Source: an uncultured Bacilli bacterium (GTDB lineage Bacteria > Bacillota_I > Bacilli_A > RF39 > UBA660). From it: 34,369 bases of DNA. The stretch covers positions 1 to 34,369 of the forward strand of contig CATNCE010000016.1 in NCBI GenBank assembly GCA_950097225.1, written 5' to 3'. A program made the position numbers and the translations under genes. Below are positions 1-34,369 of the stretch, in pieces. The notes under the pieces were generated by a model. It made no database searches. It worked only from the letters and a program-made list of their open reading frames with translations, and was not told where the DNA came from. Position 1 is the stretch's first letter. Each line of letters opens with the position of its first letter.

Positions 1-1024
1 AATTATATCCGGCTTTACATGAATATTTATTTGGATCACATCCAACACTTTCTAACTCTTCTTTTGTTATTAATCGTGTTGTTTTTATTTCTCCACCTAA
101 CTCTGCTAATTTTGTTGCATATTCATCAACATACTCTTTAATTACACTTATACTATAATCATTTAGTTTTAATTTGTTTTCTTCTGATAATCCTTCATTA
201 GCTTGATTATACTTTTCTTCTGTTGTATATGGCACTACTCCAATAAACGGAAAAACTTCAGCTATGCTTCCATCCTCTTTTACTTCACCAACTGCTCCTT
301 TAGCACTTGGATCTTGTAACCCAGTTGGATTTTCTATTGGGGTGACTGTATATGAGGAATTCATTGTTGTTCCTCCAACATGCAAGTTATATCTAGCTAT
401 TGCTGATATATTATCTCCTTCGATATTATAGACATAGAATGACTCACTACCTAAGGTGATTAGGTCTCCTACAGATACCTCACCATTATTATCATTGTCC
501 TCAGTTATCTCCCATGCACTTTTTACTTTATCAGCTGGTGTTCCATCAGACACTTCTTCTCTTGAAACAGCACTTCCAACTATCTCACAAGATACCTCTA
601 CATCAGTTGTTTCTCCTACATAAGCCTTGACTAACTCAATTTTTAATGTTCCTTTTCTAGTTTCAGTTGCCAAAAGATTTGTTTCTTCATCGAACTCATT
701 AGTTATACTCAAGTACTCTGTACTATTAGTACAATTTATACTTACATTTGCATCATACTCACGACTTCCATTTGTTACATCATATTCTAATGTATAGGTT
801 TCACCAACCATACTAATATCATAATCAAACACGATATGGGTATCATCCTTGATTAAACTATTACGCTTTTTTCCATTTTCGAACGATGCCGAAAAATATA
901 CATCAAAATCAGCATCATTACTAGCTATTCTAGCATTACCATTTATTACTAACGTAGATGTTACTGCAGCAAAACCAACCACAAGAAACAACATTCCTAG
1001 TAATAACACACTTCTTCTTTTCAT
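1..1024 (-). CDS. TasA-like/lectin-like surface protein, copy 1 (3' end outside window)
   Basis: An open frame runs from an ATG at 1022-1024 to the window edge without a stop, giving the first 341 residues of a secreted or anchored protein. It aligns without gaps to 19830-20853 (copy 2); I counted about 53 mismatches by eye, roughly 95% identity. The N-terminus is a hydrophobic signal/anchor starting MKRRSVLLLG and followed by TLVINGNARI, the start of a TasA/camelysin-like beta-sandwich. A second domain follows, with the same pre-lectin segment as copy 2. The C-terminal lectin core and the possible variable region lie outside the window. The ribosome site is AGAAGG, 8 nt before ATG. Homology to copy 2 stops at the start codon, so the copies have different promoters. 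It is probably a recipient or sister of the DGR-linked gene; that role is inferred. Confidence 0.85.
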   Translation of the reverse strand, partial: MKRRSVLLLGMLFLVVGFAAVTSTLVINGNARIASNDADFDVYFSASFENGKKRNSLIKDDTHIVFDYDISMVGETYTLEYDVTNGSREYDANVSINCTNSTEYLSITNEFDEETNLLATETRKGTLKIELVKAYVGETTDVEVSCEIVGSAVSREEVSDGTPADKVKSAWEITEDNDNNGEVSVGDLITLGSESFYVYNIEGDNISAIARYNLHVGGTTMNSSYTVTPIENPTGLQDPSAKGAVGEVKEDGSIAEVFPFIGVVPYTTEEKYNQANEGLSEENKLKLNDYSISVIKEYVDEYATKLAELGGEIKTTRLITKEELESVGCDPNKYSCKAGYN

Positions 1025-1049
1025 TTGTATACCTTCTTACTTTATTTAA

Positions 1050-1079
1050 ATTTTATCATATATATATTGCTTTTTACAA
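1050..1079 (-). promoter_or_regulatory. Promoter of surface protein copy 1
   Basis: On the minus strand TTGTAA (1074-1079) and TAAAAT (1050-1055) are separated by 18 nt. The spacer contains a short TA-dinucleotide run. The layout and bases closely resemble the promoter of the TasA-like gene at 13829-13857. Confidence 0.6.
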
Positions 1080-1103
1080 TAATTATGGTGTATATTTTCC
1101 AAC

Positions 1104-1135
1104 AAAAAAGAAGTTTTATTAAATTGAAAACTTCT
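1104..1135 (-). terminator. Intrinsic terminator after the phosphohexomutase gene
   Basis: On the minus strand AGAAGTTTT and AAAACTTCT form a 9-bp stem with a 9-nt loop, followed by a T tract. It lies just past the stop codon at 1158 and closes the gpmI-phosphomutase unit. Confidence 0.85.
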
Positions 1136-1157
1136 CTTAATAATGATTAAACCTTAG

Positions 1158-2525
1158 TTATTTTTGAAGAATGCTTACTACACCCATGAATTCTTTTTGA
1201 ATCTTTTTTAGATTATTTTCACTGTTAGCTTCAAAGCGAATTGTTAAATTCGGTCCAGTATTACTGGCGCGAACTAAGGCCCATCCGTTATCTTTATGGA
1301 CTTTAACGCCATCTATTGTTGAATAATTATAATGATGAGAATCACAATATTTTTTTATTCCTTCAACTATTTCAAACTTTTTAGCATCAGTCGTTTTTAC
1401 TTTAATCTCTTCCGTATTATAGTAATGATTTAAACGTTTGGTTAAATCAGATAAAGGTTTAGATGAAATGGATAATAATTCTTGTAAACGCAACCCAACA
1501 TATATTCCATCATCATAACCAGGATGACGATCAGTAAAGAAGATATGATTAGAATATCCTCCTCCAAAGCATATATGTTGTTCAGCCATTATACGCTCTT
1601 GACGCGCAGATGAAGGAGTCTCTACTAAAATATTCCCACCGGATGCACGAATCTCGTCTTCTAAAGTTTTTGAACATTTAACGTCGATTAAAACAGTTTT
1701 ATTTTTACTTTGACGAATAATATCTTTACACATTAGGGCCATTAGTATATCCGCTTCAACAACATTTCCTTTGTTATCAACAAAACCACAACGGTCTGCA
1801 TCCCCATCGTATGCGAGTCCTACATCAGCGCGATTAGCTTTAACAGCTTTAGATAGTTTTTCCAAATTGGCTTTTACATTGGGATCGGGATGGTGATTCG
1901 GAAAATTAGGATTAGAATCACAGAATAGAAATATTGTTTCAAAAGGCATCTTAGAATAAACTTTGTGAATAATAGTAGAAGCTGTCCCATTACCACAATC
2001 AACAACGGCACGAATCTTCTTATCACCAGGATTTATGGCTTGAGCTAAGTACTCGGCATACGAGTCACTTACATCGATGTGCTCAATTTGTCCTTTACCT
2101 TTCTTAGGTTTAAATTTATCGTTTTTTAAATCGGAATAGATCTCTTCTAGTTCATCATAATCACAATGTTGATAATCACGACCAAATAGTTTAAAACCAT
2201 TATCTTCTTTAGGATTATGGCTAGCAGTTACCATGATGGCATATTCTTGCCCTAATTTGCGAGAAGCATAGTTTAGCATTGGCGTTGTTACTAAGCCAAT
2301 ATATAAAATATTGATACCTGTATTAATTAGTCCTTCTATCAAGTTCTTAGTAAGTTCAGGCCCCCCAAAGCGATTATCATGACCAACTACAACATATGCC
2401 TTATCTTTTTTTAGTGCCAACGATCCAAAAACCTGGCCCAAACGATAAGCAAACTCGGCGTTAATTTGATTAGGATATTTTCCCCTTATATCTGCTTCTC
2501 TTAAAATACTTGTATCAAAATTCAT
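1158..2525 (-). CDS. Alpha-D-phosphohexomutase (phosphomannomutase/phosphoglucomutase family)
   Basis: Interconverts hexose 1- and 6-phosphates in the cytoplasm, feeding envelope sugar synthesis. At 455 residues the length is normal for the family. Visible motifs are the catalytic serine loop TASHNPKEDNG, the metal-binding DGDADRCG and the C-terminal phosphate-binding RASNTGPNLTIRFE. The sugar-recognition loop, usually GEMSGH, reads GGGYSNH here, so substrate preference cannot be assigned confidently. I prefer the ATG at 2523-2525 because AAGGGTGAG lies just upstream; an in-frame ATG nine codons earlier would overlap gpmI. It follows gpmI by 13 bp and is probably cotranscribed. The family call is firm; choosing among manB, pgcA or glmM-like functions is not possible, though the SHNP serine loop and general layout favour PMM/PGM over GlmM. 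Confidence 0.9.
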   Translation of the reverse strand: MNFDTSILREADIRGKYPNQINAEFAYRLGQVFGSLALKKDKAYVVVGHDNRFGGPELTKNLIEGLINTGINILYIGLVTTPMLNYASRKLGQEYAIMVTASHNPKEDNGFKLFGRDYQHCDYDELEEIYSDLKNDKFKPKKGKGQIEHIDVSDSYAEYLAQAINPGDKKIRAVVDCGNGTASTIIHKVYSKMPFETIFLFCDSNPNFPNHHPDPNVKANLEKLSKAVKANRADVGLAYDGDADRCGFVDNKGNVVEADILMALMCKDIIRQSKNKTVLIDVKCSKTLEDEIRASGGNILVETPSSARQERIMAEQHICFGGGYSNHIFFTDRHPGYDDGIYVGLRLQELLSISSKPLSDLTKRLNHYYNTEEIKVKTTDAKKFEIVEGIKKYCDSHHYNYSTIDGVKVHKDNGWALVRASNTGPNLTIRFEANSENNLKKIQKEFMGVVSILQK

Positions 2526-2538
2526 ATTCTCACCCTTT

Positions 2539-4053
2539 TTAATCTTCTTCAATAAATAATGTTTTGGTCTCTTTCATCTCTTTTGGAATGGCAATATCCA
2601 TATATTTTAAAATTGTTGGAGCGATTTGAGTTAAATCACCTTTATGTTTTAAATTAACGTGTTTATCACGGATAATAAATGGTACAGGATTCGTCGAATG
2701 CGTTGTAATTGGTTCACCATTAGGACTAAGCATTTCATCACAATTACCATGATCTGCTGTTATTATAAGTTTATAAAAGTTATTATCCACAGCTTCAACA
2801 ATTTGTTTTAAACATTCATCAACGGCTGCTAAAGACTCTTTGGTAGCTTCGATATTACCAGTGTGTCCTAACATATCAGGGTTAGCGATATTGACAAGAA
2901 TAAAGTCATAATCGCGTTCAAGACACTTAGTTACCTGTTTTGTCACTTCATAAACACTCATATTAGGAGCTAAATCATATGTTGCAACCTTAGGAGATGG
3001 AATAAGGAAATTATCACATCCCTTTAATTTAGTTGCACCTCCTCCGTTAAAAAAGAAAGTGACATGAGCATATTTTTCAGTTTCAGCAATTCGTGCTTGA
3101 CGTAATCCTAAATCAGAAAAATAGCATCCCAAAGAATATACTTCTTGGTTATTTTCTAGTAATGGTTCAATATTAACTGTATTTGGTACCTCAACTAACG
3201 ATAATACTGATACATTTTGTGGTTGATCTACAGGATACTCATTAAATTCTGGATTCTTTATTACATTTAATATTTGACGAGCACGATCTCCACGGAAATT
3301 TAGCCAAATTAATCCATCATTATCCTTTATAACAGCTTTATCATCAATAACTATTGGAACTAAAAATTCATCAGTTATGTCGCGTTTATAGCAAGCTTCA
3401 ATAGCTTTAGCATAATTACGAACTTTAACACCTTTTCCAGTAAATAGTAAATCAGAATAGATCTTTGTGCGTTCCCACTTGTTATCGCGGTCCATTGCAT
3501 AATAACGCCCACATACAGTAGAAATACTACCAATACTTACTTCTTGCATGACATTTTTTAAGTCATCTAAAAAGCTAATTGAGGTTTTTACACCAGTATC
3601 TCTTCCATCAGTAATAGCATGAAAATATACTTTATTTACTCCCATATTTTTTAAATGCCCTAGGAAGTTTTTCATATATTTTATATCTGAGTGCACACCC
3701 CCGTCGGATACTAATCCCATAAGATGAATTGCCCCTTTGTTTTCTTTAACTGTTTTAAGAAAGTTAAGCATCTTTTCATTTTTTTCAATTAGTGTACTTC
3801 CTAAAACTTCATTACACAAAGTTATGTCTTGCTTTAGTCTTTTTCCAGCACCAATAGTTAAGTGCCCCACTTCTGAATTTCCAAATTGATCATCGGGTAA
3901 ACCAACATATTCCCCACTAGCCTGTAAGGTTGCATGAGGATATTCACTATAAATTTCATTGTAACATTCCATTGATGTTTGCCTGATGGCATTCCCATAA
4001 TCATTGTCATTAATACCGAATCCATCTAAAATAACCATGATTACTTTTTTCAT
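2539..4053 (-). CDS. gpmI: 2,3-bisphosphoglycerate-independent phosphoglycerate mutase
   Basis: Interconverts 3- and 2-phosphoglycerate in glycolysis, using two Mn ions and a phosphoserine. The 504-residue length is typical. Visible features are the N-terminal metal site VILDGFGIND, the catalytic serine in GNSEVGHLTIGAG (about residue 62), GRYYAMDRD and the C-terminal metal motif TADHGNCDEM. The start is the ATG at 4051-4053, preceded by AAGGTGAG; the GTG three codons upstream lies inside that ribosome site and is unlikely to be used. The gene precedes the phosphohexomutase in the same direction with 13 bp between them. Nothing odd is seen. The call is essentially certain from the motifs and length. 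Confidence 0.97.
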   Translation of the reverse strand: MKKVIMVILDGFGINDNDYGNAIRQTSMECYNEIYSEYPHATLQASGEYVGLPDDQFGNSEVGHLTIGAGKRLKQDITLCNEVLGSTLIEKNEKMLNFLKTVKENKGAIHLMGLVSDGGVHSDIKYMKNFLGHLKNMGVNKVYFHAITDGRDTGVKTSISFLDDLKNVMQEVSIGSISTVCGRYYAMDRDNKWERTKIYSDLLFTGKGVKVRNYAKAIEACYKRDITDEFLVPIVIDDKAVIKDNDGLIWLNFRGDRARQILNVIKNPEFNEYPVDQPQNVSVLSLVEVPNTVNIEPLLENNQEVYSLGCYFSDLGLRQARIAETEKYAHVTFFFNGGGATKLKGCDNFLIPSPKVATYDLAPNMSVYEVTKQVTKCLERDYDFILVNIANPDMLGHTGNIEATKESLAAVDECLKQIVEAVDNNFYKLIITADHGNCDEMLSPNGEPITTHSTNPVPFIIRDKHVNLKHKGDLTQIAPTILKYMDIAIPKEMKETKTLFIEED

Positions 4054-4090
4054 TAATCTCACCTTGTATTAATTTTATCACAAAAAAATG

Positions 4091-4110
4091 AAAAAAACGA
4101 GTAGTACTCG
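4091..4110 (-). terminator. Intrinsic terminator after the pilin-like gene
   Basis: A CGAGT/ACTCG hairpin at 4098-4110 is followed on the minus strand by a run of Ts (4091-4097). It separates the pilin-like gene from gpmI. Confidence 0.7.
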
Positions 4111-4145
4111 TATAGTCCTGAAAACTAGTGCATATTCGACAAATA

Positions 4146-4694
4146 TTAGCACTTTACTTCTTCAAAATAACGAAGTGTTTTAGTTGTTCCTCCTACCTTA
4201 GTAGTATATGTAGCATTTATACCTAAATTATTCCCAGGATAGTCATGAAGACACTTATATATTTTAGTGCCAACTGTCACTTTTTCTCCTTCATGAAAAA
4301 CTTTATATGCATCAAAAGTAGTAGTATAATATGAGGCAATATTAAAGTTATTAGAACAATAACACGTTTTAATTACTCCGGTTAATGGTTTATTATCAGC
4401 TGGACTATATATGACATTTATAGAATCACTTTCCGATAATAAATAGCCTTTTTTTATAAGAGAGTCAACATTAGTATTTATGCAGGCACTTCCAGCATTT
4501 TTTACTTCGTCTTTTGTCTTATCCCCTAGCTTATTAGCAGCCGCTTCAATTTCAATTATTTTAGAATTAAAAGTATCGCGTTTTACACCAGCAAGAATAT
4601 TAGCATAAGCAGGTATAGCTAAAGCCATTAATAAACCAATTACGACAAGGACAGCCAATACTTCGACTAATGTAAATCCATTTTTATTGTGCAT
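4146..4694 (-). CDS. Type IV pilin-like (prepilin) protein
   Basis: The N-terminus MHNKNGFTLVEVLAVLVVIG has the classic prepilin signature: a short charged leader, Gly just before Phe (cleavage and N-methylation site), Glu at mature position 5, and a 20-residue hydrophobic helix. The remaining ~140 residues are a soluble domain with several cysteines (for example TCYCSNN, and the terminal VKC) that could form disulphides. The 182-residue length suits a pilin or competence pseudopilin. No prepilin peptidase, ATPase or platform gene is nearby, so it depends on machinery encoded elsewhere. AGGTGA lies just upstream of the ATG at 4692-4694. The exact role (adhesion pilus or DNA uptake) cannot be told from sequence. 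Confidence 0.85.
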   Translation of the reverse strand: MHNKNGFTLVEVLAVLVVIGLLMALAIPAYANILAGVKRDTFNSKIIEIEAAANKLGDKTKDEVKNAGSACINTNVDSLIKKGYLLSESDSINVIYSPADNKPLTGVIKTCYCSNNFNIASYYTTTFDAYKVFHEGEKVTVGTKIYKCLHDYPGNNLGINATYTTKVGGTTKTLRYFEEVKC

Positions 4695-4735
4695 ATAATC
4701 ACCTATTCTTTATTAATAGTATATCATACAAAAGA

Positions 4736-4771
4736 AAAAACAAAGGCTTTTTTTAATATACCTTTGTTTTT
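4736..4771 (-). terminator. Terminator after cdaR, possibly bidirectional
   Basis: AACAAAGG and CCTTTGTT form a stem flanked by T-rich DNA, 3' of the cdaR stop codon and upstream of the pilin-like gene. Confidence 0.75.
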
Positions 4772-4778
4772 ATTGACA

Positions 4779-6143
4779 TTACACTTTTTTATTGGTAATA
4801 GTTACAGTTATTTCTGTTTTAACAGGCTGAGCTGTAATTAATTCTGATTGAGTTGTAACTTTTACTGGCACTTGGTGAGTTCCACTCTTTAAGGCTGATA
4901 AGTCAACTGTTGCCGTAATACCTTTTATTATATCTTCATTGTTAATTACGGATTCGACTCCAGTTACTATAATATCGATCTTACGATCTTCTGGACTAGC
5001 ACCTGGCGTTAGGTCTTCTCCTAAGTTAACGTAAAGGATTGATACATCGGTAATGGTACGCTGTCTAGCTTCTCCAACAGTAACTGATACCTGGGATGAT
5101 GTTTCGCTTAAGTAACGAACACCACTTGGTTTATTTAGGGTAACAGCAAATGTCTTGTTACTATCCAAATTGTTAATTGAAATTGGTGCTTCGATATAGT
5201 TAAGTTTATCAACTACCTCTTTATCTCCGTAAACTTCAACTTCCTTAATAGATGAAATAGCCGAACCAATTGCCTTTCCATTAGTCATGGTACCGCTAGT
5301 TATAACACGAACTGGTTTAGTAGCATGATATGAATCGATCGCGATTTTAGCACTTACTTTAGATGGTACTATCTCAACATTTTCAAGTTTATTACCAACA
5401 CTATCGTAAGCAACTAATGGTATACTTTCTAGAGTTATCTCGCCTGTTTCTTTTAAGTTGATTTGTGATGCATCAACTAAAGCTTTCACAACTGCTACCT
5501 TATCTAATATCTCTTGTGATGATTTTATAACTACTTCACTGGTATCTAGAGTTACACTAGAAATGCTTAACTTACTATCAAGTCTTTCTTCATTTAATAA
5601 ATCATAAGTTAAATTACGCTTTTGAGATACTTTTTCACTTATCTTAACCGTTACAGTTGGTGGATATAATTTATAATCAACATTAGTTGCTGAATGATTA
5701 TATTTAAAGTCCACTTTATATGTACCAACTCCATATTTAGCTAAATCTAACTCTACTTCATGGTTGCCAAGTTGAGTTGCTAAATATATGGATGATTTAC
5801 TACCAATAAGAGTAATATCAACACTCTCAGGAACACCTTCTATAACATATGCTTCTTCATTATATAAAACGTTAATCTTTTGATTTCGTAATATTTCGGC
5901 ATTATTTTCTGTTAAGTTGATTACCTTAGAATCAACAAGAACAAATAGTCCAATAGAACAGATAAGGGATAAATATATAAGGACATTAGGTCGATTTAAT
6001 ATTTTTTCAAAACGACCAGAGTTTTCTTTAGATAACTCGCCTATTTTATATATTAAACGACTAATAGGTGTTACTAATAACTTATCAATGATTCGATATA
6101 ATAATTTAAATAATTTGATGAAAGGTCTAAAAATTTTACTCAT
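4779..6143 (-). CDS. cdaR: CdaR: YbbR-domain regulator of the diadenylate cyclase
   Basis: Predicted membrane-anchored extracellular partner of CdaA, which in Firmicutes modulates c-di-AMP synthesis. The first ~50 residues are basic and cytoplasmic. One transmembrane helix follows around residues 52-70 (VLIYLSLICSIGLFVLVDSK). The rest consists of several YbbR-type beta-rich repeats, recognisable by recurring patterns such as VPESVDITLIGS, the segments at EVEVYGDKEVVDKL and DIIVTGVESVI, and alternating VxVTV strands. The length of 454 residues is typical. The start codon lies inside the 3' end of cdaA (8-bp overlap), a translational-coupling arrangement conserved in this pair. There is no downstream glmM, which often follows cdaR in Bacilli; the phosphohexomutase at 1158-2525 is in the same general neighbourhood but in a separate unit. 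Confidence 0.92.
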   Translation of the reverse strand: MSKIFRPFIKLFKLLYRIIDKLLVTPISRLIYKIGELSKENSGRFEKILNRPNVLIYLSLICSIGLFVLVDSKVINLTENNAEILRNQKINVLYNEEAYVIEGVPESVDITLIGSKSSIYLATQLGNHEVELDLAKYGVGTYKVDFKYNHSATNVDYKLYPPTVTVKISEKVSQKRNLTYDLLNEERLDSKLSISSVTLDTSEVVIKSSQEILDKVAVVKALVDASQINLKETGEITLESIPLVAYDSVGNKLENVEIVPSKVSAKIAIDSYHATKPVRVITSGTMTNGKAIGSAISSIKEVEVYGDKEVVDKLNYIEAPISINNLDSNKTFAVTLNKPSGVRYLSETSSQVSVTVGEARQRTITDVSILYVNLGEDLTPGASPEDRKIDIIVTGVESVINNEDIIKGITATVDLSALKSGTHQVPVKVTTQSELITAQPVKTEITVTITNKKV

Positions 6144-6954
6144 CTAATTCACCTTCACTTTCATCGGCATCATAGAATACTTCTGCTTTTGGCTTTAATT
6201 CTTCAAGAAGCATTATTCTAAACTCATCTAGAGTTAAGTTATAATGTAGGTAATTGTCGCAAGCTATGCTTATGCGTCCTGTTTCTTCTGATACAACTAG
6301 AGCAATGGCGTCAGTCTCTTCTGCTACACCTAAGGCTGCACGGTGACGAGTTCCTAATTTTTTATTGACATTAGGATTCATACTTGTTTTGAATACTGCT
6401 CCAGCACAAGTTATTTTATCTCCCTGTATAATAACGCCTCCATCATGTAATGGGTTTGGCGGAAGGAATATTGCTTCAATTAGTTGACTAGAAATATCAG
6501 CATATAGCTTAGTCGTTGGACTAATATATTCTTGTAAAGACATATTTCTTTCAAGGACAATTAATGATCCAATACGTTGTTTTTTCAAATGTTCAATAGC
6601 TGTCATAAGTTCAAATACAACTTTTTCACGTTCATCAACTGTTAAAACTTTATGACGCCCAAGTAGCTGAGTTCTCCCGATTTGTTCAAGAACATTTCTA
6701 ATCTCTGGTTGGAATATTACTATTAAGGCAATAGGTCCCCAAGATATAGCATATTCAAGTAATACACCTACTGTATATAAATGTAAGTAATTACTTAAAA
6801 ACTTAATAAAAATTAACCATATAACACCCTTGAATATAAGAACCATTTTAACATTATTTTTTAAGTTCTTAAATAAAAAATATAACATAAACCAGATAAT
6901 ACATATATCTAAGATTTTTGTCATTAAACTCCACGCGCTAGTAAGAGTTATCAT
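6136..6954 (-). CDS. cdaA: CdaA: membrane diadenylate cyclase
   Basis: Makes cyclic di-AMP from two ATP at the membrane, a messenger controlling potassium/osmolyte transport and wall homeostasis. Three hydrophobic helices occupy roughly residues 10-90. The DisA_N catalytic domain follows, with the two signature motifs LHDGGVIIQGD (DGG) and GTRHRAALG (RHR). The length of 272 residues is standard. AGGTGTG lies upstream of the ATG at 6952-6954. The 3' end overlaps cdaR by 8 bp, so the two are one unit. The acidic C-terminal tail (DADESEGELDE) is a minor peculiarity. Family identity is firm. Confidence 0.97.
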   Translation of the reverse strand: MITLTSAWSLMTKILDICIIWFMLYFLFKNLKNNVKMVLIFKGVIWLIFIKFLSNYLHLYTVGVLLEYAISWGPIALIVIFQPEIRNVLEQIGRTQLLGRHKVLTVDEREKVVFELMTAIEHLKKQRIGSLIVLERNMSLQEYISPTTKLYADISSQLIEAIFLPPNPLHDGGVIIQGDKITCAGAVFKTSMNPNVNKKLGTRHRAALGVAEETDAIALVVSEETGRISIACDNYLHYNLTLDEFRIMLLEELKPKAEVFYDADESEGELDE

Positions 6955-7030
6955 AAGATCACACCTTTCTTAAAATGTTTGACTTTATATGATACATTTG
7001 TTAAAAAAAATGCATAGTACCATTTATGCA

Positions 7031-7273
7031 TTAATTTTGGTTGGTCGTCCCATCATTTGCTGCTTGGTTTTGCATATCTACTAATACAGGTGCAGCCACA
7101 CTTTGGATATCTGGTTGACTTTCTAATGCATTTAATGCTCTTCCTTCTTTTATGATTTCTTCGCGATATTGTTTATATTTTTTCTTATCCATCATATAAC
7201 CAAATAAACCTAACAAGAGAACCACAGCAATGATGATAAATATCATGTAGTTGGAAATAATAAATTCTAACAT
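7031..7273 (-). CDS. Small single-pass membrane protein
   Basis: A protein of about 80 residues of unknown function. A helix near the N-terminus (MIFIIIAVVLLLGLFGYMM) is followed by a lysine-rich stretch (DKKKYKQYREEIIKEG) and a Gln/Asn-rich tail, giving an outside-N, cytoplasmic-C prediction. The ATG at 7271-7273 is preferred because AAGGGG precedes it; a TTG two codons earlier is possible. It lies 76 bp upstream of cdaA in the same orientation, but I see no evidence of a functional link. The type of protein is clear; the role is not. Confidence 0.7.
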   Translation of the reverse strand: MLEFIISNYMIFIIIAVVLLLGLFGYMMDKKKYKQYREEIIKEGRALNALESQPDIQSVAAPVLVDMQNQAANDGTTNQN

Positions 7274-7327
7274 ATTCAATTCCCCTTATTCTAATAATAT
7301 TCTATCACTTGAAGAAAAGAATTTCAA

Positions 7328-8389
7328 TTAATTTATTGTTAATGTTTTATTTTTAGGTTGAATTTCAATATGAGTATTTCCATCATTAACAATTATTTCT
7401 TCCCCATTTAGATATTTATATGTGGTTTGTTCAGTACGACTATTTTTCTCCCAAGTAATAGGAACTGCTATACCATTTGAAATGAAGTACCCACTTCCAC
7501 TGCCAATGTTATAAATTGTTTGTCGCCCTTTTTGATCATAAGTTGAGTTTGCTACCTGATAAGTTATTATGTTTTTTACTATGTATTGTTCTTTTGTGAC
7601 ATAGTCAGTGTGAGCTTTATTGTTTTGAAATCTTTTATATACTTTATTTTCACTATCATAAGTAAATGATGTATCTTTCGAGTTTGAATATACTATGCGC
7701 ACCTCATTTGCAGGAATTGCGCCTTCTTTTCCTGCTAAGTCTAGTTCATCGACACTATATTTTAAAAGTAAGTCTTTAGTAGTTTTATCGCGGAAATTAC
7801 GAGCAGAAATTCTAGTTTTTATTTTTTCCATATCGGCAAATGCCGTATGTTCATATGCTAAACCTAAAGTTTTATCGCGGAAGGTAGCATCACCATCTAA
7901 GTCATTAACACCTAGGGAACGAATATCACTTAAAGCCTCAGGTGAACCACCTATATGAAGATAAATAGCATCATTTTCTAAGGCATAATCTAAAAAATAG
8001 GCACGGGATGAACGAATTGTTCCAATGCGACTAGTATTAGCATCTTTATAAACTGCCATTAAACGACTAATTCCACCTTCGGTAATTATCTCATAGACTA
8101 AATAGGCATCTTGTAACCCTGATTGATATCCCCAAACGGTACTTATATTATTTATCATGACTGCAACATTACGTGAATCCGAATTTGGGTCAACTATCTT
8201 AAGCTTCTTTTCATCTTGTTTATCTTTAATATTTATCGATTGATTATCTTTGTTGGTATCTAAAAAACTTTTATCTTTATTATTGAAAAGAACAATTCCA
8301 AGTGCTAAAGCAATTATTAGTACTATACCAATAATTAATAGAGTCTTTGATTGTTTCTTTTTATTTGCTTTATTCTTTGTTTTTCCCAT
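7328..8389 (-). CDS. DUF3048 (YerB-like) anchored extracellular protein
   Basis: A 353-residue protein with a very basic N-terminus (KTKNKANKKKQSK), one transmembrane helix (TLLIIGIVLIIALALGIVLF) and a large outer domain. The segments AVMINN, QDAYLVYEIITEGGISRLMAVY, RIGTIRSSRAYFLDYALE and IGGSPEA are characteristic of the DUF3048/YerB family of Firmicute surface proteins, whose biochemical function I do not know. The B. subtilis member is a lipoprotein; here a transmembrane anchor replaces the lipobox. The start ATG at 8387-8389 follows AGAAGGTGG. It is transcribed divergently from the lipoprotein at 8485, with 95 bp between the two start codons. Confidence 0.85.
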   Translation of the reverse strand: MGKTKNKANKKKQSKTLLIIGIVLIIALALGIVLFNNKDKSFLDTNKDNQSINIKDKQDEKKLKIVDPNSDSRNVAVMINNISTVWGYQSGLQDAYLVYEIITEGGISRLMAVYKDANTSRIGTIRSSRAYFLDYALENDAIYLHIGGSPEALSDIRSLGVNDLDGDATFRDKTLGLAYEHTAFADMEKIKTRISARNFRDKTTKDLLLKYSVDELDLAGKEGAIPANEVRIVYSNSKDTSFTYDSENKVYKRFQNNKAHTDYVTKEQYIVKNIITYQVANSTYDQKGRQTIYNIGSGSGYFISNGIAVPITWEKNSRTEQTTYKYLNGEEIIVNDGNTHIEIQPKNKTLTIN

Positions 8390-8430
8390 AAAAATACCAC
8401 CTTCTACATTTTAACACATATTAATAATTA

Positions 8431-8459
8431 TTGAAAGAAACTATTTTCTTTGTTATAAT
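8431..8459 (+). promoter_or_regulatory. Sigma-A promoter of the plus-strand lipoprotein gene
   Basis: TTGAAA (8431-8436), a 17-nt spacer and TATAAT (8454-8459), 25 nt before the ATG. The upstream TTG that extends this reading frame is the -35 box itself, so it cannot be the start codon. Confidence 0.85.
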
Positions 8460-8484
8460 TTACTTAGCGAACGGAGGAAATAAA

Positions 8485-9576
8485 ATGGATCAAAAAATGA
8501 TGAAAATCCTTGGAGCCATTATCGCTGGATTTGTAGTATTTATTTTAATATTATTTTTAATATCTAGTTGTTCAAAAACTAATTATACACCAGAAAAATT
8601 GGAAGAAAGAATGGTAAAAATTGCCAAAGATTATTATGCTAATCACGAAGGTGAATTACCTAGTCAAGATAAAGACACTAGATCTTATGCTTTAAAGCAA
8701 ATGGTTAGTGACGGAAAAATTGATGAACCAAGTAAGTTATTTGACAATGAAAGTATTAAATGTGATGGAATGGTAACGGTAAAAAATAATAATGGTTTTT
8801 ATGTTTATACTCCTTCATTATCTTGTGGTGACTATAAGACTACATCTTTAAGAGACAAAATCATAGAGAATAGTCTTACTGAATCAGGCGTTGGTCTATA
8901 TGAATTTGGTAATGGATATTTATTTAAAGGCGACGTAAAAAACAACTATGTTAGTTTTGCTAATAAGACATTTAGAATAATAAAGATCAACGATGATGGA
9001 ACAATAAGATTACTTGATAATGATGGCTTATCAGAGGTTGTATGGGATTCTAAGTATAACGCAGCAACGGAAAGAACTGATGGAATTAACGATTATGTTG
9101 TTGCTCCAGATCTATATGCAAACATAAAAACTGTAAATGATAATTATTACAACAACAACAATGTTTGGACAGATGAAGATAGAAGTTATATTACAACACA
9201 AACTATATGTATTGGTAAAAGATCAATAAATGATACTAGTAAAGACGGATCAACAGAATGTTCTCTTACACTAGAAAATCAATTGTTTGGACCTATAGCA
9301 GTATATGAATATTTACAAGCTAGTTTAGATACTGATTGCAATTCAACCAATGCTGCTTCTTGTGTAAATTATAATTGGTATACTTCTATAAAAGGTTCTT
9401 TTTGGACTTCAACGGCAAGTGATCAAAAAAGTAATTATGTATATGCGATATCAAATTTACCGAAATCTCTACAATGCAATTCGTTCTCAAAATTAAATGT
9501 TGCATTTAATCTAACGGAGAATGTCACTTATGTAAGTGGAGATGGTACAGTTAGTAATCCATATGTATTTAAATAA
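8485..9576 (+). CDS. Predicted lipoprotein with lectin-like C-terminal domain
   Basis: A 363-residue protein and the only plus-strand gene in the window. It starts at ATG 8485, with ACGGAGG 7 nt upstream. Residues 1-29 form a lipoprotein signal (hydrophobic h-region ending LFLISSCSK, Cys as the lipidated residue). A helical segment of ~70 residues and a central domain (FRIIKINDDGTIRLLDNDG) follow. The C-terminus has SFWTSTASDQ, NYVYAI, NVAFNL and GDGTVSNPYVFK, which parallels TSYWTSSPYAE and GVRPAF in the DGR-linked protein at 19636-20853 and so suggests the same lectin-like fold. Its asparagine codons here are ordinary AAT/AAC mixtures, so I see no sign of diversification. Probably a surface adhesin or ligand-binding lipoprotein; the ligand is unknown. 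Confidence 0.75.
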   Translation: MDQKMMKILGAIIAGFVVFILILFLISSCSKTNYTPEKLEERMVKIAKDYYANHEGELPSQDKDTRSYALKQMVSDGKIDEPSKLFDNESIKCDGMVTVKNNNGFYVYTPSLSCGDYKTTSLRDKIIENSLTESGVGLYEFGNGYLFKGDVKNNYVSFANKTFRIIKINDDGTIRLLDNDGLSEVVWDSKYNAATERTDGINDYVVAPDLYANIKTVNDNYYNNNNVWTDEDRSYITTQTICIGKRSINDTSKDGSTECSLTLENQLFGPIAVYEYLQASLDTDCNSTNAASCVNYNWYTSIKGSFWTSTASDQKSNYVYAISNLPKSLQCNSFSKLNVAFNLTENVTYVSGDGTVSNPYVFK

Positions 9577-9599
9577 AACGCTTAAAAAGGCGTTTTTTC
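9575..9599 (+). terminator. Terminator of the plus-strand lipoprotein gene
   Basis: AAAACGC/GCGTTTT stem followed by Ts, overlapping the stop codon on the plus strand. Confidence 0.85.
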
Positions 9600-9637
9600 T
9601 TTTGGTTATTTCTTCTATTAATTCATTACTTCAAAAT

Positions 9638-9676
9638 AAAAAACTATTGATTATCCTTAGACATCAATAGTTTTTT
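9638..9676 (-). terminator. Terminator of the InlB-repeat gene
   Basis: An ~11-bp stem (AAAACTATTGA with TCAATAGTTTT) with flanking A and T runs, between two convergent genes. It could work in both directions. Confidence 0.8.
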
Positions 9677-9686
9677 ATATATAAGC

Positions 9687-10406
9687 TTATTCTTTTATCC
9701 ATTTAGCAACTAAAACATAATCTTTAGTAACTAAAGTATTTAAATCAAATGGTTCCCCATGGTAATACCAACCAATAAATTTATATCCTTCTCTTTGTGG
9801 CGCTACGTAGTCTCCTAGCTTCTTATTTTCTATTACAAATTGATCAGCGATTAAATTTCCACCATTAGTATTGAATGATACTCGATATTTTTTAGTTGTC
9901 GTAGTAGATTTTGTTGTATTAACTTTTTTTGTAGTCTTTATTACTTTAGAAGTAGTAGTTGTCTTTTCAATATTTACTTCATTTCCAGAAGCGTCTTTGA
10001 TAGTTACAAATGTATTTTTAAAATCTTCAAATGTCGGACATACCAATTTAGTCTTATACTGATACTCGTTATCAAGACGTATAACGCGAACATAAGAATC
10101 TTCTAAAGAGCAACTTTTATCGTTAGTGTCTTTTACCTCGTCTAGTAATTTTTTTTCAACTAGATCTTTTAGAGTTACATTAGTGCTTTCACCTGGTTTT
10201 TCTGGAAGTTTATCTTTAAGATATTCTTTGCCAATCCGTTCTATTAAATTTATTTTTTCTTGCATTGCATTCGTTTCAACAGAATTACTGCGACTTTCTT
10301 TAATAAAAGCAAATAATTTTATTGCTAGTAGACATATTAATAATATTATCGCTAACCTTAACCCAATTTTAAACCAATTTACTGAGAACTTTTTTTCATC
10401 ATACAT
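9687..10406 (-). CDS. Membrane-anchored protein with InlB B-repeat
   Basis: A 239-residue surface protein. A short cytoplasmic start is followed by one transmembrane helix around residues 15-32 (LRLAIILLICLLAIKLFAFI). A helical, charged segment (~35-140) comes next, then a threonine/lysine-rich linker (TTTTSKVIKTTKKVNTTKST). The last ~65 residues are a Listeria-Bacteroides/InlB B-repeat (VSFNTNGGN, GYKFIGWYYHGEPFD, VAKW), a beta-grasp-like module common in Firmicute surface proteins. The start ATG follows a GGGGGGA site. The linker looks like a cell-wall-spanning spacer. No sortase motif is present, so anchoring is by the N-terminal helix. Ligand and partner are unknown. Confidence 0.8.
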   Translation of the reverse strand: MYDEKKFSVNWFKIGLRLAIILLICLLAIKLFAFIKESRSNSVETNAMQEKINLIERIGKEYLKDKLPEKPGESTNVTLKDLVEKKLLDEVKDTNDKSCSLEDSYVRVIRLDNEYQYKTKLVCPTFEDFKNTFVTIKDASGNEVNIEKTTTTSKVIKTTKKVNTTKSTTTTKKYRVSFNTNGGNLIADQFVIENKKLGDYVAPQREGYKFIGWYYHGEPFDLNTLVTKDYVLVAKWIKE

Positions 10407-10472
10407 AATTATCCCCCCGAATCATAAGTATCTCTAAGATAATTATACAATTGATTCTTATTTATAGCAATG

Positions 10473-10499
10473 AAAAAAGGATGAATTCTATTCACCCCT
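10473..10499 (-). terminator. Terminator after the Zn-ribbon-like gene
   Basis: GGTGAAT/ATTCATCC stem followed by Ts on the minus strand, abutting the stop codon at 10500. Confidence 0.8.
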
Positions 10500-11054
10500 T
10501 TATACAGTACTTCTTTTTAGCATATGTGGCACTGGTTCTGCTAACCCATAACGCACCTTTAAGTCATAATACATATTATTATAAATGAATAAAGCCTCAT
10601 CAATGTTATTTTCCTCAACACATTTAGTAAATGGAGTTAAGAAATGATATAATATCCACTCAGCAACGCTTTGACGATCGTAATCATCAAGTAAGCATTT
10701 AGCTACTTTAATACCATTAGTATCATAATCTTCAAGAAATTCTAAACCTTCTTCAGTAGAAGGCAAGATTACTTCTCTAACGTAATTAAATGCACTAGCA
10801 TGTTCGTTGTCTGGTGCTAAACCCAATAAAGAGCTAACGATGGTAACAATATATCTTCTTGCCGCCTTTGATTCTCTAATGAGTCTTTCTTTGTCACTTT
10901 CACAACGACGTGAATTAAAAATTTCTCCGAATTGGTAACATTTTTGGTCCATAGGATATACGTAATCATATCTACTTCTACAATTTTCACATTTGAACTT
11001 ACCATCTTTAGTCATCGTTTCAGCCATATAACAACAATCACAACAATATTTCAT
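10500..11054 (-). CDS. Unknown protein with N-terminal zinc-ribbon-like cysteines
   Basis: A 184-residue cytoplasmic protein I do not recognise. The first 25 residues hold cysteine pairs (CCDCCYM, FKCENCRSRY) that look like a small zinc ribbon, followed by CYQFGEIFNSRRCES. The remainder is predicted helical with no membrane segment (AARRYIVTIVSSLLGLAP, SVAEWILYHFLTPFTKCVEEN). It lies 14 bp downstream of the 168-residue membrane protein in the same direction and is probably cotranscribed from the promoter at 11600-11628. The ribosome site is AAGGGGG. I cannot assign a function; a nucleic-acid- or metal-binding role is only suggested by the cysteines. Confidence 0.7.
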   Translation of the reverse strand: MKYCCDCCYMAETMTKDGKFKCENCRSRYDYVYPMDQKCYQFGEIFNSRRCESDKERLIRESKAARRYIVTIVSSLLGLAPDNEHASAFNYVREVILPSTEEGLEFLEDYDTNGIKVAKCLLDDYDRQSVAEWILYHFLTPFTKCVEENNIDEALFIYNNMYYDLKVRYGLAEPVPHMLKRSTV

Positions 11055-11068
11055 AAAAATCCCCCTTT

Positions 11069-11575
11069 TTATTTAATTACAAAATTAGCTACTAAACTTG
11101 CTTTAGGATCGACATTATTAGTATCTTTTGATAACCATAAACGCGATTCTATAATCTCTTCTTTATAAGCGTCGATTTGATAATCACTTAAATAAAAATA
11201 ATAGTTTATATCATCTTCTATTGGTTCTATTTCATTTAAAGCAAAAATATTTTCGTTAAGTGATAAGCGAAGAAAATTATAGGGAACTGTGCTATTTTTG
11301 GTGACAAGAAAATAAAGTTTAACGTCTTTTTGATAGCCATTGCGGTTTTTTATAGCAAGTTTGTTTCCATTAACGACATCCTTAGCAATTTCATCATCGG
11401 CAATAACTAATGAATCAAATATCCCCACTTCGGTTGTAACAGGAACTTCACGATATAGCTCTCCTAGTAAACCACGATTTGTTAATTTAGTAAAATTAAA
11501 ACAAGGTATTGAAACTATCGCGATCGATAATATAATACTACAAATTGTTAGTACTTTTTTAACATTTATTTTCAT
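11069..11575 (-). CDS. Anchored beta-rich protein, possibly TasA-like
   Basis: A 168-residue protein with an N-terminal helix (VLTICSIILSIAIVSIPCF) and a beta-rich outer region. The end of its chain (SRLWLSKDTNNVD, then ASLVANFVIK) parallels the end of the 250-residue protein encoded at 11684 (SLRMWIDSNTNVD, then YKFKLYVDGYVI). Such W-D/S-N-T endings occur in TasA/camelysin-type sandwiches, so I infer a related fold. It has its own consensus promoter and lies just past the terminator of the sipW unit. It may be a minor component of the same surface fibre; direct evidence is lacking. Confidence 0.65.
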   Translation of the reverse strand: MKINVKKVLTICSIILSIAIVSIPCFNFTKLTNRGLLGELYREVPVTTEVGIFDSLVIADDEIAKDVVNGNKLAIKNRNGYQKDVKLYFLVTKNSTVPYNFLRLSLNENIFALNEIEPIEDDINYYFYLSDYQIDAYKEEIIESRLWLSKDTNNVDPKASLVANFVIK

Positions 11576-11599
11576 ACTTTCCCCTTCATTTGGTTGGAT

Positions 11600-11628
11600 A
11601 TTATAACAAAGAGTACTTAGAATGTCAA
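11600..11628 (-). promoter_or_regulatory. Consensus sigma-A promoter for the 11575-10500 unit
   Basis: On the minus strand TTGACA (11623-11628), exactly 17 nt, TATAAT (11600-11605). It is a perfect match to both hexamers, so strong expression is expected unless it is repressed. Confidence 0.9.
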
Positions 11629-11654
11629 TTTGATATACTCAAAATTCCCTTGTA

Positions 11655-11685
11655 TAAAAAAGGAATACTCATGTTAAGTATTCCT
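11655..11685 (-). terminator. Terminator of the sipW-associated unit
   Basis: AGGAATACT and AGTATTCCT form a 9-bp stem with a 7-nt loop and a following T run. The stem overlaps the stop codon of the 250-residue protein. Confidence 0.88.
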
Positions 11686-12436
11686 ATATTACATATCCAT
11701 CGACATATAATTTGAATTTATATTTTTTATTTAAATAATCTACATTCGTATTTGAATCAATCCACATACGAAGACTAACTAGTTCTTCTTTATTAGTGTT
11801 TACTTCTCCACTAAATAGTAGAAGTTTTCCTTTAACTTCAGTCGTATCTTTTAAAGTTTTTATACCACTTTCACGATTAGAAGAGTTAATATAATAGACA
11901 AAAGCATCTCTACTTATAAGACTGTCTTCTATCACTTCGGAGTTTTCTTCGATGAGATAGACATCATAATGAACTTTTAAATCCAGATCGTTTTTATTGG
12001 TGGCAAGGATAGTAAATGTTAGGGGATCTAAACTCATATAATTAGCCATATCACTTAATTTATTTGCTTCAAATCGCTCGGGATTATTGAACTGAACATT
12101 AAGTGATGTTGAACCATTGTGATTAACAATATTGCGTTTTAAATCACTAGATAAATTATAATATTTAACAGCAGTAAATGAAGTCAAAGCAACAATTAAA
12201 ATAATGAAAAATACTAGACAGGTTATCGTGGTGTTAGCATTTTTACGCTTTTTTAAAAAATCACATAAATCGTTAATATGTTTAACAAATAGTTCATTAG
12301 TTACTGGATCGTTTGTAACTAGAGTTTGATATTCTTCGTAGGCACGTTTTAATTCTTTATAGTAAACTGACTCATCTTTATACTCGTTTAGATAGTTAAG
12401 TGCTTTAGTTAATATTTGTTCTTTTTCATTATTCAT
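11684..12436 (-). CDS. SipW-linked single-pass membrane protein
   Basis: A 250-residue protein coded directly after sipW: its ATG is 1 nt past the sipW stop, implying coupling. About 65 cytoplasmic residues rich in charged helices (EQILTKALNYLNEYKDE) precede one transmembrane helix (TCLVFFIILIVALTSFTAV). An outer beta-rich domain of ~155 residues ends in SLRMWIDSNTNVDYLNKK, resembling the TasA-like fold. The inside part may interact with a cytoplasmic partner or anchor the outer domain. I do not recognise a named family. Its position suggests it takes part in display or assembly of the TasA-like protein. Confidence 0.7.
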   Translation of the reverse strand: MNNEKEQILTKALNYLNEYKDESVYYKELKRAYEEYQTLVTNDPVTNELFVKHINDLCDFLKKRKNANTTITCLVFFIILIVALTSFTAVKYYNLSSDLKRNIVNHNGSTSLNVQFNNPERFEANKLSDMANYMSLDPLTFTILATNKNDLDLKVHYDVYLIEENSEVIEDSLISRDAFVYYINSSNRESGIKTLKDTTEVKGKLLLFSGEVNTNKEELVSLRMWIDSNTNVDYLNKKYKFKLYVDGYVI

Positions 12437-12437
12437 A

Positions 12438-13118
12438 CTATTTTCCCTTATTCATGCGATTTGCCTCTTCGACAACAGCTCGCAGTTTTTTATCTTCTTC
12501 TTTTTCAATGACAATATCGACTTCGCGTATTTTAGGAATTTCCTCAATTTGTCCTTTTATACGATATACTTTAATGATGCTCTTGATATCAACTAGAATA
12601 ATGGCAATGGCAGGTATGAGGATAATGATTGTCCATCCCCATTTAGACGTTAAGATTGTTTGTAATTTACCAATTTTAGGAATAATAAATTTTACTCGAC
12701 CGACAATATTTTTTTTAGTTATTAAGCCAGCATCAACATCGGAGTTGTTATCTCCTTTAGTTACATAGTAACGCACCCCATCTTTTTCATATATATCGTG
12801 TATACGATGTGTAACTGTATACCCACCAGTATCTATCACCTCGGAATAGAATGTGATGATATCGCCTACTTTTAAGCTATTTTCATCTTGAATTTTGTAG
12901 TCGACTATGACATCATTAACCATTATTTTAGGTTCCATACTTGGACTTACAATGGTGTAAAGGCTTATAGCGGGTTTAGTTCCTTTAGATTTAGCTATTT
13001 GGCTTGCAATAATGTAATACGCCAGAAGTATAGCAATTAAAAAAAGAATGACTAGACATATATACGAAAGAAATGCTAATACTTTTTTTAAAGTTAATTT
13101 TATATCCTTTGTATTCAT
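12438..13118 (-). CDS. sipW: SipW-type (ER-like) signal peptidase I
   Basis: Removes signal peptides at the outer membrane face, in Bacillus acting on TasA-type precursors. A transmembrane helix at ~18-40 precedes the catalytic serine in IVSPSMEPKI. The general base position carries His in YTVTHRIHDI rather than the Lys of bacterial-type enzymes, placing it in the SipW/ER class. KGDNNSDVDAGLI and VVSPSM-like spacing also fit. A second helix lies near the C-terminus (WTIIILIPAIAIILVDIKS), followed by a charged cytoplasmic tail. I prefer ATG 13116-13118 because AGGAG is 8 nt upstream; the ATG two codons earlier is only 2 nt from it. The TasA-like gene lies 110 bp upstream. Confidence 0.92.
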   Translation of the reverse strand: MNTKDIKLTLKKVLAFLSYICLVILFLIAILLAYYIIASQIAKSKGTKPAISLYTIVSPSMEPKIMVNDVIVDYKIQDENSLKVGDIITFYSEVIDTGGYTVTHRIHDIYEKDGVRYYVTKGDNNSDVDAGLITKKNIVGRVKFIIPKIGKLQTILTSKWGWTIIILIPAIAIILVDIKSIIKVYRIKGQIEEIPKIREVDIVIEKEEDKKLRAVVEEANRMNKGK

Positions 13119-13137
13119 ACGCATGACTCCTATTATA

Positions 13138-13166
13138 ATTATAGGAAGTATTAAATTAATTGTAAA
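13138..13166 (-). promoter_or_regulatory. Promoter of the sipW unit
   Basis: TTTACA (13161-13166), 17 nt, TATAAT (13138-13143) on the minus strand. The transcript would start about 12 nt before the sipW ATG, so the leader is very short. A TTGACA lies further upstream, but its -10 partner is poor. Confidence 0.75.
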
Positions 13167-13201
13167 GAGAAATGCTTGTCAAATTTTCAACAATGTAAAA
13201 T

Positions 13202-13229
13202 AAAAAAGTTCCCAAAAGGAACTCTTTTT
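13202..13229 (-). terminator. Terminator of the TasA-like gene
   Basis: AGAGTTCC/GGAACTTTT-type stem with T tract on the minus strand, directly at the stop codon. It lets the TasA-like gene be expressed at a different level from sipW. Confidence 0.8.
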
Positions 13230-13791
13230 ATTTTTTAGTTTGATTAGTAAATAAACGGGCATTAAATGTACGCTCTGGATTCATATCAGCAGTGTTTACA
13301 CGAACTATATTTACTGTATACTTGTGAGATAATCCCGAAGTAGTTGGTCCTGCAAATACACCACTTCCTAAGGAGATTGTTGTTGCCCCCGTTGGGATTG
13401 CAACGGGTTCAGTAGTTGTAGCTATAGTTGATCCATTATTGGATTCGTTATAGCTAGTAATCGTGTATGCTAATTCTCCATCTAAATAGCTATTAGCGCT
13501 AATTGCCAAAGTTACTTCATAGTTAAGATTATTTGAGCCTGTAACTATTCCTGTAACAGATATTTCTTTAACGCCAATGCTCTCGCCTTGTAAAACATTG
13601 CCATTTATAATATTGGCATCCCCATTATATTCTGCTGCTAATGTTCCGCTTGTTACTTCGAAAGTTGGAGAAGATTCCCCAGTTGGCATTAAAGCTCCAA
13701 AATAGGCAAATGTTGCTCCAACAACTGCGACCAATAAGGTGGCTATTGACATAACCGTTAAAAGTACCATATTTCCTTTACTGTTACCCAT
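13228..13791 (-). CDS. TasA/camelysin-like secreted protein (probable fibre subunit)
   Basis: A 187-residue protein with a SipW-dependent-type signal: a basic start (GNSKGN), a hydrophobic core and LLVAVVGATFAYFGA at ~residues 18-33. The mature part is predicted all-beta (Thr/Ser/Asn/Gly rich, for example GTLAAEYNGDANIINGN, EVTLAISANSYLDG), with the TasA-like ending ERTFNARLFTNQ. TasA proteins are secreted by SipW and form surface fibres; the adjacent sipW fits. The mature protein has no cysteine. The gene stands alone between its own promoter and terminator, as expected for a high-copy structural subunit. Fibre formation is inferred from family, not from sequence. Confidence 0.85.
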   Translation of the reverse strand: MGNSKGNMVLLTVMSIATLLVAVVGATFAYFGALMPTGESSPTFEVTSGTLAAEYNGDANIINGNVLQGESIGVKEISVTGIVTGSNNLNYEVTLAISANSYLDGELAYTITSYNESNNGSTIATTTEPVAIPTGATTISLGSGVFAGPTTSGLSHKYTVNIVRVNTADMNPERTFNARLFTNQTKK

Positions 13792-13828
13792 AATACTTGT
13801 CTCCTTTAATCTCTTACTCTACAATTTA

Positions 13829-13857
13829 ATTTTATCATTTATATGTATAATTTACAA
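13829..13857 (-). promoter_or_regulatory. Promoter of the TasA-like gene
   Basis: TTGTAA (13852-13857), 17 nt, TAAAAT preceded by TGA (13829-13834) on the minus strand. It shares its hexamers and much of its spacer with the promoter of surface protein copy 1. The ribosome site is AAAGGAG. Confidence 0.75.
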
Positions 13858-13949
13858 TAAAAATAGTCGAATTTCAAAAAAAAGTTTGAAAAAAGATAAA
13901 TATTATGAATGTGAGCAACTATTGTGCAACATAATTTTGGTATATAAAT

Positions 13950-15638
13950 TTATCCTAACAAAACGAGGCGTGCGCTGTGGTATCTTCCAGCAGAACCAGT
14001 ATTTCCTTCGAAATTGAACTGGCCTGCATGGGAGCCATAGCCATAATGACCGCCGCGATTGAACCAAGGCCTAGATGAGTCCGTAAAATTCGAATAATCA
14101 CCGTGCCAGTTATTCAGGTAACCGCCAGATGCATAAAATGTCCCCATCTCTCCGGTTGCATCTCCTAGTATTCTATTGCTATATGTTGTTTGTTCACTAT
14201 TATTTGCATATACATCTATATATTTACTATAGGTATTTCTTATTTCTTCTAATGTTAGTCCACTTCCTCCTACAGTTCCATCTCGATATCCGGCTACATA
14301 TTCAAAAGCTCCACCTGACATATCATAAATCCCTGTTATGTTTCCGGTTGTACTTGCCAAATATCCAGTTTCTGTATTGTAGGGCTGATTTGTTGTTGGG
14401 CTGTAATTTGCATCTTTCATATTAGCTGCATATCCTGTTAGAAAGTTTGAATTATTATTTATTCTTACTTCTGTGTTTATTCCATATTTAGAATGTGATA
14501 GATATGCAACAGCTCCCCATTCTGTATTCTTCATCATATGCGAATCAAGTTTGCGATTATAATTATACATGGCTTTAAAGAAATTACCTAAAGAATTTGA
14601 TCTCCATGAATTTACATTAGGCTTTACTTGGACTTTTGAGGAATCACTTGAACTTACTTGAGCAGATGCAACACTAGTTGATCCTTTATATCCTGTTTCA
14701 AATTTACCTACCCACATGCCATTTATATCGAAGTTTGTGAAAGCGGGATGTGTTAACCATTCGCCATCCTTACTTCCATTTGATACTGGCGTATCTTTAC
14801 TTTCAAACTCTATTTCAATTGACTTAGCTATACTACTACTTAATTTAGTTGTTGTTCCATCCGCTTGATTAGCATGGAACAACTTATATTTGTACCTTGG
14901 TATCCACACAAAGTATGACTCGATATCACTTTCTTGAATGAGATCCCCTACATTGTAGTTTTTGCTTGGCTTATCAACTAATATTACTGTATTGGCCCAT
15001 TCTTTATTATTATAATCATACCATTTTTCACTTGGATCAGCTTTTGTTACTACTCCATTATTAGCAATTAATACAGGTACTAAATCTTTACTTATTACTG
15101 GGTCTGCTCCTCCCATGCTCTCATCTTCATATAAAACGGGTGTTATTATACCAGGTTCGTCTCTCTCACTTGGAGTTGCTGCTAACTCACAGGTGAATGT
15201 TCCTGTTGTTTCCTCTGTTAGCACCCCATTTAAAATTACTTTTAACTCTCCAGACATAATTTCATTAGATTCTAATGTAAAACTACTTGGACTGACAGAT
15301 ATATTAACAAGATTATTTAACGTACTTGATGCTTCATTCAATCCACAATTAATGGTTACAGCTGCATCATATTGAGTATTTTTATTCTTTACCCAGAATG
15401 TTAAAATTGTTTCTTCATTTATTGCACTTATTTTCTTGGCATCATATGTAATTGTTTTTCCATCTTCACTTATACTAGCAGTTCCTTCAGTTTTAGTTTT
15501 TATGAACACAACATCATCTAAGAACGTATCATTATATCCAACATTTAAACTTGAATTTATCACCAAGTTTGTTGCTATTCCTGCAAATCCTACTACGAGT
15601 GCAATAACAAAGAAATATATTACACTTTTCTTTCTCAT
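13950..15638 (-). CDS. Large TasA-like/FGE-lectin-like surface protein; candidate DGR target 2
   Basis: A 562-residue protein. Residues 1-35 are a signal/anchor (KKSVIYFFVIALVVGFAGIA, then NLVINSSLNVGYN), leading into a TasA-like beta-sandwich (~36-170) with two conserved-looking Cys (INCGLNE, FTCELAA). The long C-terminal domain carries formylglycine-enzyme/C-type-lectin hallmarks: YFVWIPRYKY, MMKNTEWGAVAYLSHSKYG, GIYDMSGGAFEYVAGYRDG and finally RPWFNRGG, SHAGQFNF and HSARLVLLG. This fold is the classic DGR receptor, and the last ~60 residues are where DGRs write variation. Codons there (CAT, TAT, GGC, CAC at candidate positions) end in T/C, as expected from AAT/AAC templates, and the segment is richer in GC than the rest. 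No matching template is in the window. AGGAGG precedes the ATG. Confidence 0.85.
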   Translation of the reverse strand: MRKKSVIYFFVIALVVGFAGIATNLVINSSLNVGYNDTFLDDVVFIKTKTEGTASISEDGKTITYDAKKISAINEETILTFWVKNKNTQYDAAVTINCGLNEASSTLNNLVNISVSPSSFTLESNEIMSGELKVILNGVLTEETTGTFTCELAATPSERDEPGIITPVLYEDESMGGADPVISKDLVPVLIANNGVVTKADPSEKWYDYNNKEWANTVILVDKPSKNYNVGDLIQESDIESYFVWIPRYKYKLFHANQADGTTTKLSSSIAKSIEIEFESKDTPVSNGSKDGEWLTHPAFTNFDINGMWVGKFETGYKGSTSVASAQVSSSDSSKVQVKPNVNSWRSNSLGNFFKAMYNYNRKLDSHMMKNTEWGAVAYLSHSKYGINTEVRINNNSNFLTGYAANMKDANYSPTTNQPYNTETGYLASTTGNITGIYDMSGGAFEYVAGYRDGTVGGSGLTLEEIRNTYSKYIDVYANNSEQTTYSNRILGDATGEMGTFYASGGYLNNWHGDYSNFTDSSRPWFNRGGHYGYGSHAGQFNFEGNTGSAGRYHSARLVLLG

Positions 15639-15673
15639 AAAATGCCTCCTAATGGGCGGACTACCCTATTAGT

Positions 15674-15704
15674 AATATAGCATTTTTTTTTTTTTTTTGT
15701 ACAA
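15674..15704 (-). promoter_or_regulatory. Promoter with a 16-nt poly-A spacer
   Basis: On the minus strand TTGTAC (15699-15704) is followed by 16 consecutive As (15683-15698), then TGC and TATATT (15674-15679). The spacer is 19 nt, two above the optimum, and is almost wholly homopolymer. TGC-TATATT also reads as an extended -10. A GGG/CCC hairpin sits in the leader before the AGGAGG site. Confidence 0.7.
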
Positions 15705-15762
15705 GTGTTTGTTTTTTACTTTTTTTCATTATCTACACAAATTTTAAATAAATTGATATATG

Positions 15763-15790
15763 AAAAAAGACACATTCATAGGTATGTGTC
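15763..15790 (-). terminator. Terminator of the two-component unit
   Basis: GACACAT/ATGTGTC stem (7 bp) with a T run on the minus strand, about 170 nt beyond the kinase stop codon. Confidence 0.82.
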
Positions 15791-15957
15791 CTTGTATAAA
15801 AAAGTGAAAAAGGAATTTGAAAGTTTATAGTGTGAGTTTGAGTTTATATGTTTAATTTTGTATAGGATTCTTTATACATTTATTCTAATATTATCTTTCC
15901 TTTTTCATTATCAATGATACAGGATAAATATGAATTATTTGTGAATTTGATTTGAAA

Positions 15958-17331
15958 TTAACGATATTTTTTTAATTTAAAGTAAAATGTTGTATACTCA
16001 TTAAGTTTAGAGTCTATACCATATTCACAATTATGGCTGTCGAGAATTCCTTTAACAATTGAAAGACCAATTCCTGAACCTACAACATTACGCTTATGAC
16101 GCTTATCTTTTTTATAGTAACGATTCCATACTAGTTTCTTTTCCTCTTCAGTTAAGCCGGCTCCAGTATCAGTAATACTTATTATATAAAAATCCCTTTG
16201 CTTTTTGACAGCTATTTTAACTATTAAGTCATTGCCAGTATGTTCAATGGCATTATTAACAAGATTATATATAACTTGTTCTATTTTCGATTTATCAGCT
16301 TTAATGATTGCCTTATCTGGTAAGTCTAGTTCAAATTTATATCCTTCTTTTTCAATCGTAATGTCATAGCGTTTTAATATTTCATGGATATTTTCAATTA
16401 GATCATATTTTTCTAGCTTTAGTTCGCTTGCACCAGCTTGAATTTTCGACATATCTAATAAGTCATTTACTAAAGCATTTAAACGATCTGTCTCGTCAAT
16501 AATGACATTTAAATCCTTTTCCCTTTTTTCGGGATCTTTATAAGATAGATCACGAACCTTTTCTGCATAAGCTTTAATCATCGTTAGTGGGGTTTTTAAG
16601 TCATGGGATACATTGGCGATTAAATCACGTTTTAGTTCTTCGGTTTTATGCATTTCTGAGGCAGCAATAGTCAACACATCCGATAATTCATCTAATTCTT
16701 CAATATTACTCTTTTCAAACTTAACGTCAAAATTTCCCTTACCTAATTCTCGAGCACTAGATATTATCTTTAAAATTGGTTTATTTAAACGACGAGATAG
16801 GAAAATAGCCATAAAGCTAGAGACAAATATTAAAAATAAAAAGATGTATATTAATTGACGCTTTAAAAGAGAAGTGGCTGAGTTCATATCCTCTAAAGTA
16901 GTATTTAAAAATATATATTGATTATTTCCTAAATTGATAGCGTATAAAATACTCTTAATTTTACTCTTAGGAGATAACAGCTTTATATAGTCTTCCCCTT
17001 CATTAATTAACTCAGCTTTATACTTAGCTATTTCATAACTATAATTAGTTAGTAAACAATTATTTTTTTTTATGTTATAGTCAATTTCTTCATTGTTGGT
17101 ATAGTATTCTATACACATGTCATAAGAATAAGCATACTCTTCTAACAAAGGATCCAGGTTACCTTCATAGTTTCGAATATTCTTGGCGACTTGATTTATA
17201 TTATCGATAACATATTTTTCATAAAATAGTTGGAGAAACTGAATTTGAATTAACCAAAGAGCTAGTAAGATAAGCGATATGAAAACACTTACATAGGTTA
17301 AGGTTTTAATTGTCAGTTTACTACTCTTCAT
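15958..17331 (-). CDS. Membrane sensor histidine kinase
   Basis: A 457-residue kinase. TM1 is at ~9-31 and TM2 at ~160-180, with an external sensor of ~125 residues between them that holds two cysteines (DMCIEYY, NNCLL). HAMP follows at ~180-232, then a HisKA dimer domain with phospho-accepting His243 in ANVSHDLKTPL. The ATPase domain has the N box (QVIYNLVNNAIEHT), G1 (ITDTGAG) and G2 (GSGIGLSIV). Its start overlaps the response regulator stop by 11 bp, so the pair is translationally coupled. It is oriented with, and lies between, the DGR-like cassette and surface gene 13950. The signal and targets are unknown; the PhoR/ResE-like architecture gives no specificity. Confidence 0.95.
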   Translation of the reverse strand: MKSSKLTIKTLTYVSVFISLILLALWLIQIQFLQLFYEKYVIDNINQVAKNIRNYEGNLDPLLEEYAYSYDMCIEYYTNNEEIDYNIKKNNCLLTNYSYEIAKYKAELINEGEDYIKLLSPKSKIKSILYAINLGNNQYIFLNTTLEDMNSATSLLKRQLIYIFLFLIFVSSFMAIFLSRRLNKPILKIISSARELGKGNFDVKFEKSNIEELDELSDVLTIAASEMHKTEELKRDLIANVSHDLKTPLTMIKAYAEKVRDLSYKDPEKREKDLNVIIDETDRLNALVNDLLDMSKIQAGASELKLEKYDLIENIHEILKRYDITIEKEGYKFELDLPDKAIIKADKSKIEQVIYNLVNNAIEHTGNDLIVKIAVKKQRDFYIISITDTGAGLTEEEKKLVWNRYYKKDKRHKRNVVGSGIGLSIVKGILDSHNCEYGIDSKLNEYTTFYFKLKKYR

Positions 17332-17980
17332 AGATAAATTTATATCCTACTTTTCTAACCGTTTTTATAGAGTCGCGATATTTTCCTAATTTATTGCGAA
17401 GAAGTTTAATATGCGCATCGATAGTGCGATCATCAGCTTCATAATCATATCCCCAAATGTTCTCGATTATTTTATCACGAGATAAAGCAATCCCTGGGTT
17501 AGTAAGAAACAACTCTAGAAGTTCAAATTGTGTATGTGTAACTTCAACATACTCACCATCTACACTTACTTCGCGGGATAATTTATTTAATATAATACTT
17601 CCAATAGTAATTATTTCACTTTCACTGTTGCGCTTAGTCACTGCTTTAATTCTTGCAACTAATTCTTTAGGAGAAAATGGTTTAGTGACATAATCATCGA
17701 TTCCCAAATTAAATCCTTGAAGTTTATCTATTTCTTCAACGCGAGCAGACAACATTATAATAGGGATATTCTTTATTTCTTTTATTTCCTTAACAGCTTG
17801 ATATCCGTCCATATGGGGCATCATTATGTCCATAATTATCAGGTCATAATTATTTTTTTCGACTAATTCAATAGCCGAACGTCCATCACTAGCTTCATCA
17901 CACGTATAATTCTCAGCTTCAACGTAATCTTTTATAACACCTCTTATTAGTTCTTCATCATCAACAATTAATAAATGCAT
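17321..17980 (-). CDS. OmpR/PhoB-family response regulator
   Basis: A 219-residue DNA-binding regulator. The receiver domain (~1-118) has the acidic pocket LLIVDDEE, phospho-acceptor Asp51 in IIMDIMMP, the Ser in IIMLSAR and Lys in YVTKPF. The winged helix (~128-219) shows LSREVSVDGE, TQFELLELFLTNPG, LSRDKIIENIWGYD and DDRTIDAHIKLLRNKLG. The ATG at 17978-17980 is chosen because AGGTGA is 6 nt upstream; a GTG three codons earlier lies in that site. It precedes its kinase in the same operon and is 66 bp downstream of the RT gene, so readthrough from the DGR-like cassette is possible. Target genes are unknown; the neighbouring surface genes are natural candidates. Confidence 0.95.
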   Translation of the reverse strand: MHLLIVDDEELIRGVIKDYVEAENYTCDEASDGRSAIELVEKNNYDLIIMDIMMPHMDGYQAVKEIKEIKNIPIIMLSARVEEIDKLQGFNLGIDDYVTKPFSPKELVARIKAVTKRNSESEIITIGSIILNKLSREVSVDGEYVEVTHTQFELLELFLTNPGIALSRDKIIENIWGYDYEADDRTIDAHIKLLRNKLGKYRDSIKTVRKVGYKFIYEE

Positions 17981-18046
17981 ATATTTCACCTACTGATTAA
18001 TATATTAACTTAGTTTTGTGAAAAATAAAAGAAAAATACTTATACT

Positions 18047-19048
18047 TTATCGTTGATGGTATTTTACATATTTTTGATATATACCATAGCAGTCCCCATA
18101 TTTTAAATGACCATGATAACTATTTCTTACAGCCCGATACCGATCTATTGCAATATTCTTCTTTTCAAACTCACTAGTAATTCTCTTCATTTTTCCCTTG
18201 AATTTATCTTTAGTTTTTTTCGTTAATCTTTTTTTAGTATTGCCATTTTTAGATGAATATCTAAATCCTAAAAACTCGATAGACTCCGTATTCTTATAAA
18301 TTTTTGTCTTATTATTTAATGTTAATTTATATTCTTCTTTTAAAATTTTATCGATTTTAATTAAAGCATCTTGAAGCTTCTTTTTATCCTCACACATAAT
18401 ATAAAAATCATCCATATATCGCGCATAGTGCTTAAATCCTAGAGTATAAACAATATATTTATCGAGTTTATCTAGATAAATTGTAGCAATTATTTGGGAA
18501 ACCATATTGCCGATACAGGTTCCACAGCCAAAGTTATAGCAAGGAAGTTTATCGACTTCTGCTATTTTTATATTCTTATTAGAACAATTGCTATTTGCTA
18601 TTCTTTTTAATTCATTTCTTTTTAAATTATTAATTGTGTCATTTACATATGTTTCATTAGTAGAATCTATTATTTTATATAGCAAGTTTAAAGCATCTTT
18701 ATCTTTTATCTTGTTTCTTATTATATTCTTTATTACGTCATGATCTAAACTATAGAAATATTTAGATATGTTCATTTTAAGAATATAAAAAGTTTTATAT
18801 TTATTTTTATAGTAGTTATAATCACGTCTGAATATGCGCATAGCATAGTGAGTACCTTTTCCTACTCTTGTAGCACAATTTCTACTAATTAAAGATTTAT
18901 CAAATACATCTACTAAAAAATATTTAGCTGCTAGATGGTTAATGATTTTATCTTTTATTTCCTGAGACATTATTATTCGCAGTTTTGGTTCTTTAATTAA
19001 GAATATGTTATAGAAACCTGGAGTATATGTTTTAGTTAACACAATCAT
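18047..19048 (-). CDS. DGR-type reverse transcriptase with altered motif A
   Basis: A 333-residue RT. It opens FYNIFLIKEPKLRIIMSQEI, equivalent to about residue 65 of the Bordetella phage bRT, so the usual ~50-residue N-terminal segment is absent. VGKGTHYAM (63-70) fits the DGR RT finger. Motif 4 reads CIGNMVSQ (178-185), the IGxxxSQ form diagnostic of DGR RTs; retron and group II RTs have other forms. The catalytic motif C, ARYMDDFYIM (YMDD 211-214), is intact, and FLGFRY follows. Motif A, normally KxDISKFF, is KMNISKYF: Asn93 (AAC codon) replaces a metal-binding Asp. An insertion of ~40 residues precedes motif 4. GGAG lies 4 nt before the ATG and no in-frame upstream start exists. The DGR class is firm; catalytic competence is doubtful. 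Confidence 0.88.
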   Translation of the reverse strand: MIVLTKTYTPGFYNIFLIKEPKLRIIMSQEIKDKIINHLAAKYFLVDVFDKSLISRNCATRVGKGTHYAMRIFRRDYNYYKNKYKTFYILKMNISKYFYSLDHDVIKNIIRNKIKDKDALNLLYKIIDSTNETYVNDTINNLKRNELKRIANSNCSNKNIKIAEVDKLPCYNFGCGTCIGNMVSQIIATIYLDKLDKYIVYTLGFKHYARYMDDFYIMCEDKKKLQDALIKIDKILKEEYKLTLNNKTKIYKNTESIEFLGFRYSSKNGNTKKRLTKKTKDKFKGKMKRITSEFEKKNIAIDRYRAVRNSYHGHLKYGDCYGIYQKYVKYHQR

Positions 19049-19092
19049 ACATCTCCATAATAGAGTCTATATTGCATATTTTATGATATATG

Positions 19093-19434
19093 TTATTCAC
19101 TCTTTTCATCAAACTTAATCCATGAGAGCACCATATTATTTATATCAAATAAATGGCGTGAACATCCTTCATATTTTTTCTTACTTATAAGTTCTTTTTT
19201 GTAACTTATCTTTAAATAGTAGTCTAACATGTTTATCTTAGTTATAATTCTTAATTGATTATTTGCACGATCTACTCCGTTGTTTGCAAGATAGGCAAGT
19301 TCGATTAAAGTAAGAAGATCTTTTTCTATATATTTTTTTAGTTCTAAGTATTTATGAGGATAATTTTCTAAATTTATACTTATATATTCATAGGTTTTCT
19401 TTAGTTTAGTTATTATTAGTAATTTATCTTTCAT
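19093..19434 (-). CDS. avd: Avd-like accessory variability determinant (four-helix bundle)
   Basis: A 113-residue helical protein. In known DGRs Avd forms a pentamer that binds the template RNA and RT and is needed for mutagenic cDNA synthesis. The sequence fits the bAvd/23S-IVP four-helix family: charged amphipathic helices with YEYISINLENYPHKYLELKK, the conserved-looking LIELAYLANN and RANNQLRIITKINMLDYYLK, the kink ELISKKKY and a last helix ending NNMVLSWIK. The length matches the family (~110-130). It sits 44 bp upstream of the RT in the same direction. AAAGGAG is the ribosome site, and a terminator-like hairpin lies immediately upstream. Presence with an IGxxxSQ RT makes Avd the best reading; an unrelated 23S-IVP paralogue is the alternative. 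Confidence 0.85.
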   Translation of the reverse strand: MKDKLLIITKLKKTYEYISINLENYPHKYLELKKYIEKDLLTLIELAYLANNGVDRANNQLRIITKINMLDYYLKISYKKELISKKKYEGCSRHLFDINNMVLSWIKFDEKSE

Positions 19435-19451
19435 GTTTAGTGCTCCTTTAT

Positions 19452-19485
19452 AAAAAAGACTTTCTCCTGCCCTTTAGAGAAAGTC
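19452..19485 (-). terminator. Terminator/attenuator in front of avd
   Basis: GACTTTCTC and GAGAAAGTC make a perfect 9-bp stem (19458-19466/19477-19485) with a 10-nt loop and a T run, about 10 nt before the avd ribosome site. It would end transcripts from the surface gene and allow only readthrough into avd-RT. Confidence 0.85.
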
Positions 19486-19635
19486 AAATATAGTTTTAGT
19501 AAAAACTTGTTTTTCGTAACTTTACTACTAATCCTTGTTTTACATCTATATTAATATTTTATCTTTTCGATATGGATAATACTTGTTTTCTTTAGCTTCA
19601 CATTACACAGATCTTTTAAAAGAATATTTGTAATC
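19486..19635 (-). other. Non-coding spacer between surface gene copy 2 and avd
   Basis: A 150-nt transcribed spacer with hairpins: ATTACA/TGTAAT (19602-19634) around TCTTTTAAAAGA, and TAGTAAA/TTTACTA (19497-19503/19521-19527). In characterised DGRs a structured spacer lies 3' of the template repeat; by position this segment could be the equivalent. No repeat of a variable region is present within it. Confidence 0.45.
19602..19634 (-). repeat. Inverted repeat immediately 3' of the variable-region candidate
   Basis: ATTACA (19602-19607) pairs with TGTAAT (19629-19634) around a perfect 12-nt palindrome TCTTTTAAAAGA (19612-19623), starting 1 nt past the stop codon. DGR targets often carry a hairpin/cruciform just 3' of the variable repeat; a simple terminator is the alternative, though no T tract follows. 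Confidence 0.55.
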
Positions 19636-19760
19636 CTAAGTTTTAAAGAAAGCTGGGCGCACACCAAGGTCGTTGTCGTTGTTAACGTTGTTGTTGTCAA
19701 AGTTGCCGATAGAGTTGACACTCCAAACGTTCTCGACAATCTCCGCATAAGGCGAAGAAG
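19636..19760 (-). other. Candidate DGR variable/template region (AAC-rich C-terminus)
   Basis: The last ~41 codons of surface protein copy 2. All nine asparagines after the YWTSS motif use AAC, while earlier parts of the gene mostly use AAT. Other codons are GAC and GTC, one or two A changes from AAC. It ends in the conserved-looking LGVRPAFF. This is what a DGR template, or a barely mutated variable repeat, looks like. No second copy exists in the window. Confidence 0.55.
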
Positions 19761-20853
19761 TCCAGTATGATGTTGTATACATGTATTCTGGCGCTCCTGC
19801 AACTCTGGCATCTTCTGTCATGTTATTATAATTATATCCAGCTTTACATGAATATTTATTTGGATCACATCCAACACTTTCTAACTCTTCTTTTGTGATT
19901 AACCGGGTTGTTTTTATTTCTCCATCTAACTCTGCTAATTTTGTTGCATATTCATCAACATACTCTTTAATTACACTTATACTATAATCATTTGGTTTTA
20001 ATTTGTTTTCTTCGGCTACACCTTCACTAGCTTGATTATACTTTTCTTCTGTTGTGTATGGCACTACTCCAATAAAAGGAAATACTTCATCTATGTTTCC
20101 ATTCTCTTTTACTTCACCAACTGCTCCTCTAGCACTTGGATCTTGTAATCCAGTTGGATTTTCTATTGGGGTGACTGTATATGAGGAATCCATTGTTGTT
20201 CCTCCAACATGCAAATTGTATCTAGCTATAGCTGAGACATTATCTCCTTCAATATTATAGACATAGAATGATTCACTACCTAAGGTAATTAAGTCTCCTA
20301 CAGATACTTCTCCATTATTATCATTATCCTCTGTTATCTCCCATGCACTTTTTACTTTATCAGCTGGCGTTCCATCAGACACTTCTTCTCTTGAAACAGC
20401 ACTTCCAACTATCTCACAAGATACCTCTACATCAGTTGTCTCTCCTACATAAGCCTTGATTAACTCAATTTTTAATGTTCCTTTTCTAGTTTCAGTTGCT
20501 AAGAGATTAGTCTCTTCATCGAACTCATTAGTTATACCCAAGTACTCTGTACTATTAGTACAATTTATACTTACACTTGCATCATACTCACGACTTCCAT
20601 TTGTTACGTCATACTCTAATGTATAGGTTTCACCAACCATACTAATATCATAATCAAACACGATATGAGTATCATCCTTGATTAAACTATTACGCTTTTT
20701 TCCATTTTCGAATGATGCAGAAAAATACACATCAAAATCGTCATCATTACTAGCTATTCTAGCATTACCATTTATTACTAACGTAGATGTTACTGCAGCA
20801 AATCCAACCATAAGAAACAACATACCTAGTAATAACACACTTCTTCTTTTCAT
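19636..20853 (-). CDS. TasA-like/lectin-like surface protein, copy 2; candidate DGR target 1
   Basis: A 405-residue protein next to avd and RT. Residues 1-34 are a signal/anchor (MKRRSVLLLGMLFLMVGFAA). A TasA-like beta-sandwich follows (~35-155; two Cys in INCTNS and VSCEIVG). A lectin-like C-terminal domain (~165-405) comes next: SFYVYNIEGDNVSAIARYNL, IGVVPYTTEEKYNQ, EIKTTRLITKEE, YWTSSPYAE, VWSV and GVRPAFF. Calcium-like DNDNNGEVS occurs at its start. The variable or template candidate is the Asn/Asp-rich stretch just before LGVRP. Copy 1 at 1-1024 is ~95% identical with no indel. The upstream region differs completely from copy 1, and a TTAACA/TGTTAA repeat lies in its promoter. Ligand and exact function are unknown; surface binding protein is the reasonable reading. 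Confidence 0.88.
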   Translation of the reverse strand: MKRRSVLLLGMLFLMVGFAAVTSTLVINGNARIASNDDDFDVYFSASFENGKKRNSLIKDDTHIVFDYDISMVGETYTLEYDVTNGSREYDASVSINCTNSTEYLGITNEFDEETNLLATETRKGTLKIELIKAYVGETTDVEVSCEIVGSAVSREEVSDGTPADKVKSAWEITEDNDNNGEVSVGDLITLGSESFYVYNIEGDNVSAIARYNLHVGGTTMDSSYTVTPIENPTGLQDPSARGAVGEVKENGNIDEVFPFIGVVPYTTEEKYNQASEGVAEENKLKPNDYSISVIKEYVDEYATKLAELDGEIKTTRLITKEELESVGCDPNKYSCKAGYNYNNMTEDARVAGAPEYMYTTSYWTSSPYAEIVENVWSVNSIGNFDNNNVNNDNDLGVRPAFFKT

Positions 20854-20900
20854 TTATACTTCTTTCCTTCCTACTATTTAAGACGCATTGTCCTACTATA

Positions 20901-20929
20901 TTTTTAACAATTGTAGGGTGTTAAGTCAA
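20901..20929 (-). promoter_or_regulatory. Putative promoter of copy 2 with overlapping inverted repeat
   Basis: TTGACT (20924-20929), 17 nt, TAAAAA (20901-20906) on the minus strand. A perfect TTAACA-N9-TGTTAA repeat (20904-20924) spans nearly the whole spacer and could be a repressor site. The -10 is weak. Confidence 0.45.
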
Positions 20930-20972
20930 TATTCGTACACCATAGAAAGTGTATGAACTATTCAATAAAATG

Positions 20973-21002
20973 TAAAAAAGAGATTTAATAAAAAATCTCT
21001 TT
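20973..21002 (-). terminator. Terminator of yebC
   Basis: AGAGATTT/AAATCTCT 8-bp stem with T run on the minus strand, next to the yebC stop codon. Confidence 0.85.
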
Positions 21003-21719
21003 CTAATCTAAATTAACGTTGTGATAAACTTCTGTTACATCATCAATATTGTCTAATAAAGATAGTAGTTTTTGAAATACTTCTAGATCTTCGCCTTCTA
21101 AAGAACATTTTTCTTTAGCGTACCAACCTACTTCATCTAAAGTATACTCAATATTATCTATCGTCTTCTCTAAGTAATCTTTAATGCTAGATGCATCACT
21201 TGGTTTGGCAGTGATGATTACTTCGCCATCTTCACTCTCCAAATCCATTATTTCAATACCTTCATCAAGCAATCCCATCATAACATCATCCCCATTATCG
21301 GCTTTAATACCAATAATAGCTAGGTAATCATAGTTATATGATACCGAGTTAGTTACTCCAAGACTCTTGTGACATTTATTGAATGCCTCTCTTACAAATG
21401 AGACTGTACGATTGACATTATCAGTTAGACATTTAACGATAAGTGTTGATTGTCCTGGTCCAAATCCTTCATAAGATAACTCTTGATAATCATCCCCATT
21501 AGCACCCTTAGCTTTTTCAATAGCACGATTTATAATATCACTAGGTACTTGTTGATGTTTGGCTTTTTCAACAACACGTTTTAATGCAATATTGGTATCT
21601 ACTTCAGGATTTCCTTTAGCAGCTAAATAGATCTCTTTGGCAAATGTAGAGTATAACTTGGCTTTAGCTGCTCCCGTTTTTTGAATACTTGCTTTTCTAA
21701 CTTCATAAGCTCTTCCCAT
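21003..21719 (-). CDS. yebC: YebC/PmpR-family protein
   Basis: A 238-residue cytoplasmic protein of the YebC family, whose members have been described as transcriptional regulators and, in some bacteria, as factors easing translation of difficult stretches such as polyproline. Characteristic segments are GRAYEVRKASIQKTGAAKAKLYSTFAKEI at the start, KRVVEKAKHQQVPSDIINRAIEKAKG and YEGFGPGQSTLIVKCLTDN. The N-terminal W-A-x-I-K motif of typical YebC reads YEVRKASI here, as in the YeeN-type subgroup. The ATG at 21717-21719 is preferred over a GTG three codons upstream that lies in the GAGGAAG site. It is transcribed in the same direction as the DGR-like cassette but ends in its own terminator; no functional link is evident. 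Confidence 0.9.
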   Translation of the reverse strand: MGRAYEVRKASIQKTGAAKAKLYSTFAKEIYLAAKGNPEVDTNIALKRVVEKAKHQQVPSDIINRAIEKAKGANGDDYQELSYEGFGPGQSTLIVKCLTDNVNRTVSFVREAFNKCHKSLGVTNSVSYNYDYLAIIGIKADNGDDVMMGLLDEGIEIMDLESEDGEVIITAKPSDASSIKDYLEKTIDNIEYTLDEVGWYAKEKCSLEGEDLEVFQKLLSLLDNIDDVTEVYHNVNLD

Positions 21720-21773
21720 AAAATTCACTTCCTCTAGTAATTATATATTAAAATAGTTACTTTTATCAATAAT

Positions 21774-22553
21774 TTATATATTTTTTTCAACTCTTGCAAG
21801 ACGTTTTCTCTCACTTTGTTCCTTATTAATCTTAGCAATATTAGAAGAAATAGATGCTAGTACGCGCGAAAGAACTTCTATGTTTCCTGGAGTTAGTAAG
21901 TCACTCATCTGTTCAAAAAGATAGTCGATATCATCGGTTCTTATAGTACCATCATTTTCATAGTTAATCACAGAAATGATAACATAGAAAGAAGATAATA
22001 CATCATAGTTGAATTTAGCAAAAGGGGTATCCTTACTATAAGAAATACCAAAGTCAGCTAAAAATTTTACTGATTCATATGGCGATACGCCTTTTAGCTC
22101 AATAGTACCAACTGGAAGATTGGCTTTTAAGCTCTTGATAGTTGCATTAGCTGTTGCACAAGCTTTAGAATCCTTAGCTATATGTAACATCCTTTTTATA
22201 TAGTCAACAAGAGTTTTAATAATCGCGATGTCTGTTGTATCTACTTGATTAAGATCTTTTCCTATCATTTTAGAAGTTTTATATAACTTAGCTAAACAGA
22301 GTTTTTCTGCTATAGCGCGTTTTATTTTTCCATCGGCATCTATTACCCCTGGCCTGGTTTCATATGTGCTAACTTCTTTGTGTAACTCAGTTCTAATATT
22401 TTCCAAAATTGCCCTGAAGCTTTGATTGCTAATTTCTTCTATTTGATTACTGTTATTTAATAATAATAAATAGTTGATATGAACGTCTATATTATTTCGA
22501 TAATATTCCTCTAAATATTCTCTTGGTGTTGGTTGTCCTTGTGTCAATTCCAT
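21774..22553 (-). CDS. Unknown helical protein, paralogue of the gene at 24356-25126
   Basis: A 259-residue soluble protein of unknown function. Its N-terminus (PREYLEEYYRNNIDVHINYL) matches TNKYLKAYYKANIEVHISYL in the protein on the other side of argS, while the remainder is much more diverged. It is predicted almost entirely helical, without membrane segments, cysteine motifs or catalytic patterns I recognise. The ribosome site is GGGGAGG. It follows the argS terminator by about 30 bp and precedes yebC by ~55 bp. I would not assign a function. Confidence 0.75.
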   Translation of the reverse strand: MELTQGQPTPREYLEEYYRNNIDVHINYLLLLNNSNQIEEISNQSFRAILENIRTELHKEVSTYETRPGVIDADGKIKRAIAEKLCLAKLYKTSKMIGKDLNQVDTTDIAIIKTLVDYIKRMLHIAKDSKACATANATIKSLKANLPVGTIELKGVSPYESVKFLADFGISYSKDTPFAKFNYDVLSSFYVIISVINYENDGTIRTDDIDYLFEQMSDLLTPGNIEVLSRVLASISSNIAKINKEQSERKRLARVEKNI

Positions 22554-22585
22554 AATTTTTTCCTCCCCTGACTTTATAATTATAT

Positions 22586-22607
22586 CAAAAAAGACTCATA
22601 TGAGTCT
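22586..22607 (-). terminator. Terminator of argS
   Basis: A perfect palindrome AGACTCATATGAGTCT followed by Ts on the minus strand. The stem overlaps the argS stop codon. Confidence 0.85.
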
Positions 22608-24339
22608 ACATTTTATCAACGGTTTCAATAGCGAGAATATCTAGTAAATTCGTCAACGTGTTATGAACAAGACGAGTAAGTGCGATAAATGTTTCTTTGA
22701 TATCAGCATTTTCTTCTGCTTGAATATTATTATTGGCATAGAACTTATTATATAGACTACATAAGTCATAGATAAACTCAGCTAAATAAGATGTTGTAAC
22801 ATCTTGATATGCTAAGGTTAAATTTCTTGGTAGTTCGGTTAATTTTATTAGAATGTCGATAACTTCTTGGTTTTCAACATTCTTTAAAATTTCGTTTCCA
22901 CTACTTAATTTAGTTAACAATGATTTCATACGTGTAGCTGTATAGACTGCATAAATTCCAGTTTTACCTTCAAAAGCTGTAAATTTATCTATATCAAATA
23001 TGTAATCAGTTTTACGATATGGTAAAAGATCGGCATATTTTAGAGTTGCTACTGTTAATTTATTGGCAATATCAATTCGCTCTTCGCCAATTATTTCTGG
23101 TTTTATTTTAGGTTCAATTTTAGAATATACCTGTTTTATTAGTTCTTGCAAGCTCATGACACCGCCATCACGAGTTTTAAATGGTTTGCCATCTAGTCCA
23201 TTAATAGTTCCAAATCCATAAAATTTTAGATCGACATTTTGAGGAACTAGTCCCGATTTATAGCATCCTCTAAAAATCTGTTCAAAATGAAGACTTTGGC
23301 GCTCGTCTACAAAATACCAAATGGCATCAGGCTTAAAATCTTGCATTCTTTGCATAATTGTAGCTAAATCTGTAGTGTCATAAAGAATTGCTCCATCGCT
23401 TTTCTTTAAAAGTAAAGGAGGCATCTCTTTATTATCCGTGCTATCTGCTATATGCATGATTAAAACGCCATCACTCATTTCTGTCATACCTTGATCACTT
23501 AAAAATTTAATTACGGGTTCGGCATATTCACTCGCATCACTTTCCCCATACAAATAATCAAAACGACAATTTAAGTAGTCATATATGGCTTGGCAGTCAG
23601 GCTTACTCGTATTTACAACATGACGCCATAAAGCTCTAATGCCTGGTTCCCCTCTTTGGAATTGCTCAGTTAATATGCGAGCTTCTAAAGCATACTCACT
23701 ATCTTCCTTTTTTCTTAAACTAGCACGAGGATAAATTTCACCAAGTTCTTCATTAGTTACAGGGGATTCTTGTGGATATTCACCAACATAGTCTTTATCA
23801 AAGTAAACTAAATCTGGCATCATTTCTTTTATTTCACGAATTACTAAGCCAATTGGTGTTCCCCAATCCCCCCAGTGAACATCGCCAATTGAGGTGTCCC
23901 CAAATACTTTAATTAAACGACGCATCGCTTCTCCGATATTACATCTTAAGTGTCCAACGTGTAAAACTTTAGCAATGTTAGCTCCACCATAGTCTAATAC
24001 GATTGTCTTCTTTTCGCTTTTTTTATCAACAAAGATATTAAAATCGTTTAGTCCCTTATTTAAGTAGTTAACAAGTACATCATTATTAAATGTAACATTT
24101 ATAAATCCAGGGCCTTGAATGTTGACATTGACAAAACGCTCATCTAAAACGCCTACAATATGAGCTGCAATATCACGAGGTGGGACGCTATATTTTTTAG
24201 CTAACTGCATAGCTACATTTATCTGATACTGACCAAATTCAGGTATTTTAGATTTTTCTAATGGTACATAGTTAATTTCGTAACCAAGTTCATTGATAGT
24301 TTCAGTTAAATATTTTTCAGTTTCTAAGATTAAGCTCAT
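22606..24339 (-). CDS. argS: Arginyl-tRNA synthetase
   Basis: Charges tRNA-Arg. It has 577 residues, normal for class I ArgRS. An N-terminal Add-1-like domain precedes the Rossmann core, with the HIGH motif as HVGH (ANIAKVLHVGHLRCNIGEA) and VHWGDWGTPIG. The KMSKS region is degenerate (GKPFKTRDGGVMSL), as usual in this enzyme. The helical anticodon domain contains TRMKSLL and ends LLDILAIETVDKM. The ATG at 24337-24339 is chosen for its AAGGAAG site 8 nt upstream; an ATG eight codons earlier overlaps the preceding gene. It lies just downstream of the unknown gene at 24356 with 16 bp between, implying cotranscription. Confidence 0.97.
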   Translation of the reverse strand: MSLILETEKYLTETINELGYEINYVPLEKSKIPEFGQYQINVAMQLAKKYSVPPRDIAAHIVGVLDERFVNVNIQGPGFINVTFNNDVLVNYLNKGLNDFNIFVDKKSEKKTIVLDYGGANIAKVLHVGHLRCNIGEAMRRLIKVFGDTSIGDVHWGDWGTPIGLVIREIKEMMPDLVYFDKDYVGEYPQESPVTNEELGEIYPRASLRKKEDSEYALEARILTEQFQRGEPGIRALWRHVVNTSKPDCQAIYDYLNCRFDYLYGESDASEYAEPVIKFLSDQGMTEMSDGVLIMHIADSTDNKEMPPLLLKKSDGAILYDTTDLATIMQRMQDFKPDAIWYFVDERQSLHFEQIFRGCYKSGLVPQNVDLKFYGFGTINGLDGKPFKTRDGGVMSLQELIKQVYSKIEPKIKPEIIGEERIDIANKLTVATLKYADLLPYRKTDYIFDIDKFTAFEGKTGIYAVYTATRMKSLLTKLSSGNEILKNVENQEVIDILIKLTELPRNLTLAYQDVTTSYLAEFIYDLCSLYNKFYANNNIQAEENADIKETFIALTRLVHNTLTNLLDILAIETVDKM

Positions 24340-24355
24340 AACAAGCACTTCCTTT

Positions 24356-25126
24356 TTATTCACTTATTTTAGCATAGTGAGTTTTTTTTTCAAGTAAAAC
24401 TCCCTTATTCTGTTGCTTTAATACCATAGTCCGCTCGTTTAGATATTCCAAAATGTTGCATAGGCTCTCAATATCTTGAATAAAGAATGATGAATGTAAT
24501 TCCAAAATTAATGATTTTATATCTCTTTGACATCTGTCTTGATGATTTTTGCGACTTAAAACGTCTATTATGGCATTAAACCCATATAAAACAGCATATA
24601 AATACTGTTGGATACAAGAGTCTTTGTCATCCTTCATCTTTAGTGTTTGCAAAAAGTATTTTTGCATAGAATCTTTGACATCTATGACTTTATGGGCTGT
24701 AGGTATTATTTTTTTTAAGTTTTCAAGAATATAGTTTACAACGCCATCCTCCTGAGTTTGACAAGACATTTCACCCATAGTTTTTAATTGTTCGTTTAAA
24801 AAGTAAGCAACTGTTAAATTAACGACATTATCACTGGAAATACGTTCACAAGGAATAAGATCGTCTAATTCGTATTCTTTTAATAGTTTTCTTACATTTT
24901 CTTCTACTATTTTATCTATAGAAAAAGAAGAATCGACTATTAGATTTTCATCAAACATATCCAATAGCCTTTCTTTTATTTCTACTATTTTAGGCGCTGT
25001 TTCAAAACAACGATAGTTAGAATACTTCCCTGTTGAGTTTATAAATAATAAGTAGCTGATATGCACCTCTATATTTGCTTTATAATATGCTTTAAGATAT
25101 TTATTAGTTGTATATGACTTCTTCAT
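24356..25126 (-). CDS. Unknown helical protein, paralogue of the gene at 21774-22553
   Basis: A 256-residue soluble protein that I do not recognise. Its first ~28 residues share about half their positions with the gene at 21774-22553; beyond that similarity is weak. It is predicted largely helical, with several scattered cysteines (CFETAP, CERISS, MSCQTQ, CIQQY) but no metal motif. Start ATG 25124-25126 follows GGAGG by 5 nt; an ATG four codons upstream belongs to that site. It sits directly before argS and probably shares its transcript. Two related unknown genes bracketing a synthetase gene suggest an old local duplication. Confidence 0.75.
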   Translation of the reverse strand: MKKSYTTNKYLKAYYKANIEVHISYLLFINSTGKYSNYRCFETAPKIVEIKERLLDMFDENLIVDSSFSIDKIVEENVRKLLKEYELDDLIPCERISSDNVVNLTVAYFLNEQLKTMGEMSCQTQEDGVVNYILENLKKIIPTAHKVIDVKDSMQKYFLQTLKMKDDKDSCIQQYLYAVLYGFNAIIDVLSRKNHQDRCQRDIKSLILELHSSFFIQDIESLCNILEYLNERTMVLKQQNKGVLLEKKTHYAKISE

Positions 25127-25174
25127 GTTTACCTCCATTTATACCCTTTAATTATAACAAAAATTTATAATTAT

Positions 25175-25197
25175 AAAAAGCCACTTTTTAGTGACTT
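25175..25197 (-). terminator. Terminator of the hybrid kinase gene
   Basis: GTCACT-AAAA-AGTGGC stem-loop followed by Ts on the minus strand, overlapping the stop codon at 25188. Confidence 0.75.
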
Positions 25198-27029
25198 AAA
25201 AATATTTCGGCTAATTTTTCTTCAATCTCATCTTTAGAAAATGGTTTAGCTATATAGCTTACAAACCCTTCATTTTTATAGGTCTTTTCAGCCCCAGCTA
25301 GTGCATCAGCTGTCAAGGCTACAACAGGTGTATTAAAGTTAGGTATTTCTTTTAGATGCTTTAAGGCAGTACTTCCAGACATAACTGGCATCATTATATC
25401 CATTAAGATTAAGTCGTACTTAGCTCCAACTCTAATTTTATCAAGACATTCTTGTCCAGTATATGCCTCATCAAGATCCATGTTAAAACTAGCTAAGGCT
25501 TTTTTTGCAACCTTAATATTTAATTTATTGTCATCGACTATGAGAACTTTTTTGCCATTATATTCTTGCATAATTCGATTATTAATGGCTTTTTGGCTAA
25601 TTATTTGCGTATTACTTAAACTTTCGCGACGACTTATTTTTTGAGGAAGCTGAACAACGAAAAGAGAACCTTCTCCATATTTACTTTGAACGTTAATCTT
25701 GCCATTCATCATTTCTACTAAACGTTTAGTAATGGCAAGCCCTAAGCCCGTACCTTCAGTAGTTGTATTTTTTTCTACATCCAGACGTTCAAACTTAGTA
25801 AACAATTTATTTATATCTTCACTTTTAATACCATTTCCTGTATCCATTACACTTATAATTAATGTGCATATTTCATCATTGTTGATACATTTAATACTCA
25901 GTTCAATAGAACCTGATTCCGTATACTTAATAGCGTTAGTTAAAAGATTATTGATAATTCCTTTGACATGAGTTTTATCACCAATTAGTTCATCAGGTAA
26001 ATCAAGGGCCATATTAAGGGTAAAGTCAATAGGTTTATCTCCTATTCTAGTCGTTGTAACACGAACCATTTCACTTATCTCTTTTTTAAAATTATATGGC
26101 AATTCAACAATTTCCATTTTATCACTTTCAATTTTATTTATATCTAAAATATTACCAACAATTTCTAATAGAGTCTTAGATGCATTGACGATATCTTCTG
26201 CATCTTCATAGACTTCATTTGGTAAATTATCTTTATAATTCATTATGTCTTCTGATAAGCCAACTATGGCATTTAGAGGTGTGCGAATTTCATGAGACAT
26301 GCTGCTTAGGAAATCAGATTTAGCATTATTGGCCTTTTCAGCAGTTTGATAAGCATATTCTAACTTACTAATCATTTTTAGATCTGGATTTTCAATAGTA
26401 AAAAACATTATTAATGATACTAAAGATAATACAACTCCTTGAATAATTATTTCGGGAGTAACTGCTTTAATAGCTATTAAAAATATGATAAGTAAGACTA
26501 GAGATATTAAAGGTGTTAATTTGCGGGCCTTATCTTTGATAGATTTATCAAAAATAATTTTTATTACAAATATAATTATACCAATTAAATATACTGCAAT
26601 ACTAAAGAACATAAAGTTAGTCGATAACCCTTTAGAATCAATAGATGTAGGTGTAAAGATGATATTAACTGGTAAGACAAGAATAATTATTGATAGTATG
26701 ATATTAATCCCGATGATGAAACGCGTAATATGGGAAAGTCTTGTTTCATCAGAGATGGCAACAGCAATGATATATCTAAATAAAAGACTACCCCATAGTA
26801 GTAAAAGAGCATAATCTATTTTAATAAGGATACGGGAAAATAAACTATCCATAAAGAATTTTATACAAACTAAACCTAATAAAGCGAAAATGCTTTCAAC
26901 GAAATTGACGATAATTAACTTTCTATAATTTTTAGTTTCATAGGTATCAACTCTTTTTTTAGAAAAAAAGATAATATTAACTAAACTAATTATTAAAAAA
27001 GCACAAATTGGATAGGATAAAAAAATCAT
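25188..27029 (-). CDS. Hybrid sensor histidine kinase with receiver domain
   Basis: A 613-residue membrane kinase. The first ~215 residues hold about seven transmembrane helices with short loops and no evident extracellular sensor, so it probably senses within the membrane. A HisKA domain follows with His246 in SSMSHEIRTPLNAIVG. The ATPase domain has IINNLLTNAIKYT, MDTGNGI and GTGLGLAIT. The C-terminal receiver (~493-613) has VLIVDDNK, Asp544 in LILMDIMMP, VALTADA and IAKPF. There is no output domain or HPt, so phosphate must pass to another protein. AAGG precedes the ATG at 27027-27029. It is a lone gene with its own terminator. The ligand is unknown. Confidence 0.95.
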   Translation of the reverse strand: MIFLSYPICAFLIISLVNIIFFSKKRVDTYETKNYRKLIIVNFVESIFALLGLVCIKFFMDSLFSRILIKIDYALLLLWGSLLFRYIIAVAISDETRLSHITRFIIGINIILSIIILVLPVNIIFTPTSIDSKGLSTNFMFFSIAVYLIGIIIFVIKIIFDKSIKDKARKLTPLISLVLLIIFLIAIKAVTPEIIIQGVVLSLVSLIMFFTIENPDLKMISKLEYAYQTAEKANNAKSDFLSSMSHEIRTPLNAIVGLSEDIMNYKDNLPNEVYEDAEDIVNASKTLLEIVGNILDINKIESDKMEIVELPYNFKKEISEMVRVTTTRIGDKPIDFTLNMALDLPDELIGDKTHVKGIINNLLTNAIKYTESGSIELSIKCINNDEICTLIISVMDTGNGIKSEDINKLFTKFERLDVEKNTTTEGTGLGLAITKRLVEMMNGKINVQSKYGEGSLFVVQLPQKISRRESLSNTQIISQKAINNRIMQEYNGKKVLIVDDNKLNIKVAKKALASFNMDLDEAYTGQECLDKIRVGAKYDLILMDIMMPVMSGSTALKHLKEIPNFNTPVVALTADALAGAEKTYKNEGFVSYIAKPFSKDEIEEKLAEIFLSH

Positions 27030-27065
27030 AAGTATCACACCTTATTATAATTATAATATTAATAA

Positions 27066-27095
27066 AAGAAAAAATATAGATAAATCCTCTATATT
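27066..27095 (-). terminator. Terminator of the acyltransferase-like gene
   Basis: AATATAGA/TCTATATT stem with T run on the minus strand, overlapping the stop codon at 27089. Confidence 0.8.
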
Positions 27096-28222
27096 TTGTA
27101 TTTACTGCTTTTATATCTTTCTAGACGCTTTTGAATTGGTTCGTCTTCAGGTAGTGATTCTCTAAATTCTCGCAAACTTTTTAGATATTCATCAATATTC
27201 TCTGATACTTTCATGTAATTTTGAAAGCGATCATTTGTAATCCCAAAGTAGAATGGATCAACTTTAGATATAAATTTAATGTATTCTCCAACTTCTTCTT
27301 GCATTATTTTTTCTTTGGTGTGAACAACACTGTCTATTTGTTCTTGCATACTATATCCTGGCCATTCTTTTATGCGATCTTCTATAAAGTTAAACCAATA
27401 GTCTTCTGGTATGCTATCGCGGCGTTCAACACCGTGTGCTTCCCAAATCTCCCATTTTAAGGTAGCTAATTTATCACGCATAATAGTATTGGCTTCTAGT
27501 TTAATTTGTTCTTTTATGCTAGATTCTTTTTCTTCATTTTCATCTAGCTCGTTGTAACTTTCATTAATTTTTAAGTCGCATAAGATTTTATTTGCCACTT
27601 CACTTGGGTCGTATAATTCTCCAAAATTAACAACAAAATGATCTCCATATTGTTCAAGAGCAATTGGCAATATCAAAGAATTTGTACTCATTGCTCCGTC
27701 AACAGCACCAAGGTGAGTATCCATGATTATTTCGTTTGGAGATAGATTCCACGTTCCTTCTGAAAGTATCATGGTTAGAAGTTTATCTAAAAGCATTTTT
27801 TTATTAAGTTTACTGGAATATAAACGATCTTCTCTAGAAAGTTCATCAACATAGATAACACCAAACCATTCCATCATCGCTTCATTGAAGTTTCCATGCA
27901 TATTGCGATAGTCGCTGGCCATAACATAAAATTGTTGTTTGATTTGTTCTTTTACAATTTCAAAGTCATATTTTCCGATGTGAGATACTACAAATGTTAC
28001 TCCACGATTTTTAGGCAGTTTGTAATTTTTATTTCCTATAACTTCAACTGTTTGTTTTTTTATTTTGCGTTGAGCATACAATGCTCCTCTTTGAATTGGA
28101 CAAGTTATTTTTCGAGCTGTTCGATACTTTATTGGTAAATTTTGATCAACAATTTTCTTCTTTAGTTGTTTATATTTTTGAAAATCTTCTTCTATTTGTT
28201 CCCTAGTTAAATTATTCCCCAT
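27089..28222 (-). CDS. Putative LPLAT-type acyltransferase (PlsC-like), divergent
   Basis: A 377-residue protein. The N-terminal ~40 residues are helical (LTREQIEEDFQKYKQLKKK). The core has SHIGKYDFEIV (His-x4-Asp, the catalytic motif of glycerolipid acyltransferases) and, about 90 residues later, LSEGTWNLSPN, resembling the EGTRS substrate motif. LILPIALEQYGDHFVVNFGE follows, like the usual IVPVAI strand. No clear membrane helix is present, and the C-terminal ~150 residues are charged and helical (EEKESSIKEQIKLEAN, EPIQKRLERYKSSK). Family assignment rests on the two motifs and their spacing. ATG 28220-28222 is preferred for its CGGAGG site. Substrate unknown; a lipid or glycolipid acylation role is inferred. 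Confidence 0.65.
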   Translation of the reverse strand: MGNNLTREQIEEDFQKYKQLKKKIVDQNLPIKYRTARKITCPIQRGALYAQRKIKKQTVEVIGNKNYKLPKNRGVTFVVSHIGKYDFEIVKEQIKQQFYVMASDYRNMHGNFNEAMMEWFGVIYVDELSREDRLYSSKLNKKMLLDKLLTMILSEGTWNLSPNEIIMDTHLGAVDGAMSTNSLILPIALEQYGDHFVVNFGELYDPSEVANKILCDLKINESYNELDENEEKESSIKEQIKLEANTIMRDKLATLKWEIWEAHGVERRDSIPEDYWFNFIEDRIKEWPGYSMQEQIDSVVHTKEKIMQEEVGEYIKFISKVDPFYFGITNDRFQNYMKVSENIDEYLKSLREFRESLPEDEPIQKRLERYKSSKYKI

Positions 28223-28272
28223 ATTATCCTCCGTTTTTTTGATTATTTTAACATTTATTAATGATATTAGCA

Positions 28273-28303
28273 AATAAAAAATAGTAGAGTATACTATTTT
28301 TCT
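28273..28303 (-). terminator. Terminator of the pfl operon
   Basis: AAATAGTA/TACTATTT stem with Ts on the minus strand, overlapping the pflA stop codon. Confidence 0.82.
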
Positions 28304-29016
28304 TGAAGTAAATCTATCAGGAATTCATATAATTTATTGCATTTATCTAGGTCCATTTCTGGTAAGTCTTGATAAGCGTTGGGAATACCTAGAGTCAAAT
28401 ATTTTTCACTGCCAAGTTTATGGTATGGCAAAAATTCTATTTTTTCGATGTCAGATGCTTCAAAATGCTTGCAAATATAAGCGGCAAGATCAGTTATAAA
28501 TGCTTCATTGTCGTGGGTTCCTGGTACGATTACCTGACGAATATGAAACTTTTTTCGATACTTGCGGGCAATGTTTAAGAATTCCCAAGTTTTTTTGATA
28601 TCGCCACTAGTTAAACTTCGATAACGATCCTCGTCAATATCTTTGATATCATAAATGATTAAATCAACATTTTTTATTATTTCCTCATAGGGAGAATCAG
28701 TATATCCAGCAGTATCAATGGCAATGTTAATTCCTTCACGTTTTAAGGCTTTAATTGCTTCTAAAAGAAACTCACTTTGAAGTAAGGGTTCGCCTCCAGA
28801 AAATGTTACACCACCTTTGGTTCCATAATATGTTTTATAGCGGCTTATTTTAGCAACTAGTTCTTCGGTATCATAATTCATTCCTTGCATATTCCATGTT
28901 TCTGGATTATGACAATACTTGCACCTTAAAAGGCATTTATTCAAGAATATAACGGTTCTAATTCCTGGTCCATCGGATGTTGAAAACGATTCGATAGAAT
29001 TGACACTAGCTTGCAT
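28294..29016 (-). CDS. pflA: Pyruvate formate-lyase-activating enzyme (radical SAM)
   Basis: A 240-residue radical-SAM enzyme that installs the glycyl radical on PflB, using AdoMet and a [4Fe-4S] cluster. The cluster motif CLLRCKYCHNPETW (CX3CX2C) follows DGPGIRTVIFLNKC. GGVTFSGGEPLLQ is the AdoMet-binding GGE motif, and DTAGYTD, DIKDID and HIRQVIVPGTHD match the family. The length is typical for PflA; the absence of extra 4Fe-4S insert cysteines excludes the GRE-activase variants with ferredoxin inserts. Its ATG overlaps the pflB stop (TAATG), so the two are cotranslated. The terminator follows directly. Confidence 0.96.
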   Translation of the reverse strand: MQASVNSIESFSTSDGPGIRTVIFLNKCLLRCKYCHNPETWNMQGMNYDTEELVAKISRYKTYYGTKGGVTFSGGEPLLQSEFLLEAIKALKREGINIAIDTAGYTDSPYEEIIKNVDLIIYDIKDIDEDRYRSLTSGDIKKTWEFLNIARKYRKKFHIRQVIVPGTHDNEAFITDLAAYICKHFEASDIEKIEFLPYHKLGSEKYLTLGIPNAYQDLPEMDLDKCNKLYEFLIDLLQEK

Positions 29017-31247
29017 TAGATTTTTTCATGGAAAGTTCTTGATATAACTTCCTCTTGTTGCTTTCTTGTTAAACGATTAAAACGAACAGCATAACCAGAG
29101 ACACGAATGGTTAAAAGCGGATATTTATCAGGATTATTCATGGCATCAATTAACATTTCACGATTTAGTACATTAACGTTTAGATGGTGAGCGCTCTTTT
29201 GGAAGTAGCCATCGATTAGACTTACTAAGTTATCTATTTGTTCGTTTGTATCTTTTCCTAGTGCATTTGGAATAATAGAAAAAGTATTTGATATTCCATC
29301 TTTACAACAATTCTCATAATCTAGTTTAGCAACACTATTTAAGGAAGCTATGGCGCCTAAGGCATCACGTCCATGCATTGGATTAGCGCCTGGAGCAAAT
29401 GGAACACCAGCTGCTCGTCCATCAGGAGTGGCCCCAGTTTTTGAGCCATAGACAACATTAGAGGTAATAGTTAAAACCGACATTGTAGCCTCAGCATCAC
29501 GATAAGTCTTATTTTTCTTTAATTCATTAAAGAAAAATTCAGTAATTTCTTTAGCTAAGAAATCAACATCATCAATGTCATTACCATATTTTGGATAGTC
29601 CCCTTCTATCTTAAAGTCAACAGCAATACCTTCTTCGTCGCGAATTGGTGTTACTTTAGCATGTTTGATAGCTGAAAGGGAATCTGCTACTACTGATAAT
29701 CCAGCAACTCCATATGCCATGTAACGATGAACTAACGTATCATGAAGAGCCATTTGTCCAGCTTCATAAGCATATTTATCATGCATGTAGTGGATTATAT
29801 TCATAGCATTTGAGTATATGTAAGCAACTTTTGATAAAACATTTTTATAAGCCGTCATTACTTTATCAAAATCTAAAACTTCATCAGTTATTTTAGGAAT
29901 ATTATCTAAGACAACTTCTTTTTTTACTTCGTCTATACCGCCATTAATAGCATATAGTAAAGCTTTAGCTAGGTTACAGCGAGCTCCAAAGAATTGCATG
30001 TCTTTGCCAACGCGCATTCCCGATACACAACATGCAATAGCGTAATCGTGTCCATATATAGGACGCATTAAATCATCATTTTCATACTGGATGGCATCAC
30101 TTTCAATACTCATACGTGATGCATACTTTTTAAAATGTGCTGGCAGATTATTGCTCCACAAAACAGTCATATTTGGTTCTGGAGAAGTATTTAAATTGGT
30201 TAGAGTATTTAAAATACGGAAACTAGTTTTGGTGACTAGTGTTTTTTTATCATCAAGACATCCACCAATTGAACACGTTACCCAAGTTGGATCTCCAGAG
30301 AATAACTCATCATAATCAGGCGTTCTTAAGTGACGAACTAAGCGAAGTTTAATAACAAATTGATCGATTAATTCTTGTGATTGTTCTTCAGTAATAATGC
30401 CTTCTTTTAAATCACGTTCAATATATATATCAAAAAAAGCATCAACACGACCTAAACTCATGGCTGCACCATTATTTTCTTTTACTGAAGCTAGATAACC
30501 AAAGTATGTCCATTGAATAGCTTCAAAGGCATTTTCTGCTGGTTTAGAAATATCAAAGCCATAGCTTTTAGCCATTTCTTTTATTTGTTCTAAAGCTCGA
30601 TATTGCATGCTTAGCTCTTCACGAGTGCGAATTAACTCTTCGCTCATAGCGCCTATAAAGATAGAATCCCATTCACGTTTCTTTTGTTCCATTAAGAAAT
30701 CTATTCCATATAAAGCAATACGACGATAGTCTCCTATTATACGCCCTCTTCCATAGGCATCTGGTAACCCAGTTAATAAACCACAATGACGAGACTTGCG
30801 AATGTCATCATCATAAACATCAAATACTCCTTCATTATGAGTTTTACGATATTCTTTAAAATGATTCATCATCGTACTATCGGCTTCATAGCCATATACT
30901 TCTAATTCTTTTTCAACGAGACGAATTCCTCCATAGGGATTTAACATACGCTTTAAAGGCTTATCGGTTTGTAGTCCAACTACAATCTCATTTTCTTTAT
31001 CAATATATCCTGGTTTAAAGGAGTTAATTCCCGACATACATGTTGTTTCAATATCTAAAACATGCTTCTTTAATTCTTCTTTTAATAAATCTTCACACTT
31101 GTTCCATAGTGTCGTAGTTTTAGAAGTTGGAGCGGCAAGAAACGTCTCGTCTTCTTTGTATTCATGATAATTTAAATCAATAAAATTAGAAACATCAATT
31201 GTATTCGTCCAATTTCCTTCTATAAAATTATGCCATGCTTTTTGCAT
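29016..31247 (-). CDS. pflB: Pyruvate formate-lyase
   Basis: Cleaves pyruvate with CoA to formate and acetyl-CoA under anaerobic conditions. The 743-residue length is normal. The active-site cysteines are in [13 protein letters not shown] (two adjacent Cys), and the glycyl-radical site is in the C-terminal [13 protein letters not shown]. Other family segments are [32 protein letters not shown] and [17 protein letters not shown]. The ribosome site is AAGGATG. It is the first gene of a pflB-pflA operon lying downstream of a strong terminator (31330-31363). It implies a fermentative, anaerobic lifestyle. A TATAAT-like box precedes it, but the -35 is poorly spaced, so I do not list a promoter. 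Confidence 0.98.
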
Positions 31248-31329
31248 TTTATCACATCCTTATGTTTTCATTATAATATATTTTTTTATATTATTTGTCA
31301 TATGAGAACGCATTTGTCCATTTGTTGAC

Positions 31330-31363
31330 AAAAAAAGAATACCAGCCTGATAAACTGATATTC
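31330..31363 (-). terminator. Terminator of the intergenic RNA
   Basis: GAATATCAG and CTGGTATTC pair (one U-G wobble in the minus-strand RNA) around a 9-nt loop, then seven Ts. On the other strand the wobble is a C-A mismatch, which supports the minus direction. Confidence 0.88.
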
Positions 31364-31736
31364 AACGAGTTTTTTGGAATAAATTATATTTATTATTATC
31401 AGTAATATAATATAATTCTAGAACTTTTAGAGTTTCCTTTCTCTAATACACGTGTATTACTTAGCCGCAGTTCTAATCCATGAAAAGGACATTCGCGTAA
31501 GTTATAAAGGTAATATATAACCTGGTAATCTATCGAGATAGCAATAACCACGAATCGAAAACTTATTATGATATTGGACCTTTATGAATAGTTAACCTAA
31601 AAAATATAGATTTTCAATAAAATCTCTTTTAAATAAATTCCTTAAAGGAATAAGTTATAATTAGTGCTAGTATAGTCTTATTAAATAGGAGTATACTTAA
31701 TTATAATTAGCAATCGTTAACTACTATATACTAAGT
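31330..31736 (-). ncRNA. Unrecognised structured RNA of ~400 nt
   Basis: A predicted transcript from the consensus promoter to the terminator. Perfect complementary pairs inside it: TTATAATTA/TAATTATAA (31655-31663/31698-31706) with AGTATA/TATACT inside (31669-31674/31692-31697); AGATTTT/AAAATCT (31608-31614/31619-31625); ATAAAGGT/ACCTTTAT (31504-31511/31578-31585) enclosing CTATC/GATAG (31530-31541); TAGAACT/AGTTCTA (31419-31425/31469-31475) enclosing TTAGAG/CTCTAA (31427-31432/31441-31446) and the 16-nt palindrome TAATACACGTGTATTA (31444-31459). No tmRNA tag or CCA end, no RNase P core and no SRP tetraloop motif was found. Function unknown. Confidence 0.65.
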
Positions 31737-31742
31737 AATTAT

Positions 31743-31771
31743 ATTATATATATAGTATCGAATTTTGTCAA
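31743..31771 (-). promoter_or_regulatory. Consensus promoter of the intergenic RNA
   Basis: TTGACA (31766-31771), exactly 17 nt, TATAAT (31743-31748) on the minus strand. It faces the ncRNA and lies just 3' of topB, so it is not a topB promoter. Perfect hexamers are typical of stable RNA genes. Confidence 0.85.
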
Positions 31772-31783
31772 TATATATTATAA

Positions 31784-33874
31784 CTAATTGAAGTCAAAAA
31801 CTATTTTTTCTTTATCTAATTTTAATTTTGCATCAAATGATTTCCCACTTTTAGATGTAAATCCTTCAATTTTAGAAGTAAGCCCTTCTTTAAGCAGGAG
31901 CTCTGCATTGCTCTTAGATATGACGCGTCCACAGATTAGAGTATTAATTTTAAATTTACATTCTTTATAATTTTTACAGCCATATGCATAACGGTTTTTT
32001 ATTACATCAGAACCGCATAACGGGCATTTGCCAATGATATCTCCATAAAAACCGATGTTAGTATCTTTTTCTAATGGAACATCTTTTTTGGTAAATACTT
32101 CCCTTATTTCGTCACATGCAAGTTTTACTGAGTCTTCAATGGTAAGTTCGGAGCGATAAACTTTCTTTAAAGCCTTACCTAGTTCACTCGTTTTGTATTT
32201 ATCCATGGATATCTCCATCTGCATTAAGGATTTAATTAAAAATTCGCCATTTGGTAGGATAGTATAAACGTCTTTTTTTAATGAGATGTATTCTGATTTG
32301 CGAGCATTATCAATAATACCTGTACGAGTGGCTTCAGTTCCTAATTCTAAACCTTCAAATATTGCCTTATAATCCTCGGTATCATCGTCATCATCATTCA
32401 TTTCTTTTTTGTCGTCTTTAAATGGATTTTTTAAATAGTTATTTAGAGTTTCGATGGTGTAATGTTTAGGAGGAGTAGACTCTTTCTCTTTGGGTTTAAA
32501 ATCGATTTTTACTTCATCACCAATATTTAGCTTTGGCAAGATTTTGTCTTTGGTTGATGTTTCATCATATTTAGTCCACCCAGGGATAAGTATGATACTG
32601 CCTTTTAAATTAAATTCTTCATATTTTCCTACTGATATTTTGATCTCCGTTTTTTCGATTTCACACTCTTCTGCACAGAAAACTGCGATAAAGCGCTTAA
32701 AGACGGTTTGATAAACTAAGAATTCTTCTTCTGTTAATTTTGATTTTTCAGGAATCTTGTAAGTTGGAGTTAAAGCCGAATGGGATTCAATCTTAGAGTC
32801 ATCAAAGATACTTTTTTTATCTTTAAACTTTATAGGATAACCTATTTTAACAATGTTATTTATTATCGTTTTTATCTTGTCTTTTTCAGCTACAGCTAAA
32901 TACTCTGAGTTGGTACGTGGATAGGTTAAATAGCCATTCTCATAAAGACGTTGAACAATATCTAGCGATTTATCCATAGCCATTTTATATTTTTTTCCTA
33001 AATAATTTTGCAATTTAGTTAAGGAATACAGCTTGGGTGGGTTCATGGTGTCTTTTTTTACTTTTTTATCAGTTACGATGGCTTTCTCTAAATTATATTT
33101 TTGACATAATTCTAAGACTTTCTTTTCTTCCTCTTTTGAAAACTTCTCTTTGCTATTTAATTCAACACTTTCGCCATTAGTTATTTCATTGCTCCATAAT
33201 CCATAGTATATTTCAGGCGTAAAATTGCGAATAGCAAGATCGCGATCGTATATTGCTTTGACAATTGGAATAATTACTCTTCCTACGCGAAGAAGAGTTC
33301 CCGTTTTTAATGAAGCATAGCGAGTTAAATTTACTCCATAAAGCCAATCGATGTAGGTTCTAGCTAGTCCTTCATTGGCTAAGTTGTCATATTCACTTTC
33401 CGATTTTAAATCTTTTAAACCACTGTTAATGGTTTCTGGAGTCTGATCAGGTAACCATAAACGCGTAAGCTTTTTTTGTGTCTTCAAAGCTTTTTCAATT
33501 ATAACACGGATTATTACTTCTCCTTCACGATCAGCATCTCCTGCATTAACAACTTCCGTTACATCATCTTGATTTACCAACTTTTCGATTAAGTTAAATT
33601 GTTTCAAAACACCTGGATCAATTTCCTTTTTAGCGTCTTTTTTTAAATTAAATTTAAATTTTTGAGGAAAACATGGTAGATTGTCGAGTTTCCATTTGTG
33701 ATCTGTAACATTATCTTCATAATCTTCTATGTCAGCCAGTGTGAAAAGATGTCCAAAAGCCCAAGAGACATAGTAGTCGTCATTAGAATAGTAGCCGTCA
33801 TTGCGCTTCATGTTACCAATTGCACTAACAATGTTGCGAGCTAAAGATGGTTTTTCGGCAATTATTAAAATCAT
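31784..33874 (-). CDS. topB: DNA topoisomerase III (type IA)
   Basis: Relaxes or decatenates DNA by single-strand passage. A 696-residue protein. The TOPRIM domain starts MILIIAEKPSLARNI and contains NAGDADREGE. The catalytic tyrosine is in NGYLTYPRTNSEYL (about residue 320). HSALTPT and LGTEATRTGIIDNARKSEYI are typical of TopB. The C-terminal zinc-ribbon motif CPLCGSDVIKNRYAYGCKNY with a further Cys (ECKF) binds nucleic acid. ATG 33872-33874 is chosen because GGAGG lies upstream; an ATG five codons earlier overlaps that site. Some type IA enzymes of this length reside on mobile elements, but nothing around it suggests one here. Confidence 0.96.
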   Translation of the reverse strand: MILIIAEKPSLARNIVSAIGNMKRNDGYYSNDDYYVSWAFGHLFTLADIEDYEDNVTDHKWKLDNLPCFPQKFKFNLKKDAKKEIDPGVLKQFNLIEKLVNQDDVTEVVNAGDADREGEVIIRVIIEKALKTQKKLTRLWLPDQTPETINSGLKDLKSESEYDNLANEGLARTYIDWLYGVNLTRYASLKTGTLLRVGRVIIPIVKAIYDRDLAIRNFTPEIYYGLWSNEITNGESVELNSKEKFSKEEEKKVLELCQKYNLEKAIVTDKKVKKDTMNPPKLYSLTKLQNYLGKKYKMAMDKSLDIVQRLYENGYLTYPRTNSEYLAVAEKDKIKTIINNIVKIGYPIKFKDKKSIFDDSKIESHSALTPTYKIPEKSKLTEEEFLVYQTVFKRFIAVFCAEECEIEKTEIKISVGKYEEFNLKGSIILIPGWTKYDETSTKDKILPKLNIGDEVKIDFKPKEKESTPPKHYTIETLNNYLKNPFKDDKKEMNDDDDDTEDYKAIFEGLELGTEATRTGIIDNARKSEYISLKKDVYTILPNGEFLIKSLMQMEISMDKYKTSELGKALKKVYRSELTIEDSVKLACDEIREVFTKKDVPLEKDTNIGFYGDIIGKCPLCGSDVIKNRYAYGCKNYKECKFKINTLICGRVISKSNAELLLKEGLTSKIEGFTSKSGKSFDAKLKLDKEKIVFDFN

Positions 33875-33898
33875 TGTTGTTACCTCCATTGTTATTTT

Positions 33899-33928
33899 AT
33901 TATAACATGTATGTTCCCAATTAGTAAA
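33899..33928 (-). promoter_or_regulatory. Promoter of topB
   Basis: TTTACT (33923-33928), 18 nt, TATAAT (33899-33904) on the minus strand, ~25 bp before the topB start. Confidence 0.7.
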
Positions 33929-33975
33929 TTAATGATAATAAATTTAATGAAGTTTAAAGGGCTATGTTTGCTTAT

Positions 33976-34369
33976 TTATATAGTTTCTCCGTTTAAGACA
34001 CCTATTGGTGTTTTTCTAATTCGTTTACTTATGTAGTAGTAATTTACTAATGATGAACATATTAGCATACTTGTGAAGGTGATGATAAATGGATATATAC
34101 TTATATTCCATTCTGCTCCTAATCTATTTAGACTCATATAGAAAAACTTTTTTATTATTATTGCTGCTATGGTGAATAGAACCAGACTTAGTATATATGA
34201 TGTTGTTGTAATAAGAGCATTATCAACCAAGTAGAAACTCCCTATTTGGTTTTTATTGTATCCTAAAGATTTAGCTAATGCTGTTGTTGATAAGTTATTT
34301 ACTATTTTCTTTTTAATGTAAGCAAGTGATACTAATAATATAGAGATTAGTGATACTCCTAATATGAAA
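33976..34369 (-). CDS. FtsX/MacB-type ABC-transporter permease, C-terminal part (5' end outside window)
   Basis: The frame is open to the window edge, so this is the C-terminal ~130 residues of a longer protein and not a small gene starting at the internal TTG. It has a transmembrane segment (GVSLISILISVLLLASAY), the cytoplasmic loop KKKIVNNLSTTALAKSLGYN that in FtsX-like permeases contacts the ATPase, two more helices (YILSLVLFTIAAIII; PFIITFTSMLICSSLVNYYY) and the hallmark end ISKRIRKTPIGVLNGE. This four-helix layout fits the FtsX/MacB permease family, whose members move lipoproteins, peptides or antibiotics, or act mechanically. The substrate is not visible here. The ATPase partner, if adjacent, is outside the window. 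Confidence 0.82.
   Translation of the reverse strand, partial: FILGVSLISILLVSLAYIKKKIVNNLSTTALAKSLGYNKNQIGSFYLVDNALITTTSYILSLVLFTIAAIIIKKFFYMSLNRLGAEWNISIYPFIITFTSMLICSSLVNYYYISKRIRKTPIGVLNGETI

Follow-up and report, generated by a model that had tools for sequence, protein, structure and literature searches.

The locus raises two questions, namely whether a diversity-generating retroelement (DGR) is coupled here to a bacterial surface protein, and where in the genome the diversified protein ends are encoded. An earlier note on the window (the whole stretch of 34,369 nucleotides that was analysed) had described a DGR-like cassette attached to a TasA-like surface protein with a diversified, Asn-rich C-terminus.

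Reverse transcriptase, Avd and gene order in the window

Open reading frame calls placed the surface gene, avd and the reverse transcriptase (RT) gene in this order on the minus strand (Table 1), just as the earlier note had it. The RT of this first DGR (DGR-A), named RT-A, matched the profiles RVT_1 (1.4e-11) and phrog_1423 (2e-79), and carries the motifs IGNMVSQ and YMDD. It aligned with Brt of phage BPP-1 at an E-value of 6e-26, and its best PDB chain was 8ub7_A (9e-21), with group II RTs ranking behind. These results bear out the proposed DGR-type RT with an IGxxxSQ motif. They also place RT-A with the DGR RTs, to which it aligned better than to a group II RT; a tree of nine RT rows was mostly without resolution and is not counted as evidence. 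A role as a defence RT was considered and rejected, as the PADLOC defence RT families gave weaker matches than the DGR-containing PHROG family.

The proposed Avd was confirmed by phrog_3206, annotated as 'Avd protein of DGR' (9e-15), and the NCBIfam model DivGenRetAVD (2e-11) and the Pfam model bAvd (4e-9) matched below their curated cut-offs. Both the RT-A and the avd reading frames are intact. A response regulator and sensor kinase pair was found after the RT gene on the same strand (window 15958-17989). Relatives of RT-A are common in this uncultured gut-type Bacilli family, being detected in 103 of 386 genomes at E<=1e-40, and the named relatives include Candidatus Onthousia.

Table 1. Positions of the features discussed, with the evidence for each
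Feature	Position in window	Strand	Evidence
DGR-A reverse transcriptase (RT-A), 333 aa	18047..19048	-	phrog_1423; IGNMVSQ/YMDD; Brt alignment; PDB 8ub7_A
DGR-A avd, 113 aa	19093..19434	-	phrog_3206; DivGenRetAVD; bAvd
RT-linked surface protein gene, 405 aa, family of DGR-A targets	19636..20853	-	ORF; five paralogs with 71-95% protein identity
Template-like (TR) region, 3' end of the RT-linked gene	19655..19719	-	adenine-biased differences from five paralogs; NNC codons retained
Beginning of the DGR RNA spacer, which follows the template-like region immediately	19574..19654	-	flank like that of relatives' TRs; single copy in genome
AGTATTATCC, 3' arm of the TR-enclosing helix known from relatives	19574-19583	-	helix in 16 relatives
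DGR-A surface-gene paralog, truncated at the contig end shortly before the variable region	2..1024	-	95% protein identity
SipW-type signal peptidase I	12438..13124	-	sigpep_I_arch 95.7 bits (cut-off 51.85); SigPepSipWBacil 9e-27, below cut-off
Small secreted protein (TasA-like in the earlier note)	13228..13791	-	signal-like N-terminus; no family model above cut-off
DGR-B target-family member, 562 aa	13950..15638	-	sequence matches; shared N-terminal domain
Variable region of the preceding gene, aligned to the C49 template	13965..14094	-	13/36 A and 16/94 non-A changed

The end of the RT-linked gene and its remote paralogs

Five close paralogs of the DGR-A surface gene were found in the genome, one of them divided between two contigs. 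The first part of this paralog lies at the beginning of the window and probably continues on contig C35, the join resting on a 13-nt overlap. Over the last 65 bases, the five paralogs carry a changed base at 68 of 100 adenine sites of the RT-linked copy, as compared to 25 of 225 sites with another base. Of the 17 columns that vary most, 16 have an A in the RT-linked copy. The Fisher p of 1e-24 for this bias assumes independent sites, which these are not. A better test of template status was found in codon use. Where the RT-linked copy has AAC or GAC codons, the other copies kept a C-ending codon in 42 of 50 cases, as compared to only 11-20% C-ending codons among the NNY codons of the gene bodies. 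The adenine bias and the retained C-ending codons together indicate that the RT-linked tip is the template sequence and the remote tips are its products. The C-terminus of the RT-linked gene is indeed Asn-rich as claimed, but the spacer flank and the adenine bias of the paralogs mark it as template sequence and not as a diversified tip; by the same comparison the diversified DGR-A tips are placed in the five remote paralogs. The adenine-biased variation that the earlier note had set as a test was strong in the comparisons for DGR-A as well as for the second DGR described below. A second hypervariable stretch was observed in the middle of the protein (about window 20053-20203) and in paralogs L013-L017, with no template seen for it.

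The variable region (VR) of the RT-linked gene is itself of two kinds, its 5' half looking diversified and its 3' half template-like. The gene ends in AFFKT and a stop, unlike the VIEISKSLF of the paralogs, and this end resembles the flank that follows the TRs of relatives (TFHKT, IFHKT, TFLET). A separate TR of DGR-A was found neither in the window by an adenine-tolerant scan nor in the genome by a spacer search, the spacer sequence being present in one copy only. No other assemblies of the same species were found among genome contigs, viral contigs and the genus set.

We compared about 90 loci of relatives, and most of those that were long enough showed a stand-alone TR beside avd and RT. 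In 27 of the relatives' TR-VR pairs, 441 of 856 template adenines were changed as compared to 29 of 1775 other positions, the latter rate being biased low because the pairs were selected for few non-A mismatches. At 16 loci (L072-L131) an 11-bp helix encloses the TR, with GGGATAATACT as the 5' arm and AGTATTATCCC as the 3' arm, and compensating variants were seen between genomes. Pairing was 11/11 in 14 relatives and 10/11 in two, whereas shuffled arms reached 11/11 in 3 of 800 cases. At four loci (L103, L111, L118 and L130) neither a TR nor a variable gene was found close to the avd-RT pair, and these loci are either degenerate or have their templates in trans.

DGR-A keeps the 3' arm of this helix without the 5' arm that relatives conserve. 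Because of the missing arm, DGR-A may be inactive. The only candidate for a replacement 5' arm was GGATGATACT, located 1.1 kb upstream within coding sequence, and it was judged a chance match.

As assembled, the DGR-A template forms the in-frame 3' end of the RT-linked gene; this fusion could be present in the cell, or it could have arisen when the assembler collapsed the VR-TR repeat. On the simplest reading VR and TR were joined and the interval between them was lost, an outcome that recombination in the cell and collapse during assembly would both yield. If the assembler jumped from the VR to the TR and dropped about 300 nt, the true genome would have an ordinary VR gene and, apart from it, a TR. 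A stand-alone TR is the rule in the relatives' loci, with a VR-TR gap of about 300 nt, and no second fused case was seen among them. The 5' helix arm and the 3' flank of the VR are both absent, as expected after a jump, and further contigs of the same assembly end in or beside these repeats. However, contigs normally break at such repeats, as in the locus of the second DGR, which starts inside a VR. The template-like stretch also departs at a few sites from the template implied by the recipients (shared non-A differences), and it is therefore not simply the present TR. For DGR-A alone we regard such a collapse as somewhat probable, and put it slightly ahead because stand-alone TRs are usual in relatives and the assembly is a draft from a metagenome.

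A real fusion, again for DGR-A alone, is a serious possibility that we hold tentatively. Here a VR-TR recombination would have deleted the interval, leaving the 3' end of a translated gene as the sole template, whether used or frozen. Consistent with this, the frame is open into the TR flank and stops after AFFKT, the spacer is single-copy, and RT and avd are intact. Moreover, the recipients on contigs C10 and C35 are identical for about 125 nt upstream and differ only 3' of the point where the template-like stretch begins. The loss of the conserved 5' helix arm argues against a real fusion, as does its occurrence in one case only, in a draft assembly.

A second DGR and its family of probable remote targets

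Searches of the genome's contigs, on which all genome-wide counts are based, revealed a second DGR (DGR-B) on contig C49. This contig begins inside the DGR-B VR and continues with a stand-alone TR (187-316), avd and RT. The TR has AAC or AAT in 13 codons and the RT (RT-B) is a DGR RT 33% identical to Brt. Its avd has one in-frame stop (L209, G000:C49, 742-744).

Altogether 48 gene copies were compared with the C49 TR, and in the pooled comparison 848 of 1671 adenines and 775 of 4315 other positions were changed. Five copies, in which 18-20 of the 36 adenines were changed, showed no non-A change over 93-94 positions, and nine had at most one non-A change. Eighteen copies had at most 7% of non-A sites and 39-58% of adenines changed. 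In the other 30 of the 48, more than 7% of the non-A sites do not agree with the present template. These diverged copies may be retired or may have been served by older templates, and we treat them as adenine-enriched members of the family, short of proven current recipients. On these comparisons DGR-B appears to serve at least 18 genes in trans, and perhaps 48. Most members of the family are 560-573 aa long. They share their N-terminal domain with the DGR-A proteins, and within their tips the first and second positions of a codon vary as a pair. The shared domain was found upstream of 30 of 49 VR-B matches, and several others are cut by contig ends. A family-model search with the VR-B gene gave no match. 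One member of the family lies in the window (Table 1), and its variable region reads as an older copy, among the 30 that have diverged.

We also considered whether the tips could be ordinary paralogs under diversifying selection or recombination, with no DGR activity at all. The middle of the DGR-A proteins varies among paralogs too, with no obvious template, and many VR-B copies bear non-A changes, as such an explanation would have it. Against it, many copies agree with the template at its non-A positions while roughly half of its adenines are changed, third-position C was retained in DGR-A tips (42/50) far above its share in the gene bodies, and RT, Avd and TR are adjacent. We consider an explanation without DGR activity highly improbable.

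DGR-B was also found in another species of the genus (G021), which has an RT-B ortholog (70%). There the RT is accompanied by a stand-alone TR, a cis VR and an Avd that is intact (72 bits against a cut-off of 40), and the cis VR differs from the TR at 9 of 34 adenines and at none of 121 other positions. The VR-B family had 47 matches in this species, one of them the TR itself. The orthologous DGR and the like-sized family show that neither is an artefact of one assembly. Only 2 of the 46 copies had at most 7% non-A changes, and the share of recently rewritten targets thus differs between the two species. Two other genomes of the genus (G196 and G198) had 8-9 VR-B family members and yet no RT-B match at E<=1e-15.

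The surface-protein system and its relation to known DGRs

The DGR-B family member in the window adjoins the small secreted gene and sipW (Table 1). The earlier note had proposed a sipW-tasA unit near the DGR; the sipW assignment stands, with the sigpep_I_arch match above its cut-off, while the TasA-like protein found no family model above cut-off. The TasA/camelysin-like N-terminus claimed for the surface protein was not recovered either, since searches of Pfam, NCBIfam and PDB profiles with the window surface proteins gave no match for this domain, be it to a TasA, camelysin or SipW-dependent family or to any other. PDB sequence and profile searches returned nothing for the RT-linked protein, and its AlphaFold model (mean pLDDT 44.6) was too poor for use or for a fold search. 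Its C-terminus, a candidate variable domain of the C-type lectin (CLec) kind, matched DUF6273 at 22.8 bits, just below the cut-off of 23.5.

The DGR target of one relative (L105), in contrast to the window proteins, which match none of the BsaA, camelysin or TasA models, is a member of TIGR04090, the BsaA family SipW-dependent biofilm matrix protein (103.8 bits, cut-off 60), and also scored above cut-off for TIGR04088 and for the camelysin/TasA model PF12389. Within this bacterial family, DGR and SipW-type secretion are therefore found together. In the case of the window proteins, which share the window with a SipW-type peptidase, the same link is suggested by their signal region, their gene neighbours and the domain that they have in common. 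The claimed coupling of a DGR to a SipW/TasA-type surface family is thus supported, and on a larger scale than proposed, through the DGR-B family and the L105 target, but not through the RT-linked tip, which is template. Diversification may serve fibre-linked binding, as the earlier note suggested. Targets of four relatives (L095, L098, L107 and L109) had a type IV prepilin-like N-terminus (FTLIELLAVI) and no SipW-type signal.

RTs, Avds, templates, adenine-biased VRs and the shared N-terminal domain were all seen directly. Taken together, it is very probable that two DGRs feed one surface-protein system, whose tips would form a large diversified binding repertoire; the transfer of cDNA, export by SipW, surface display and ligand binding are steps that we infer. 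Points that speak against this reading are the 30 diverged VR-B copies, the in-frame stop in the C49 avd, the missing 5' helix arm of DGR-A and the negative model and structure searches with the N-terminal domain. In BPP-1, TR RNA and spacer recruit RT-Avd, and cDNA with errors at adenines replaces the VR (PMC12875486). Likewise, each DGR here would reverse-transcribe its template RNA with adenine-directed errors, and the cDNA would be placed into the 3' ends of target genes. The target proteins would have a secreted N-terminal domain in common and a variable tip at the end, and the SipW-type peptidase probably takes part in their export. DGR-B would act from a normal stand-alone template on recipients in trans (18 strong, up to 48), and DGR-A on five remote recipients. 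With one template and many recipients, each cell could hold a set of differing tips, and recipients may drift apart while the invariant scaffold stays.

The system resembles the DGR of Bordetella phage BPP-1 (mtd-avd-TR-brt) in its RT and Avd, and in a target gene whose 3' end carries a VR with A-directed differences from the TR. Unlike BPP-1, it is cellular and has two DGRs, many remote targets and, in DGR-A, a template fused to a gene. The Treponema denticola DGR similarly uses one TR for several remote surface-protein targets of the TvpA type, with seven or eight lipoprotein targets (PMC4891356), whereas here there are 18 to 48 targets, whose N-terminal domain is a different one. Genomes with several DGR loci and with remote targets include those of Thiohalocapsa PB-PSB1 (PMC10907252) and of cyanobacteria, where the remote targets are CLec proteins (PMC7517822). 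PB-PSB1 has 15 targets at nine loci, mostly conflict-system proteins (PMC10907252), as compared to one secreted family here. TRs are mostly intergenic (PMC8144416). A TR overlapping an ORF is known from DiGReF group 3 DGRs, but there the overlap is with the RT ORF (PMC3521204) and here with a gene of the target family. No report of a DGR joined with TasA was found in the literature covered by our limited search.

The number of DGR-B targets, 18 to 48, exceeds the published examples with which we compared it, a comparison that was not exhaustive. Surveys restricted to the RT neighbourhood would miss nearly all of these targets, a limit stated by Roux et al. (PMC8144416). A stronger reading is that the 3' end of a translated family member is itself a DGR template, the gene being both protein and donor for remote paralogs, while the second DGR rewrites dozens of siblings from one stand-alone template. 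We consider this reading unlikely; if true, a bacterial surface repertoire would be constructed like a multigene antigen family. One template for at least 18, and possibly 48, genes in a 1.6-Mb genome would in itself amount to a large DGR-driven repertoire. For uncultured gut Bacilli, the finding would link diversification by DGRs with secretion of the SipW/TasA type, and it offers a natural system for asking what cellular DGRs bind.
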